Shown here piece after piece: positions 1 to 64,000 of a stretch of 64,000 nt of DNA. The notes under the pieces are model-generated. The model saw nothing but the letters and a program-made list of their open reading frames with translations, did no database searches and was not told the DNA's origin. The DNA is from Thioclava sp. ES.031. Its GTDB lineage: Bacteria > Pseudomonadota > Alphaproteobacteria > Rhodobacterales > Rhodobacteraceae. The stretch's first letter is position 1. Each line of letters begins with the position of its first letter. The position numbers and the translations under genes were made by a program. Location: positions 2,413,501 to 2,477,500 of the forward strand of contig NZ_PDJO01000001.1 of NCBI RefSeq assembly GCF_002563775.1, given 5' to 3'.

Positions 1-292
1 CCCTGAGCGTAGTGCCGATTGCTGTCAGATAGGTGGAAGAACTCAGGAAACGTTCCCAGCTTGCGGTGGTCAGCTCGGGCTTCACCGCGAAGGTGGTCTG
101 CGTCCAGAAGGACACGTAGATCACCATCCCCAGCGGCAGCAGCATGAAAAGCAGCATCCAAAGCACGCCGGGGGTCAAAAGCAGGAAGGCCCGGCGCCGA
201 TCCTTGGTCTCTCGCATGACGGCGGGACTGACGGCTGACGCATCAGTGCCGGAGACTGGCGTGCGAAGCGTTTCTTTGCTGGTCGTTTTCAT
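1..292 (-). CDS. ABC transporter permease, N-terminal part (gene runs off the window)
   Basis: This is the first ~97 codons of an inner-membrane permease, cut by the window start. It has a charged, Ser/Thr-rich N-terminus of about 34 residues, then a hydrophobic first membrane span (AFLLLTPGVLWMLLFMLLPL) and the periplasmic-side segment typical of PotB-type polyamine or iron permeases. Its ATG overlaps the stop of the upstream ATPase gene (TGATG), which implies one transcript and translational coupling. The substrate cannot be told from this fragment; the neighbouring ATPase is of the spermidine/putrescine class. Confidence 0.8.
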   Translation of the reverse strand, partial: MKTTSKETLRTPVSGTDASAVSPAVMRETKDRRRAFLLLTPGVLWMLLFMLLPLGMVIYVSFWTQTTFAVKPELTTASWERFLSSSTYLTAIGTTLR

Positions 293-1362
293 CAAGCGGC
301 TCCCTTGAACAGCACCGCAGAGTCCGGCGAGAAGAACAGCGCGTAGCTCTTGCCCTCCTCGAGCTGCGGCAGGCGTGGATCGCTCAGGTGGTCCACCACC
401 TGGATCAGTTCCCCGTCGGGTGTGCGGAAGAACGAAAGCGCCGTGGGACCGTTGAACTCACCGGTCACATAGGTCGCTTCGAAGTGATCATGTCCCAGCG
501 GAACGTCTGACGGCGCGCAAACACCGATATCGTCGAACCGGACGGCCAGTTGAACCGGCGTGTCGTCGGCCACCTTCTCGCCGATCGGCAGTAGCCCGAC
601 CGAGGTGCGCAGGGCGCCGTTTTCCACCACGCCCGACAGTAGATTCCAAGCATTGAGGTGGCGTGCCGAGGCCGGATTTTTCGGCTGCGTGAAAAGCGAG
701 CGGGAATTATCGACCTGTGCGATCCGGCCCTCGGCCAGAACTGCAACCGTGTCCCCCATGGTCAACGCTTCGGTCTCGGAACCGGTGACGTGAAGAAAAC
801 TGACCTTCAGCCGCTCCCGGATGGCTCGCAGTTCATCGCACATGCGCGCTCGGAGATTGGCATCCAGCGCGCCGAGCGGCTCGTCGAGCAGTACGATCTG
901 CGGCTCTGTCACAAGTGTGCGGGCTAAGGCGACGCGCTGACGCTGGCCACCCGAAATTTCACCGACGCCGCGATGGCCAAAATCCTCGAGCCCGACCAGC
1001 TCCAGCGCATGCTGGGTTCTTTCCCGAATCTCGGCCTCGTTCTCGAGCCGGCCGACCTCGCGGTAGCGCAAGCCGAAGGCGACGTTCTCCGCCACGGAAA
1101 GATGGGAAAACAGTGCGAAGTTTTGGAAAACGAACCCAATGTCGCGAAGGTGCGGTGGCTTGCCGTCGAGCCGCTCACCATTGAGCAGCAACTCACCGCG
1201 ATTGGGCTCCTCGAATCCAGCGATGAGGCGCAACAACGTGGTCTTGCCCGCTCCCGACGCGCCCAGCAACGACAGATAGGTGTCGTCCGGAACGCTCAGA
1301 TCAAGGCCGTCCAGGGCCACTACATCCCCGTAAAGCCTGGTGACGCCATTTAGCTCAAGCAA
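292..1362 (-). CDS. ABC transporter ATP-binding protein (spermidine/putrescine-type)
   Basis: This is a cytoplasmic ATPase subunit of an importer. From the TTG start at 1362 it is 356 residues, normal for PotA-like proteins. It shows Walker A (GASGAGKTT), a Q-loop (VFQNFALF), the ABC signature (ISGGQRQR), Walker B (IVLLDEPLGALD) and a C-terminal TOBE-like half. An in-frame ATG at 1479 would give 395 residues, but TTG at 1362 has an excellent ribosome site (AGGAGGGG at 1366-1373). The longer form would also place a cluster of palindromic operator-like sites inside the gene. The H-loop region reads HVTGSETEA, where HVTHDQxEA is usual: His and Asp of that loop are Gly and Ser, which is odd for an active ATPase. 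It is followed directly by the permease. Confidence 0.85.
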   Translation of the reverse strand: MLELNGVTRLYGDVVALDGLDLSVPDDTYLSLLGASGAGKTTLLRLIAGFEEPNRGELLLNGERLDGKPPHLRDIGFVFQNFALFSHLSVAENVAFGLRYREVGRLENEAEIRERTQHALELVGLEDFGHRGVGEISGGQRQRVALARTLVTEPQIVLLDEPLGALDANLRARMCDELRAIRERLKVSFLHVTGSETEALTMGDTVAVLAEGRIAQVDNSRSLFTQPKNPASARHLNAWNLLSGVVENGALRTSVGLLPIGEKVADDTPVQLAVRFDDIGVCAPSDVPLGHDHFEATYVTGEFNGPTALSFFRTPDGELIQVVDHLSDPRLPQLEEGKSYALFFSPDSAVLFKGAA

Positions 1363-1386
1363 CTGCCCCTCCTGCGTTAATCGCTC

Positions 1387-1581
1387 TTTGCATGCAAACA
1401 CCATTTTTTCACCCATGCAAGAAAAATTTGATTTGTGTATGCAAGATGCATTTATCTTGCGCATTAGCTGATGAAACATGCCATAAGGTGCTTAATCGAA
1501 TGGCAACACACGCATGACCCCCGCTTTTTTCAGACACAAAAGACGCGGGAGGCACTTGATTGCAGCGTCGTTTGCATACAA
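1387..1581. promoter_or_regulatory. Repeated TTTGCATnCAA-like operator sites between the ABC operon and gntR
   Basis: The divergent intergenic region holds a perfect 12-bp palindrome TTTGCATGCAAA (1387-1398), CATGCAAG (1414-1421), GTATGCAAG (1437-1445), an inverted repeat GCAAGAT-6 nt-ATCTTGC (1441-1460), and TTTGCATACAA (1571-1581). GntR regulators usually bind such short AT/GC palindromes and often control a divergent operon and themselves. That the product of the gene at 1660 binds here is inference. Confidence 0.45.
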
Positions 1582-1659
1582 TATTCAAACCTTGACCGGT
1601 GAAAAACGCGCTATGCTGGCGTCCTGAACACTATGCAGCGGCAGTGGGAGAACGATTCG

Positions 1660-2658
1660 ATGACCCGGAAGGCGACCCTCGTGCGCGCGTCCGAGCCGCA
1701 CCCGTCAACACTTTTCGAAGCGGCCGCCGACCTGATCCGCGCGAATATCTCACACGGCAAACTCGCGCCCGGCGTCGTGCTTCAGGAAAGCGCATTGGCT
1801 GAACGGCTGTCGATGTCGCGCGCAACTGTGAAGCGCTCCCTGGCACTTTTGGCGGAGGAGGGACTAATTCGGCGCTTCTCGGGCCGTGGATACCTTGTCG
1901 CAGGGTCGGACGAAACGCCCCGCCGACTCGATTTGCGCACTGTCGAATTGGACCTCGAATTACTTGACCAATCCGTCGGCCAGCCGAACTGGCAACGCAT
2001 TCAGGACGTCGTGGAAAAGGAGCTTTCGCGCTGTCTTGTGTTCGGCCGCTACCGCGTGGTGGAGGCCCTTCTGGCACAGGAGTTCGATGTGAGCCGAACC
2101 GTGGTGCGAGATGTCCTTTCCCGCCTCCAGGAACGCGGCCTGGTCGAGAAAAGCGCAAGTTCCCGCTGGGTGGTGGAGCCGCTGACGGCCCAGCGGATCA
2201 AGAACAAGTTTGAACTCTGCATGATCCTGGAGGTCGCCGCTCTTCAATCCTCCGAGGTGGACGCCGAAGCGCTGGCGCAATTGGCGGACGAGATCAGGGC
2301 ACTGCCGCAGGATGACCCGGTCAAACCGCGGACGTGGTTCGACCTGGATCATCGGTTCTTCCAGCTGGCAATCCTGTCTACCCCGAACCGCGACCTGGCG
2401 CATTACGTCAACAGAAACCGCAGCGGCCTTTGGGCGTTGCGCAGCGTGCTGTTCTCTATCGGTCTGCCGCCGGACCGGCAATCGCTGATGGAGTTGTGCA
2501 TGGTAATCGACCTGCTGCGCGCGGGGACCACCACCGCGGCTGCCAGCATGCTTTCGACGCATCTGGAAAACGCTCTGCGCCGAACCATTGCGCAGCTCAA
2601 GATCGTCTCGGTGATAAACCCGCCTGTAGATTTCGCACCCTATCTTGTTCCGACCTAA
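1660..2658 (+). CDS. GntR/FadR-type regulator with two winged-helix domains
   Basis: This is a predicted DNA-binding regulator of 332 residues. The start at 1660 is preferred over ATG 1633 because GGGAG lies 9 nt upstream. It carries two GntR-like helix-turn-helix segments: one at about residues 20-85 (ALAERLSMSRATVKRSLALLAEEGLI) and one at about 115-170 (LLAQEFDVSRTVVRDVLSRLQERGLV). A C-terminal helical part follows that resembles an FCD-type effector domain (DLDHRFFQLAI). GntR proteins normally have one such N-terminal domain, so the duplication is unusual. It is divergent from the ABC importer, the likely target. Confidence 0.8.
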   Translation: MTRKATLVRASEPHPSTLFEAAADLIRANISHGKLAPGVVLQESALAERLSMSRATVKRSLALLAEEGLIRRFSGRGYLVAGSDETPRRLDLRTVELDLELLDQSVGQPNWQRIQDVVEKELSRCLVFGRYRVVEALLAQEFDVSRTVVRDVLSRLQERGLVEKSASSRWVVEPLTAQRIKNKFELCMILEVAALQSSEVDAEALAQLADEIRALPQDDPVKPRTWFDLDHRFFQLAILSTPNRDLAHYVNRNRSGLWALRSVLFSIGLPPDRQSLMELCMVIDLLRAGTTTAAASMLSTHLENALRRTIAQLKIVSVINPPVDFAPYLVPT

Positions 2659-3180
2659 GGGGCTGCGCCCGCGCGACAGGGCACCGCCATGCGCGATGCC
2701 GCGCCAGAGTCGGAGGGCGCGCACTGCGCCGCGCGCGGCTCCCCTATCGCAAGCCTCGAAAAGCTTGACCGCATCAACCAGAGGCGACATCAAGAAAGCA
2801 CGCTCAGTGGCGACGTCTCGCGGTGACCGGATATCCGGAACAGCTGACCGGATGTTGTCGGAATGCCCGACCGGATGCATCGGTGTGCGCACTCCCCATT
2901 TTAGGGTAATCGGCATCCATGTCTGGAAGCAGACTAAGGCTCAATATTGCGTGTCGTTTGACAGCCATCGCGTGGATGGGTTTCGGCGGAACGATCACTT
3001 CCATCAATAGCTCTCACGATTTGGCGGCCGATGAAGCGACTTGGGCGTGAGGTTGCAACCTTGTACCCCATCTCGGCAAGGTCGACCGTCGCCTTTAGAC
3101 TCCCAGCGATGGCGATACCCATCCCTTCTTCTATCGCCTCTTCTGTGCTGTGAGCTACTCCCCGTCTCTTGGACAGGATC
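2659..3180. other. Intergenic stretch with short repeats, probably mobile-element debris
   Basis: I see no convincing gene. GACCGGAT occurs three times at 22-23 nt spacing (2824, 2846, 2869) beside a possible IS end, so this looks like remnants of an older insertion. A minus-strand open frame (about 2934-3180) ending at the IS3 boundary could be the tail of a gene cut by the IS; I do not recognise it. Confidence 0.4.
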
Positions 3181-3243
3181 TGACCTGCCACGGGATTTTT
3201 CCTCCACCATCGATTAGAGTCCGACCCAACTTGAGGACGGACA

Positions 3244-3510
3244 ATGAAGCGAATGAGATTCACGGACGAGCAGATCATCGGCATCCTGGCCGAACACGAG
3301 GCAGGCGCGAAGTGCGCGGACCTGTGCCGCAAGCACGGCATGTCGGAAGGGACCTTCTATAACTGGAAGGCGAAGTTCGGCGGCATGACAGTGCCGGAGG
3401 CAAAGCGGCTGAAGACGCTCGAAGACGAGAACGCCAAGCTGAAGAAGCTGCTGGCCGAGCAGATGCTGGACTTGGCGGCGATGAAGGAACTGGTTTCAAA
3501 AAAGTGGTGA
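3244..3510 (+). CDS. IS3-family transposase OrfA
   Basis: This is an 88-residue DNA-binding OrfA with a helix-turn-helix ([39 protein letters not shown], residues ~7-46) and a leucine-zipper-like C-terminus ([19 protein letters not shown]). The 3' end contains AAAAAAG (3498-3504), the usual slippery heptamer at which IS3 elements make the OrfAB fusion by -1 frameshifting. Its stop overlaps the start of orfB. Confidence 0.85.
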
Positions 3511-4435
3511 CGCCTGCCGTGAAGCGCGAGGCGGTCGCGCATCTGAGGTCCCTGCTCGGGCTCTCGGAACGGCGGGCGTGCCGGATTGCTGGGGCGGATC
3601 GCAAGATGGTCCGCTATCAGGCGCAGCGAGCTTCGGATACGGAGCTGCGTGGCCGTCTGCGCGAGCTGGCCAACGAACGCAGACGGTTCGGCTATCGGCG
3701 GCTCTTCGTGCCGGCTCGCGCCGCGAGGGCGAGCCATCCGGGATCAACCGGATCTATCGGCTCTACCGCGAAGAAGGCCTGACGGTGCGCAAAAGGAAGG
3801 CCAGGCGTAAGGCGGTCGGAACACGGGCCCCGATCTTGGTCGCGGCGCGTCCCAATGCCCGTTGGTCGCTGGATTTCGTCCACGACCAGTTCGCCAGCGG
3901 CCAGCGCTTCCGAGTGCTCAACGTGGTCGACGATGTTACCCGGGAGTGCCTCGCCGCCATCCCGGACACTTCGATTTCGGGGCGCCGGGTGGCGCGCGAA
4001 CTGACGGCTTTGATCGAGCGCCGCGGCAAGCCGGGAATGATCGTCAGCGACAACGGCACAGAACTGACCTCGAATGCCATCCTGCGGTGGTGTTCCGAGC
4101 ACCGGATCGAATGGCACTACATCGCGCCGGGCAAGCCGATGCAGAACGGTTTCGTGGAGAGTTTCAACGGCCGGATGCGCGACGAGCTACTCAACGAGAC
4201 CATGTTTCGTAACCTGGTTCATGCGCGCGTCGTGATCGCCGCTTGGGCTGCCGACTACAACACCGAGCGTCCGCATTCGGCCCTGGACTACCAGACCCCG
4301 GCTGACTACGCGCGGGCCCTAACCACCGCAATCGCCCGCCCCGCTACGCGAGATGATAACTCCGCGCGTCGGGCGATTGCTCAACCTGCGCCGATCGGCG
4401 TAAACACCAACCGGGCTCCGGTCGTGGCTGGATGA
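3504..4435 (+). pseudogene. IS3-family transposase OrfB, frameshifted
   Basis: This is the catalytic part of the IS3 transposase with an rve/DDE integrase core: WSLDFVHDQ (first D), IVSDNGTEL (second D), and [17 protein letters not shown] (E). The reading frame is broken near 3705-3720. The N-terminal part (from 3504) reads [15 protein letters not shown], while the following [19 protein letters not shown] continues in another frame that stays open to 4435. Expected IS3 sequence here is a LLRREGE-like run, so an indel of about 1-2 nt is likely. The catalytic triad itself is intact. Confidence 0.75.
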
Positions 4436-4462
4436 AAGACCCGTGGCAGGTCACCCGCTCCC

Positions 4463-4501
4463 AACTTTCTTCTTCGTGCCCGAGCGAAGTAGCCAACCTC
4501 C
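4463..4501 (+). repeat. Copy 1 of a 39-bp repeat (AACTTTTTTCTTCGT ... GCCAACCTCC)
   Basis: The sequence starts AACTTTCTTCTTCGT and ends GCCAACCTCC, with the same 14-nt spacing as a second copy at 6077-6115. Weaker copies of the first block lie at 5963-5977 and 6784-6797. In the frame open here from GTG 4443 it encodes TFFFVPERSSQPPL. All four copies encode FFFV with differing Phe and Val codons. It sits 10 bp beyond the IS3 right end and 79 nt upstream of the recombinase start. Confidence 0.6.
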
Positions 4502-4579
4502 TCTTAGCAGAACCGAGAAGGCTGGGCATGTCACCACGACGCCCAGGGTCGCTAAGGACGATATGGAGGGCACAAACGC

Positions 4580-5674
4580 TTGGCAAATCCGTGGACACCA
4601 GTCTGGCACGAAAAACACGCAACCTGGGCCATCGACTTTCGCGTCGGGTCACGTCGCATCCGCCGAAGACTCCCGGTGCGCGACAAGTCCCAACGCAAGA
4701 TCGCCGAGAAGCTGGCAGAGAAAATCTATCAATCGGCTTGGCAGAACGAGCTACAGGCGGAAAAAGGGCCGAGGAAGACATCCTTCGTCAAAGCAGCCGA
4801 GCTATACGAAGCAGGCGGCGGGGAAGCCCGGTTTCTGCCTAAACTCAAGCGCTTTTTTGGCCACGACACCTTCATCGAGGACATCGACGAAGTTCGCATC
4901 ATGGAAGCTGCGGCGGCTCTATACCCCGAAGCGCGACCCGATACGATCCGACGTCAGGTTCGTGTGCCTGTTCGCTCGATACAGAATTTCGTCGCCGGGA
5001 AGCGTCGACAGAAGTCGACCGATACGCGGAGAGTTCGATGGCTAAGCCCGGAAGAGGCGGAAAGGATGCTCGAGGCTGCCAGCGCCCCTCACGTGATCGG
5101 TTTGCGTGATCCCCGACGCGAGACCCTGCGCAAGATCGCCTTCATGCTCGGCACCGGTGCGGGACCCGGAGAGACGATGGCGCTCGATGGAAAAGGTTGG
5201 AACCCCGCCACACGGGAGTGGTGGCTGCCGGGCACCAAGACGACGTTTAGACCGCGCTTTGTCTTCTTGCCGCAGCGCGCGCTTGAGCTTGTCGGCGAGA
5301 TACCGGCCAGCGGACCGGCCTTCCCTGCTCCGAATGGCTACCCCTACAAACTTCATGCAAACCGGGGAGCGCAGATGGCGGTCGCCTTCGGGAAGGTGCG
5401 CGATGCGGCCGGTTTAGGCACAGACGTCGTCCCCTACACGCTTCGCCATACTTGGGCGACCTGGTTTTACGCTCAAACCAAGGACTGGGCCGCTTTGCTC
5501 GATTATGGTGGTTGGGGGCGCTCAGACACCGCAAATCGTTACAGGAAGATCGCGCCAAAAGACCTGGCGAACCAGCTTCTTGCCTATGGTTGGGACTTTC
5601 GGCCCGAGGAAAGTGAGCCGGTTCGTTTCGGAGAGCTGGTATCGGTTCGGTTTCGCCCGGAAGAACCGGACTGA
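4580..5674 (+). CDS. Tyrosine recombinase/integrase-like protein with altered active site
   Basis: This is a 364-residue integrase-like protein. It starts at TTG 4580, with GGAGGG 9 nt upstream. The C-terminal catalytic domain (~150-345) shows MLGTGAGPGETMAL where active enzymes read TGxRxxE, so the first catalytic Arg is Gly. Box II is YTLRHTWATW (Tyr-x-x-Arg-His), a Trp replaces the late His (GGWGRSDTANRYRK), and the nucleophile candidate is the Tyr of NRYRK. Because ArgI is missing it may be inactive or act as a binding partner. The N-terminus may be a SAM-like arm-binding domain. It lies directly downstream of IS3 and begins the accessory gene run. Confidence 0.75.
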   Translation: MANPWTPVWHEKHATWAIDFRVGSRRIRRRLPVRDKSQRKIAEKLAEKIYQSAWQNELQAEKGPRKTSFVKAAELYEAGGGEARFLPKLKRFFGHDTFIEDIDEVRIMEAAAALYPEARPDTIRRQVRVPVRSIQNFVAGKRRQKSTDTRRVRWLSPEEAERMLEAASAPHVIGLRDPRRETLRKIAFMLGTGAGPGETMALDGKGWNPATREWWLPGTKTTFRPRFVFLPQRALELVGEIPASGPAFPAPNGYPYKLHANRGAQMAVAFGKVRDAAGLGTDVVPYTLRHTWATWFYAQTKDWAALLDYGGWGRSDTANRYRKIAPKDLANQLLAYGWDFRPEESEPVRFGELVSVRFRPEEPD

Positions 5675-6240
5675 TCTTCGCCTTGTGCTCTACAACCGCG
5701 TTAGGCTCAAATTCTTCATGAAGCGAAGCACATAATTGCTCCCCGCCTTGGCCGCCCGGTTTGTCGAGGGCAGCATGCCTGGGGATCGCTTTCTGAACAG
5801 AGTGGGCGGTCTGCGTCTGGAGCGGCTCCCCGACCTCACCGGTAACGACGAGCGAGATGGACGACCTTTTCGCCCGGGCTTCACCCTTTCCCCAGGACCG
5901 ATGCGAACCATTTCATCAATGCAGCTATCAAAATCACCCTCAAGATGCGCCGGACGGCTGACAATTTTTTTCTTTGTGAAGGCCTCGGCCGGTCGGTGGG
6001 TTTCAGGGCGTGACGCGTCTTTACCAGCTCGCCACAGGGCCGCTGCAGAGCGGCTCCTCGTCGCGGCGATTAGGAGAACTTTTTTCTTCGTCTCGCGACC
6101 TGTTGGCCAACCTCCATATTGAGAGACGAAAAGCAGCCCTTCAGCTCAGGGCCAGACCAAGAAAGGCATCCAGACACGAGTGACCGGACAGGCTTGAAAG
6201 CTGCCACGACTGGCAGTCGCGCAACAAAAGGAGAACCACC
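5675..6240. other. Intergenic 566 bp; possible small ORF with two FFFV motifs (5919-6122)
   Basis: There is no recognisable gene. An open frame from ATG 5919 to the stop at 6120-6122 (67 residues, no clear ribosome site) contains FFFV twice, at the repeat copies 5963-5977 and 6077-6091. The region also carries the likely promoter and leader of the gene at 6241 (GGAG about 10 nt before its ATG). Confidence 0.3.
6077..6115 (+). repeat. Copy 2 of the 39-bp repeat
   Basis: It begins AACTTTTTTCTTCGT and ends GCCAACCTCC. It matches the copy at 4463-4501 in 24 of 25 bases of the two outer blocks with identical spacing, while the middle 14 nt differ. It encodes TFFFVSRPVGQPPY followed by a stop and lies 125 nt before the gene at 6241. 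Confidence 0.6.
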
Positions 6241-6654
6241 ATGCTGCGCACGCTCCCCAACCGGACCCTGTCCACTGAACCGCAACTTAGCGCCGTTCGC
6301 GCCCATTTCGCCGAGCACGGCACCGCGCTGTGCAACGCGGCGAAGCTCATCGACGGCGATGCTGGAACTGCTCGCGTTCTACGCATTATGTCCAGCCTGC
6401 GCGAAGCATCGCGTCTCGACCGAACGACGCGGGGTAAGCTCGTAGATCTTCATCGTCTCCTGTCCTTGGATCCCTTTATCGACGCATGCGAGCCCGATTT
6501 TTCGTGTTACGTCCTTCTCGACCCCGAAAGCCCTGAAGTAGAAGAGCTTTGCCTCCTCACGGACCAGCTGTTCGAGCTATTGGTCGAAATTGGGGAGCTC
6601 GATGAAGACCACGACGCACTGGCGCTCGCCCTCCCAGCGGAAGACGCTGCCTGA
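6241..6654 (+). CDS. Hypothetical protein, 137 aa
   Basis: The family is not recognised. The protein is acidic and helical by composition. Its C-terminal third is rich in Glu, Asp and Leu (PEVEELCLLTDQLFELLVEIGELDEDHD). There is no signal peptide, membrane span or obvious motif. ATG at 6241 has AAAGGAGAACCACC just upstream, a strong ribosome site. Good codon structure and the ribosome site support a real gene. It is the first of a set of small unknown genes (6241-7643). Confidence 0.6.
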   Translation: MLRTLPNRTLSTEPQLSAVRAHFAEHGTALCNAAKLIDGDAGTARVLRIMSSLREASRLDRTTRGKLVDLHRLLSLDPFIDACEPDFSCYVLLDPESPEVEELCLLTDQLFELLVEIGELDEDHDALALALPAEDAA

Positions 6655-6768
6655 GACGGTGCGCCGGCCATCTGCAGACCGCACGGCCGGCGCCACACGC
6701 CAGGGAATGAGTAAGAGATCCACTCCGAAAGCTTACAACGACTTTGTCAGCACGGCTTGAGGCCTAAA

Positions 6769-6885
6769 ATGGAGCGCCCGGAAAACTTCTTTTTCGTCGC
6801 CCACGAATGCCCTTCTTTCCAACAGCAAGAAGACCGGCGCGAAACAGCCGAAAAGACCAACTCGAACTCACACAATGTCTCCTGA
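6769..6885 (+). CDS. Possible 38-aa FFFV micro-protein
   Basis: A short open frame starts with MERPENFFFVAHECPSF and ends in a polar, Gln/Glu/Asn-rich tail. GAGG lies 6 nt before the ATG. Its FFFV is encoded TTC TTT TTC GTC, while the related motifs at 4463, 5963 and 6077 use other Phe and Val codons, which points to selection on the peptide and not only the DNA. It ends 67 nt before the gene at 6953 and could be a leader peptide for it. Function unknown. Confidence 0.35.
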   Translation: MERPENFFFVAHECPSFQQQEDRRETAEKTNSNSHNVS

Positions 6886-6952
6886 TGCATCCGCAGTGAA
6901 GCCGAAGAATAGGCGCCCACCACCGTTGCTGCTACACATGAGAGGAGAACAC

Positions 6953-7303
6953 ATGCTCAAAACCACCAACCTCGAAACCGCAGAGGTCCGTCACGCGGCC
7001 GCATACACTGCAGAGCAATATCTTCGCCGTCACGGCGCGAGCCTCTGCGACCTACTCGACGCGCTCGAAGATAAGAGCGGGTTCGCATCTCTTTGCGACC
7101 TGCACAGCGCATTCGGACAGCCGGTCGCCGATCCTGATGCTGTCGAAATGGCGCTACAGGGCATCCACCGAGCTCTTGCGGATCAGGCACCTTCTTCGCT
7201 CGAACGGATCACTCAAGAAAGAGGACTGCCCGCCAGCGACATGACGCGCTGGCATGGCGCACGCGTCAGTGAGATAATTGCCCGGTTTCGCCATGGGAGC
7301 TGA
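6953..7303 (+). CDS. Hypothetical protein, 116 aa
   Basis: This is a soluble, mixed-charge protein with no known motif. ATG 6953 is chosen over the in-frame ATG at 6875 because GAGAGGAGAACAC precedes it at ideal spacing. The sequence begins MLKTTNLETAEVRHAAAYTA and is helical by composition. The last codons overlap the next gene by 11 nt, so the two are probably co-translated. Confidence 0.6.
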   Translation: MLKTTNLETAEVRHAAAYTAEQYLRRHGASLCDLLDALEDKSGFASLCDLHSAFGQPVADPDAVEMALQGIHRALADQAPSSLERITQERGLPASDMTRWHGARVSEIIARFRHGS

Positions 7304-7643
7304 GGCCGAGGCGACCTGTGACACACTGGAGCGGGATATACGCGACGTAACGCTCTGGCTCATTGAAACGTACGGCGTTGCTCGTATCCACGTCTCGGTT
7401 GAACGACACTTCACGCAAATCGACCGAGATCTCGCGGGCATCGCCGTGATGCTCCTATCCAGTCCTCCACCAGGGCTGATTGAAGCGGCGCACGAAGCAT
7501 TTCTCGCGCTCGGCTACGTTTTCGAAAGTTGGGCCGCGGACATCTACGTCCATCAATCCAGCCGAGACACGCATTCGAAACACGACGCCATTCAGGCCTA
7601 TGCGCGCGTCGAAAATGCGCTGCGCATCTGGCGATCGGCATAG
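7293..7643 (+). CDS. Hypothetical protein, 116 aa, coupled to the upstream gene
   Basis: The start ATG 7293 lies inside the end of the preceding gene; an in-frame TTG at 7278 is less likely. The product (MGAEAEATCDTLERD...) is soluble with no recognised domain. The tail HSKHDAIQAYARVENALRIWRSA is probably helical. A rho-independent terminator follows 20 nt after the stop, so this gene ends the transcript. Confidence 0.6.
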   Translation: MGAEAEATCDTLERDIRDVTLWLIETYGVARIHVSVERHFTQIDRDLAGIAVMLLSSPPPGLIEAAHEAFLALGYVFESWAADIYVHQSSRDTHSKHDAIQAYARVENALRIWRSA

Positions 7644-7663
7644 AGAAATCAGGTGCATCCCGC

Positions 7664-7689
7664 AAAAGGGCGGCAAAGGCCGCCCTTTT
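7664..7689 (+). terminator. Rho-independent terminator
   Basis: It has a perfect 10-bp stem AAAAGGGCGG / CCGCCCTTTT with a 6-nt loop, followed by more T. It lies 20 nt after the stop at 7643 and closes the small-gene operon. Confidence 0.85.
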
Positions 7690-7865
7690 TAAGCTCCTCG
7701 TTCCTCGGCCCAAGGCCTAAAGGATTTTTCACAGAAATGCGCGAAATCGCAATACATTCACAGTATGCAGAAGTATGCGTAATTATGATGATCGTGCGGG
7801 TTCAATCAGTGACCAGGCCAAGCGATTAAGTGTCCATCTTCAACCATATGCCGATGGAGCACACG

Positions 7866-8009
7866 ATGAAAAAACCGAACCACGCCGCTGACATGAAGAA
7901 CGCAAACAAAGGCACGTCTGGACAGAACCAGACCCATGCCAAGAATGAGGGCAATCGGGGCAAGCAATTGAACCCAAACCAGCGCCCATCCAATCCCAAA
8001 AAGGCATGA
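7866..8009 (+). CDS. Small hydrophilic Asn/Lys/Gln-rich protein, 47 aa
   Basis: A short gene encodes a strongly polar, probably unstructured peptide (MKKPNHAADMKNANKG..., ending NPNQRPSNPKKA). GGAG lies 7 nt upstream of the ATG. From memory, similar short Asn-rich proteins of the form NHAADMKNANxGTxGxN occur widely in alphaproteobacteria with no assigned function. A long perfect inverted repeat follows immediately. Confidence 0.65.
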   Translation: MKKPNHAADMKNANKGTSGQNQTHAKNEGNRGKQLNPNQRPSNPKKA

Positions 8010-8012
8010 GAA

Positions 8013-8043
8013 CGTTGGTGGGGTGCACTGCACCCCACCAACG
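8013..8043. terminator. Perfect 15-bp inverted repeat (terminator or operator)
   Basis: CGTTGGTGGGGTGCA and its exact complement are separated by a single C. There is no T-run on either side, so it may be a terminator for the 47-aa gene working without a U-tract, or a binding site for the HTH protein encoded 20 nt downstream. Confidence 0.6.
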
Positions 8044-8063
8044 ATAGTAGAAAGAGGAGCAGA

Positions 8064-8759
8064 ATGTCATCAAAGGGACCAGAGTACGAGCAGACACAGA
8101 AGCTCGTGAACATCGCAATGAAGTCGGGAATGACTCAAGACGAGATCGCGAAGCTATGCCGCGTCGACCAATCGACGGTTAGCAGGTGGAAAAGGAATGA
8201 ACGCCGCGCCAAGCTGCACCAGGTTACTCCCCTGCTCCAGCGTTTCGGGGAAAGGATGGAGCGACCACCCTTCCAGCTGTATCGGCGGACCAATACGCGC
8301 GACTCGGGCACCTCTGTCTCGCAGTTCCTAAAGGTGGACGGCCGCCTCTTATTACGAGAAGCCTATGACAATACACAGGATCGGAAGCCAGGCTGTGCAA
8401 TAGACCGAGCGATACGCGTCTCCGTTCAGGAAGTTTCGCGCGGGCGCTTCGCGCTTGTCCTCGAAAATGCCTCAGGCGCGATGCCGAAGAAGCGCGAAAA
8501 GAGCGGAGCGATCGATCTTCGCAGTAGGGATATGCCTTGGCACCTGCCGGAAACCGGAAACGCGTTTCTTCTAAACCAAGAAGAGCTTCTCTCTTGGGTC
8601 ATCAGCCTACCTGAGAGTGTTAAACAACAATGGCAGGACAGTTTTTTCGGAATTGAGCGTCTCGGCCTCCTAACAACGCTCGCTTTGCTCAAGCATGGTT
8701 ACAAGGTCAACGGGCTTCAAACCCTGACCGAAGAAGTGAGCGGAGCCGATTCCGCTTGA
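8064..8759 (+). CDS. HTH-domain protein, 231 aa
   Basis: The N-terminal ~45 residues form a helix-turn-helix (AMKSGMTQDEIAKLCRVDQSTVSRWKRNERRA), close to the XRE/resolvase type. The remaining ~180 residues have no recognised domain (contains SFFGIERLGLLTTLALLKHGYKV near the end). AGAGGAGCAGA precedes the ATG. It may regulate neighbouring accessory genes; the palindrome at 8013-8043 just upstream is a candidate autoregulatory site (inference). Confidence 0.65.
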   Translation: MSSKGPEYEQTQKLVNIAMKSGMTQDEIAKLCRVDQSTVSRWKRNERRAKLHQVTPLLQRFGERMERPPFQLYRRTNTRDSGTSVSQFLKVDGRLLLREAYDNTQDRKPGCAIDRAIRVSVQEVSRGRFALVLENASGAMPKKREKSGAIDLRSRDMPWHLPETGNAFLLNQEELLSWVISLPESVKQQWQDSFFGIERLGLLTTLALLKHGYKVNGLQTLTEEVSGADSA

Positions 8760-9172
8760 GATTCCTACGAGGCGCGAATAGCGATCCGGAACACCCACTG
8801 ATCGCCGAACTGGCTACTTATGGCGTTAACCCGGAGGGTTGAACGCGTCAGGGGTCGCTGCTGCAAGGCAACGCCGCGCGGTGGGCCGTTACGCTCCTGC
8901 GCCGCTGCGATCTCGAAGGACCGAACGGGAGGGGCAAGGCGCGTATCTAACAGGTCGCGCACTTCCTCCTCTCCAAGGGGTATGGGGTGGGAGCCTGCGG
9001 GACCTCGGGGGCAAATGCCCTCGACGTTCCGCAGGCCATTTTCTTCGATTTGACATCGACCTGGCACAAGCGGCAACTAAGCGTCGACCTCCCCTCCCCT
9101 CTGTGCTTCTGTGTCCTGGTATGTAAGCCATCAATCGGCGTGAGTGCGCGCCCTCTCGAAAGCATACGGCAG
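8760..9172. other. Intergenic 413 bp, no supported gene
   Basis: Open frames exist on both strands, the best being 8765-9076 on minus (about 103 residues, no convincing ribosome site or motif). None is supported well enough to call. Confidence 0.4.
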
Positions 9173-9379
9173 TCAATGTCGAGAACTTAATCCGCTCAGC
9201 GAGTCTCTGACTAAAAATGCCGTGATCGCTTCGCAGCGCTCAAAATCATTTAGTCTGCGCACCCGCAGCAGCTCATGTGCGGACATCCCGCGTTCGCGGA
9301 GCTCTGCATCCGAAATTTCCTCAGCTACGGCGCGGTAATAATCGCCGTAGCTGTCGAAATTCACTGTCCGACTGTTCAT
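9173..9379 (-). CDS. Hypothetical protein, 68 aa
   Basis: This is a short acidic protein (MNSRTVNFDSYGDYYRAVAEEISDAELRERGMSAHELLRVRRL...). Start at 9379 is favoured by GGAGGT 7 nt upstream; an ATG at 9394 in the same frame lacks a ribosome site. The sequence looks helical and might be a small DNA-binding or antitoxin-like protein, but no family is recognised. Confidence 0.5.
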   Translation of the reverse strand: MNSRTVNFDSYGDYYRAVAEEISDAELRERGMSAHELLRVRRLNDFERCEAITAFLVRDSLSGLSSRH

Positions 9380-9495
9380 CGCTAATACCTCCATCTACGG
9401 CACCAAGGTCAGCCTTTGAAAAGGCCTAAGAGTACCGGCTGAATAGCGCCGTGTATCGTGGACGCCTTCTTTGCTAATTTTAAGGCAAGGAGGCC

Positions 9496-9660
9496 ATGAT
9501 GAGCAGCACCAAGTTCAGCGACGATTTCAAAAGAGATGCCGTCGCGCAGATCACGGAGAGAGGCTACCCGGTCAGGGAGGTGGCCGAGCGCTTGGGCGTG
9601 AGCCAATACTCTCCCTACTCCTGGAAGAAGAAGTTCGCGAAGGCGTCTAAGAAACGCGGG
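9496..9660 (+). pseudogene. Truncated IS3-family OrfA fragment
   Basis: It codes for the N-terminal helix-turn-helix of an IS3/IS911 OrfA (MSSTKFSDDFKRDAVAQITERGYPVREVAERLGVS...WKKKFAK). The ribosome site GGAGG and a typical IS3 5' leader are present (from about 9450), but similarity ends near codon 55 and no orfB follows. This is the left-end relic of an IS, different from those at 3181 and 14.6 kb. Confidence 0.7.
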
Positions 9661-9885
9661 GCTATTCACTCTTACTGTGGCGCTCAAACCGACACATTTC
9701 CAAGGAGACAGCCAGGCCGGCAATTTGATTTTGAAAAATGAAGTCTGGATGCGGTGCATGACAGCTCAATTTATCGTCGTGATCGTAGAGAAAAATCGGA
9801 GCTTGAAAAATAACAATACTAACTTTTTCCGCTTATGTTCGGAAGAGCGCAAAAGGGCTCAATCAGTCTTGTCTGGCGGGAGACG

Positions 9886-10299
9886 ATGAGGCATCGTGCG
9901 TTCCAGAAAGACTATGAGAAGGTATTTTTGATCTTGCGTAATCCTGAATACGACCACTATCGGTCGACGCCGGACGGGTTGATCCCGGGACGGGACATTT
10001 CTGCTTGGCTCTGGTGGGTTCCAGCCATCGCTCTTCTTGTTGCAATCCTGCCCCTGCCGTATGGCTACTACATGCTGCTGCGCTTGGTAGTTTGTGCCGC
10101 AGCAGGCGTCATTTCATGGAAAGAATACTCCCTCAACGGGAAGAGATCGAACAGCTTTTCATGGATATTTGGAGTAATTGCAGTTCTCTTTAATCCGCTC
10201 ATTCCGGTTCACCTTTTCAAGCTGATTTGGGTCGTATTCAACATCATCGCAGCATTGACATTCATTGGTCACTTCCGGCTTCGATTGCGGCAGATTTGA
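9886..10299 (+). CDS. Small membrane protein, DUF6804-like
   Basis: It is 137 residues from ATG 9886 (GGGAG just upstream; an in-frame ATG at 9835 would add 17 residues). There is a soluble N-terminus of ~35 residues, then about four hydrophobic spans: WLWWVPAIALLVAILPL, YYMLLRLVVCAAAGVISW, FSWIFGVIAVLFNPLIPVHL, and LIWVVFNIIAALTFIGHF. The LPYGYYxLLRxVVC and WxFGxIAxLFNPLIPxHL signatures fit the DUF6804 type of small membrane protein. Function unknown. It precedes the GmrSD-like gene by 130 bp, facing the same way. Confidence 0.65.
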   Translation: MRHRAFQKDYEKVFLILRNPEYDHYRSTPDGLIPGRDISAWLWWVPAIALLVAILPLPYGYYMLLRLVVCAAAGVISWKEYSLNGKRSNSFSWIFGVIAVLFNPLIPVHLFKLIWVVFNIIAALTFIGHFRLRLRQI

Positions 10300-10429
10300 T
10301 GTACCAAACCACTATATCCAATGAATATTTCATACCATCAAGGATCCTTATGTTAGGTCAAAACAACACGTCTCGGGCATCTCTCGTCAGGACACAGGGG
10401 CGTGACTTCAACCTTACCGAGGTGTCGAA

Positions 10430-12538
10430 ATGAAAGCGACCGACGCGAACTTTTTGTCCTTCATCAACAACTCAACGCAGTTCGTCATTCCGATCTACCA
10501 GCGAACTTACAGTTGGACAGAGCAGGAATGCAGGCAACTCTGGGACGATGTGCGCCGCGCGGGAAGTAGCGACTATGTTCAAGTTCACTTCCTGGGATCT
10601 GTTGTCTATATTGAGGAAAAGCTCTCGAACAATTCCAGTCGCTCGCCGGATCTCGTGATCGATGGACAACAGCGACTGACGTCCGTTCTATTGTTGCTTT
10701 CGGCTCTTGCACTTGTGATCGGGGATACTGAACCTGTCGACGGTTTTTCAACAAAGAAAATCCGAAATAGATACTTACTCGACCCGGATGAGAATGGAGA
10801 GCGCGCTTTCAAGCTCCTTCTGTCGAAGACTGATCGCACGACACTGAATGCGATTGTTACCGGAGACGATTTGCCTGAGAAGCCCTCGCTACGTGTCGAG
10901 CAGAACTTTGAGCTTTTCCGTCACTGGCTGGAAAGCGAACCTGATGCTGTGGTGGAAATCTGCGCCGGCTTGAACAAGTTGATGATCGTAGACGTTGCCC
11001 TTAGCCGGGAGCACGACAATCCGCAGCTGATCTTCGAAAGTATGAATTCGACAGGAAAGGAGCTGTCTCAGGCGGATTTGATCCGGAACTTCGTGCTGAT
11101 GGGACTGAAGCCTGACTTGCAGACGCGGCTCTATGAGCAATATTGGCGCAAGATGGAGGAGGGCTTTGGGCAGAGCGCCTACGTCGCCCATTTCGATGGT
11201 TTCATGCGTCACTACCTGACTGTCGTGACAGGAAGCATTCCCCGGCAGGGAGACGTTTACACAGCCTATAAGACCTATTCACATCAGCAAGTCGCCAAAG
11301 GCAAAGAGGTTACGGATCTCGTTAGAGAGGTCTGGGAGTTCTCAAAGCGTTATGGGGCTTTGGCATTGGGTCAGGAAAAGAACGTTCCGCTCGCCCAAGC
11401 ATTCAAGGATCTTCGTGAAATGAAGGTCGACGTAGCCTATCCCTTCCTTCTGGAAGTTTACCGCGACTACGACGACGGCCTTGTCACAGCCGACGAGTTT
11501 CTGGAAATCGCCCGGATGGTGGAGGCGTATGTATTTCGGCGCGCGATCTGTGCTGTTCCGACGAATTCGCTTAACAAGACTTTTGCGAATTTTTCGCGCG
11601 AACTCAAAAAGGACTGTTATCTGGAAAGCGTCAAAGCTCACTTCCTGTTGATGCGATCCTATCGGCGTTTTCCGCGGGATGAGGAGTTCATTGCAAGGAT
11701 ACAGGACCGCGATCTCTACAACTTCCGAAACCGCTCATATTGGCTTAGAAAGTTCGAAAACCATGGCCGCAGAGAGCGTGTCTATATCGATGACTACACG
11801 ATTGAGCATATCCTGCCTCAGAACGAAAATCTGTCACAGCAATGGAAAGACGATCTGGGTCAGGATTACAGAGAGGTGCAGGAAAAATGGCTGCACACAA
11901 TCGGAAATCTGACCCTGACAGGATACAACGCCCAGTACAGCGATCGCCCTTTCAAGGAGAAGAGGGACATGGAAGGAGGCTTCAAGGACAGCCCTCTTCG
12001 CGTAAACCAGGGGCTCGGTCAGATCAAGGTCTGGAGCGAAGCAGAGATCAAGAACCGTGCCGACAGAATAGCGCGTCATGCCGCGCGCGTCTGGGAGCTT
12101 CCAGATCTCTCGCAAGAGATCCTAAGCGCTTATCGGACGCCTGACACCGTGGTGAACGGATATTCGATCGATGATCATCCCCACCTGACGGAAGGAAAGA
12201 TGAGCGCGTTGTTCGAAGCCTTCCGAAAAGAAGTTCTCGCGCTCGATGAATGCGTCACCGAACAATTCCTCAAGCTTTATGTTGCCTATAAAGCCGAAAC
12301 GAATTTCGTCGATGTCGTGCCACAGGCAAAAGCACTTCGCCTGTCACTGAACATTGACCCTGGCACGATATCTGATCCCAGGGGCATGGTGGTCGATGTC
12401 ACTGGCGTCGGGCGCTGGGGGAACGGAAACTCGGAAGTGAAACTTAGCAACCCTGAAGATCTGCAATATGTCGTAGGATTGGTAAGGCAGGCCCTCGAGA
12501 CGCAGCTCTCTGGAGAGGAAGTGCTCGCTTACACTTGA
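10430..12538 (+). CDS. GmrSD-like restriction protein (DUF262 + DUF1524)
   Basis: This is a 702-residue single-chain protein of the type IV restriction GmrSD class, predicted to recognise and cut modified phage DNA. The DUF262 (GmrS/ParB-like NTPase) part has FVIPIYQRTYSWTE near residue 20 and VIDGQQRLTS near 75 (DGQQR motif). The DUF1524 (GmrD, His-Me nuclease) part has IEHILPQ near 460 and TIGNLTLTGYN near 490. The last ~130 residues resemble the DUF5655 domain often fused at this end. GAGGTGTCGAA precedes the ATG. It is intact and stands alone between unknown genes, consistent with a defence role in this accessory region. Confidence 0.88.
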   Translation: MKATDANFLSFINNSTQFVIPIYQRTYSWTEQECRQLWDDVRRAGSSDYVQVHFLGSVVYIEEKLSNNSSRSPDLVIDGQQRLTSVLLLLSALALVIGDTEPVDGFSTKKIRNRYLLDPDENGERAFKLLLSKTDRTTLNAIVTGDDLPEKPSLRVEQNFELFRHWLESEPDAVVEICAGLNKLMIVDVALSREHDNPQLIFESMNSTGKELSQADLIRNFVLMGLKPDLQTRLYEQYWRKMEEGFGQSAYVAHFDGFMRHYLTVVTGSIPRQGDVYTAYKTYSHQQVAKGKEVTDLVREVWEFSKRYGALALGQEKNVPLAQAFKDLREMKVDVAYPFLLEVYRDYDDGLVTADEFLEIARMVEAYVFRRAICAVPTNSLNKTFANFSRELKKDCYLESVKAHFLLMRSYRRFPRDEEFIARIQDRDLYNFRNRSYWLRKFENHGRRERVYIDDYTIEHILPQNENLSQQWKDDLGQDYREVQEKWLHTIGNLTLTGYNAQYSDRPFKEKRDMEGGFKDSPLRVNQGLGQIKVWSEAEIKNRADRIARHAARVWELPDLSQEILSAYRTPDTVVNGYSIDDHPHLTEGKMSALFEAFRKEVLALDECVTEQFLKLYVAYKAETNFVDVVPQAKALRLSLNIDPGTISDPRGMVVDVTGVGRWGNGNSEVKLSNPEDLQYVVGLVRQALETQLSGEEVLAYT

Positions 12539-13060
12539 GAATTTCTTTGAGATGGGCAATTGAATGGTCGGGGATTTGCCACCTCTGCCAGGTTCTCGTC
12601 TTCGGTCTTCTTAGTCATCTGTAAGGTAATCATCACTTCGGCGGAATACAGGATATAGGTCACCCCTTCTCAGCCAAAGCCGGGGTGATGCCTGAAACTC
12701 GACATCACGATACTTGCGAGAAAATTTCAATCTCGAGGCGATCCGTGAAAGCTGTAATTTCGGTGTTTCCCTTCAGGACCGAGAGGGAACCTGCTATAGA
12801 AATATGAAAGAGTTGCTCCGGAACTATAGCGGCTCGTGAACCTTTCTCGGCTCTTGACGCATAGGTCACTTAAGGGGCACTTTCTGTCCGTCTTCAGGTG
12901 GAATTCTTTCAGCGATTTCGTTGTTTGTAATATTGGCCAATTTATCTTTTGTGCGCCGCATCGGCCGCTTCTCCACCGCCTTGCGGCGCTTGACCTGTTT
13001 CGAGCCAGAATAGCTCGTGATTACTGCCTCGTCACCGAGGCGACTTGTTGTGGAGAAAAC
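12539..13060. other. Intergenic 522 bp
   Basis: No gene with a plausible start was found. The next gene's frame is open back to 12836, but that upstream part lacks a ribosome site and the protein then would not start with its signal peptide. Confidence 0.4.
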
Positions 13061-14368
13061 ATGATCCGTTCTTATTCGATTTGCCTGGTGGCCTTGCTTG
13101 CTGGCACCACTTGCCTTGCACCAATTGCGCCGGCGTTCGCCCAGAGCACATCTTCCTCTCAGATGTCAGACATGCGCGCTGAAATCGCAAACCTGGAGAA
13201 AGAGATATCGAAATCTGAGGCAGCGGCGTCGAAATATGATGGCGGCGCTCTCGCTGCGATGGCTGATCTCAACACGCAAACGCTGCGACTGACAAAGTCT
13301 CTCCTCGAGGCCAGAGTTGCTGCGGAAGAAACAGGCGCACCAATCGAAATCAAAGTGCCAGCAGTGAAGCCCGAGCCGGATCTCGCGGCAAAAATTCTTG
13401 GTGAATTTCAAAAACAACAGAAAACTGTCAACGACGCCCTCAAGGAAGCGCAAGATGCGGGTGGCCTCATGGGTGCGCTTGCGATGACGCGCTATGAGAC
13501 TGAGAAGCTCACTCTTGCCCAGCTTCGGCAGGGCTGGCTACGTGCGCAATACGGAATTGCCTTCCCGGGGGACGCGCAGCAGACCGTCCAATTCAACGCA
13601 GCTCCTGATCAATCTCAGTCACCGCAAGACGCTAAACCCGGAGTGGCGTGGGCTGATCCTGATCATCCCGAGATCGATTACTCCATGGCCATTTTCTCCT
13701 CACTACACGATAGCGATTATGTCATGTCTGGATGGTGGGGTATCCAGCACAGCAAAGCTGCGATCGACGATAGCGCGGAAGTCGTTGCAATGAATGTTTC
13801 TGGCTACGGGGAGGGTTTGGCGATGCATCACCCCTCCCTGATTATCGGCTGCATTGAGCACGAGGCGCGTGTCATCTACGACACCGACGAATACCTGCTT
13901 TCCGATTTCAACTCTCATCGGATGAAGGTCACGGTGAGGGTCGATAATGCAGATGCGCGCAATGAATCTTGGTCAGAGTTGACGACCAGCGAAGGCGCAG
14001 GCCTGTTCGGGGCGAAAGCGGAAGCGTTCATTCGGGAATTGAGGGGTGCGAAAAAACTCTTCCTGAGGCTTCGCGAGAGAAACAACGCAAGTCATGACCT
14101 GGAACTCGATCTTGCAGGTTCAGAGCGCGCCTTCAAGGACACCGCCGATGCCTGCGGCTTTAGTTTACTTGCGCTTAGGCGCGAGGACTACCGCGCGATC
14201 CAGACCCTGCTGAATGCAGGCGGGTTTGATGCCGGGACGCCGGACGGTGTCTGGGGCGCGGGCTCGAGTAAGGCAATGCGGGCTTATCAATCCGCCAACG
14301 GGCTCGAGGAAACCGGTACTCCTAATGAAGAAACGCTCACGGCAATGGGCATCGAGATCTCGGGCTAA
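13061..14368 (+). CDS. Exported peptidoglycan-binding domain protein
   Basis: It is 435 residues from ATG 13061 (GGAG 6 nt upstream). It has a clear signal peptide (MIRSYSICLVALLAGTTCLA, cleavage likely after AFA-Q). A coiled-coil-like segment follows at about 35-110 (MRAEIANLEKEISKSEAAASK). The central part is of unknown fold. The C-terminus is a PG_binding_1-type repeat (AIQTLLNAGGFDAGTPDGVWGAGSSKAMRAYQSANGL) at about 370-425. Expected location is the periplasm, bound to murein. A frame open upstream to 12836 is rejected as the start. A terminator-like hairpin follows. Confidence 0.75.
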   Translation: MIRSYSICLVALLAGTTCLAPIAPAFAQSTSSSQMSDMRAEIANLEKEISKSEAAASKYDGGALAAMADLNTQTLRLTKSLLEARVAAEETGAPIEIKVPAVKPEPDLAAKILGEFQKQQKTVNDALKEAQDAGGLMGALAMTRYETEKLTLAQLRQGWLRAQYGIAFPGDAQQTVQFNAAPDQSQSPQDAKPGVAWADPDHPEIDYSMAIFSSLHDSDYVMSGWWGIQHSKAAIDDSAEVVAMNVSGYGEGLAMHHPSLIIGCIEHEARVIYDTDEYLLSDFNSHRMKVTVRVDNADARNESWSELTTSEGAGLFGAKAEAFIRELRGAKKLFLRLRERNNASHDLELDLAGSERAFKDTADACGFSLLALRREDYRAIQTLLNAGGFDAGTPDGVWGAGSSKAMRAYQSANGLEETGTPNEETLTAMGIEISG

Positions 14369-14382
14369 ACCCAGTTTTTGAG

Positions 14383-14413
14383 AAACGGGGCGGACGTATT
14401 TGCCGCTCCGTTT
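14383..14413 (+). terminator. Probable terminator hairpin
   Basis: AAACGGGGCGG pairs with CCGCTCCGTTT (one G-T pair) 14 nt after the stop of the preceding gene. The descending arm ends in TTT. Confidence 0.65.
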
Positions 14414-14743
14414 GCGACTACGAAGTCATCGACGGGCCGAAGAAGCGTGTCATCGGCGGAGTAAAATCCGCCATTGGGCGGCGCAATAACCGGCCACTTC
14501 GGGTTTGGGCGCGACGCGCGCCATGAGGCGGCGGCCAGTCAGCCGCGCTTCCGTGAACTTCGATGCTTTCATGCGTTTCCGCTCCTCTCCCATCCAGGAA
14601 AGCTTCGCTGAAAGCTCCAGTTTCAAACGGTCCAATTTTCAGGGTGCAGAGCACAAGCAGCACGCTCCCGAGTTCAAGGCAAAGGTCGCGCTGGAAGCCC
14701 TGAAGGGTAACCATCCGGCGTGGACCGCACATGGGAGCAATTC

Positions 14744-15346
14744 TCAGGTCGTGCCCTTGGGGGCTTTGGGTTTGCGAGCCCGCGGGGCCCATTTCTTGGC
14801 AAGCCGGTTGAAGCGTTCAAGGATGCTGTCGATCCCGGCATCTTCGGCGTCGAAGTCCCCACCGGACCAGTGGAGCATGTCCTCGTGTTGCTCGTGATCG
14901 GGATCGGCGAGGGCTTCGAGGAACTCCTCGTAGCCCCAGGCACCGCCGACGTCCTCGGGTGGACAGGCACCGGTCGCCTTGAGAAGCCGTGGGTAGATCA
15001 TGCCGGGGATGGCCTCGTAGACCCGCTCGATACGGATGCTGTGGTCCCAGTCATCGCCGAAGTCATAGATATACTGGATCGTCCTGGCGCCGGTGTCCTC
15101 GAGCACCTTTTCCAACGTCGTCTTCTTCGCGTCCATGGGGCCGTCGTAGAACCCGTCCGGGTCGGGCACGCCCCAACCGGCATCACCGGCGCGGAACTCG
15201 TAGAGGTGGGTATCTGTCCAGCCCATGGCAGCCTGTATGACCGCATGCAGCCGGTCGAGCCTGATCTTCAGCGGCACCTCGATATGGCGCATCGGCTGCG
15301 GGTCGACGTCGTTCAGGATGATCCGGAGGCGGGCGATCAGGGTCAT
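14744..15346 (-). CDS. Plasmid pRiA4b ORF-3 family protein (IS66 passenger)
   Basis: It is 200 residues. The family signature is visible: LRIILNDVDPQPMRHIEVP, LHAVIQAAMGWTDTHLYEF, and YIYDFGDDWDHSIRIE. This pRiA4b ORF-3 (MM3350-like) fold is frequent near or inside IS elements; its function is unknown. The start overlaps the end of tnpC by 4 nt (ATGA), so it is translated with the transposase genes and belongs to the element. Confidence 0.88.
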   Translation of the reverse strand: MTLIARLRIILNDVDPQPMRHIEVPLKIRLDRLHAVIQAAMGWTDTHLYEFRAGDAGWGVPDPDGFYDGPMDAKKTTLEKVLEDTGARTIQYIYDFGDDWDHSIRIERVYEAIPGMIYPRLLKATGACPPEDVGGAWGYEEFLEALADPDHEQHEDMLHWSGGDFDAEDAGIDSILERFNRLAKKWAPRARKPKAPKGTT

Positions 15347-16974
15347 GCGGCTATCCTTTGCTCAGCCCGGGCCCAGTTCCAGGGCAACAGATCCGGCACC
15401 CGGGAGGCGGTCGTGCCAGGCAACCGGACGAGGACATCGGCGAGCCAGGCCTGAGGGTCGACATCGTTCATCTTGGCGGTAACGATCAGGGAATACATGA
15501 AGGCGGCGCGGTCCCCGCCGCGCTCGGAGCCAGCGAAGAGCCAGGACTTGCGGCCAAGGGCGATGCCGCGCAGCGCCCGCTCCGCGGCATTGTTCGTCAG
15601 GCAGATCCTGCCGTCCTCGAGGAACCCGGTAAAGGCTGGCCAGCGCTCCGCCTTGAACATGTAGTCGATCGCCTTGGCGACCGGGTTGTGCTTCGACAGC
15701 CGGTCGCGCTCGGCACGCAGCCAGTCATGAAGCTCCTCGACCAGAGGCCGGGACAGCTGGTGCCTGGCCGCCTGCCGTTTTGCAGCCGTCAGCCCGTTGA
15801 TTCCGCGCTCGATGTCGAAGATCGCGTCGATACGGGCCACGGCCTCCAGCGCGACGGGGGAGATATCATGGGCCGGCTTGCCCTTCCGGGCGTTCCCCTT
15901 GATGTCGGCGAGCTCGAAGAACTTGCGCCGGGCGTGGCTCCAGCATAGCGCAGACTCGACCGGCCCCGGGTCACGGTCGGCGCGGTAGAGGTCGTTGTAG
16001 CCCCCATAGGCATCGGCTTGCAGGATACCCTGCCATCCGGCGAGATGCCGGTTCGGGTTGGTCATTCCTCGGTCGCGGGAGAACTGGAACAGCGCGGCAG
16101 GTGGAGCCCCGCCGCCGAAGGGTCGGTCATCCCTGACATAGGTCCAGAGCCGGGCGGTTTTTGTCCCGCCCTTCGCCAACAGCGGCACTGTCGTATCGTC
16201 GCCATGCAAGCGGTCGCCATCCAGAACATGGGCACCGATCAACGCATGGATCGGCTCCAGCGCGGCGGCGCAGGCGCCAACCTGGTCGGCGAGGGTCGAC
16301 AGGCTGAGATCGACGCCTTCCCGGGCATAGCGTTCGGCCTGGCGATTGAGCGGCTGATGCTGTCCAAACTTCTCAAAGAGGATCGTCGCCAGCAGGTTCG
16401 GGCCAGCCCATCCGCGCGGCGTGGCGTGGAAGGGCGCCGGCGGTTGGCTGATCTTCTCGCAGGTCCGGCAGGTGAACTTCTCGCGGACGGTCTGGATCAC
16501 CTTCCACTGCCGCGGGATCACCTCCAACGTCTCGGTGACGTCTTCCCCCATCTTCACGATGCGATCCGAGCCGCAGCAGGAACAGGCCGTGGGCGCCGCG
16601 ATCACCACGCGCTCGCGCGGCAGATGCTCCGGGAAAGGCTTGCGCGCCGGGCGGCGACGTTTGAGCCCCGCGACGATCGTGGTCTTCGCCAGCTTCTCGG
16701 CGGCAATCTCGTCTTCGGTGGCCGCGGCTTCGAGTTCCTCGAGCTGCAATTCCATCTGGTCGATCAGTCGGGCGCGGCGTTCCGAGCTGTGGCCGTATTG
16801 CTCGCGTCGGAGCTTGGCGATCTCGAGCCGGAGATGCTTGATCATCGCCTCGGAGGTCGAGACCACCGCCCGGGTCTGCGCCAGCTCGCTCTCGGCGGCC
16901 TCGGCACGGGCCTCGGAGGCCGCGAGCGCGGCGCGCAATCTGGCAATCTCGGAAGCGTTGTTCGACATGGCCAA
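15343..16974 (-). CDS. tnpC: IS66 family transposase TnpC
   Basis: This is the 543-residue main transposase. It has an N-terminal coiled coil (LRAALAASEARAEAAESELAQTR), a zinc-finger-like segment (CSCCGSD ... KFTCRTCEKI), and the DDE_Tnp_IS66 domain (LHGDDTTVPLLAKGG, LQADAYGGYNDLY, CWSHARRKFFEL, NNAAERALRGIALGRKSWLFAGS). The last part is an IS66_C tail (LPGTTASRVPDLLPWNWA). Length and motifs match the complete family. An alternative ATG lies 2 codons in. Confidence 0.93.
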   Translation of the reverse strand: MAMSNNASEIARLRAALAASEARAEAAESELAQTRAVVSTSEAMIKHLRLEIAKLRREQYGHSSERRARLIDQMELQLEELEAAATEDEIAAEKLAKTTIVAGLKRRRPARKPFPEHLPRERVVIAAPTACSCCGSDRIVKMGEDVTETLEVIPRQWKVIQTVREKFTCRTCEKISQPPAPFHATPRGWAGPNLLATILFEKFGQHQPLNRQAERYAREGVDLSLSTLADQVGACAAALEPIHALIGAHVLDGDRLHGDDTTVPLLAKGGTKTARLWTYVRDDRPFGGGAPPAALFQFSRDRGMTNPNRHLAGWQGILQADAYGGYNDLYRADRDPGPVESALCWSHARRKFFELADIKGNARKGKPAHDISPVALEAVARIDAIFDIERGINGLTAAKRQAARHQLSRPLVEELHDWLRAERDRLSKHNPVAKAIDYMFKAERWPAFTGFLEDGRICLTNNAAERALRGIALGRKSWLFAGSERGGDRAAFMYSLIVTAKMNDVDPQAWLADVLVRLPGTTASRVPDLLPWNWARAEQRIAA

Positions 16975-17028
16975 GACCTACCATGCCGGCATCGGAAAGC
17001 CCATGCAAATAAGGTCGATGAGGCCAAT

Positions 17029-17379
17029 TTATCCCGCCTTTGCAGGGCGTTGGGTCCAGCGTGGATTGCGCCAGTCGATCCCCTCCAGAAGATAACCGAG
17101 CTGGGCCGCGGAGATCTGCACCGCCTCGCCGCTTCCACTGGTCGGCCAGATGAACTTCCCCGCCTCCAGCCGCTTCGTATAGAGCGACATGCCCACCCCG
17201 TCGTGCCAGAGAAGCTTGACCAGCTCGCCCTTGCGCCCGCGAAAGCAGAAGATCTCGCCGGCATGGGGATCGCGCCCCAGACCCTGCTGCACCGTCAACG
17301 CCAAGGTGTTCATACCGCGCCGCATGTCAGTCACTCCGCCCGCGATCCAGACGCGCACCCCCGCCGGGAACGCGATCAT
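17029..17379 (-). CDS. tnpB: IS66 accessory protein TnpB
   Basis: It is a 116-residue Orf2 of IS66 (MIAFPAGVRVWIAGGVTDMRRGMNTLALTVQ..., FCFRGRKGELVKLLWHDGVGMSLYTKRLE), required for transposition. Its ATG overlaps the stop of tnpA by 4 nt. Full length with no damage. Confidence 0.93.
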   Translation of the reverse strand: MIAFPAGVRVWIAGGVTDMRRGMNTLALTVQQGLGRDPHAGEIFCFRGRKGELVKLLWHDGVGMSLYTKRLEAGKFIWPTSGSGEAVQISAAQLGYLLEGIDWRNPRWTQRPAKAG

Positions 17380-17801
17380 GACGGATCCAGGGCTTGCACG
17401 AGGCGCGCCAGCACCATCGGGTCAATCGTGGCCGCCACAGACAGGCGACGGCCATTCGCGAGGGTAATATCTGCCATCAGGACCTCGGCTGTCTCTGGCG
17501 TCGGAACCGGTGCAAACGGTCCGCCTTGATCCTCCGCTTCTTCAGGAGCGGCGATGGCCAACGGTGTGAACTGCGGTCGTGCATCGCCGCTCGTCAGCCT
17601 GCCTTCGCGGTATTGGCGACGCCAGCGCACCAGCAGGGTGCGGCCAATATCATGACGCCGGGCTGTCTCGGCGACACGCCCTCTACCGCCAAAGCTTTCT
17701 TCAACGATGCGCACCTTCTCTTCATCCGTCCAACGCCGACGGCGCCCGGTATCGGTGACAGAAAGGATCTCAATTTCGGGTCTGTATCTATGGTCGGACA
17801 T
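17376..17801 (-). CDS. tnpA: IS66 accessory protein TnpA
   Basis: This is a 141-residue Orf1. The helix-turn-helix DNA-binding part is RRRWTDEEKVRIVEESFGGRGRVAETARRHDIGRTLLVRWRRQYREG (~20-65). The C-terminal half resembles other IS66 TnpA proteins (VLMADITLANGRRLSVAATIDPMVLARLVQAL). It is the first gene of the element, 59 bp from its right end. Confidence 0.92.
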   Translation of the reverse strand: MSDHRYRPEIEILSVTDTGRRRRWTDEEKVRIVEESFGGRGRVAETARRHDIGRTLLVRWRRQYREGRLTSGDARPQFTPLAIAAPEEAEDQGGPFAPVPTPETAEVLMADITLANGRRLSVAATIDPMVLARLVQALDPS

Positions 17802-18290
17802 AGCTCCGGACCTACGCCGCCAGCCTCAAGTCCGAAAGACGGTCCTCCCCGGAGCCTTACCCTGAAGGGTGAAGAAACAGCGGCCGAGCTGGCGAACCGG
17901 TTCGGGGTGCATCCGACGATGATCCATCAATGGAGTTGGGAGGATCAGAAAACGATCCAGTGAACCGTTTCTCCGACCAACGCCCTGCTCGCAGGCGCGT
18001 CCGGCGTGTTCGAGCGCAGGGGCCGAAAGAAACCCGAGATCGACGAGGAGCAGGTGAAGGAGCCCCACGCCAAGATCGGGGAGCTGGCGGTGGCCAACTC
18101 TTTTTTGGAACGAAAGCTGAAGCCCTCGGCGGCAAGCTACCGGCGCTGGTCTATTGGCAACGAAATGATATCAACCAACCCGGTCAGCAGGTGCAACGAG
18201 TAGCTTAATTTACGTCGGGTCCTGCCCAAGAGATCGGGAGTAACTCATACATCAAGTTGCAGCGCTTCTCGTTTGACCAGCGCGCGAGTG

Positions 18291-21197
18291 TCATGCGCCC
18301 ATTTGCAGCTTGGCTTTTCCATCGCAGTCTGGGAAGCGGACACAACTGAGGAATGCTCCATATCGGCCGCGCCGTTCGACTAACCATCCTGCTTCGCAAC
18401 TGGGGCAGGCCCGCTGGCTCTCGCCGCAATCAGCGCAAACCAGATCTCCACTGGTCCGGGAACGGACCGGAAGGCCGACACCGCAGGCCGGGCAAGCTGG
18501 CATGCGACTGCCGCACAACTTCACATGCTCGCAGCGATACCAGTCGCGACCGTCCTTGCCTGCCATGTGAAGCAGACGCCCGCCGCAAACCGGACAGGTG
18601 TGGGCGTGCTTCTGGGCCTCCAAGGGCACAGTCACGCCGAACTCCGGCTCTTTCACCAGCTCTTCGACGAAGACGGAGGGTCGCGCCTCCGATGCAAGGA
18701 TGGTCACGGTCCGACGGGCCCGGGTCACGGCGACATACATGACGCGCCGTTCTTCGGCGTTCGGATATGGCTCGGCCTCGGGCGATACCAGGCTGAGCAG
18801 GGGGTCGTCGACGATCATCGACGGGAAGCCCATCCTGGCGTTGTCGACGCCAAGGAGGATCACGTGATCAGCCTCGAGGCCCTTTGATGCATGGATGGTC
18901 TTGAAGGTGATCGTCGCCCCGGGGTTCTGACGCTGGAGCCGCGCCACATCAGGCCGCAGGAAACGATAACGCCCGAGGATGAGGATGGACGGCTTCCCAC
19001 CACCCTTTCCTTCTGTGGCGGCGAGAGCTGCCACCGCGTCGTTCAAGGCCGTCTCCCCGGTGTCGCGGCGCGTCCAGGCGATCCTGATCGACTGCTCGTC
19101 CGTCTCGCCTGCCGGGATCACCGTCTTGGTGATCTGCGCGGGGTTGCGAAGAACGAAACGGCGAGCCGCCAGGGCAATCTTGTCGACAGATCGGAAGGTT
19201 CGACCAAGATCGACGGTACGATGGACCCCGGTGGCTCCTGCATAGGTGCCGCCGAATTCCGCGCCGAAGTTGCGCATGATGTGGATGTCCGACCCGGCAA
19301 AGCGGTAGATCGACTGCCAGTCGTCGCCGACGGCAAATACCTTGACATCGGAGTGCTGTCGCTTGAGCGCTTGGATCAGCTTCGCTCGCCCGGTCGAGAT
19401 ATCCTGAAACTCATCGACGAGAATATGCTTGAATGGGCTTTGATAGTGCCCGCTCTCGACAAGAGCGGTGGCGCGGTTCACCATGTCCTCGAAGTCGATC
19501 CGATCGCCCAAGCGAGATTGATATTCCCGGAAGACGGCGCCAAAGATCTTCAGGAATGCCTCCGCACGCTTGCCCATCTTGAGCGTCTGCGCCTTGTCTG
19601 AGCAGTCCTCGACCCGATAGCCTCCGTTCTTGAAGTGCCGCAGGAAGGTGCCCATGAGCGAGGTGAAGCTGTCTACCACCCCGACCTCGGCGACACGATC
19701 ATAGATCTCGATATCAGGGACCGGACGCAGCGTGACGTGGGGCTCGAGTTTCTCGGCGAGCGCGTCGAGCAACCGACCTTCTTCACGCTCCCAGCTGTAG
19801 GTCTCGACCAGAATCGTCTCGTGCTCGGCATGGACTTGCCGCTTCCAATCCATGCCCTCAAGGTATTCATCGCGGTCGACATAGGGCGCCGTGGTCAACT
19901 CCTCCTTACCATCCCTGTCGCGTTTCTTGCGCACGCCGAAATGCTCGATGTAGACGCCGCTTTCTGTCAGCCGGAAATCTGGCGTGTAGACGCGACGCCC
20001 GGTCTTCTGGAGCTTGTGCTCGTAGCTCGGCTCATATTCGTAGGCGATGCCGTTCCGGAACAGCCAGTTGGCGATCAGCAGCTCTTCGAAGCTGTTCACC
20101 GTCTCCCCTTGCAGCGTCCGCAGGTTGCGACTTTCGACCTGCGCATACCATTCGTGCTTGGTCTTGAAGTCCCACTCTGTCGGGAAGTCGTCGAAAAAAC
20201 CGGCGAACCATCCGATCACGGTCTGCGCGATGTCACTGGCGGTCGCCACGATGTGCCGAAGGATCTCCTTCATAAGGGATAGGAAGGCCTTGTCGTCCGT
20301 CGCGGTCGGCGCCAAGGGGGGCTTCTCCCCTTCCACGTCACCGATGATCTCGTAGGCCAATGCGTGGAAGGTGCGCGCCGCCACGGGGACCCCGCACCGC
20401 GCCTCGATGCGCTCGGACATCTCGGTTGCAGCATCTTTGGCGAAGGCCAGGAGCAGGAGCTCGCTTGGCTTCCGTATCTCCGTCTTCACCAGGTATGCGG
20501 CCTTGGCCGTGATAACGCTGGTCTTGCCGGACCCGGCGCCGGCCAGAACCAACGTTGCGTCCTCGTCGACGACCACCGACAGGCGCTGCTCCGGTGTCAG
20601 CGGCATGGATTCGACCGTGTCGAAGGAGTCTTTCCACCGAAGCAGCTGAGCTTCCACGAACGTCTCGATAGCCGCGTCCCGGACTGTGTTCGGATCGGCA
20701 GCGAAGGCCACGATCGGGGCGATCCGGGACATCACCTCGTTGCCAACGGCCTCGGCGTTCAGCTTGGAAAGCACGCGGCAGTTCAGATCGGCTGCGTCGC
20801 GCGCCAGCGGCGCTACATGGCATGCGGCAGGATAGACATTCGGCACCTTGAACTCATCGAGCGCATGCAGGATGCGTCGGACCGCGGCGTCCTCCTTCTC
20901 CAGCTCCGCCCGATTGAAATCCGTCCAGGCGGTGGCAGCCGCATCCGCGAATTTCTCGGCCGCAGGCGTATTCACCGCTGGCAAGGTTAGGTTTCGGCCG
21001 TCCCCAAGATCGAGCGAAAGCGACCACGATAGAAACCCCTTCCTCACCGATGGACGGGTCGATATTTCTCCAAACCCTATCCAGGGTGAACCAGCCCCGC
21101 GGGCCTCGATACCCTTGTCTTGGAGGCTCAGGGACCTCGGGTGTCGGCCAAGAGGGTCACTCAGGAACGCGAGGAAGGATTTCGAGGCGAGATTCAT
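18291..21197 (-). CDS. UvrD/HelD-like superfamily 1 helicase with nuclease-like insert and zinc-ribbon tail
   Basis: It is about 968 residues from ATG 21197; ATG 21281 in frame would add 28 residues not resembling the family. The N-terminal part (FLSWSLSLDL) is like helicase IV. Helicase motifs: Q-motif LTPEQRLSVVV, Walker A LVLAGAGSGKTS, motif II HILVDEFQDIS, motif III VGDDWQSIYRFAGSD, and late motifs TIHASKGLEADHVILLG and VMYVAVTRARRTV. An insert near residues 380-500 (FEELLIANWLFRNG, YTPDFRL, YIEHFGV) looks like a PD-(D/E)xK nuclease fold. The C-terminus has several Cys pairs including a topoisomerase-type zinc ribbon. It is divergent from the kinase operon. A DNA-repair or anti-phage role is inferred. 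Confidence 0.82.
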   Translation of the reverse strand: MNLASKSFLAFLSDPLGRHPRSLSLQDKGIEARGAGSPWIGFGEISTRPSVRKGFLSWSLSLDLGDGRNLTLPAVNTPAAEKFADAAATAWTDFNRAELEKEDAAVRRILHALDEFKVPNVYPAACHVAPLARDAADLNCRVLSKLNAEAVGNEVMSRIAPIVAFAADPNTVRDAAIETFVEAQLLRWKDSFDTVESMPLTPEQRLSVVVDEDATLVLAGAGSGKTSVITAKAAYLVKTEIRKPSELLLLAFAKDAATEMSERIEARCGVPVAARTFHALAYEIIGDVEGEKPPLAPTATDDKAFLSLMKEILRHIVATASDIAQTVIGWFAGFFDDFPTEWDFKTKHEWYAQVESRNLRTLQGETVNSFEELLIANWLFRNGIAYEYEPSYEHKLQKTGRRVYTPDFRLTESGVYIEHFGVRKKRDRDGKEELTTAPYVDRDEYLEGMDWKRQVHAEHETILVETYSWEREEGRLLDALAEKLEPHVTLRPVPDIEIYDRVAEVGVVDSFTSLMGTFLRHFKNGGYRVEDCSDKAQTLKMGKRAEAFLKIFGAVFREYQSRLGDRIDFEDMVNRATALVESGHYQSPFKHILVDEFQDISTGRAKLIQALKRQHSDVKVFAVGDDWQSIYRFAGSDIHIMRNFGAEFGGTYAGATGVHRTVDLGRTFRSVDKIALAARRFVLRNPAQITKTVIPAGETDEQSIRIAWTRRDTGETALNDAVAALAATEGKGGGKPSILILGRYRFLRPDVARLQRQNPGATITFKTIHASKGLEADHVILLGVDNARMGFPSMIVDDPLLSLVSPEAEPYPNAEERRVMYVAVTRARRTVTILASEARPSVFVEELVKEPEFGVTVPLEAQKHAHTCPVCGGRLLHMAGKDGRDWYRCEHVKLCGSRMPACPACGVGLPVRSRTSGDLVCADCGESQRACPSCEAGWLVERRGRYGAFLSCVRFPDCDGKAKLQMGA

Positions 21198-21661
21198 GTA
21201 CACGACATAGCTAATCTTTCTCGAAGTGTAGCAGATAAAAGGCAGCGGGGAACTCTGTAGGACACATTTCAGGCGTTCCATTCATATCGGTTCTCTCTGC
21301 CGAATGTTGAAAGTTCCGGCTCAACAAGGGCCTCGAGTTCAGGCGTCAGCGACACAGCCAAAGTCTGTCTGGCGAATGTCTTGAGTGGGGGAACTGCACC
21401 GCAGCGGTCCGCGCTTCGGCTAATGACAGAAAAAGGCCATTCACTGCGCTGGAGCAGGAAGGGCGGCGTCCGGACTTTCGCCGCCTCAGCGAGATGGATC
21501 GCGCGTTCCACGGAAAGATGGCATTCGTCAGGGCCCCCTCTTCGCGTCATATTCCCACCGCATTTTGGATAGTGGCTTCAATTGAAAGTTCACGTTGATA
21601 TATTGACGAGACTGCGCTAAGTTCTCCAAATGTTCTGAGATCGGCGCAATTGGAGAGCACT
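21198..21661. other. Divergent intergenic region between helicase and kinase operon
   Basis: The left part (21380-21560) resembles non-coding spacer with no gene I can support. The right part (21560-21661) is AT-rich and should hold the promoter of the three-gene operon starting at 21662. I saw no clear operator. Confidence 0.4.
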
Positions 21662-22117
21662 TTGAACACGATAGGTTTTCGGGCCACCCCTAAGACAGTA
21701 TTTTACTCTATATACGATTCTGCCAACGAGGTCATATTAAACAGCGATCAGATCGTAATTCCAATCGCGTTCGAAACTCCGGACGCTCTAAAATACGTTC
21801 GCAGCAACATCCTCGATATTCTAAGAGAATACTCCGTGGAACAAGCTGGAGTTAGAACAACCGAGCCAAATTCGCAGCGCAAGAACATTGAACGAATTCA
21901 AATTGAAGGTGTGATTATCGAAGCTTTCGCAAGCAGTTCGATGAAGCGCTTCTACTTCGGCCAGATCTCTTCGATGGCGGCCAGACTGGGCATTCAAAGG
22001 GAGGAAATCAAACCTCACATCGATGGAGACACCGACCCTGGCATTCCGGGCTGGGCGGATCTACCTAAGGAAGAACGCGAGGCTATTCTTTGTGCAATGG
22101 GGGCAGAAAATGCTTAA
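21662..22117 (+). CDS. Hypothetical protein, possibly RNase H-like fold; first gene of the kinase operon
   Basis: It is 151 residues from TTG 21662 (GGAG 6 nt upstream; an in-frame TTG at 21650 is less likely). The pattern GFRATPKTVFYSIYD ... VRSNILDILREYSVEQAGVRTTEP ... ERIQIEGVIIEAFASS reminds me of DUF3010 or RuvC-like RNase H-fold proteins: beta hairpin, helix, a strand with Arg-x-x-Glu-Pro, then a long helix. However, the first strand has no Asp, so catalysis is doubtful. This is a pattern impression only. It overlaps the kinase gene by 8 nt. Confidence 0.55.
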   Translation: MNTIGFRATPKTVFYSIYDSANEVILNSDQIVIPIAFETPDALKYVRSNILDILREYSVEQAGVRTTEPNSQRKNIERIQIEGVIIEAFASSSMKRFYFGQISSMAARLGIQREEIKPHIDGDTDPGIPGWADLPKEEREAILCAMGAENA

Positions 22118-23138
22118 ACCGCACAACGTCGCCGACGTCGAATTTCGCCTTATACGAGAGATTGGTCACGAAGGTCGGAACTCTACAGCGTACATCGTCC
22201 ACGACTTGCAGCTTGATGCGGAGATCGTGATGAAGAGAATAGACAAGGTGAATCTTAATTCTTCTGACGAGTATTTCGCGGAGGCAAGAGCATTATACTC
22301 CACCGCGCATCAGAATGTGGTGCCTGTTCTCTATGCATGTGCCGATGATGATCATGTATTTATCGCTCTACCCTACTATGAGAATGGTTCCCTCAAGCCC
22401 GTAATCTCCGCCCGGAACTTAACTGTGCGTGAAATCGTGAAGATATCGTGTCAGTTGATTTCCGGCCTACACAACATTCACTCAAAAAATTTGGTTCATT
22501 TCGATATAAAGCCAGATAACGTCCTGCTTTCAGGACGAGGCGAGCCGCTGCTCTCCGATTTCGGATTGGCCAAACAAATGTATCTCGGTGAGGCGTGGCA
22601 GACGCGGTTCTATACACCCATCGTTGCGCCGGAGGTGTTAACCGGACCTCCCTACGACCTTCGATACGATATCTATCAACTTGGTTTGCTCATGTATCGC
22701 ATGTGTTGCGGCGAGGGCAACTTCCGTGCTCAGTTCGATGCAGCTCACAGTAGCAGGGAAGCATTCGCTACGGCCCTGCAGAACGGAACCTTCCCAGATC
22801 GGAACGCCTTTCCTGAACACATACCGGATAGACTGCGGCGTGCGGTGGTACGATGTTTGGAGCCCGATCCGGAGGATCGTTATGACTCTGCGCTCGCAGT
22901 CGCGAACGATTTGGGAAAGGTGGATCAATGCCTGGATTGGTCCTACGAACACAATGGTGCAAGGAAGGTTTGGAGCCTATCGAAAGACGGTTCAGTGAAG
23001 CGGTTCGAAGTTGACGCTGACGGTTCCACTGTCTTCACCACTACCAACAGAAACGGGCGATCTCGCCGGAAGAATGCGCACTGTCAAAATAGAATGACTA
23101 AGACCGCTATACGCCGTGTTCTCAGGGTTGAGCAATGA
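22110..23138 (+). CDS. Serine/threonine protein kinase
   Basis: It is 342 residues from ATG 22110, inside the end of the previous gene. A Hanks-type kinase domain fills residues ~10-285: degenerate glycine loop EIGHEGRNSTAYIV, Lys42 (VMKRI), catalytic loop HFDIKPDN (Asp132; Phe replaces the Arg of HRD), DFG at 150-152, and APE as VAPEV. The last ~55 residues (WSLSKDGSVKRFEVDADGSTVFTTTNRNG) are a basic tail of unknown type. There is no transmembrane span, so it is cytoplasmic. The compact operon with a possible nucleic-acid-binding partner and a tiny third gene suggests a phage-response or toxin-like role, which is inference. Confidence 0.85.
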   Translation: MLKPHNVADVEFRLIREIGHEGRNSTAYIVHDLQLDAEIVMKRIDKVNLNSSDEYFAEARALYSTAHQNVVPVLYACADDDHVFIALPYYENGSLKPVISARNLTVREIVKISCQLISGLHNIHSKNLVHFDIKPDNVLLSGRGEPLLSDFGLAKQMYLGEAWQTRFYTPIVAPEVLTGPPYDLRYDIYQLGLLMYRMCCGEGNFRAQFDAAHSSREAFATALQNGTFPDRNAFPEHIPDRLRRAVVRCLEPDPEDRYDSALAVANDLGKVDQCLDWSYEHNGARKVWSLSKDGSVKRFEVDADGSTVFTTTNRNGRSRRKNAHCQNRMTKTAIRRVLRVEQ

Positions 23139-23311
23139 AACACGTTAGGAACGACCCACAGTTATATCAAAAGCGGGAGGTAAAGGCCCCCCAGAGGATG
23201 CCGCGTGGCAAGTTGCAATTGCAGGCCGCCCGCGACAAGTTTGTTTCCGCTCAGATGGACTCCGACCGCTACATTGTAATTGTCGCCGATAGCCAGGATG
23301 ATGCGCACTGA
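23135..23311 (+). CDS. Small basic protein, 58 aa, third gene of the kinase operon
   Basis: The ATG overlaps the kinase stop (ATGA), a strong sign of translational coupling and of a real gene despite its size. The protein begins MKHVRNDPQLYQKREVKAPQ, is rich in Lys/Arg/Gln in the first half and ends YIVIVADSQDDAH. No family recognised. It could be a kinase substrate, inhibitor or antitoxin. Confidence 0.6.
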   Translation: MKHVRNDPQLYQKREVKAPQRMPRGKLQLQAARDKFVSAQMDSDRYIVIVADSQDDAH

Positions 23312-23972
23312 ACGCCAGAGTCTTCGTGTGACAGCCCCCTGCGAATTTCGATTGACCCGTAAGAGGGACTTCTCGGTTCGGAGCTGGACACGCCTACGAC
23401 GTTTATCCTCTACCGGCTCAGGCCCTTCAGGTTATACGTGGTAGCGGAGGCCGCTCTTGAGATTTGAACTATTCAACACGACGGCGCCGCTCCTTGTGTG
23501 ACAGAGTTCCGCCTACCCCTCGTACGCATGCGCCGTCGCAAAGCCTTGCCACGAATGGCAAAAGCTTGAGTCGTGACCTTAGAAACCGGCAGGGCAGCAT
23601 TCCCGCGGCGAAAGTCCGCTTGGGCGCGCCGAGTACAGCATGAAAGTCGGCCTGAACGGCAGCACCGAGCCGATAACGTCAAACTCACGGGCGCAACAAG
23701 GTCGCGGCGTCCGCATCGCGCTTGGCGAACGGCCGGAATTGACGCGAATTCGGAAGCTTGAGCCTGGGGCTATGGTGCGACCGGATTGTTTGCGAACGCG
23801 CCCTGATCCGGTACGCGCCGAAACGCCGAAATGCGCAGGTAGCGAGCATCAAGACGGCAGAGGCGAACGGTTTCCAGCTGAAAGGAACCGGTTTGCTCAA
23901 GTGACCTGGAAGGGTTCACTCGTCCGGCCGGGCGACCTAAGCGGAAATCGCCAGTTTCAAATAACCCAATTT
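23312..23972. other. Intergenic 661 bp, probably decayed DNA
   Basis: No supported gene. The right end (23951-23990) resembles the IS3 leader at 14617-14656, suggesting an IS relic abutting the 3' end of the recombinase gene. Confidence 0.4.
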
Positions 23973-25631
23973 TCACTGGGCAGAGCATAACGGCGGGAAG
24001 TGTTCTTCGATTAAATCATTCGAGAACCCAGAGAGCAGCAGTCCGTTAGTTTCGAGCAGCAGCGCGTCATGCATCGCCTTTCCTTGGTAAAACTTTGCAG
24101 TCCTCTGGTCTCGCTGTGCGCACAGTGAAAGTGCCATCTCTACACCTTCTCGGCCCATGCGTCCGAGTTCCGTGTGAACGATGCTGCGGGCGATGTGTGG
24201 GCCACATTTGAGGTGACGTTTCCAGAGGTTCGCGACGCGCTTATCCGACATATGCCGACCATTTGCGTGTGCGAAGAGTGACCGTCTCGACTTAATAGCC
24301 TCCACTCGCTTCTCCCCAAGAAATGCCTCGTCACATCCACGCAACAAAAGGGCGTCGAGAAATGGCGTAACGAAGTCAGAGATTTCCCCATGGAATTCCG
24401 ATCCGGTCTTGCTGGTCCGGACGTCAATTCGATACCGCCCTCCGGTGTGGGTCACATGAACGCCCCAGAGCAGGTTTGTGTCCCGAACACGAAGCGGGAT
24501 TAGCGAAAAAAGCGCCAGCGTTGCTGCCGCGTTCAATTTCGCCATGCGGAGCTCGAGTGATTGTTCGAATCTCGAAGCGGCGAGCAAATCTGTTGCGCGC
24601 CCAAGGACTTTGCCTACCGAGCCTACCTGTTCCAGCTTCTTAAACTTCTTGGGAATGTCCGACTGCTTCTTGCAGAAGAAATCTCGCTCAATGTTACGCA
24701 AGTCCGCCATGACTGTTTCATCCAAACCAAGCAACTTCGCAAACCTTCTGAGGGCAGAAATGTTGATCTCGATCGTCGCGTTTCTTGCTCCGCGCTGCTT
24801 GAGTTCTTCCACAAGCGCCAGTGTAGTTTCCCTATTTATCTCGCACGGCAATCCGATATCCTGGCAACAGAAACACAACGTTCGGAGCGCTACCTCCACA
24901 GTAGGAAGAAAACCCGTCGAAAGTGGTGAGCCTTCACCGCCGCCCGCCTCGACGTCATTGAGAAGAGACTGCCATTCTGTCGGCAAGGCATCCCTGGTCA
25001 CCGACTTCTTGAGCGGCCACGAGGAACGGTTCCTTTTTCCTGACCCAAACCTTTTTGCTCGTATGGCCGAAATCGCCAGGTCGAGTTCTTCCGCCACCCA
25101 CGGGATTTTGGGTATCTCGAGTTTACCGAACGTCGTCTTTAGTGCGGTCAGCGGGGCTTCCGAAGCCCACTTTCCGGCAAACTCGATGTAGTCCTGCGAT
25201 TTGGGCAAACGGATATCGCGTTCGTGAAGAAACCGTAGCCACTCATCAAGGCGGTTGACCTCATGGATGTGGAGCTTGTCCATCCTGTTCTGCGGCAGGA
25301 ACGGTAGCCACCACTCGGCTTGCAGGATGTCGCTTCTCATTCGAACGCCATCGACGCGTCGCCTGTGGTCGACCACGGCCGCGTGTAATTCCCCTCGCAC
25401 AAATTCCCAATCTGGCAACACGCGGAGAAGAGATTTTTGAAGGTCAGCCAGGACGCCGCGGGTTGCTACATCCTCAGCGAAATCCAAGAAGACGAAGCGA
25501 TCAACATGCGGGAGGTCGCGATCCTTCAACCAGCGCTGAAAGCGCTGGATACGAAGGTGGTGCTTGCTATTCAGGCCGCCTTCCGGTTCGATCCTGAGGA
25601 GATCGAACGACGCGATCGGATCATGCTGCAT
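23973..25631 (-). CDS. Tyrosine recombinase-like protein (second of a pair)
   Basis: It is 552 residues; ATG 25631 has AAGGAG 8 nt upstream and lies inside the end of the upstream recombinase gene (11-nt overlap). Weak but complete tyrosine-recombinase features: first Arg in IPLRVRDTNLLW (~390), box II GPHIARSIVHTELG (~480), and nucleophile candidate Tyr in TAKFYQGKA (~515). The long N-terminal half is unlike simple phage integrases. Paired large recombinases with a small partner recall Tn554-like TnpA/B/C sets, but family assignment is tentative. Confidence 0.7.
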   Translation of the reverse strand: MQHDPIASFDLLRIEPEGGLNSKHHLRIQRFQRWLKDRDLPHVDRFVFLDFAEDVATRGVLADLQKSLLRVLPDWEFVRGELHAAVVDHRRRVDGVRMRSDILQAEWWLPFLPQNRMDKLHIHEVNRLDEWLRFLHERDIRLPKSQDYIEFAGKWASEAPLTALKTTFGKLEIPKIPWVAEELDLAISAIRAKRFGSGKRNRSSWPLKKSVTRDALPTEWQSLLNDVEAGGGEGSPLSTGFLPTVEVALRTLCFCCQDIGLPCEINRETTLALVEELKQRGARNATIEINISALRRFAKLLGLDETVMADLRNIERDFFCKKQSDIPKKFKKLEQVGSVGKVLGRATDLLAASRFEQSLELRMAKLNAAATLALFSLIPLRVRDTNLLWGVHVTHTGGRYRIDVRTSKTGSEFHGEISDFVTPFLDALLLRGCDEAFLGEKRVEAIKSRRSLFAHANGRHMSDKRVANLWKRHLKCGPHIARSIVHTELGRMGREGVEMALSLCAQRDQRTAKFYQGKAMHDALLLETNGLLLSGFSNDLIEEHFPPLCSAQ

Positions 25632-27453
25632 TGGGGAACTCCTTCGTCAGTTCCTGCTGGCCGGCAAGCACCAGTTTTTCGTGATCGATCCAAGCGTAAT
25701 TTTCCCGACAGACCGCTTCTGTGTCCCCGAGACGAGCGGTGACGAGAGACCAGTTTCCGGGATTTTCTGCCACGAGGATCGAGGCTTGGCCGTGACGGAA
25801 CATGTGTGGATTCAGGCCGGGAAACCCACATTCGGCGGCACAGTCGGACCACCACGACTTGAACGTTGCGTAAGGTAGCGGCCGCCTTAGGTTCTGGACT
25901 GCCGGAAAGAAATAATCGTTTTCCTGATTATTACTAAAGAGCGGCCGGATGACCGTTTCATACCAGCGAAGCGTTTCCAGACCGCGCAACCGGCTTGTCG
26001 CCGATATCGTCGCAAAAAGCGGCTTGCGGTTCTTCACGTATCCAGCAGGGATCATGAGCCGCCCGTCTTCAGTCTTGCGATGTCCAAGGCATAGCCAGGC
26101 TGCCCTGCCGCGGAAGGTCATCTTCAAGACGTTCGAAACACGCGCCGGGATTGCGTCAGTTTCCAGCGCCGCGAAGGCTGCGCAAGTGCCGAAGCGACGC
26201 GCCTTTTCGAGGTGCCGCTCGGCTGCACGCCCACCCGTCACTTGTGCAGATTTTAGGTGGAGGACCGACTTTTTCCTGAGTTGGATGTGAAGAGATAGGA
26301 ACCGAATTCGCGCGTTCATGTCGGTGACGACATTCCGACAGAAGGTGCGGACGTGCGGGGCCATTTCGGTCCGACTGCGGCGGCCCGTCTTCAGCCATCG
26401 GTCTGTGTCGAGGATCATTCTGACGGACGAAGTATCTTCGCCGTTACGCTCCAAAAGCGGAGTGAGGCATTCGAAATACCCCCGAGCAGTGCGAGGCGTG
26501 ATCGCACCCGCCCCATCATTCGTGTGCAGGTCGCGGAGCATTTGAACGACGGCAACCAAGACCCGCTCATCGAAGGCAGACGCGATGGTGTTCAGTTCAC
26601 CGAGCTTCAATACGCCCGCGCGTTCCGCAGTGGTGATAATCTTCTTGGCGGCGTTGAGGTAAGGCAATGGGGAGACGCCGCCCGTAAAAGCTTTGTCTGT
26701 TATCGACCAACGCCCCCGTGACGCAAGATCTACCCAAGCCTCCAGCTCCTGCATCAAGGATAATGGAATTGTGACTTGGTCAGCTCGTTCCGGCCGAACA
26801 AAGCCGATGGGTTGTGCTGGCAATATACTCTGTATCCGCCGATCCGTTATCACGCGTGACTGATCGATGAGATCAAGCGCCTCTACGACAGCTTCCTTCG
26901 CGGCTTTCGTGGGCGCAGCTCGGTAAAGGCACAATGCGAGATCCGGATCGATGTCGGCCAGGCAAACATCCAGCTTTCTGGCAGTATCCGCGCAACTTTG
27001 GATGCAGATGAGCTGCTTCGGATGAAGCTCGAACGGAGAGGGACAGACCGTCTCTGCGATTTCCCCCAGCACACACATAACCGTGGCCCAATCGTCGCGC
27101 CGCGACCTCCGCTCCTTCTGAGCTGCAATGGTGCCAGTCGCGCCATTGATTGCCGCCGAGACGTTGCGCTTCCAGCGCTTGGCAGCGCAGAAGGTCTTGC
27201 CCCACGAGCGATTGTAGTCCTTGTTCGGAAAGTTGCTCTGAAACTGCCTTGTGCAAGCTGGGATTCGGTCGGCCGTCCGACCAATCAGCCTTGCTGCCTT
27301 TCGGACGGCTTGAGCATAGGTTCGTCGAGCGGCGTCTTTGAGAGGGCAGTCTTCGCTTTCGAGCCACTCGAGCACATCCTGGAGATTCTTCGCTCCGGAT
27401 GTCGCTTTGTCGCCAAGGCCCTGGAAACTATCTTCAAAGGGATTGAAAGTCAT
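25621..27453 (-). CDS. Tyrosine recombinase-like protein (first of a pair)
   Basis: It is 610 residues from ATG 27453 (AAGGA 9 nt upstream); ATG 27483 in frame would add 10 residues. The C-terminal catalytic region has IPARVSNVLKMTFRG (ArgI, ~445), LNPHMFRHGQASIL (His-x-x-Arg-His, ~555), LGDTEAVCRENYAWID (late His replaced by Asp; Tyr nucleophile). The set seems active on paper. It is co-transcribed with the downstream recombinase and 120 bp from the small upstream gene, making a three-gene integration module next to tRNA-Ser. Confidence 0.75.
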   Translation of the reverse strand: MTFNPFEDSFQGLGDKATSGAKNLQDVLEWLESEDCPLKDAARRTYAQAVRKAARLIGRTADRIPACTRQFQSNFPNKDYNRSWGKTFCAAKRWKRNVSAAINGATGTIAAQKERRSRRDDWATVMCVLGEIAETVCPSPFELHPKQLICIQSCADTARKLDVCLADIDPDLALCLYRAAPTKAAKEAVVEALDLIDQSRVITDRRIQSILPAQPIGFVRPERADQVTIPLSLMQELEAWVDLASRGRWSITDKAFTGGVSPLPYLNAAKKIITTAERAGVLKLGELNTIASAFDERVLVAVVQMLRDLHTNDGAGAITPRTARGYFECLTPLLERNGEDTSSVRMILDTDRWLKTGRRSRTEMAPHVRTFCRNVVTDMNARIRFLSLHIQLRKKSVLHLKSAQVTGGRAAERHLEKARRFGTCAAFAALETDAIPARVSNVLKMTFRGRAAWLCLGHRKTEDGRLMIPAGYVKNRKPLFATISATSRLRGLETLRWYETVIRPLFSNNQENDYFFPAVQNLRRPLPYATFKSWWSDCAAECGFPGLNPHMFRHGQASILVAENPGNWSLVTARLGDTEAVCRENYAWIDHEKLVLAGQQELTKEFPNAA

Positions 27454-27603
27454 GGGTGTCATTTCCTTGATTTGGCCGTTCATCGTTCAGATTGGCCGTT
27501 CTTCGTTGTGACGAAGCGGAAATTGACAGGCAGCCAGCAAGAAGGGTCGCAACAATCTTGCCGGGTGTTTGTCATCTTTTCCGTTCTTCGCTGGGGGTGT
27601 CAT

Positions 27604-28113
27604 TTAATCGTTCCCTCTGGCCGCAGATCGCGCTGCAGCCCAGGGATCGAATGAGTTGCAGACGGCCTTTTTCCGCCGGAGCTTCGAGACGTCCGGCGAG
27701 AGATCCGCTGTCTTTGAGGCGCGCGTATAATGAGGCACCGGCAATCCTGCCTGCCAGGCGCGTAGCTGCGCCCTTCGCCAGAGCATTGGCTTTTTCCGGA
27801 GCGGGATAGGGTCTGGAAAGCTCGAATCGGGCTTCGCCAAACCGCGCCGCCTGGCGGAACGCGGCGACTCCCCCAGGATGCCCGCGACGTCGTCAACCGT
27901 GCAGTGTGGCAGCTTCAGCTCGTCCCAGCGCGCACGCGGCGGTGGCGCAAGACCCTCGGCCTTCCAAATGGAATGCCACGGATAGCGGCCGCCGACATGA
28001 CGAATGCCATCCGCTCGCGCGAGCTCCCGGGCAGCCCTGGTCGACGGCAGTCTCCAATACTTGGCAAGCTCTTCGACGCTCGCTGAACCCGGGTCTTTGC
28101 TGTTGGTCTTCAT
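27604..28113 (-). CDS. Small HTH-like protein of the recombinase module, 169 aa
   Basis: AAGGAGG lies 8 nt before ATG 28113. The protein is very basic, with two helix-turn-helix-like segments: SVEELAKYWRLPSTRAARELARADGI (~12-38) and TVDDVAGILGESPRSARRRGLA (~70-92). This recalls DNA-binding partners (excisionase or TnpC-like) of recombinases. It is transcribed first, 150 bp upstream of the recombinase pair. No database family recognised. Confidence 0.6.
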   Translation of the reverse strand: MKTNSKDPGSASVEELAKYWRLPSTRAARELARADGIRHVGGRYPWHSIWKAEGLAPPPRARWDELKLPHCTVDDVAGILGESPRSARRRGLAKPDSSFPDPIPLRKKPMLWRRAQLRAWQAGLPVPHYTRASKTADLSPDVSKLRRKKAVCNSFDPWAAARSAARGND

Positions 28114-28394
28114 GTCCGAGCCTCCTTGTGGAAAGGAGATCGGATCGTGCAGGCCCGGCCAGAAATGGCTGTGGCGGGTCCACGGGCGCGTTGGGTCTGC
28201 GCGACTTCACAAAACGCTTGACGCGTCCGAGGGCGCTTTTGCCGTGAGGGAAATTGACCAGATCTTGCCCAAACTCGGTGCTTTCCAGTGCTTTTCGGTG
28301 CACTTTGAGCGAATTTTAAGGGGTGGAGAGTTTTTTGCGATGAAGGGCAGTTTCGCCTTGTAACCCCCACGTTTCCTTGGCTATACGCGTCGAC

Positions 28395-28484
28395 GGAGAC
28401 GTGGCCGAGTGGTCGAAGGCGCTCCCCTGCTAAGGGAGTAGGCCCGGAAGGGTCTCGAGGGTTCGAATCCCTTCGTCTCCGCCA
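28395..28484 (+). tRNA. tRNA-Ser (GCU anticodon)
   Basis: It is 90 nt with acceptor GGAGACG/CGTCTCC, a long variable arm, T-loop GGTTCGAATCC and an encoded CCA. The anticodon loop reads CTGCTAA. It marks the right edge of the accessory region; the recombinase module lies on its 5' side. Confidence 0.95.
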
Positions 28485-28812
28485 TTACCCCCTGAAAACA
28501 CGCGCCTTACCCACGCTTTGCAAAAAGCGACGGAAACTGGCGTTTGACGCAGTGCATCAGTTTCCGGCAGACGCGATCCGTTCGCGGGCGGATCCGCCTC
28601 GGATCGCCTTCGCGCGCCACATCCGCGCATCTGCCCGCGAAGATCGCCAGTTTTCAGTCGCTTCCGCGCCGTTTCCAGACCCATTCGAAGCACTGCCCGG
28701 CGACAGCGGCCTCTGGTTGCGGGCAAGCCCTCGCCCCGATGCGCGCGGGCTGAATGCGAAACGGGGGGCGCAATCGCCCCCCGTTTTGTCTCATCCGCTT
28801 GTCTGAGGTGGC
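28485..28812. other. Intergenic region with terminator, no gene
   Basis: No gene supported. Contains the hairpin at 28759-28786 that ends the catabolic operon transcribed from the right. Confidence 0.5.
28759..28786. terminator. Strong hairpin, probably bidirectional terminator
   Basis: AAACGGGGGGCG pairs perfectly with CGCCCCCCGTTT around a CAAT loop. T-rich on the plus side and close after the dctM stop on the minus side. Confidence 0.8.
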
Positions 28813-30168
28813 TCAGCCGCCCAGCACCCGTGGCAACCACAGCGTCAGCGCCGGGAAGCCCAGCAGCAGCGCGACGCGCACCAGCTCGGACAGGAAGAAC
28901 GGGAAGACACCGCGGAAGGTGGTGCCCATCGGCACGTTCTTCGCCAGCGCCGAGATCACGAAGACATTCATCCCCACCGGCGGCGTGATCAGGCCTAGCT
29001 CCACCACGACAAGCGCGAGGATACCGAACCAGACCTTCAGCTCGTCGGTCGAGAGGCCGAAGCCAGAGCCGTCCGCCATCTGGTAAAGCCCGCCATTGAT
29101 CTCGACCAGCACCGGCCAGAAGAAGGGCAGCACCAGCAGGATCATCGACATCGAGTCCATCAGGCAGCCCAGCACGATCAGCGCGATCAGCAGGATCGCC
29201 ATCACCATCATCGGCGGCAGGCCCGAATTCACCGCCATATCGGCGGCCGCCTGCGGCACCCCTGCCCGCGACATGAATATCTTCAGAAGCTCTGCGCCCA
29301 GCAGGATCAGGTAGATCATGCCCGTAGTGCCCGCCGTCTCGAGGATCGACGAGCGCATCGCCTCGCGCGACATCAGCCCGCGGAAGAGCCCGTAGACGAA
29401 CACCGCGAAGACGCCGATCGCAGCGGCGGGCGTCGGGTTGTAGAAGCCCGCATAGATGCCGCCGATCACCACGCCGAAGATGCCCAGCACCGGCAGCACG
29501 CCGCGCGTGGCCGCCCAGAACTCTTCCTTGTCCGACACGCCCTGCGCGGGGCCCGCGCTCGGCACGAGGCGGACATAGATCGCGATGGTCATCAGGAACA
29601 GCACGACGGCGATCAGACCGGGGATCAGCGCAGCCATGAACATGGTGACGATATTGGCCTCCACGATCACCGCGTAGATCACGAGGATCACCGAGGGCGG
29701 GATCAGGATGCCCAGCACGCCGCCCGCGGCGACCGAACCGGTCGCGAGCGCCGGCGAGTAGTTGTAGCGATCCAGCTCCGGCAGGGCGACCTTGCCCATC
29801 GTCGAGGCCGTGGCGAGCGAGGAGCCGCAGACCGCGCCGAAGCCCGCACAGGCGGCGATCGAAGCCATCGCGGTGCCGCCGCGCATCCAGCCGAACCACG
29901 CGTTCGCGGCGCGGAACATGTCGCGCGACAGGCCTGTCTTGGTGGCCAGCGCCCCCATCAGGACGAACATCGGCACGACCGAGAGGTCATAGATCGAGAA
30001 CTGGCCGTAAGCGAGCGTCTTGAGCTGGCTCAGCAGGATCGCCGGGCCGTTGATGATCGCGGTGCCGCCAGCACCCACGAGGATCATCGCGTAGGCAATG
30101 GGCACACGCATCACGATGAGCCCCACGAGAATGGCGAGGCCCAGCAGGCCGAGAGTAATCGGGTCCAT
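28813..30168 (-). CDS. dctM: TRAP transporter large permease subunit (DctM)
   Basis: This is a 451-residue inner-membrane protein with about 12 hydrophobic spans (MDPITLGLLGLAILVGLIVM at the start), the DctM domain throughout and the pattern GSSLATASTMGKVALPELDRYNYSPALATGSVAAGGVLGILIPPS. The start ATG 30168 overlaps the dctQ stop (TGATG); an upstream in-frame start at 30258 is ruled out by that overlap. It ends the pob/pca operon, so an aromatic acid such as 4-hydroxybenzoate is the likely substrate (inference from context). Confidence 0.9.
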   Translation of the reverse strand: MDPITLGLLGLAILVGLIVMRVPIAYAMILVGAGGTAIINGPAILLSQLKTLAYGQFSIYDLSVVPMFVLMGALATKTGLSRDMFRAANAWFGWMRGGTAMASIAACAGFGAVCGSSLATASTMGKVALPELDRYNYSPALATGSVAAGGVLGILIPPSVILVIYAVIVEANIVTMFMAALIPGLIAVVLFLMTIAIYVRLVPSAGPAQGVSDKEEFWAATRGVLPVLGIFGVVIGGIYAGFYNPTPAAAIGVFAVFVYGLFRGLMSREAMRSSILETAGTTGMIYLILLGAELLKIFMSRAGVPQAAADMAVNSGLPPMMVMAILLIALIVLGCLMDSMSMILLVLPFFWPVLVEINGGLYQMADGSGFGLSTDELKVWFGILALVVVELGLITPPVGMNVFVISALAKNVPMGTTFRGVFPFFLSELVRVALLLGFPALTLWLPRVLGG

Positions 30169-30650
30169 CAGGCACGCCCCGTCCAGTTGTCCCGCAGGCT
30201 CAGCGCTGCGGCGATGAAAAGTAGCGCCAGCGAAGCAAGCGCGGGAAGGTAGGCCCACCAGACCGGGATCTGCAGGATCGTGGTGGCGAGCGAATAGGAT
30301 TTCTGGTCAAGCATCCCGAAATACATCCGCCACAGCAGAAGCGCCGCGAAGCCCAGCGCCAGCACCGAGCCGATCGACGAGAAGCGGCGCTGCACGGCGG
30401 CGCTCAGTTTCGAGGTGAAGATATCCGCCGTCACGTTCTGATCGGCGAGTTGGCAATAGGGCAGGAACATGAAGGCCGCGATGGCGACCCCCATCTCCGT
30501 CAGCTCGAAGTCTCCCGCGAAGGGCAGCCCGATAAAGCCGCCCACCACGGTCCAGACGTTTACGGCGACGATCGCTGCAAGCACCCCGCCTCCGGCGAGG
30601 GCCCAGGCATAGATCGCCTTGCGCAAGAAAGTCTCAGTTGCAGAATGCAT
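30168..30650 (-). CDS. dctQ: TRAP transporter small permease subunit (DctQ)
   Basis: It is 160 residues with four membrane spans (AIYAWALAGGGVLAAIVAVNV, MGVAIAAFMFLPYC, IGSVLALGFAALLLWRMYFG, WWAYLPALASLALLFIAAAL), matching DctQ. It lies 20 bp downstream of dctP and overlaps dctM. Confidence 0.88.
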   Translation of the reverse strand: MHSATETFLRKAIYAWALAGGGVLAAIVAVNVWTVVGGFIGLPFAGDFELTEMGVAIAAFMFLPYCQLADQNVTADIFTSKLSAAVQRRFSSIGSVLALGFAALLLWRMYFGMLDQKSYSLATTILQIPVWWAYLPALASLALLFIAAALSLRDNWTGRA

Positions 30651-30670
30651 GATCGTCGCCGCTCCGTTGG

Positions 30671-31720
30671 TTACTGGCTCGCCAGGTTCTTTTCTTCTTC
30701 AGCGGTCAGCTCGCGGGCTTCTTTCACCAGCGCCGGACCGTCGATGCCTTGGCCTTTCACCTCGTCTTCCCAACGGGTGACGACCGGCTGCATCGCATCC
30801 TTGAAGGCTTGGGTCTCATCGGCCGAGAGCGTGATCAGCTCGTTGCCGTCCGCTTCGGCGGCCTTGATCCCGTTATTGTCGCTGGTGCGCCAGATATCAC
30901 CGACCTGCTTCAGCCACTCCTCGTCGGAGGCCTTGCGGAACGCCGCTTTGACGTCATCGGGCAGGCTGTCCCATTTCGCCTTGTTCATCGACACCTGGAA
31001 GATCGAGGTGCCCAGACGCCAATGGTCCTGCCCTTCGACCTGATACTCGGTCTGCTGCTGCAGCTTCAGCGCGGGGATGATCTCCCACGGGATCAGCGCC
31101 CCGTCCACGACCTTCTTCGAGAGCGCCTGCGGCAGTTCCGGCACTGGCATCGCGACCGGCTGCGCGTTCAGCGCCTCGATTACCCAGGCGCCCGTGCGCG
31201 ACGGCGTGCGCAGTTTCATGCCCTTCACGTCGGCGGGGCTGTGAACCGGGGTATCCACGGTATGGATGCCGTTGCCCGCATGGGCGTGCAGGAACATCAC
31301 TTCGAGGCCCTTGTCCTCGTATTCCTGCTTCAGCTCTTTGTCGAACATGTCGCGCATCGCGAGGTTGGTCGCGGCCGGGTCGTTGTTGAAGACGGTCGGC
31401 AGTTCGAACACCTCGGTGCGCGGGAAGAGGCCCGGCGTGTAGCCGTTGAGCGTCCAGACCAGATCCACCACGCCGTCACGCGCCTGCTGCACCAGCTCGG
31501 GCGGGCGACCGCCCAGCGTCATCGCCGGGTAGATTTCGATCTTGACCTTGCCGTTCGACAGCTCTTCGACGCGCTTGGCCCAGGGCTCCAGCATCTGCGT
31601 CTGCACCGGCGCCTTGGCGCCAAGGAAATGGTGCAGCTTGAGGGTGATCTCCTGTGCGAAGCTCCCGCTTGCCCAAAGCATGGCCGCGGCGCTCAGGCCC
31701 AGCAGTTTCGTAAATTTCAT
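30671..31720 (-). CDS. dctP: TRAP transporter substrate-binding protein (DctP)
   Basis: It is a 349-residue periplasmic protein with a signal peptide (MKFTKLLGLSAAAMLWASGS, cleavage near FAQ-E). DctP-type features: LKLHHFLGAKAPVQTQMLEPWAKRVEELSNGKVKIEIYP, GMKLRTPSRTGAWVIEALNAQPVAMPVPELPQALSKKVVDGALIP. The Arg of KLRTP is the usual carboxylate-binding residue. It binds the solute and delivers it to DctQM. Position after pobA suggests an aromatic carboxylate substrate. Confidence 0.9.
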   Translation of the reverse strand: MKFTKLLGLSAAAMLWASGSFAQEITLKLHHFLGAKAPVQTQMLEPWAKRVEELSNGKVKIEIYPAMTLGGRPPELVQQARDGVVDLVWTLNGYTPGLFPRTEVFELPTVFNNDPAATNLAMRDMFDKELKQEYEDKGLEVMFLHAHAGNGIHTVDTPVHSPADVKGMKLRTPSRTGAWVIEALNAQPVAMPVPELPQALSKKVVDGALIPWEIIPALKLQQQTEYQVEGQDHWRLGTSIFQVSMNKAKWDSLPDDVKAAFRKASDEEWLKQVGDIWRTSDNNGIKAAEADGNELITLSADETQAFKDAMQPVVTRWEDEVKGQGIDGPALVKEARELTAEEEKNLASQ

Positions 31721-31767
31721 CGTTATTTCCTCCCTTTATGCCCCGCGCGCGGGGGCGGTTCGGCCCG

Positions 31768-34249
<2,482 letters not shown>

Positions 34250-34253
<4 letters not shown>

Positions 34254-35092
34254 GCGGCCCCCTTCATCGGCAGCGCGAGGATCTCGCGCGCCTGCTGCCA
34301 TGTGGCAACCGGACGGCCCGCCTTTTCGCACAGATCGACCGTGCGCTGGACCAGCGCCGCATTCGACGGCGCGAGCGTTTCGCGATCGAGCCGGATGTTG
34401 TCCTCCAGCCCCGTGCGGCAATGCCCGCCGGTCTCGATGCACCATTGATTGACGATCGCCTGCCCCGGCCCGACGCCCGCCGCGCACCATGTCGCCTCGG
34501 GCAGCACCCGCGCACGGGTCTCGCGCATGAAATCGAACGCCGCGCGGTCGACCGGCATCGCGTTCTTCACGCCCATCACGAATTGCACATGGACATTCGC
34601 GGGCAGCCGCCCGTCGCCGACCAGTTTCGCGGCCTGAAAGATGTGGCTGAGGTCGAAACACTCGATCTCGGGGCGCACGTCGTAGGTCTTCATCTCGGAG
34701 GCCAGCCAATCGACCAGATCCGGCGGGTTCTCATAGACCCGCGTCGGGAAGTTGTTCGACCCGACCGAGAGCGAGGCCATGTCGGGCCGCAAGGGCAGCA
34801 TCCCACCGCGCGTCTTGCCCACGCCGGACCGGCCGCCGGTGGAGAGCTGAACGATCATGCCGGGGCAATGCTGGTGCAGCCCCTCCATCAGCCGCGCGAA
34901 GCGGTCGGGGTCGGAGCTGGGCGAGCCGTCCTCGTTGCGCACATGGCAATGCGCGATGGTCGCGCCCGCCTCGAACGCGGCCTGCGTCGACTCGATCTGC
35001 TCGGAGATCGTGATCGGCACGGCGGGGTTGTCGGATTGCTGCGGCACTGAGCCGGTGATCGCGACACAGATGATGCAAGGGTCCTGGGTCAT
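34250..35092 (-). CDS. Beta-keto acid cleavage enzyme (BKACE, DUF849), probably acting on beta-ketoadipate
   Basis: It is 280 residues. The family signature is present: CIICVAITGSVPQQSDNPAVPITISEQIESTQAAFEAGATIAHCHVR (metal-binding HxH as HCH, plus acidic residues), GMLPLRPDMASLSVGSNNFPTRVYENPP. BKACEs cleave 3-keto acids using acetyl-CoA; members coded in pca clusters are known or proposed to take beta-ketoadipate, giving succinyl-CoA and acetoacetate. The usual pcaIJ and pcaF are not in the window, so this gene may replace them. It is tightly coupled to pcaB. Confidence 0.87.
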
Positions 35093-35095
35093 GGC

Positions 35096-35143
35096 TCAGA
35101 TGTCGACGCTAACGGTTGCGCGCGGGATCAGGTTGAATGTCAT
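35096..35143 (-). CDS. 15-codon mini-ORF between pcaC and the BKACE gene
   Basis: ATG overlaps the pcaC stop (ATGA) and the ORF reads MTFNLIPRATVSVDI, ending 3 bp before the BKACE start. The coupling pattern is exactly that of the other genes of this operon. It could be a relic of a deleted gene (perhaps of pcaHG, which are absent) or merely a coupling device. No function claimed. Confidence 0.3.
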   Translation of the reverse strand: MTFNLIPRATVSVDI

Positions 35144-35514
35144 TGGCCCATCTCCTTCAGCGTTTCCTTGATGATCTTGATCGCGTGATTGGCGCGCGGC
35201 ACGCCCGCATAGACCGCGACATGCAGCATCGCTTCGCGCAGGTCCTCGGGGGAGGCGCCCGTGTTGGCGGTGGCGCGGGTATGCATCGCGATCTCCTCGT
35301 GATTGCCCTGCGCCGCCAAAAGCGCGATCGTCACGATGGAACGTTCGCGCGGCGTCAGATCGGGCCGCGACCAGACCGAGCCCCAGGCGCCTTCGGTGAT
35401 GAATTCCTGAAACGGCGCATCGAACTCGGTCTTGCCCGCATCGGCGCGGTCGACATGGGCATCGCCCAACACGCGACGGCGCGTTTCCATCCCTGCTTCA
35501 TATCGCTCAGACAC
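35140..35514 (-). CDS. pcaC: 4-carboxymuconolactone decarboxylase
   Basis: It converts 4-carboxymuconolactone to beta-ketoadipate enol-lactone. It is 124 residues, typical of stand-alone PcaC; the CMD domain is seen in FDAPFQEFITEGAWGSVWSRPDLTPRERSIVTIALLAAQGNHEEIAMHTRATANTG, with the conserved Glu-His-His positions. Its start lies 8 nt inside the end of pcaD. Confidence 0.92.
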   Translation of the reverse strand: MSERYEAGMETRRRVLGDAHVDRADAGKTEFDAPFQEFITEGAWGSVWSRPDLTPRERSIVTIALLAAQGNHEEIAMHTRATANTGASPEDLREAMLHVAVYAGVPRANHAIKIIKETLKEMGQ

Positions 35515-36292
35515 GCTCGTGCTCCTTCAGAAATTCAGTGATGAGGCGCGCCACCTGCTCGGGCGCCTCGATTGCGGGAATATGCCCCGCGCCTTTAATC
35601 AATTCGGCCCGCGCGCCGGGAATGGCGGCGGCCATTTCCATGACCTGCTCGGGCGGGGTCGCACCGTCATGGCTGCCCGCGATCACCAGCGTCGGGGCGG
35701 AAATCTCGGGCAGCGCGTCGCGCAGATCGGCCCCGGCGAGCGCCGCGCAGCAATTCGCATAGCCCTTGGCATCGGTGCGCGCGACCTCCGTCACCCAGAG
35801 CGCACAATCGGGATGGGCGCGGAAGGTGGGACCGAACCAGCGCTCGATCACGCCCTGCGCCATCGCGGGCAGTCCCTGAGTTTCCACGGTGGCGATCCGC
35901 TCGGCCCAGCTTTCCTCGGTGCCGATCTTGGCCGCCGTGTTGCTGAGAACCAGCGCACGCACGCGTTCAGGGGCGATCCGCGCGATCTCCTGCGCGATCA
36001 TGCCGCCGATCGAACAGCCGACGAAGACCGCTGCGTCGATGCCCAGATGATCGGCCACCGCCAGCGCATCGCGCGCCAGATCGGTGATCGTGGGGGCAGC
36101 GTCAGAGGTCGCGCTCAGCCCGTGGCCGCGCTTGTCCATGCGCACCAGACGATAGCCGGAAAGCGGGGCGACAAGCCCATCCCACATCCGCAGATCGGTG
36201 CCCAGCGAGTTCAGACATATAACCGGAACGCCCTGTGCCACACCGTCTTCGCGGTAATGGATATGCCCCCAGTCGCAAATAAGTGCGTGCAT
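35507..36292 (-). CDS. pcaD: 3-oxoadipate enol-lactonase
   Basis: This is an alpha/beta-hydrolase of 261 residues that opens the enol-lactone to beta-ketoadipate. The nucleophile elbow is GCSIGG (Ser ~100), the acid likely in AGSHDGATPP, and the His in GAGHIPAIEAPEQ. ATG 36292 is the family start; a longer open frame running to 36841 overlaps pcaQ and is rejected. It is the first gene of the operon, divergent from pcaQ. Confidence 0.92.
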   Translation of the reverse strand: MHALICDWGHIHYREDGVAQGVPVICLNSLGTDLRMWDGLVAPLSGYRLVRMDKRGHGLSATSDAAPTITDLARDALAVADHLGIDAAVFVGCSIGGMIAQEIARIAPERVRALVLSNTAAKIGTEESWAERIATVETQGLPAMAQGVIERWFGPTFRAHPDCALWVTEVARTDAKGYANCCAALAGADLRDALPEISAPTLVIAGSHDGATPPEQVMEMAAAIPGARAELIKGAGHIPAIEAPEQVARLITEFLKEHERV

Positions 36293-36360
36293 CCTCGTCC
36301 TCCCGCTATAATCTTTTCTGAAGTTTTCGCTTGAGCCAAATATAAAATGCACGTTAATCC

Positions 36361-36376
36361 ATAACCTCATGGCTAT
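36361..36376. promoter_or_regulatory. PcaQ-type operator overlapping the pcaQ start
   Basis: ATAACC-TCAT-GGCTAT is an imperfect inverted repeat close to the ATAACC-N4-GGTTAA site known for PcaQ in Sinorhizobium. It lies in the 76-bp divergent region and reaches into the pcaQ start codon, fitting autoregulation plus control of pcaD. Confidence 0.55.
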
Positions 36377-37289
36377 GCATAAAGGTCTCAAGCTGCGGCA
36401 CATCCGCGCCTTTCTCGACACGATCGAGGCAGGCGGCGTGTCGGCTGCGGCGCGCAAACAGGGGATTTCACAGCCCGCCCTGTCGAAAACCCTCTCCGAG
36501 ATGGAGGCGATGCTGGGCGGCGCACTACTCGAGCGGCGCGGACGGCGGCTGACCGTGACGCCCGCGGGCGAGGCGTTTCGCCGCCACGCGATACAGGCGC
36601 TGCAGGAACTGGAAGCCGGGGCGGCCGCGCTGAGCGGCGACGGAATCGGCGACGTGATCAATGTGGGCGCGCTGCCGACCGTGGCGGGCTCGATCTTTCC
36701 GGGCGTGGCGCTCGACTTCAGCCGCGCCCATCCTGGCACGCGGCTCTCGATCAGCACCGGGCCGAACCTGTATCTGCTCGACCGGATCCGCTCCGGCGCG
36801 CTGGACCTGATGATCGGGCGGATGCCGGCGGCGGGAGACATGCCGGGGCTGCGCTTCGATTTCCTCTATGAGGAAGAGGTCATCCTCGCGGCGCGCGCGG
36901 GCCATCCTTTCGCGAACAGCCCCGCCCCCGAGGCGCTGCGCCAATGCGACGTGATCCTGCCGACGCGCGGCGCGATCATCCGGCGCATCGTCGACGATTA
37001 CCTGGGCGCACAAGGCATCACCGAGCCGCGCTGCCCGATCGAGACCGTCTCGCTCGCGACCGGGCTCGGGCTGCTGGAAGGGTCGGATATGCTGTGGTTC
37101 ATCTCGCGCGGCGTGGTGGCGCGCGAGCTGGCCTCCGGGCTTCTGGTGAGCCTGCCGCTGGGCGCGCAGTTCATGTCGGGCGCGGTCGGGCTGACGATGA
37201 AACACGAGATGACCGAACGCCCCGAAGTCGCCCGGCTGACAGCGATGATGCATGAGGCCGCCCGCGTGCGCGAAGCGACGACACGCTGA
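36369..37289 (+). CDS. pcaQ: LysR-type regulator of the pca operon
   Basis: It is 306 residues (ATG 36369, or ATG 36375 two codons later). The N-terminal winged helix is LRHIRAFLDTIEAGGVSAAARKQGISQPALSKTLSEMEAMLGGALLERRGRRLTVTPAGEAF. The C-terminal effector domain is typical of the family. The divergent position and the operator fit PcaQ, which activates pcaDCHGB-type operons in response to beta-ketoadipate-pathway intermediates. Confidence 0.87.
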   Translation: MAMHKGLKLRHIRAFLDTIEAGGVSAAARKQGISQPALSKTLSEMEAMLGGALLERRGRRLTVTPAGEAFRRHAIQALQELEAGAAALSGDGIGDVINVGALPTVAGSIFPGVALDFSRAHPGTRLSISTGPNLYLLDRIRSGALDLMIGRMPAAGDMPGLRFDFLYEEEVILAARAGHPFANSPAPEALRQCDVILPTRGAIIRRIVDDYLGAQGITEPRCPIETVSLATGLGLLEGSDMLWFISRGVVARELASGLLVSLPLGAQFMSGAVGLTMKHEMTERPEVARLTAMMHEAARVREATTR

Positions 37290-37336
37290 GGTGCGACCAA
37301 GCTGCCCTGCCCCGGCGTATCAAGCCTCGGAAGGCG

Positions 37337-38266
37337 TTATGACCCGGGCGAAGTCGTCGCGGCGCGGGCCTGCCTTTGCGCTTGCCTGCGCGCCTTGAAA
37401 GCCGCGACCAGACGCGGGATGCGATGCTCCTTGCCGCGACTCGCGAGATGGTCTTCCATCACCTTGCGATAAAGGTAGATGTCCTTGCGGCCTCGGGTCG
37501 ACTGATAATACCAGGCCTCGCTCAGTTCGCCCGTGATCGCGCGCGCAAGGACCGCCTTCAGAAGCTCCATCCGGCGCAACACCAGCGCCGTCTTGTGCCC
37601 CTGCCCGAACGCCTTGAGCAGCGTGACGTTATCGCGCGGCAGACGCCCGAACTGTCGCATATCCTCTTGCAGGAAGGGATCGCAGATCACCCAGACCTTG
37701 GCCGCCTTCCCGCTATGTTCGGCCGCATCCGAGCGCGGCAGCGACCAGTCCTGATCGCGCCCACGGGCGAAGCGCCGCTCCCACGGGACAAGCGCCCGCG
37801 CGAGCGTCGTCTGCGGGCTGAAGGCCACCACCTCGCAGCCCGGCGCGAGATCGGCGAAGGCCAGTGCGCCGAAACCGCCCATCGAGGTGCCCGCCATCAC
37901 GACGCGCGCGTATCCTTCGAAAAAGCCCTGATCGCGCAAAGCCTCCATCCGGGCGATCAGCCGCGCGTCGCGAAACCAAGTCGGGCCCTGCGCGACCACG
38001 CCCAGATGGCTCCAGCCATTGTCGCGGATGAATTTCTCGGCCCAGGGCCGGATGTCATAGCCCGGATAGCCCGCATCCGAGAGGTTGTCGAACGTCACGA
38101 CCAGCGTGGCCGGGTCGCGCGCGACATGGATCAGCGCGTGCTCCCCCAGCTTTTCATAGAACCCGTCGCGGGGACCTGCCGGGAAAATCTCGCGATACCA
38201 ATCGGGCAGCTTCTCCTCGAGCCCGGACTCATTACCTGCGGCGTCGTCTTCGAAATCATCGGCCAT
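37337..38266 (-). CDS. Alpha/beta-hydrolase-like protein
   Basis: It is 309 residues from ATG 38266 (no strong ribosome site; an in-frame GTG at 38398 would add 44 residues). A serine-hydrolase elbow GTSMGGFGA (~125) and a His candidate in GQGHKTALVL (~235) are present; LVVTFDNLSDAG and LGVVAQGPTWFRD resemble the phosphopantetheine- or exopolysaccharide-linked hydrolases of Rhodobacterales. The N-terminus is acidic and the C-terminus basic (FKARRQAQRQARAA). Substrate unknown. It is convergent with pcaQ. Confidence 0.65.
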   Translation of the reverse strand: MADDFEDDAAGNESGLEEKLPDWYREIFPAGPRDGFYEKLGEHALIHVARDPATLVVTFDNLSDAGYPGYDIRPWAEKFIRDNGWSHLGVVAQGPTWFRDARLIARMEALRDQGFFEGYARVVMAGTSMGGFGALAFADLAPGCEVVAFSPQTTLARALVPWERRFARGRDQDWSLPRSDAAEHSGKAAKVWVICDPFLQEDMRQFGRLPRDNVTLLKAFGQGHKTALVLRRMELLKAVLARAITGELSEAWYYQSTRGRKDIYLYRKVMEDHLASRGKEHRIPRLVAAFKARRQAQRQARAATTSPGS

Positions 38267-38597
38267 CGGGATCGCTTTTTGCTGCTCGGGATCGGTTGAG
38301 GTCTGACATTTTTTCTTGCGCCGATCAATTACATACGGATGTTTTGATGCTATCGTTACGGCGAGAACGACATAAGAAAAACCAGAGAGATCGGGCACAT
38401 TTATGGCAACAGTGAAGCGGAGCGCAGAACGTGGCCTGAGCCGCAGGCTGCGGAGTGGGTCGAACCCGTCATATTGTGAACGCTATTTCGTGCATTCTCG
38501 CCCCCGTTGGACGCTCGACACCTCCACCGGACATACCGGACACCGCCCTCCCGCAGCCTGACCGCCGCGAAAGACCTTCCCAAACAGGAGCCTTCCC

Positions 38598-39443
38598 TTG
38601 TCCCAACTGCCGACGATCGCGACCCTGTGGATCGGAGACCGCCTGTCCTGGCTCGAACAGCTGAGCCTGAAATCCTTCGTCGATGCGGGACATGACACGC
38701 TGCTCTATTGCTACAACCTGATCCCGAACGCCCCGCCCGGGGTGACGCTGCGCGATGCGCGCGACATCTTTCCGGGCGACGAGATCATCCGCCACAAGCG
38801 CACCGGAAGCCCCGCGATCCATGCCGATCTGTGGCGCCTGCATCTGATGGAGAAGACCGATTACATCTGGGTCGATGCCGATGTGCTTTGCGTGAAGCCC
38901 TTTGATTTCCAAGACGATTACGTCTTCGGGCTGGAGAAGCCGCACCTGATCTGCAACGCGGTGATGCGCCTGCCCGCGGAGTCGAAGACGCTGCGCGGGC
39001 TGCTGGATTTCGTGGCCGATCCCTATGCGATCGGGCCGTGGCTGAAGGAAGAGCAGCAAGCGGAATTGCGCGCGGCCCGCGATCGCGGCGCGCCGGTGCA
39101 TTTCTCCGAGCAGGAATGGGGGCTGACCGGCCCTGCCGCGTTGAGCCACTTCCTGCGCGAGACCGGCGAATGGGACCATGCGCTCTCGCAACAGGCCTTC
39201 TACCCGATCTCGTTCAAGGACCGGAACAAGATGATCATGTCGCGCTTCGACGTCGAGAAGGATTTCCTGACAGACGACACCTATGCGGTGCATATGTGGG
39301 CGCGCCGGATGAAACCCCGTCTGGAAGAGGCCGAGAACAACCGCCCCCGGCGCGGCAGCTACATGCACAAGGCGCTGCTCAAACACGGCATCACCCCGTC
39401 CGAGGCCCCGATCCCGCCCAAGGTGAAACCCGTCGACGCCTGA
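38598..39443 (+). CDS. Glycosyltransferase-like protein (DXD type)
   Basis: It is 281 residues starting at TTG 38598 with GGAG 8 nt upstream. TDYIWVDADVLCVKPF (~90-105) holds the DXD-like metal/sugar-nucleotide motif of GT-A fold (Gly_transf_sug/GT32-like) enzymes. SPAIHADLWRLHLM just before matches the conserved segment that precedes DXD in such proteins. No membrane span. A role in surface polysaccharide is plausible but not shown. There is a 60-bp gap to the convergent gene. Confidence 0.7.
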   Translation: MSQLPTIATLWIGDRLSWLEQLSLKSFVDAGHDTLLYCYNLIPNAPPGVTLRDARDIFPGDEIIRHKRTGSPAIHADLWRLHLMEKTDYIWVDADVLCVKPFDFQDDYVFGLEKPHLICNAVMRLPAESKTLRGLLDFVADPYAIGPWLKEEQQAELRAARDRGAPVHFSEQEWGLTGPAALSHFLRETGEWDHALSQQAFYPISFKDRNKMIMSRFDVEKDFLTDDTYAVHMWARRMKPRLEEAENNRPRRGSYMHKALLKHGITPSEAPIPPKVKPVDA

Positions 39444-39502
39444 AGCGGGCGGCGGTCCTCGCCGGTCAGGCCGAATGCGGAGACACGAAGCTTAATCGAG
39501 CG

Positions 39503-40351
39503 TTAGTCGCGCAGCACACCGGCGGCGACCAGCGCGCGGCGGTCCGGGCGCCAGATATCGCGGTGTGGCGTCGCGAAGGCGCGCGTGGCGAAGCTGGGCG
39601 TCACGCCCCGATCACGCAGAAAGGCGCGGTCGATCGCTTCCTCTTTCGCGACGTCGATCGGCAGCGGATAGGCTTCCAGGCTATAGCCGTGAAAGCCCAG
39701 CGTGCCCTCAGGGCCAAGATCGCGATGCGCGCCCGCCATGAAGATCAGCGTGCAGGCGGAATAGCAGCGCTTCGTCACCTGCGTGTTCAGCCCCCGCGCC
39801 AGCACGCGTTGCGCCAGCGCCCGCGCGGCGAAGACCTGCCCGCCGGCACTGTCGAGCTCGACCGCCGAGACGCCTGTCGCCGGGGTTGCCTCGAACCGCG
39901 CGAGAAGATCGTAGCCGATATCGCCGGTCAGATAAGCAACGCCGTTGCGCACCTCCAGCGGCTGCGGCCCGGCATAGGCGGCCGGCACCAAGGCCGCTGT
40001 CTGTCGCGCGGCCTGATCGAGCGCATGGGTCACCGTCACCACCGCGACCGCCACCACCGCCACGCGTCCGGCGAGCAGCACATGGCCCCGCGCCTGCGCG
40101 TCGATCCAATGCGACAGGCTGCGCCACGCGCCCACCAGCTGCCACAGCGCCAGCGTCATATCTGCGAGGAAGAGCAACGCGAAAAGCGGCATCGAGAGCG
40201 GCGACGACATGGCTTGCCACAGCTCGGCGACCGCCAACCGCCCACCGATCAGCACCACGACGAGCGCGATCCAAGGCGGGCAGTCGCCCTGCCAGTAGCT
40301 GCCGAGCCCCCAGTGCGAGGCAGGCTGAAATATCCGGGTGGCTCGGGCCAT
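39503..40351 (-). CDS. Membrane protein with ClpP/crotonase-like periplasmic domain (COG3904-like)
   Basis: It is 282 residues. Three N-terminal hydrophobic segments (IALVVVLIGGRLAVAEL, PLFALLFLADMTLALWQLV, LLAGRVAVVAVAVVTVTHAL) are followed by a domain with VELDSAGGQVFAARALAQRVLARGLNTQV and CYSACTLIFMAGAHRDLGPEGTLGFH. These are typical of ClpP-fold proteins in which Ser of YSACT is the nucleophile position. Proteolytic activity is unproven. Confidence 0.72.
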   Translation of the reverse strand: MARATRIFQPASHWGLGSYWQGDCPPWIALVVVLIGGRLAVAELWQAMSSPLSMPLFALLFLADMTLALWQLVGAWRSLSHWIDAQARGHVLLAGRVAVVAVAVVTVTHALDQAARQTAALVPAAYAGPQPLEVRNGVAYLTGDIGYDLLARFEATPATGVSAVELDSAGGQVFAARALAQRVLARGLNTQVTKRCYSACTLIFMAGAHRDLGPEGTLGFHGYSLEAYPLPIDVAKEEAIDRAFLRDRGVTPSFATRAFATPHRDIWRPDRRALVAAGVLRD

Positions 40352-40430
40352 TTACGCCGTCCTTTCGAGCACCATCGAGCCTCAGTCTAGCATAGCTGGC
40401 CCCGAAAATGGGAATTTGCCGAAAGTGACG

Positions 40431-40447
40431 GCACTGTGAGACAGTGC
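40431..40447. promoter_or_regulatory. Inverted repeat upstream of the hydrogenase gene
   Basis: GCACTGT-GAG-ACAGTGC, perfect 7-bp arms, 68 bp before the hydrogenase ATG. Candidate operator; no FNR-type site (TTGAT-N4-ATCAA) was seen in the 163-bp leader. Confidence 0.3.
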
Positions 40448-40514
40448 TGAAGACGCAGGCCTTCTGCCACGGCGAGGGCCTCTGCTATACTTAGGAGACG
40501 GGAGGTCCCTTCGC

Positions 40515-42587
40515 ATGATCACGCTTACGATCAACGGGCGGCACGTCGAAGTCGACGAGGGCACCAGCTTGCTGGATGCGGCGAAGCAGGCTGGCATCCA
40601 TATCCCGACGCTGTGCTATTACCCCGGCCTGCCCGCCCATGCCGTGTGCCGCATGTGCCTCGTGGAGATCGAGGGCACCCCCCATCCGCAACCGGCCTGC
40701 CGCACCTTGGCGAAAGAGGGCGATGTCGTCGCGACGGACACCGAGGCGCTGGCGGCCTTTCGGAAAGCCGATGCGCAATGGCTGCTCGCGCGTCACCCCA
40801 ATGACTGCATGCGCTGCGAGGTGAACGGGGCGTGCCAGCTCCAGCGTCTCGTCCATGAGAACCAATGGGAGGAGCGCTGGCCGAAGATGCCCGCCGGGGC
40901 GCCTGCCGCCTCGGAAGAGCTCGCAACCGATCACACCTCCCCCAGCATCTGGCGCGATCTGTCGAAATGTATCGAATGCGGGTTGTGTGCGGAGGTCTGC
41001 GGCGACGCCGTCCAGAACCAGAATGTCATCGGGTTCGCCAATCGCGGATTTGACCGCCGCCCGGTCACGGTCTTCGACGTGCCACTGTCGCAGACCAATT
41101 GCATCTCCTGCGGCCAGTGCACGCTCGTCTGCCCGGTCGGCGCGCTGATCGAGGCGCCGCATTGGCACGCGGTGCTGCAAACGCTCGACGCTCATCGGCG
41201 CGTCTCCGTGGTTCAGGTGGCCCCGGCGACCCGCATCGCCATCAGCGAGGAATTCGGGCTGGAGCCGGGCACCGTCAGCACGGGGCGCTTGATCAACGCG
41301 CTGCGGCTTTTGGGGTTCGATTACGTGTTCGACACCAATTTCGCCGCCGATCTGACGATCATGGAGGAAGGCACCGAGCTGCTGTCGCGGCTCGAGGCCG
41401 GGACGGAGCTGCCGCTGTTCACCTCCTGCTGTCCGGGTTGGGTAAATTGGGTCGAGTTGAACCGCCCCGATCTTCTGCCGCATCTGAGCACGACCAAATC
41501 CCCCCAGCAGATGCATGGCGCGATTGCGAAACGGGGCCGCTTTGCACGGTCTCTGGGGCCCGATTTCGCGGACGGCAAAGCCGAGCCCTATGTCGTGAGC
41601 GTGATGCCCTGCACCGCCAAGAAGGACGAGGCCCAGCGCCCCGGCGTCTCCGGCGATGTGGATCATGTGCTCACCACCCGCGAACTGGCGCGGATGATCC
41701 GGTCGCGCGGCATCCCGTTCGGGGCGCTCTCCGAAGACGGGCAATTCGACAGCCCGCTGGGCGAGAGCACCGGGGCCGCCCAGATATTCGGCGCCTCCGG
41801 CGGGGTCATGGAGGCGATGGTCCGCACGGCTGCGCATTTCAAAGGGGTCGAGCACGATCTGCCGCTGGAATGGGAGGCGCTGCGCGGCGTCCGTGAGGGC
41901 GTGAAAACCGCGACCATTCCCGGCGTCGGCACCGTGGCCGTGTGCAACGGGATCGCGTCGGCCCAGCGCATGCTGGAAGACGAGGACTGGCGCGACGATT
42001 ATGTCGCGATCGAAGTCATGGCCTGCGTCGGCGGCTGCCTCGGCGGCGGCGGTGAGCCGAAATCCATGGACCCGCATATTCTGCAAAAACGCGCCAAGGC
42101 GATCTACAGCGTCGACGCGAAGGCACCGCGCCGCCGCTCTTATGAGAATGCGGATGTGCAGGCGCTTTATGCCTCGGAACTGGGTGCGCCGAATTCCCCG
42201 ACCGCGCACCGTCTGCTTCACACCCATTACGCCGACAGACATTCCAAGCGCTCGCTGCTGATGCGCTTTCTGGATTGCGTGGACCGGCGCGACGGTGCGG
42301 CGGCCGCAAAGCTGTTTCATCCCGACGGGGTTTGGTCGACCGCCTCTCCCTTCGGCGTGCTGACTGGCGCGAACGAGATCGCGGGGCTCATCAACGCTAA
42401 GCTGCCGCCGAACCTGCGCGGCGCGAAATATGCGCGTCACCAGATGGAGCGCGCCTCGGATATCGACGACCTCACGGTCCTCGCGCCCGACGGGAGCCGC
42501 AGCCGCTTCGATCTGGAGCTGAGTACCGTGGAAGCTGACGGCTATTCTCAGACGGTGATCCAGACCCTCACACGCAACGTCCTTTGA
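40515..42587 (+). CDS. [FeFe]-hydrogenase (HydA-like) with extra C-terminal NTF2/SnoaL-like domain
   Basis: It is 690 residues; GGAGGT lies 8 nt before the ATG. Domain order: 2Fe-2S ferredoxin (Cys34, 45, 48, 62); His94-Cys98-Cys101-Cys107 4Fe-4S site; two 4Fe-4S motifs (CIECGLCAEVC and CISCGQCTLVCP); H-cluster domain with L1 TSCCPGW (~303), L2 MPCTAKKDE (~364) and L3 MACVGGCLGGGGEP (Cys504, Cys508); then the small-subunit-like segment ending NSPTAHRLLHTHY. All H-cluster cysteines, the proton-path Cys and the Glu of IMEEGTELL are kept. Residues ~580-690 (FLDCVDRRDGAAAAKLFHPDGVW...) look like a SnoaL/NTF2-like fold not found in ordinary M3 hydrogenases. No hydEFG maturases are nearby. Reaction: reversible H2 oxidation, or H2/redox sensing. 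Confidence 0.9.
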   Translation: MITLTINGRHVEVDEGTSLLDAAKQAGIHIPTLCYYPGLPAHAVCRMCLVEIEGTPHPQPACRTLAKEGDVVATDTEALAAFRKADAQWLLARHPNDCMRCEVNGACQLQRLVHENQWEERWPKMPAGAPAASEELATDHTSPSIWRDLSKCIECGLCAEVCGDAVQNQNVIGFANRGFDRRPVTVFDVPLSQTNCISCGQCTLVCPVGALIEAPHWHAVLQTLDAHRRVSVVQVAPATRIAISEEFGLEPGTVSTGRLINALRLLGFDYVFDTNFAADLTIMEEGTELLSRLEAGTELPLFTSCCPGWVNWVELNRPDLLPHLSTTKSPQQMHGAIAKRGRFARSLGPDFADGKAEPYVVSVMPCTAKKDEAQRPGVSGDVDHVLTTRELARMIRSRGIPFGALSEDGQFDSPLGESTGAAQIFGASGGVMEAMVRTAAHFKGVEHDLPLEWEALRGVREGVKTATIPGVGTVAVCNGIASAQRMLEDEDWRDDYVAIEVMACVGGCLGGGGEPKSMDPHILQKRAKAIYSVDAKAPRRRSYENADVQALYASELGAPNSPTAHRLLHTHYADRHSKRSLLMRFLDCVDRRDGAAAAKLFHPDGVWSTASPFGVLTGANEIAGLINAKLPPNLRGAKYARHQMERASDIDDLTVLAPDGSRSRFDLELSTVEADGYSQTVIQTLTRNVL

Positions 42588-42777
42588 CACTCTGCTGCGC
42601 AGGCTTTCCGCGCAGCGGGCGAAGACAGGTCACAAATTCATCATTCCGACGATCACAAGCGCGTTTCTTTTTCCTTTCTTGTTCTAGAGCAAAGCCATAG
42701 CGGGCGACGGGGTTCATGCTCCGGCACGTAGTAAACCTGCCCTGCCCCGCGGGAAGAGACACCGGAACGGAAGACCT

Positions 42778-44028
42778 ATGCCAAGCCAGAGCCGCGACGA
42801 AATCGAACAAATGCTGTCCACTGCGAAGAGTGGACGCCCTTGGCGACTCTGGGCTTTCGGCGCGGGTGCCGTGGTGATCGCGATCGGCGCGTGGCTCTGG
42901 CTTGCGCCCTCCGGCGACACCACCGGCACGAGCTATGTGACGCAAGCCGTCACGCGCGGCGATCTGACCGTCACGGTCACCGCGACCGGCACGGTGCAGC
43001 CCACGACGGAGGTTGAGGTATCCTCGGAGCTGTCGGGCACGCTCGATAGCATCGATGTCGATTACAACGACGAGGTCAAAGTGGGTCAGGTGCTCGCGCG
43101 GCTCGACGACACGAAATTCAAGGCGCAGGTCGCCAATGCCGAAGCCGCGCTTGCCGCCGCCAAGGCGCAGCTCGCGCAGGCCGAGGCCACCCAGAAAGAA
43201 GCGACGGCGCTTTATGAGACACAAGCCGAACTGGACCGGCGCGGCGTCTCGACCCATAGCACCTTCGTCACCTATATCGCGCAGCGCGATCGCGCCGTGG
43301 CCGCCGTTCAGGCCGCGAAAGCGTCGCTGACGCTGGCCGAGGCGAACCTTGCATTGGAGAAGGACGATCTGGAGAAATCGGTGATCCGCTCCCCGATCAA
43401 TGGCGTCGTTCTGGACCGCAATGTCTCGGCCGGTCAGATCGTGGCCGCCTCGCTGTCCGCGCCCACCCTGTTCACGCTGGCCGAGGACCTGCGCCGGATG
43501 CAGTTGCTGGTCGATATCGACGAGGCGGATATCGGTCAGGTCGCGGTCGGCAATGACGCGACATTCACCGTCGACGCCTATTCCGGTCGCTCCTTCCCGG
43601 CGACGATCACGCAGGTGCGCTACGCCCCCGAGACCACCGACGATGTCGTGACCTACAAGGGCGTGCTGGCGGTCGACAACTCCGATCTTCTCCTGCGCCC
43701 CGGCATGACCGCGACGGCGACGATCACCGTGGACGAGGCCAAGGACGCGCTGCTGATCCCGAATGCGGCGCTGCGCTACGCGCCCCCGCAAGAGGTCGAA
43801 GATGCGGGCAATGGCGCGAGCGGGCTCATCGGGCTCGTGATACCGAGCCGACCGAGTTCGGAGAGCGGCACCGCGAGCGGCAAATCCGTCTGGGTTCTTC
43901 GCGACGGCACCCCCGTCGAAGTGGCGGTCACGCCGGGGGCGACGAACGGCAAGTTCACGATCGTCACCGCGGGCGATCTGGCCGTCGGCGATCAGGTCAT
44001 CACCGATCAGCGGGATATGTCGCGATGA
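42778..44028 (+). CDS. Efflux periplasmic adaptor (MacA/HlyD-like)
   Basis: It is 416 residues. One N-terminal membrane anchor (LWAFGAGAVVIAIGAWLWLA, ~22-42), a lipoyl/barrel-sandwich half (GTVQPTTEVEVSSELSGTLDSIDVDYNDEVKVGQVLARLD), a coiled-coil hairpin (NAEAALAAAKAQLAQAEATQKEATALYETQ), the second lipoyl half (VIRSPINGVVLDRNVSAGQIV), and beta-barrel and membrane-proximal domains. It links the MacB-like pump to the outer membrane. Its stop overlaps the next ATG by 4 nt. Confidence 0.9.
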   Translation: MPSQSRDEIEQMLSTAKSGRPWRLWAFGAGAVVIAIGAWLWLAPSGDTTGTSYVTQAVTRGDLTVTVTATGTVQPTTEVEVSSELSGTLDSIDVDYNDEVKVGQVLARLDDTKFKAQVANAEAALAAAKAQLAQAEATQKEATALYETQAELDRRGVSTHSTFVTYIAQRDRAVAAVQAAKASLTLAEANLALEKDDLEKSVIRSPINGVVLDRNVSAGQIVAASLSAPTLFTLAEDLRRMQLLVDIDEADIGQVAVGNDATFTVDAYSGRSFPATITQVRYAPETTDDVVTYKGVLAVDNSDLLLRPGMTATATITVDEAKDALLIPNAALRYAPPQEVEDAGNGASGLIGLVIPSRPSSESGTASGKSVWVLRDGTPVEVAVTPGATNGKFTIVTAGDLAVGDQVITDQRDMSR

Positions 44029-44729
44029 GTGAGCCGCTTCTCGAGCTGCGCGGGATCGAGCGCCACTATGGCCACGACGAAACCCTCGTGCGCGCCCTCG
44101 ATGGCGTCGATCTTCGCGTCGAACCGGGGGAATTCCTCGCGATCATGGGGCCCTCGGGGTCGGGAAAATCGACCGCGATGAACATCATCGGCTGTCTCGA
44201 CCGGCCGACCGCGGGCAACTACCTGTTCAACGGTGTCGAGGTCGCGACCCTGAACCGCGATCAACGCGCGCTTCTTCGCCGGCACTACCTCGGCTTCGTC
44301 TTTCAGGGCTACAACCTTTTGCCCCGCACCACCGCGCTGGAAAATGTCGAACTTCCCCTGATCTACAAGGGGATGCGCAAGGCCGAGCGTGTGGCGCGGG
44401 CCCGTCAGGCGCTGGCGCGGGTCGGGCTTGAGGGGCGCGAGGATCACACGCCGTCGCAGCTCTCGGGCGGTCAGCAGCAACGCGTCGCCATCGCGCGGGC
44501 GCTTGCGGGCGAGCCGATGGTGATGCTCGCCGACGAGCCCACCGGCAACCTCGACACCAAACGCAGCGTCGAGATCATGAACCTGATGCAGGACCTCAAC
44601 CGCGAGTCCGGGCTGACCATCGTGATGGTCACACATGAAGAGGACATGGCCGCCTATGCCTCCCGTCTGGTCGTCTTCACCGACGGTCGCGTCGTGCGCG
44701 ACGAAAAGATGCACGAAGGAGCCCTATGA
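44025..44729 (+). CDS. MacB-type ABC transporter ATPase
   Basis: It is 234 residues, LolD/MacB class. Walker A GPSGSGKST, Q-loop FQGYNLLP, signature LSGGQQQRVAIARAL, Walker B VMLADEPTGNLD, H-loop VTHEEDMA. Overlaps the permease gene by 4 nt. Unlike E. coli MacB, ATPase and permease are separate. Confidence 0.92.
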   Translation: MSEPLLELRGIERHYGHDETLVRALDGVDLRVEPGEFLAIMGPSGSGKSTAMNIIGCLDRPTAGNYLFNGVEVATLNRDQRALLRRHYLGFVFQGYNLLPRTTALENVELPLIYKGMRKAERVARARQALARVGLEGREDHTPSQLSGGQQQRVAIARALAGEPMVMLADEPTGNLDTKRSVEIMNLMQDLNRESGLTIVMVTHEEDMAAYASRLVVFTDGRVVRDEKMHEGAL

Positions 44730-45934
44730 TGCTCTGGGAAACCATCCGCCTCGCACTGACCGCGATCATCCGCAACGCGCTTCGGTCCTTTCTCACCGTG
44801 CTGGGCGTGGTGATCGGGGTCGCCGCCGTCATCGCGATGGTGACCGTCGGGCAAGGCTCCTCCGAGCAGGTCTCGGCCAATGTGGAATCGCTCGGGACGA
44901 ATGTGCTGGTCCTGCGCTCGGGAGCGCGGATGATGGGGCCCGGATCGCGCGATACCGCGCCGCCCTTCAAGCTCTCGGATGCAGAAGCGCTGGAGGACCT
45001 CAGCAGCCTCTCGGCCGTCGCGCCTGTCGTCTCGACCGGAGCGACCGTGGTCTTCGGCAACAACAATCGCACGACATCGATCACCGGCACGACGTCGCCC
45101 TATCTCGAGATCGGAGGCTGGACGATCGCGCTCGGGCGCAGCTTCACCCCGGCGGAGGATCGCAGCGGCGCCAATCTTTGCATCATCGGCGAGACCGTGC
45201 GGACAACCCTGTTCGGCGCGACCGATCCGACCGGCGAGAAAATCCGCATCAAGTCGATCTCCTGCGAGGTGATCGGCGTGCTGAAATCAAAGGGCGCCGG
45301 GTCCTTCGGGCAGGATCAGGACGACCTCGTGCTGATGCCGGTCCGAACGGTGCAAAGGCGGCTGATGGGCAGTCAGGACGTCTCTTCGATCTCGCTTCAG
45401 GTGGCCCGGACGGCCTCCGTGGAGCGGGCGACCTCCGACATCGAGGCTCTGATGCGCGAGCGCCGCCGCATCGCCATCGGCGAAGACGACGATTTCTCGG
45501 TCTTCGACATGGCCGAACTGAGTTCGATGCTCAATTCGGTCAACTCGGTTCTTACCGGCCTGCTCTCCTCCGTCGCGGCGGTCAGCCTGCTCGTGGGCGG
45601 GATCGGCATCATGAACATCATGCTGGTCTCGGTGACCGAGCGCACCCGCGAGATCGGCATCCGCCTCTCGGTCGGCGCGCAGGCCCATCAGGTCCTGATG
45701 CAGTTTCTGGTCGAGGCGGTGGTGCTGTCGGTTCTGGGCGGGATCATCGGGATCCTCTTCGGCCTCGGCCTCGCCTATGTCGCGGCGCAGATCATGGCGA
45801 TCCCCTTCTCGCCCAGCCTGGACGTCATCGCGCTCGCCTTCGGCTTCTCCGCCGTGGTGGGGATGGTCTTCGGCTACTTCCCTGCACGACGGGCGGCCCG
45901 GCTCGATCCGATTGACGCCCTGCATTATCAGTAG
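44726..45934 (+). CDS. MacB-type ABC transporter permease
   Basis: It is 402 residues. First membrane span (~20-43: FLTVLGVVIGVAAVIAMVTVG), a large MacB_PCD periplasmic domain (~45-275), then an FtsX-like domain with three C-terminal spans (LLSSVAAVSLLVGGIGIMNIMLVSVTERTREIGIR; VVLSVLGGIIGILFGLGLAYV; VIALAFGFSAVVGMVFGYFPARRAARLDPIDAL). With the two genes before it forms a complete inner-membrane export system; substrate unknown (macrolide, peptide or lipid). Confidence 0.92.
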   Translation: MMLWETIRLALTAIIRNALRSFLTVLGVVIGVAAVIAMVTVGQGSSEQVSANVESLGTNVLVLRSGARMMGPGSRDTAPPFKLSDAEALEDLSSLSAVAPVVSTGATVVFGNNNRTTSITGTTSPYLEIGGWTIALGRSFTPAEDRSGANLCIIGETVRTTLFGATDPTGEKIRIKSISCEVIGVLKSKGAGSFGQDQDDLVLMPVRTVQRRLMGSQDVSSISLQVARTASVERATSDIEALMRERRRIAIGEDDDFSVFDMAELSSMLNSVNSVLTGLLSSVAAVSLLVGGIGIMNIMLVSVTERTREIGIRLSVGAQAHQVLMQFLVEAVVLSVLGGIIGILFGLGLAYVAAQIMAIPFSPSLDVIALAFGFSAVVGMVFGYFPARRAARLDPIDALHYQ

Positions 45935-45950
45935 ATGGCTTTCAGGCTGA

Positions 45951-45974
45951 CGGGGGCGAGTTATTGCGCCCCCG
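45951..45974. terminator. GC-rich hairpin after the efflux operon
   Basis: CGGGGGCG pairs with CGCCCCCG over an 8-nt loop, 17 nt after the permease stop and between convergent genes. No U-run, so strength uncertain. Confidence 0.5.
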
Positions 45975-46024
45975 GCACCGGACGGCACGGACGGCGCTTG
46001 TGGCGCGCGCGGGCCACGCACCGC

Positions 46025-46492
46025 TTACACGGCGCGCCGTTCCTCCAGATCGAGCCGCATCGTGGCCATGCCCTGACGACGCGACAGCTCCTCGTAGCCC
46101 GCCGAGAGATAGGCGTTGAGGGCGGGCGCGTTGTCGAGCTCCACCTTCAAGGTCAGGGTCAGCGCCCCAAGGTCCCGCGCCGCCTGCTCCACATGTTCCG
46201 TCAGCTCCGCGCCAGCGCCCCCGCGCGCCTCTTCGACGAGATAGACATAGGTGAGGTGGCGCACTTCCGGCCCGACACCCTCGCGCAGGGCGAAAAACCC
46301 CACATCCCGTCCCGCAGCATCCTGAAGGTAGAAGGAGACATCCTCATGCTCTCCAAGCCATTTGCGATGCCATTCCATCTCATCGAAGGGAACTTTCGCA
46401 TTGGGATTGAGCAAGGGGATTTCCGCGTCCGGCAGCATCGCCGCCAAGGGGGTCAGGTCGCGCTCGCGGTTGCGACGGAGGGTGAGTGCCAT
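46025..46492 (-). CDS. GNAT family N-acetyltransferase
   Basis: It is 155 residues. The acetyltransferase fold is seen in HLTYVYLVEEARGGAGAELTEHVEQAARDLGALTLTLKVELDNAPALNAYLSAGYEELSRR: the acetyl-CoA loop is altered (ARGGAGAE where RxxGxG/A is usual), followed by the Asn-x-x-Ala-x-x-x-Tyr segment. It is not clearly linked to its neighbours. Confidence 0.78.
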   Translation of the reverse strand: MALTLRRNRERDLTPLAAMLPDAEIPLLNPNAKVPFDEMEWHRKWLGEHEDVSFYLQDAAGRDVGFFALREGVGPEVRHLTYVYLVEEARGGAGAELTEHVEQAARDLGALTLTLKVELDNAPALNAYLSAGYEELSRRQGMATMRLDLEERRAV

Positions 46493-46635
46493 GTGTCCTT
46501 CCTTCGGCTGGGCCCGGCACAGGCGCGCCGAGGTGCATCATGAAAGGTCGCGTGCCTGACACGGAAGACCCATCAGGGTCAACCGGGGGGCCTTGCAGTG
46601 CTGGATAGCCGTCAGCTCGACGCGGGCGTCGTGGG

Positions 46636-47532
46636 TCAGCCGCCCTCCCCCTTGGCGCTTTGCGCGACGAGCCAGTCGCGGAATTTCTTCGCCTTCGCGG
46701 ATGCTCGACGGTGGGTCTTGATGTAGAAACACTGGGGCGACACGACGCTTTCCGTGCCCAGCGTGACCAGCTCCCCAGCTTCGATGAGGTGCCCCACAAG
46801 GCCGTCCCAGCCCAGCAAGGCGCCCATGCCCTCCTTCGCCATTTGAAGCCCGATCATGTAATTGTTGACCGTAACCCGCTTGCCTGTCGGTTGCGGACAG
46901 GCAAGCTCGGACAGCCAATCGGGCCATTCGGTCCAGGGATGACGCTCACGCGTGACATGGATCAGCGGGACACAGTACAGGTCCCGCGCGGAGCGTATTG
47001 CATGATGCTCGGCAAAACCCGGCGAGCTGACCGCGCAAATGCGATCCTGAAAGAGCTGCGCACAGCTTTGGTCGCCCTCGGGCAACACGCCATAGTGAAG
47101 GCTCAGATCGACGATCGCGTCGAGGTCGGCGGCATCGCTCACGATCTGCGAGACGTTGATGTCAGGATGATGCAGCCAGAATTCTGACAATCTGGGCGTG
47201 AGCCACAAAGAACTGACCGCGGTCGAGGCGAGCACCATCACGTCATCCTCCGCGGCAGGGCCCCGCATATCCCGGACCACGTCGGATATCGCCTCAAAAC
47301 TGCGCTGCACGGCATTGAAGAGATAGGCCCCGGCCTCCGTCAGTTCGACGCCGCGGTGCTGGCGCCGGAACAGATCTTGGCCCAGCTCGGTCTCGAGCGC
47401 CCGAATCTGATGGCTGACGGCGGTCGGGGTCACGTTCAGCTCCGACGCGGCCGCCTTGAAGCTTAATTTTCGGGCAGCCGCCTCAAAACAATTCAGCGAG
47501 GTGAGCGAGGGCAGATCATAAGGACGTTGCAT
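46636..47532 (-). CDS. LysR-type regulator (GcvA-like)
   Basis: It is 298 residues. N-terminal HTH: LTSLNCFEAAARKLSFKAAASELNVTPTAVSHQIRALETELGQDLFRRQHRGVELTEAGAYLF, very like GcvA. The C-terminal substrate-binding domain is complete. It is divergent (144 bp) from the betaine-demethylation genes, so it probably controls them; GcvA-like regulators answer to small amino-acid-type ligands. Confidence 0.85.
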   Translation of the reverse strand: MQRPYDLPSLTSLNCFEAAARKLSFKAAASELNVTPTAVSHQIRALETELGQDLFRRQHRGVELTEAGAYLFNAVQRSFEAISDVVRDMRGPAAEDDVMVLASTAVSSLWLTPRLSEFWLHHPDINVSQIVSDAADLDAIVDLSLHYGVLPEGDQSCAQLFQDRICAVSSPGFAEHHAIRSARDLYCVPLIHVTRERHPWTEWPDWLSELACPQPTGKRVTVNNYMIGLQMAKEGMGALLGWDGLVGHLIEAGELVTLGTESVVSPQCFYIKTHRRASAKAKKFRDWLVAQSAKGEGG

Positions 47533-47646
47533 GATGTCGGTTTCGAACCATTCTGCGTCGAAATATTACAAAGATGAACTGAACTCATCCATGATGAGTT
47601 TTTATGCCATTGAGCGGTGTAGAAAAGCAAATTTGAAATGAGGTGA

Positions 47647-48906
<1,260 letters not shown>

Positions 48907-48910
48907 GCTC

Positions 48911-49981
48911 ATGGCTGCAAATCCTCAACCGCTCCTTCAGTTCTGGACCGATGACGAACCGCTGGAATGCGTCAACTTCCTGCCCGAGGCCCCGAATACG
49001 GCGAGCTTCACCTTTCGCCCGCCCTCGGGGGCGCTGTTCCACTTCAATGCCGGGCAGTTCGTGACGCTGGAATTGCCGGTGGCGGGCGGCCCGCTGCACC
49101 GGACCTTCACGATCTCCTCCTCGCCGTCGCGCCCCACCTCGCTCACCGTCACGGTGAAGGCGCAGCCGGACTCGCTCGGCACGCGCTGGATGCTCGACAA
49201 TCTGCGCCCCGGCATGCGGATCAAGGCGTTGGGACCGGCGGGGATGTTCTCGAACGTCGTCCATCCGGCGTCGAAATACCTGTTCATCTCGGCAGGCTCC
49301 GGGATCACCCCGATGATGTCGATGACGACGCAACTCTATGATGCGGGCAGCGACCCGGACATCGTTTTCATCAACTGCGCGCGCCGTCCATCGGAGATCA
49401 TCTTCCGCGAGCGGCTGGAGCACATGGCCTCGCGCCTGCCGGGGATCGCGCTGACCTGGGTGGTCGAGGAACAGGATCGCTACGCGCCCTGGACCGGGAT
49501 CAAGGGGCAACTGAACCAGCTCATCCTCGGCCTCGCAGCCCCCGATTATCTCGAGCGCGAGGTGTTCTGCTGCGGCCCCGAGCCTTTCATGCGCGCGGTG
49601 CGCGAGGCGCTGACCGGTCTGGGGTTCGACATGGACCACTACCATCAGGAGAGCTTCAACGCCCCGATCGCCGATCGCCCCGTCGAGCCCGAAGACGACG
49701 TGACCCCCGACGAGGATGCCGCCGTCGAGGTCACTTTCGCCAAATCCGGCAAGACCGCAAAGATCAAGGAGACCGAAACCCTGCTGGCCGCCGCGAAAGC
49801 TGCGGGCGTGCCGCTGCCGTCGGGTTGCACCTTCGGGGTCTGCGGAACCTGCAAGATCAAGACCAAGGTCGGTCAGGTCCACATGGTCCACAACGGCGGC
49901 ATCACCGATGACGAGATCGAGGAAGGCTACGTTCTCGCCTGCTGCTCGAACCCGATCGGCGACGTCTCGATCGACGCCTGA
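48911..49981 (+). CDS. gbcB: Betaine demethylase reductase (GbcB-like)
   Basis: It is 356 residues. FAD/NAD-binding ferredoxin reductase core: HRTFTISSSPS (flavin), KYLFISAGSGITPMMSM (pyridine nucleotide), FCCGPEPFMRAVREAL. The C-terminal plant-type 2Fe-2S domain is CTFGVCGTCKIKTKVG ... CC. It passes electrons from NAD(P)H to the Rieske oxygenase. There is a 4-bp gap to the oxygenase gene. Confidence 0.9.
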   Translation: MAANPQPLLQFWTDDEPLECVNFLPEAPNTASFTFRPPSGALFHFNAGQFVTLELPVAGGPLHRTFTISSSPSRPTSLTVTVKAQPDSLGTRWMLDNLRPGMRIKALGPAGMFSNVVHPASKYLFISAGSGITPMMSMTTQLYDAGSDPDIVFINCARRPSEIIFRERLEHMASRLPGIALTWVVEEQDRYAPWTGIKGQLNQLILGLAAPDYLEREVFCCGPEPFMRAVREALTGLGFDMDHYHQESFNAPIADRPVEPEDDVTPDEDAAVEVTFAKSGKTAKIKETETLLAAAKAAGVPLPSGCTFGVCGTCKIKTKVGQVHMVHNGGITDDEIEEGYVLACCSNPIGDVSIDA

Positions 49982-50021
49982 CGCCCCCTACCCTCAAGAC
50001 CCGACCTCAAGGAGTCCGCCC

Positions 50022-52058
50022 ATGTCCAGTGATCCGCTTCTGCAGCCCTATCAGCTCAAGCATCTGACGCTGAAGAACCGCCTGATGATCACGAGCCACG
50101 AGCCCGCCTACCCCGAGGACGGGATGCCCAAGGATCGCTACCGGGCCTATCATGTCGAGCGGGCGCGCGCGGGCGTGGCGCTGACGATGACGGCGGGCTC
50201 CGCCTCCGTCGCCCGCGACAGCCCGCCGGTCTTCAACAACATCCTCGCTTGGAAAGACGAGGTTGTCGGCTGGATGAAAGAGCTGACGGATGCCTGCCAC
50301 GAGCACGACTGCGCCGTGATGATCCAGCTGACCCATCTCGGGCGCCGCACCCGCTGGGACAAGGCCGACTGGCTTCCGGTCGTCTCGTCGAGCCACGAAC
50401 GCGAGGCCTCGCACAAGGCCTTCCCGAAGAAGGCCGAGGATTGGGACATCGCGCGCATCATCGAGGACTACGCCGACGCCGCCGAACGCATGAAAGCGGC
50501 AGGGCTCGACGGGATCGAGCTGCAAGCCTATGGCCACCTGATGGATCAGTTCTGGTCGCCTCTGACCAACGATCTGGACGGCCCCTATGGCGGCAGCTTG
50601 GAGAACCGTCTGCGCTTCACCTTCGACACGCTCAAAGCGATCCGCGCGCGTGTGGGCGAGGAGTTCATCGTGGGCGTGCGCTACACCGGCGACGAGGACC
50701 TGCCCGGCGGCATCACCCGCGAAGAGGGGCTGGAAATCTCGCAGCGTCTGAAAGACAGCGGCATGGTCGATTTCCTCAACGTGGTGAAGGGCCATATCGA
50801 CACCGATGCGGGCCTGACCGATGTGATCCCGGTGCAGGGCATGCGCAGCGCGCCGCATCTGGATTTCGCCGGAGAGATCCGCGCAGCCACCAAGTTCCCG
50901 ACCTTCCACGCCGCCAAGATTCAGGATGTCGCCACCGCGCGGCACGCGATCGCGGAGGGCAAGCTCGACATGGTCGGCATGACCCGCGCCCATATGGCCG
51001 ACCCGCATATCGTCGCCAAGATCATGCGCGGCGAAGAAGAGCGTATCCGCCCCTGCGTCGGCGCGAATTACTGCCTCGACCGGATTTATCAGGGCGGCAT
51101 GGCGCTGTGCCTGCACAACCCCTCGACCGGGCGCGAGTTGGAAGTCCCCCATGAGATCGCGAAGGCCGATGCGTCGCGCCGCGTGGTCATCGTCGGGGCC
51201 GGTCCGGCGGGGCTCGAGGCCGCCCGGGTGGCCGCCGAACGCGGTCATGAGGTTATCGTGCATGAGGCCGCCAACGATCCCGGCGGACAGGTGCGCCTGA
51301 CCGCGCAATCCAAGCGCCGCCACGAGATGATCCAGCTGATCCAATGGCGTTTCGCGGAATGCGAGCGTCTCGGCGTGAGCTTCCGGTTCAACAGCTATGC
51401 CGACGCGGACACCATCCGCGCAGAACAGCCCGATGTCGTCGTGATCGCGACCGGCGGGCTGCCGCATACCGAGGTGCTGGACGCAGGCGACGATCTCGTC
51501 GTCTCGTCCTGGGACATCCTCTCGGGAGACGCCCGCCCCGGCAGCAACGTGCTGATCTATGATGACGCCGGAGACTACGCCGCCCTGCAGGCCGCCGAGA
51601 CCCTCGCCGCCAGCGGTGCCAAGGTCGAAATCATGACGCGCGACCGCAATTTCTCCTCCGAGGTCATGGCGATGTCCCTGACCCCGTCTTTGCGCGAATT
51701 GCAGGCCCGCGACGCGACCTTCACCGTGCTTTGGAAACTGACCGGCGTGGCGAAGGCCGGAAACGGCTTGGTCGCGCGCGTCGGCAGCGATTATGGCGCT
51801 TTCACCCGCGAGCGGCAGGTCGATCAGGTCGTCGTCAATCACGGCACCCGCCCGCTCGACGACATCTATTTCGATCTGCGCGAAGACGCGAGCAATCAGG
51901 GCGAAGTCGATTACGAAGCCCTGATCGCCGGCCAGCCGCAATCGGTCACGCGAAATCCGAACGGCGCCTATCAGCTCTTCCGCATCGGCGACGCCGTCGC
52001 CGCGCGCAACACCCATGCAGCAATCTACGATGCCCTGCGGCTGATGCGCACGGTCTGA
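50022..52058 (+). CDS. Flavin-dependent N-methyl amine demethylase (DgcA/HpbA-like)
   Basis: It is 678 residues; AAGGAG precedes the ATG. N-terminal old-yellow-enzyme barrel (KNRLMITSHEP, ELQAYGHLMDQFWSPLTNDLDGPYGGSLENRLRF). The 4Fe-4S cysteines are partly visible (CVGANYCLDRIYQGGMALCLHNP). The C-terminal FAD/NAD domain starts at RVVIVGAGPAGLEAARVAAERGHEV. This trimethylamine-dehydrogenase-like architecture is shared by DgcA (dimethylglycine) and HpbA (N-methylproline). It completes the pathway begun by the Rieske pair. Confidence 0.86.
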   Translation: MSSDPLLQPYQLKHLTLKNRLMITSHEPAYPEDGMPKDRYRAYHVERARAGVALTMTAGSASVARDSPPVFNNILAWKDEVVGWMKELTDACHEHDCAVMIQLTHLGRRTRWDKADWLPVVSSSHEREASHKAFPKKAEDWDIARIIEDYADAAERMKAAGLDGIELQAYGHLMDQFWSPLTNDLDGPYGGSLENRLRFTFDTLKAIRARVGEEFIVGVRYTGDEDLPGGITREEGLEISQRLKDSGMVDFLNVVKGHIDTDAGLTDVIPVQGMRSAPHLDFAGEIRAATKFPTFHAAKIQDVATARHAIAEGKLDMVGMTRAHMADPHIVAKIMRGEEERIRPCVGANYCLDRIYQGGMALCLHNPSTGRELEVPHEIAKADASRRVVIVGAGPAGLEAARVAAERGHEVIVHEAANDPGGQVRLTAQSKRRHEMIQLIQWRFAECERLGVSFRFNSYADADTIRAEQPDVVVIATGGLPHTEVLDAGDDLVVSSWDILSGDARPGSNVLIYDDAGDYAALQAAETLAASGAKVEIMTRDRNFSSEVMAMSLTPSLRELQARDATFTVLWKLTGVAKAGNGLVARVGSDYGAFTRERQVDQVVVNHGTRPLDDIYFDLREDASNQGEVDYEALIAGQPQSVTRNPNGAYQLFRIGDAVAARNTHAAIYDALRLMRTV

Positions 52059-52224
52059 TCTCGGCTACAGGCGAGCGGTGCGCCCCGGCCTCCCACATCC
52101 CGGGAGCCTGGGGCATACTGCGGAGGCTGCGGTCAGAGCAGGGGTGAGGTCTGCAGCAAGGCCATCTCAAACGCAAAGAGCCCCGCGGGGAGCGAGACTA
52201 AGCGTTTGATATTGTTTTGGATTG

Positions 52225-52270
52225 TTGGTTGCGGGAGTAGGATTTGAACCTACGACCTTCAGGTTATGAG
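52225..52270. repeat. attL: 46-bp copy of the tRNA-fMet 3' half
   Basis: Identical to 61732-61777, which is the 3' half of tRNA-fMet (T-arm and anticodon side). The match ends abruptly after GGTTATGAG. It is the expected footprint of integration into the tRNA gene by the integrase that begins 172 bp away. Confidence 0.92.
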
Positions 52271-52441
52271 TTGGCCTCGGGCCTTTTCGACGGTCTACTC
52301 CGCAACGCGACGATCTACCCTATCTTATTGACTGCGCTTGATTTTCCTTGATCCGCCTTGCGCCGCAGCTCTACCCCTTACCCCAGAATTCGAGCACGGC
52401 TGCTTCCACAGTGCTTCCACGGAAGCAGCCCGGAGAAGGGG

Positions 52442-53635
52442 ATGACCATGCCGAAACTGACCAAGCGGGCCGTTGATGCGTTGCTGCCCAGAGAGAGCGA
52501 TTACTTTGTCTGGGATACCGAAATTAAAGGCTTCGGCCTTCGGGTGCTGCGCTCGGGCGCCAAGACCTACCAAGCGCAGTATCGTAAAGGTGGCCGCACG
52601 CGCCGCGTTTCGCTCGGGCGGCACGGGAACATCACCGCAGATCAGGCACGCCTTAAGGCGCGCGAGGTTATGGGGCTCGTGGCGAAGGGCGACAACCCTG
52701 CCGAGAAAATCTCCCAGCACCGCCGCGCACCGACCGTGGCGGCGCTCTGCGACCGCTTCATGGCGGCCCATGTGGAAGAACGCTGCAAACCCCGCACCCA
52801 GAAGGAATACAAGCGGGCGCTGGAGCTCTTCATCAAGCCCGCTCTTGGCGCCTTCAAGGTGGTGGACGTGGAGAGGAAGGACATTTCCGAGCTGCATCAC
52901 AAGTTCCGCCATATTCCCTATCAGGCGAACCGGACGCTGGGCGTGCTGTCCAAGATGTTCAATCTGGCCGAGGTCTGGGGGCTGCGCCCCGACGGCTCCA
53001 ATCCGTGCCGCCATGTCCCGAAGTACCGAGAGCAGAAACGCGAACGTTACCTGACCGGTGCGGAGCTGCAGCGGCTGGGCTCCACACTGAGCACCGTGGA
53101 GGCCGAAGGCTCGGAGACGCCTTACATAGTCGCCGCATTCCGGCTCTTGCTCCTTACCGGCTGTAGGCTGAACGAAATCCAGACCCTCAAGTGGGAGTAC
53201 ATTACGCCTCGCGGCATTGAGCTGCCCGACAGCAAAACCGGCGCCCGGCGTATCCCCTTGCCCGATGTGGCGCGCGACGTACTGACCGCCCTGCCCCGTG
53301 TGCCGGGCAACCCTTACGTTATCGTCGGGAAGGTCGAGGGGCGCTACGCTACCGATTTCCAGCACCCGTGGCGGCGTATCCGAGACCGAGCGGGTCTTCC
53401 AGATGTGCGCATTCACGACCTGAGGCACACCTATGCGTCCAACGCAGTGTCCTCCGGCATGCCGATCCAAATGGTCGGGCGGCTGCTCGGGCACACCCAG
53501 CTGCAGACCACGATGCGTTATGCCCACCTCGCCGATGATCCCGTGAACCGGGCCGCAGAGGAGAACGCCGCCCAGCTGAGCGCGGCCATTGGCGCGCCCG
53601 CAGATCGGGGCCTTACGTTACGGGTGGTGAGCTGA
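52442..53635 (+). CDS. int: P4-type tyrosine integrase
   Basis: It is 397 residues from ATG 52442 (GGAGAAGGGG just upstream; a second ATG two codons on). N-terminal DUF4102-like arm-binding domain (KLTKRAVDALLPRESDYFVWDTEIKGFGLRVLRSGAKTY), core-binding domain ~100-190, catalytic domain with LTGCRLNEIQTL (ArgI), IHDLRHTYAS (His-x-x-Arg-His), and LGHTQLQTTMRYAH (His, Tyr). All catalytic residues present. It acts on the tRNA-fMet att site next to it. Confidence 0.93.
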   Translation: MTMPKLTKRAVDALLPRESDYFVWDTEIKGFGLRVLRSGAKTYQAQYRKGGRTRRVSLGRHGNITADQARLKAREVMGLVAKGDNPAEKISQHRRAPTVAALCDRFMAAHVEERCKPRTQKEYKRALELFIKPALGAFKVVDVERKDISELHHKFRHIPYQANRTLGVLSKMFNLAEVWGLRPDGSNPCRHVPKYREQKRERYLTGAELQRLGSTLSTVEAEGSETPYIVAAFRLLLLTGCRLNEIQTLKWEYITPRGIELPDSKTGARRIPLPDVARDVLTALPRVPGNPYVIVGKVEGRYATDFQHPWRRIRDRAGLPDVRIHDLRHTYASNAVSSGMPIQMVGRLLGHTQLQTTMRYAHLADDPVNRAAEENAAQLSAAIGAPADRGLTLRVVS

Positions 53636-53661
53636 CTGTCGCATTCGGGAAATGGCCTACA

Positions 53662-53717
53662 TAACGTTAGGCACCTCTGCGGGTCTAAGGATGGACATGG
53701 CACGCCCTAACGTTAGG
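53662..53717. promoter_or_regulatory. Repeated palindrome CCTAACGTTAGG downstream of int
   Basis: A perfect 12-bp palindrome CCTAACGTTAGG (53706-53717) and a near copy TAACGTTAGGC (53662-53672) lie in the 138-bp gap before the next gene. Likely operator or recombination accessory sites. Confidence 0.45.
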
Positions 53718-53773
53718 CGGGCGAGGTAGGATCGCAGATCTAAACATAATGCACCCAAGGCGAGGCAAAAAAT

Positions 53774-54610
53774 ATGGCGCGCAAAGTTCAACCGGCATGG
53801 GGTTGGGTATCCGACATTTACGTGGGCGAGGAACATGAAATCGCTGAGCAGCGCGATCTGGATATTTTCGAAATCTACAAGATCCTCGGCCTGAGTGACG
53901 GCGCACACGTCTCTAAAGACGATGATCCAATATTCGCGATCTCGCGGGCACTCGAGGTTTATGAGAACCAAGCTCATACCGATGGAGACCCCACGACCTT
54001 TGCGGAACGCCATGCGGTCCTCAAGGAGCTGCACAAGCACGCCCACGCACTGTCAGAAACTTTCAACGAGATGGGCGAAGGGAACTTTATTGACGTCGAA
54101 CACGGCATTGCCCTTGGCCTCGGACAAGAACCTTCATACGAAACCTTCGATGAAAAACCTGCTCCCAAGGAAATTGCCTTCTACAGGGAGTTTTCGACGG
54201 ACCACGTTCACAAGATTGCGCAAATCCTCGAACTTGCCGTCCGTGCGTTCCCGCAACATCCCGATGCGCCCAAAAGAGGCCGACCGGTGAATGGACCTCT
54301 GGTCGAACTGATCCAAGATCTGGCGTGGATCTATGAACGCCACACACTGACCGATGCTTATGAAGGCTTCACCTACGATGCGCCGAGCAAAGAATATGAC
54401 GGCGCGTTCTTCCGTTTCGCCGCTGCGGTAATCTGGAAATTCGATCCTGCAGCGGCCAAGACGAACAACGCCTTGGGCAGTCAGATACGCCGCGCACTCT
54501 CCGAAGAAATGCTCACCCGAAACTCGTTAGAGGTCCGCTATCATTTTGCTGATGAGCCCGAAGACGGAGAGCTGGCTTCAAACGCCGATGTCCCAGATTC
54601 AGACAAATGA
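53774..54610 (+). CDS. Hypothetical protein, 278 aa
   Basis: The family is not recognised. It is a soluble acidic protein beginning MARKVQPAWGWVSDIYVGEEHE; helical segments around HAVLKELHKHAHALSETFNEMG; LVELIQDLAWIYERHTLTDAYEG near 180 and FRFAAAVIWKFDPAA near 220. This pattern (short Trp/Tyr-rich C-terminal helices before an acidic tail) is often found in integrase-linked cargo. No ribosome site of note. Confidence 0.6.
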   Translation: MARKVQPAWGWVSDIYVGEEHEIAEQRDLDIFEIYKILGLSDGAHVSKDDDPIFAISRALEVYENQAHTDGDPTTFAERHAVLKELHKHAHALSETFNEMGEGNFIDVEHGIALGLGQEPSYETFDEKPAPKEIAFYREFSTDHVHKIAQILELAVRAFPQHPDAPKRGRPVNGPLVELIQDLAWIYERHTLTDAYEGFTYDAPSKEYDGAFFRFAAAVIWKFDPAAAKTNNALGSQIRRALSEEMLTRNSLEVRYHFADEPEDGELASNADVPDSDK

Positions 54611-54712
54611 CTCCCGTTTCGGGGGACAATTCCGACATTAGGTTTGTTTGATCGAAGCCTCCTTTACGCCCTAGCTTGCCTCAAGCGCATTGAAGGAACG
54701 GAGGCAAATGCG

Positions 54713-54952
54713 ATGCAGGAGATACGGGATCAACATGCAGGAAATCCTGACCACCTCGACAAGCTGATCGATGAAAAACAGGCGGCCGACTACCTTTGTC
54801 AAAGCGTGCGTACGCTGCAGAAATGGCGGCTGACCGGTTTCGGGCCGCAGTTCTACAAGCCGGGCCGCTCGGTACGTTACCGGCGTCGCGATCTGGCAGC
54901 ATGGATCGAAGCACGGCGCCGGGCCAGTACCAGCCAAGGCGCCACCATATGA
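54713..54952 (+). CDS. Excisionase-like MerR/HTH protein, 79 aa
   Basis: The helix-turn-helix reads LIDEKQAADYLCQSVRTLQKWRLTGFGPQFYKPGRSVRYRRRDLAAWIEARR, the standard excisionase/HTH_17 form. ATG 54713 has GGAGG 10 nt upstream; an open frame runs back to 54644. It probably directs excision of the element or represses rep. Confidence 0.85.
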   Translation: MQEIRDQHAGNPDHLDKLIDEKQAADYLCQSVRTLQKWRLTGFGPQFYKPGRSVRYRRRDLAAWIEARRRASTSQGATI

Positions 54953-55267
54953 GTTTTGCCCGCGTTGGGGTTGGCAGCACCGCGCGGGATTTTGGGGCCG
55001 GATGGCTCTTCAGGCGCGAGGTCTCAGGGTCTCGCGCCTTTTCCCTGCCGCTTTCGCGCCCCTGAACATGCTGGGCGCAACCTCTCCACCCATTCCTGCC
55101 GGGCGCCCGCGCCCGGCCCCAAAAGAAAAGCTGCCCCGCCGGAGGCACATCTAAGGGCGCAATGCGCCCGCCCAGCCCGCGAAGCGGGCCTCGAAAACGG
55201 CGGAGCGGCAAGGAGGGGGGACTTGTAACACCCCCCTCCACAAATACGAAGGCGAAGGTCAGAGCAA
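54953..55267. other. Pre-rep intergenic region with a strong hairpin (possible origin)
   Basis: No gene. GGAGGGGGG (55212-55220) pairs perfectly with CCCCCCTCC (55231-55239) around a 10-nt loop, 28 bp before the rep gene. Rolling-circle origins are often hairpins beside rep, so this is a candidate; it could also be a terminator. Confidence 0.4.
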
Positions 55268-56419
55268 ATGAACGCAGAAATCCTGCATCGTGGGTTCGAT
55301 GGGCTGAAGTTTACGATCACCACCGACATTCCCCCGGAGCTGCGCGAAGCGTTGGTCGCAGCGAAAGCCGAAGCGGTCCGCACCAACGCTGGTTCCATCA
55401 TCGAGCGCGACGGAATTGCCCTAGCGGTCCGACGCAGCGGCGGAATGGCATTCTCTGCCCATACTGGGGAGTACGGGGCAGAGTGGTACTTCCTCGACCC
55501 AGAGAACCGCCCCAAGAACAATCCCGGCGTCACTGTCGACTTCCGGGCTTTCCTGCTCGCTACGGGTGGGTTGGAGGCCGCACAGCAGCATTTCGAACAC
55601 TGTATGGCCGCGCTCGGCATCCCCTATGCGGAAACGCAATTGCGGGTGTCACGGGTAGATTTCGCGATTGATATTCTCGCACCTTGGTTTGAGCCGGAGC
55701 GCGAGGCGCTGGTGGCGCCTCAGGGCACGCGCGTCACCACTTGGACCGGCGTGGACGAAACCGAGACACATGGCACAGGTCCGCGCGTCATGGGCCTGCG
55801 CGCCGGTGCCGTCGCTAACCGCCAACTCGTGATTTACGACAAGCGCGCGGAAGTCATCGCCAAGGGCAAAGCGGGGTGGCTCACAATCTGGAACCGTAAC
55901 CGCACCGCTGCTGGGCGCCCTCCCCTCGACTTGGCCGATCCGGACCAGAGTCGAGCGTGGCGCTTCGAGATGCGCCTTGGCTCCAAGCAGCTGCGGAATC
56001 GCTGGGAGATACGCAGCTGGGCTGATCTTGATGCGATGGTCGGCGACGCCTTTACGGACGCCTACCAGCGCATTCGCTACTGTATCGTCAGCGCCGACCG
56101 GAACCGCTCGCGCTGGCCTCTCCACGAGCTCTGGGAGGCTGTCACTGCAGCTGCAGGTCAAGGCTTGGAAGAGCAGCGCTCTGGCGTGTTCGCGAGTGAC
56201 GTGAAGGAGGCAAACCGAGAAGAGCACAAGCGAATGCTGGACGGGCAGCTACTCGGCCTTCTTGTTTCACGGGCAGCCGCTGAGGGCGTCACCGATGCGG
56301 AGACCTTCTTCACCTTCGCAAAGCAGCGCCTTGCTACCATGCGAGACGAGACGCGCGAGCACCCAGTACCAATGGACGAGCGGTTGGCAAAAGCGGCTTC
56401 GCGGTATCGGTTTCGGTAG
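55268..56419 (+). CDS. Replication initiation protein (Rep_trans/RstA-like)
   Basis: It is 383 residues. Features of the PF02486-type rolling-circle initiators: GGMAFSAHTGEYGAEWYF, TQLRVSRVDFAIDI (~120-135), RQLVIYDKRAEVIAKGK (~185-200), and SRAWRFEMRLGSKQLRNRW (~225-245). It would nick the element's origin and allow replication or transfer of the excised circle. The C-terminal ~100 residues are less conserved. Confidence 0.82.
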   Translation: MNAEILHRGFDGLKFTITTDIPPELREALVAAKAEAVRTNAGSIIERDGIALAVRRSGGMAFSAHTGEYGAEWYFLDPENRPKNNPGVTVDFRAFLLATGGLEAAQQHFEHCMAALGIPYAETQLRVSRVDFAIDILAPWFEPEREALVAPQGTRVTTWTGVDETETHGTGPRVMGLRAGAVANRQLVIYDKRAEVIAKGKAGWLTIWNRNRTAAGRPPLDLADPDQSRAWRFEMRLGSKQLRNRWEIRSWADLDAMVGDAFTDAYQRIRYCIVSADRNRSRWPLHELWEAVTAAAGQGLEEQRSGVFASDVKEANREEHKRMLDGQLLGLLVSRAAAEGVTDAETFFTFAKQRLATMRDETREHPVPMDERLAKAASRYRFR

Positions 56420-56901
56420 GGTCGCCTTGAAATCCACCCGTGCGTCATCCCGATTGCGGGAGCCTGAAGCGCAGAAAACGGAGATTGCAGAATCGCGGCG
56501 TTCTTAGCGCTGAACAATGCAAACGGGCCTTGACCGGACATTTGCCAGATTGGTCATCACTGCGGCGGAGCTTCACCATAGCGGCCATTCGCGCATCACG
56601 CAGCATCTCTGTCCCTCGAATGACAGCAGAGCGGACCTTCCTGCCGTTCGCCGCACGCGCTCAGTTTATACTGCGCCGGCACGGTCGTCCGGGAGGAAGG
56701 GCGGGAAGCAGCCGTTCGCTGCGCTTCTGCCGAATGTCGGCTTTCTGCTGTTTTTCAGCCTCGCAGCTGGAAGGGCGGAGAGCAGTGCAACACGTTTTGC
56801 GATACATGAGCGAAATTTTTTGTTGATGCATGAATGCTGTCAATTAAGCTTGAATTCGGCAATATTTACTGATCATCAAGGGCATTGCTCAGAGGATTTA
56901 G
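56420..56901. other. Intergenic 482 bp
   Basis: No supported gene. The part 56560-56780 has the look of the non-coding spacer seen also near 21.4 kb and 61 kb (phrases such as GAATGTCGGCTTT). The last 100 bp are AT-rich and probably hold a promoter for the next pair. Confidence 0.4.
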
Positions 56902-57171
56902 GTGGTGAAGAGAAGATTCATTTCGAATTCAGCCTCGATCGCTTGGAAGAAGCATCGTGAAGAGTTTGTTCCTTGGGCTGTTGGTTTGCGTCTTTACTTA
57001 GCATTCATGAGGCAGGCTGAGCCATCAAGGTTTACCAACAGGATACTGGCTTTTCTATTGCTGTGGCCGCTAGTTTTTATTTTTAGAATGATATATATTA
57101 TAAGAAAGATGGTAAAATATCAAAACACGGAAGAGGCTGATTTGCTTCTTGAAAGTAGGAGTTTACTGTGA
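56902..57171 (+). CDS. Small membrane protein, 89 aa
   Basis: Starts at GTG 56902. Basic N-terminus, then a hydrophobic stretch (ILAFLLLWPLVFIFRMIYII, ~48-67) and a polar tail (EEADLLLESRSLL). AT-richer than surrounding genes, consistent with recent transfer. Its stop overlaps the next gene's GTG start (GTGA). Could pair with it in the membrane. Function unknown. Confidence 0.5.
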   Translation: MVKRRFISNSASIAWKKHREEFVPWAVGLRLYLAFMRQAEPSRFTNRILAFLLLWPLVFIFRMIYIIRKMVKYQNTEEADLLLESRSLL

Positions 57172-57734
57172 GCGATGCATCAAGCTTGAAGAATGATTCC
57201 GCTTCTCTAAACAGGTCAGAAATTACATTTCATCGAGTGGTGATCGCGTTCTGGTTCGGAAGTCTCGTGTTTCATTCAGTGGGATTTCATTTGTTGCCGA
57301 TATCAATCGTAGATTTATTTTCTGGTTTTGGTTTTTTTAATGACGTTTTGCTTCTCCGTGAAGCTCCCGGCATGCGTAATGTCGCCGATTCATATGCGGG
57401 GCATATGATTATTTCACTTCTTTACATGCTTGTTGCAATTTTTCTATTCTTAGTCGCCTCCATGCGAGAAATTTTGATTAGATCTCGGATTGTCACAGGC
57501 AGAGATCGACTTTCCGCCAAGTTCTTTCTTTTCTCCGGTTTTGCGGTAGTGTTGGGGGCGTATTTCATGCTTTCCGACGCTCATTCGAGCTTCGCTAATT
57601 CTGATCGCAGGTTCCGCGGAATGCCCCTTTGGTGGGTGATGCTAATTACGACATGTATGTGGTCTGCCTTGCCTTCTGTCTTGTTCGTTGCGATTAGAAA
57701 GCCGAAGTTGGTTTTGGAAAGCATGAATGTATAG
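57168..57734 (+). CDS. Integral membrane protein, 188 aa
   Basis: GTG start 57168. About four membrane spans: VVIAFWFGSLVFHSVGFHLLPI, MIISLLYMLVAIFLFLVA, FFLFSGFAVVLGAYFML, WWVMLITTCMWSALPSVLFVAI. AT-rich. Translationally coupled to the 89-aa protein. Unknown family; possibly a defence effector or element-exclusion protein (speculative). Confidence 0.55.
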   Translation: MSDASSLKNDSASLNRSEITFHRVVIAFWFGSLVFHSVGFHLLPISIVDLFSGFGFFNDVLLLREAPGMRNVADSYAGHMIISLLYMLVAIFLFLVASMREILIRSRIVTGRDRLSAKFFLFSGFAVVLGAYFMLSDAHSSFANSDRRFRGMPLWWVMLITTCMWSALPSVLFVAIRKPKLVLESMNV

Positions 57735-58248
57735 GGATTTGATGTGCATGATTTATTTTACCCCGTGATGAATTCCTGGCAGTCGTTTGCTGTTCTTAAT
57801 TTTATGAGTAAGTTTTATGACTTTTACTAGGCGGCAAATGTTTTCATGCGATACAAGATGTGGGCATATTGACGTGCCGTTCGCTACTTGGGGATAACGA
57901 GAATAGTAGCGCTGTCAGTGCGCGGAGGAATAATTCGGAAATGGGGAGGGTGGCTTGCTTAAGAGATACTTGAGATGGTGGTATGAGACATGGTATCTGG
58001 AAATGTTTACTGCAAAAAGATTTATGCAAAGCCTGTTGATTTCTATTCTTGGCTTGGTGGTCTGCTTTTTTATTTTCGCAGAATTCATAAATTGAACACT
58101 GAATCGTCAGCGTCGAAGTTGGGGCCGAGCAAACGCTGCTCTAAGCCTGAATGTCGGCTTAGGCGTGGAAGCAACGACGCACTTGGTTAAGCCCTTCAGC
58201 CCCGACCCACCATAGGGTCAAAAATGCGGTTTTAGCCCAGAACCACAA
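57735..58248. other. Intergenic 514 bp
   Basis: AT-rich with no supported gene; short minus-strand frame 57844-58029 (61 codons) has no ribosome site I trust. Confidence 0.4.
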
Positions 58249-58782
58249 TCAGGTGGGGGTTGGCGCCTGTGTCAGCAGGCGATTGTTGAACGCGATCGTC
58301 AATTTTCGCCCCCAAGCCCATGCACCCATATAAAATATAAAGCATGGTGACTTGAGGTTTAACTTGATTACACCCGCGCCAGCGAAGCTCTCGCTGTGCC
58401 GTATTTCTTCAATCTCGTCACGCGAAAGATGGATTCCGAATGGAAGGATGCTGATACCTTCTTCGTCAATCCTAACCTCTTTGAAGCCTAGTGCAACAAC
58501 GACACAAGACCACAAGAAATACGACCCAAGCACGAGCAAGAAACTCATCTTGGCCGTCGAATAAATCGAGTTTTGATCATGCGAAAATAGATTATAAGCG
58601 CTGAGGGAAACCCCAAGAAGGCATATGATCCCAACCGAAAACACCGCCTTTCGAAACCGCAGACGATACTGATACACACCCGCACAATTTTTTAAAAATG
58701 CCTCAACATCTTCGCTCTGCTTCGTTGGGGAGCCCAAGATAAGTCCAATCTTCGCATTTACGGTTTTGAATCGTTGTGGCAC
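58249..58782 (-). CDS. Membrane protein, ~177 aa, start uncertain
   Basis: Two adjacent membrane spans (FSVGIICLLGVSLSAYNLF and MSFLLVLGSYFLWSCVVVALGF) precede a C-terminal domain (VRIDEEGISILPFGIHLSRDEIEEIRHSESF...) that looks like a PH-like beta domain of small membrane proteins. The frame is open up to 58863, but that stretch includes a C/G homopolymer (58837-58845) and no ribosome site, so I use GTG 58782. It may be 5' truncated. Confidence 0.5.
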   Translation of the reverse strand: MPQRFKTVNAKIGLILGSPTKQSEDVEAFLKNCAGVYQYRLRFRKAVFSVGIICLLGVSLSAYNLFSHDQNSIYSTAKMSFLLVLGSYFLWSCVVVALGFKEVRIDEEGISILPFGIHLSRDEIEEIRHSESFAGAGVIKLNLKSPCFIFYMGAWAWGRKLTIAFNNRLLTQAPTPT

Positions 58783-58863
58783 TGGATTATGGCGACAGTG
58801 TGAACAGCAACTCCGTCCGCACTGCAGACCTCCCCCCCCCTGCGAAGATGCTGCGCGATGCAC

Positions 58864-59224
58864 GAATGACTGTTTTGGTGAAGCTGCATCGCGGCAAAGG
58901 CGTCAATGATGAACGGCAGCTCCGAGCCGAATGCGCCGGACGCCTCCGCGCTGCAAGTGCGAAGTCTCCTAAGAACAACACGGTCAGTTTGGGCTCGAAG
59001 CCGACTTGCGGCGGTGCAGCACGCGATACTTGACCGTAATGGCACCTGAGGGGGTCCCCAGATGACCGCTCTCAGCCCAAAGCGGACCCACGGCTCCAGA
59101 CGCGAATTTGTGATAGCTGACCTTCGCCGTGAGGGTCGTGAACTGGTAAGATGCGGGACGAAGCGGGCTTTCGCTGCACTTGCGCTAATGACAGATTCGG
59201 ATGCGAAACTTCACCAACAAACTA
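58864..59224. other. Intergenic 361 bp
   Basis: No supported gene; the spacer is similar in style to 56.5 kb. Confidence 0.4.
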
Positions 59225-60781
59225 TTACCGACCTCTAATGTAGTCATGGTCAGGAACTGTTGATGATATAATAATACCCCCCTTATCAGTACGGCTCGCC
59301 TCTTCGGCAAAGTTGATTGTATCTACAAAATAAAACAGCGCCGCTCTTGCCAGCTTAAGTGAATCCAGAGTTAGGCATTCAAACCTTTGAAGATGCATAT
59401 GGTCCACTGCCGACGATAAAGACGAATAGTTGTTGGGAAACATATCATCATGAAGAACTGTAAAGCGGTGCGTTGAGCTATTTCTGTAGCTCTTATGTGC
59501 CTCCATAAAGCCGACTCCTCGGCTATCATCTTTCGAAATGTCATGGTAAATATTATAGAGTGCAATTAAACCCGGGTTTCCCAATCTGAAAGAGGCTGCG
59601 ATCTCTTCGTTCAAACTGAATACTCCACCCTTTCCTGTCCTGCCCCAGACACGGGAAAAGCTAGCTTCATGTGCCTTCTTCACTCCTAGATAGCACGCCA
59701 AAGCAACCGCAATCTTATCCAAGATATCGAAAGCAATGCGTTGTGCGCTTGTCAGAGCAGAAAAGCGGACACCGTACACGGCATAGTCCAAAGTATCTGC
59801 GTGAGGGGTTGTTTCAAAGAACGGCGTGTCAATATCGAACTCTCGTACATCAAAATATACCTGTCGAGCGAAAGCGAAGTCAGATTTCATCACGTTAATC
59901 ATAGAGAAAATCTCAGGGACCCTGTGCCCGTCTGATACTTTCGCATGTATGGATGGAACAGTCAGGAAATCAAAGCGGCCGGATAAATACTCTTCAGCGC
60001 TGCAATGGAGCGATAACGCCAATCCATTCGCGTCTACGAATTTGAAATATTGATTATCGATTATTTGTTCAGGGCCAGGTTTGATGTTAGCTGCGTCCTC
60101 AACAGCTTTCCTAACAGTTGGCAACGCGTCTATCCCCGAAAACTCCACCACGGTGTCATAGTTAGATGAAACCACGTCGGAAAGCTGTCGAACGCGCTCA
60201 AGAAGAGTATCGACATGAGAGTAAGTTTGATAGACTTCTGACTTACGATAAAATAGCCTCGCGAGACCCATCAAGTGTCGCATCTCCTGATATGCAGCGA
60301 CGCCGTTACGCGGCAAGATTTTCAGCGCTTTCTGAAAGCAATCAAGAGCTTCTACCCAACGAGAAGTGCTCAGAAGAAGAATTCCAATATTGGTCAATGC
60401 TTGTGACCTAAGTTCATGAGAAGCCGTGCTATCGCGCATGACCGATCCAAAATGAACTCTCGCACGGAAGCGATCTTCAAACGCTTGACCAGCAATTGGA
60501 GACATTGGGCCGTGTCCAAGGCGTGAGCGGACTTGAAGCCCATTTGCCAAATTATAGAAGAGAGCAGAATCGGGCTTGGCGGTCTTTACGAGCTCATCAA
60601 AGAGCTCGACACCTCTACTGACCTATGCAAAGTCATTCATAGCGTCGCCGCAATCGACGAGCACGACGGCGGCTGCAACTTTTTCCTCCGGACTGCTGCC
60701 CAGCTCGCTCAAGAAGGAAATTGCAGCTTGAGGGTCTTCACTTCTCAGTTTGTAGAGCTGATCGATTTTTTCAAAAGACAT
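59225..60781 (-). pseudogene. LA2681-like HEPN protein interrupted by an in-frame TAG
   Basis: From ATG 60781 (GAGGA upstream) the frame encodes MSFEKIDQLYKLRSEDPQAA... for 52 codons, hits TAG at 60623-60625, then continues in the same frame (VSRGVELFDELVKTAKPDSALFYNL...) to 59225. TPR-like helices (~130-180: ALTNIGILLLSTSRWVEALDCFQKALKIL) precede the LA2681 HEPN domain with the RNase motif RNSSTH (Arg-x4-His). A single CAG-to-TAG change would explain it. A late restart at TTG 60550 would give 441 residues keeping the HEPN part. Intact relatives are thought to be RNases in phage defence. Confidence 0.7.
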
Positions 60782-61243
60782 ATTGCTTCCTCAAAGCTGC
60801 GCTTAGCCTCTTCTGTCTGCCGTGCATCAGTATGGGGGACGGTAGTGCATCGTTCTACTTCACAAGCAGACATTATTTGCATTGCAGCATTTTAGCAAAG
60901 TCGGGCTCACTGCCGTCGTTCGCCGCCGCTACGCGAAGGTCCGCTGTCGGGAAACCGGCCAAACTTTGCAAAACCCGCTTTCTGCGCACAGCCGACCTTG
61001 GTGCGCAGCGCAACATTTGGGTTTCGGCCCGCTAGGGCTTGAATGGCCGCTTTTATGCCTGTCTTGCAGAGAACTATTCGCGGCGCAGCTAACGGCAACT
61101 CCCCGCCCTTCAGGGCAGCATCCATGCCTGGCACCACTTTCAGGAGGCCGGAAGTGTGACCGCATTGCCAAGCCACCCGGGGCTGCCTCGATGTCGTGTC
61201 CGGCCACGCCCGCGCCTCCAGCCAGTAGCTTTGACTGCAGCGC
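60782..61243. other. Intergenic 462 bp
   Basis: No supported gene; left ~100 bp is the leader of the HEPN gene. Confidence 0.4.
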
Positions 61244-61492
61244 TTAGTGTAGGCGGGCATGGACGAGGTAGCCGTCAACCGTTTCCTCGCCAAGCGCCTT
61301 CAGCGCCTCGAGCCGATGGAGGCCCTCGATCAGCACAAAGTTCTCCCCGTCCGCGCGGACCCTGATCGGAGTAAGTTGGCCGTGTTCGAGAATGTTCTCG
61401 GCCAGTGCGGTCATCTTTGCAGTGTCGAGCGTCTTGGCACGCTTGACAGGCACGCGGACGCGATTGATGGGGAAGACGGTTTTCTGAAGCAT
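61244..61492 (-). CDS. Small ParB/sulfiredoxin-like protein, 82 aa
   Basis: It reads MLQKTVFPINRVRVPVKRAKTLD ... MTALAENILEHGQLTPIRVRADGENFVLIEGLHRLEALKALGEE, which is the ParB N-terminal (ParBc) fold with ENIxEHGxLTPIxVR and GxHRLEA motifs. GAAGGT precedes ATG 61492; the in-frame ATG at 61588 is less likely. It lacks the HTH and dimer domains of real ParB. It is the last gene before attR. Confidence 0.78.
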   Translation of the reverse strand: MLQKTVFPINRVRVPVKRAKTLDTAKMTALAENILEHGQLTPIRVRADGENFVLIEGLHRLEALKALGEETVDGYLVHARLH

Positions 61493-61731
61493 ACGGCGAC
61501 CTTCGGCAGGAAAGGAAAGAGGCACGGTAGCAGGATGCGTCCAGATCACAAAGCGAAGCGCGTCGCTCGCCCTGTATCGCTGTGCCACCGCCGCGCACTA
61601 TTGGCCGAGTTGCTTCATGGCCACACTCGCCAAACGCGCTCTGCTGCTTCCACAGCGCTTCCACGGGGCTTAGCACGACGCAGAACACCGCCCGAAGGCG
61701 GCGTTTAACGTATTGATCTAACTTCATGATT

Positions 61732-61809
<78 letters not shown>

Positions 61810-61832
61810 TCCGTTGAGCGTTTGCCTTTTTG

Positions 61833-61922
61833 TCAGGTTATGAGCCTGACGAGGCGATCGCGTTAGGCAAACTCTCGCGGAGAGTTTGTAGCGATTGCGG
61901 GGTGCTCCATCCCGCGTCCGTT
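61833..61922 (-). pseudogene. Broken tRNA-fMet copy with hairpin insert
   Basis: Two blocks repeat the tRNA-fMet gene: 21 bp of the anticodon arm (61833-61853 = 61766-61786) and 20 bp of the 5' end (61903-61922 = 61797-61816). Between them, where the D-arm should be, is ~49 bp with a perfect hairpin CAAACTCTC-GCG-GAGAGTTTG (61868-61888). The 3' half is missing. Confidence 0.6.
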
Positions 61923-62004
61923 CCCGAGGGCTTTTTGTGTTTGCGATCGGGATTTTGTTTGTCATCGTTGTTTGAGAGATGATTTTTCATCGCTTCTTTC
62001 TAGG

Positions 62005-62119
62005 TTTGGCGGTGACCTACTCTCCCACGTCTTAAGACGCAGTACCATTGGCGCGACGGCACTTAACGGCCGGGTTCGGAATGGAGCCGGGTGTTTTGCT
62101 CGTGCTATGACCACCAAAC
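62005..62119 (-). rRNA. rrf: 5S ribosomal RNA
   Basis: It is about 115 nt, beginning GTTTGGTGGTCATAGCACGA and ending with the complementary GGTCACCGCCAAAC. Internal CCGAAC is present. Ends set by the terminal stem. Confidence 0.93.
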
Positions 62120-62198
62120 CGAGGAAGAAGCGATGATTTCAAGTCAAGTTGCTATGCAGCTTTTGATTATGATCGGAGCCAGAGGTCTGGCTTCTACC

Positions 62199-64000
<1,802 letters not shown>

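Follow-up and report, generated by a model that had tools for sequence, protein, structure and literature searches.

The window analysed is a 64,000 nt stretch of the genome of Thioclava sp. ES.031. At nt 40515–42587, on the forward (+) strand, it carries a single gene for a 690-aa protein in which an [FeFe]-hydrogenase-like sequence is fused to a C-terminal NTF2 domain (ORF, Pfam and NCBIfam evidence). Pfam families follow one another along the protein in the order Fer2_4, NADH-G type 4Fe-4S, Fer4-type, Fe_hyd_lg_C, Fe_hyd_SSU and SnoaL_4. Residues 1–120 (nt 40515–40874; Pfam Fer2_4 and NADH-G_4Fe-4S_3) comprise an N-terminal [2Fe-2S] domain (C34, C45, C48, C62) and a His-Cys3 [4Fe-4S] domain (H94, C98, C101, C107). 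These are followed, all on the + strand, by a 2x[4Fe-4S] ferredoxin domain (residues 144–215, nt 40944–41159; Pfam Fer4 families), the H-domain (residues 225–513, nt 41187–42053; PF02906, 271 bits, with CpI alignment and conservation), the small-subunit (SSU) domain (residues 514–575, nt 42054–42239; PF02256, 68 bits) and the NTF2/SnoaL-like domain (residues 576–690, nt 42240–42584; PF13577, AF2, Foldseek/VIA and conservation). A Pfam scan of the protein detected no signalling domain, whether PAS, kinase, DNA-binding or of another kind. Over the Fe-S region the full-length AF2 model is poor, with pLDDT below 50 at residues 35–44, 92–107, 121–189, 202–214 and 511–515.

Alignment with CpI ([FeFe]-hydrogenase I of Clostridium pasteurianum; 4xdc) places the H-domain motifs at L1, TSCCPGW (C305, C306), L2, MPCTAKK (M364, C366, K369), and L3, MACVGGCLGGGGEP (M502, C504, C508). 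The equivalents of the proton relay are C305 (C299 of CpI), E285, E288, R292 and S325. The alignment itself was computed, and the roles of the H-cluster ligands and relay residues are taken to be as in CpI. The [4Fe-4S]H cysteines by which group A is recognised (C306, C366, C504, C508) are kept in all 55 rows of the family alignment, as are the 16 ligands of the M3 layout ([2Fe-2S], His-[4Fe-4S] and 2x[4Fe-4S]), including the eight cysteines of the 2x[4Fe-4S] domain. The complete H-cluster motifs and M3-type Fe-S domains proposed in a preliminary description of this DNA were thus borne out by the CpI alignment, the Pfam matches and the conserved ligands. The protein scores 438.4 bits against TIGR02512 (group A [FeFe]-hydrogenase), above the curated cut-off of 405.95; its best NCBIfam score is to NF040763 (group A6), at 656.9 bits, yet this lies under the cut-off of 765. 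By sequence, it is securely placed in the [FeFe]-hydrogenase superfamily.

CpI shares the M3 domain order, the H-cluster ligands and the relay residues with the Thioclava protein at about 35% identity. It lacks the NTF2 domain, since the CpI match stops at residue 573, and its L3 motif reads GGCVNGGGQP where the 690-aa protein has GGCLGGGGEP; the two also differ in that the host of the latter is without HydE, HydF and HydG. The nearest solved relative is 8a6t (494 bits), a HydA of the bifurcating/NADH-dependent HydABC enzymes (8a6t, 7q4v; group A6). Unlike these HydA proteins, the Thioclava protein falls under the A6 cut-off, has no adjoining HydB or HydC, is unaccompanied by maturases and carries an extra C-terminal domain.

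The C-terminal domain passes the Pfam SnoaL_4 model (PF13577; 28.0 bits, cut-off 24), and both the AF2 model and a Foldseek/VIA comparison show it to take a separate NTF2 fold, as had been suspected. Over 55 rows, 14 of the 111 positions between residues 580 and 690 are invariant, including D590, W607 and H642. When residues 576–690 were used as the sole query, 315 protein clusters were recovered at E ≤0.001, and all of the best 120 carry a hydrogenase domain. Among the 50 matches listed, NTF2/SnoaL-like proteins such as Sthe_2403 (5tgn), ketosteroid isomerase and SgcJ are 7–26% identical to the domain, and on this comparison no enzyme function can be transferred from SnoaL/KSI-type proteins. 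The NTF2 fold often serves ligand binding or oligomerisation.

Within the window, the gene has an unassigned reading frame of 282 aa on one side and a HlyD/MacB-type exporter on the other. No genes for HydB or HydC were found near it, either among the window ORFs or in a Pfam scan of ten neighbours, in agreement with the earlier observation that no partner subunit is close by. Directly downstream (nt 42778–45934, + strand), a HlyD-type membrane-fusion gene, an ABC ATPase and a MacB/FtsX permease make up a MacAB-like exporter. It is inconsistently linked to the gene, even in Thioclava, and the exporter homologue of T. pacifica (79%) is about 17 kb away. Further along (nt 47677–52058, + strand) lie genes for a Rieske oxygenase and an FAD/NAD/2Fe-2S reductase (Pfam), and a flavin oxidoreductase-like frame, a group that we take to resemble glycine-betaine or stachydrine demethylation genes. 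No neighbour is conserved across the loci, and an operon partner or a linked new maturase was rejected as no neighbour family extends beyond 12 of 67 loci. The gene appears to be self-contained. A 699-aa open frame on the complementary strand (nt 40491–42590) is antisense to the whole gene; about 60 of the 67 loci have such antisense frames, which seem to be a side effect of the GC-richness of the coding sequence.

The upstream region (nt 40486–40505, + strand) contains a putative promoter −10 element (TATACT, nt 40486–40491) and a putative Shine-Dalgarno sequence (GGGAGG, nt 40500–40505). TATACT is also present upstream of the gene in three Thioclava rows (L010, L064 and L011). A perfect 7-bp inverted repeat, GCACTGT-GAG-ACAGTGC, occurs at nt 40431–40447; the other Thioclava rows compared do not conserve it, so it may be there by chance. 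FNR-type regulation was considered and rejected: palindromes with at most two mismatches were found in the 300 bp upstream of the gene in 17/64 loci (27%), whereas random windows taken from the same loci had them in 17.6%, and this weak excess was not counted as evidence because the random windows include coding DNA. No upstream word or motif shared among the loci exceeded three sets of random windows, and no Rfam RNA element reached the gathering score in nt 38000–44800.

A search with the full-length protein returned 7980 relatives out of 7999 scored candidates, and among the best 120 of them query coverage was 99–100% in 117 and 91–93% in three. The family, as delimited here from the best 80 matching stretches (77 loci) of a longer list, comprises at least 66 loci (L010–L075) in GTDB-species genomes, at 65–98% identity. 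Five of these are cut by contig ends (L057, L061, L062, L069, L071); the matches of L062 (residues 1–549) and L057 (1–598) stop short of the extra domain or barely within it, and identities of 76–78% place both in the family. Outside the 66 are nine non-fused loci (L076–L080, L083–L086) and two damaged copies (L081, L082). Among the loci listed, the next relatives after the family are 38–41% identical, with matches ending at residues 575–581, and the family itself spans alpha-, beta-, gamma- and zeta-proteobacteria. Host genera include Jannaschia, Hyphomonas, Brevundimonas, Thiomicrorhabdus, Hydrogenovibrio, Gallionella, Nitrosomonas, Janthinobacterium, Rhodoferax, Paraburkholderia and Mariprofundus, many of which we take to be aerobic or microaerophilic. 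Several members are named '[FeFe] hydrogenase, group A' by NCBI. The gene was present in three of 398 genomes sampled across the Pseudomonadota, including that of Thioclava sp. ES.031, and in 7/16 Thioclava genomes. The fused form was found in none of 72,556 plasmid records, just 15 of which hold relatives, at 35–46%. Of the two damaged copies, that of Jannaschia seohaensis (L081, nt 10001–11193) is a second copy with a broken frame and a large internal deletion, an intact gene (L012) being present on another contig. The other, in Aquabacterium sp. CECT 9606 (L082, nt 10001–11365), is a shortened second copy that keeps its frame open despite internal deletions; it lies about 17 kb away from L052, which is intact, and reflects either decay or an assembly artefact.

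In a tree of 71 rows, the 62 family rows form one clade with support of 100/100, on a stem that is long (2.7 changes per site when the tree is drawn with a midpoint root); the outgroup rows are long, and the tree carries a warning of long branches meeting. The protein thus belongs to a separate clade of M3 proteins that have the [FeFe]-hydrogenase fold and an NTF2-like domain. The fusion seems to be ancient and fixed, and the gene is patchily distributed. Across the Pseudomonadota the fusion is the standard form of the clade, and it is not peculiar to Thioclava sp. ES.031. The preliminary description, which was right about the motifs, the domain layout, the separate C-terminal domain, the Rhodobacteraceae-type host and the lack of nearby partners and maturases, had presented the C-terminal fold as one not seen on hydrogenases; here it falls short, as the same fusion is already common in databases, a condition that it had itself named as refuting.

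Conservation is pronounced around the active site. C305, M364, K369, F425, V431, M502, E285, E288, R292 and P330 are invariant in 55/55 family rows; the count is 54 for S325 and also for Q331, 51 for F302 and 45 for G426, which is replaced by Ala in the other 10. Residue A238, present in all 55 rows, stands where CpI has Ser (position 232). Two family residues close after the C508 ligand set it apart from non-fused proteins: G510, found in 13/13 family rows against N in 19/21 non-fused rows, and E514, found in 13/13 against Q in 19/21. The non-fused comparison set is itself peculiar at position 306, with Ser in 17/21 rows (TSCSPGW) where CpI has the cluster ligand C300; HydA1 of A. woodii (7q4v) also carries TSCSPGW. 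Across seven pairs of family genes, dN/dS was 0.065–0.192 for the whole gene and 0.037–0.152 for the H-domain. The active-site cavity and proton relay look to be under selection. A relic is therefore disfavoured, and two readings remain: the cavity holds another centre or substrate, or there is an unrecognised route to the H-cluster.

On the textbook view, [FeFe]-hydrogenases stay inert unless HydE, HydF and HydG are present. Extending the earlier remark that no hydEFG genes lie nearby, a genome-wide search of the Thioclava sp. ES.031 assembly (4.02 Mb, completeness 100; a single contig, from which plasmids of the strain may be absent) gave no match to HydG or HydE at E 0.001 and only nine sub-threshold matches to HydF, the best at 69.8 bits against a cut-off of 325.55. 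HydG was found in 0/66 family genomes, each counted once, compared with 5/10 non-fused controls (Fisher p 1.4e-5). The 66 consist of the Thioclava genome itself and 44 others, both searched at E 0.001, and 21 further loci searched at E 1e-20; by search set the counts were 0/1, 0/44 and 0/30 family entries, with nine entries that at least in part repeat genomes left out of the total (L089=L048, L092=L064, L095=L011, L096=L067; L022 twice) and L055 outside the search. The other two maturases were searched for in part of the family: HydF (E 1e-30) was found in 0/45 family genomes against 4/5 non-fused controls (Fisher p 2.2e-5), and HydE (E 1e-20) in 0/49 family entries, which include at least two repeated genomes, against 5/6 controls (Fisher p 1.7e-6). 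The controls without HydG were G045 and G483 (0.6–0.7 Mb), G048 (which has HydE and HydF), G484 and G486. The best internal control for maturase absence is G339, a member of the Pseudomonadota whose non-fused protein is 49% identical over residues 192–516 and which carries HydG about 1.2 kb and HydE about 3.2 kb from it on the same contig. The co-presence of HydE, HydF and HydG, by which a functional [FeFe]-hydrogenase is recognised, was thus seen in none of the family genomes searched, so that 'hydrogenase' is unsafe as a statement of function.

The Hyp system was considered as a general source of Fe(CN)2CO and set aside, being conceivable only in the 9/49 family entries with hypD; the gene is absent from the other 40 (the 49 include at least one repeated genome). 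Since the Thioclava sp. ES.031 genome is one of the nine, such a source remains conceivable in this strain. In T. chilensis DSM 12352 (L070, the same as G022), no match to HydG, HydF, HydE or HypD was found.

Members of this family have been encountered before. The available text of PMC4744846 (Hansen and Perner 2016) describes putative [FeFe]-hydrogenases of group A1 in three species, T. chilensis, T. kuenenii and T. pelophila, and names Roseibacterium elongatum and Wenzhouxiangella marina as the nearest annotated relatives. These Thiomicrospira/Hydrogenovibrio proteins belong to the same family, that of T. chilensis (L070) being 71% identical over residues 1–690, and the R. elongatum relative named in that text corresponds to P0083 among the family matches. 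According to the same text, the three species consumed no H2 in micro-oxic or air-plus-H2 incubations, a test of uptake and not of evolution; it makes no mention of an NTF2 domain or of maturases for these proteins. Maturase-lacking [FeFe]-hydrogenases of Rhodospirillum rubrum, likened to the Thioclava protein by description only, are considered probably inactive or differently employed in the accessible part of PMC4967309, and that of PMC6431628 reports FeFe-hydrogenases and HydEFG to be mainly absent from alphaproteobacteria with A1-type oxidases. An [FeFe]-hydrogenase-rubrerythrin chimera from Clostridium perfringens, described in the accessible portion of PMC11926857, is likewise a natural [FeFe]-hydrogenase with an added functional domain, although domain and host differ. 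The terms 'maturase' and 'HydE' do not occur in PMC8924675, nor does NTF2 in the accessible part of PMC13397568. A search of titles and abstract openings, mostly outside the subscription literature, found no paper describing the fusion or maturase-free [FeFe]-hydrogenases in aerobes.

We lean, with modest confidence, towards a repurposed hydrogenase scaffold: a stand-alone, cytosolic multi-cluster iron-sulfur redox protein, and not a classical hydrogenase. The N-terminal [2Fe-2S] and His-[4Fe-4S] clusters would take up electrons, and the 2x[4Fe-4S] wire would conduct them to the [4Fe-4S]H cluster, for use in the active-site cavity, which is preserved. As HydEFG is missing from the hosts, and mostly also hypD, the marker of the other known CO/CN pathway, the cavity probably senses or acts on another small molecule, using the retained proton relay and either the [4Fe-4S]H cluster by itself or some simpler iron centre; the NTF2 domain would probably provide a ligand pocket or a dimer interface. 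Repurposing is favoured by the absence of the maturases and hypD, the contrast with G339, the aerobic host genera, the lack of H2 uptake, G510/E514 and the long stem. It sits awkwardly with the retention of residues that, by comparison with CpI, serve the 2Fe subcluster, which is odd if that subcluster is absent. Also to be set against it are hypD in the Thioclava genome itself, an H2 test confined to uptake, the occurrence of HydG in just 5/10 non-fused controls, and the fact that no substrate, partner or regulator was found. Furthermore, orphan [FeFe]-hydrogenases of some protists have been reported to produce H2 without maturases.

That the protein is a genuine H2-converting [FeFe]-hydrogenase, which in aerobic proteobacteria obtains its H-cluster by a HydEFG-independent route, with an NTF2 domain that may aid insertion or protection, is possible but doubtful. 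The near-invariance of the cavity and proton relay over 55 rows points that way, as do the retention of both L1 cysteines, the low H-domain dN/dS in the seven pairs and a TIGR02512 score over the cut-off; yet no family genome searched has HydE, HydF or HydG above cut-off, hypD is missing from 40/49 entries, no conserved neighbour offers itself as a new maturase (the largest neighbour family covers 12/67 loci) and T. chilensis, going by the available text of PMC4744846, did not take up H2. A more specific proposal is that aerobic proteobacteria have a third route, independent of HydEFG and Hyp, by which an active diiron H-cluster, or an equivalent free of CO/CN, is made in an unaltered cavity, the NTF2 domain being a built-in assembly or protection module; we hold this to be rather unlikely. 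It is improbable that the protein is a sensor of H2, O2 or redox state, in which the clusters would read redox state and the NTF2 domain would be an output or ligand module: neither a signalling domain (PAS, kinase, DNA-binding or other) nor a conserved target gene nearby was found, even if the single-gene layout without an operon partner, the frequent ligand-binding or oligomerising role of NTF2 folds and the slight excess of FNR-like palindromes upstream would fit. The patchy occurrence of the gene (3/398 Pseudomonadota, 7/16 Thioclava genomes) and the damaged second copies in Jannaschia and Aquabacterium might suggest a decaying relic of horizontal transfer, retained by chance without function. 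With all ligands intact in 55/55 rows and a clade that covers several proteobacterial classes, this is very improbable, and purifying selection on both the whole gene and the H-domain already largely refutes it.

The [FeFe]-hydrogenase-like gene is itself real, and the point of interest is the absence of maturases from the family genomes searched, on account of which its function as a hydrogenase is not secure. In this marine bacterium and its scattered proteobacterial relatives, the protein either does another job or gets its metal centre in an unrecognised way. In the first case the fold would have been recruited to a different chemistry, and in the second H-clusters could be built along an unrecognised route. 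The finding is also relevant to the hydrogenases of R. rubrum and some protists, which are puzzling in that they lack maturases, and cultured hosts in which both readings could be tested exist in Thioclava, Janthinobacterium, Paraburkholderia and Thiomicrorhabdus. Annotation pipelines that call the family genes 'hydrogenase' may meanwhile overcount H2 metabolism in aerobic proteobacteria.
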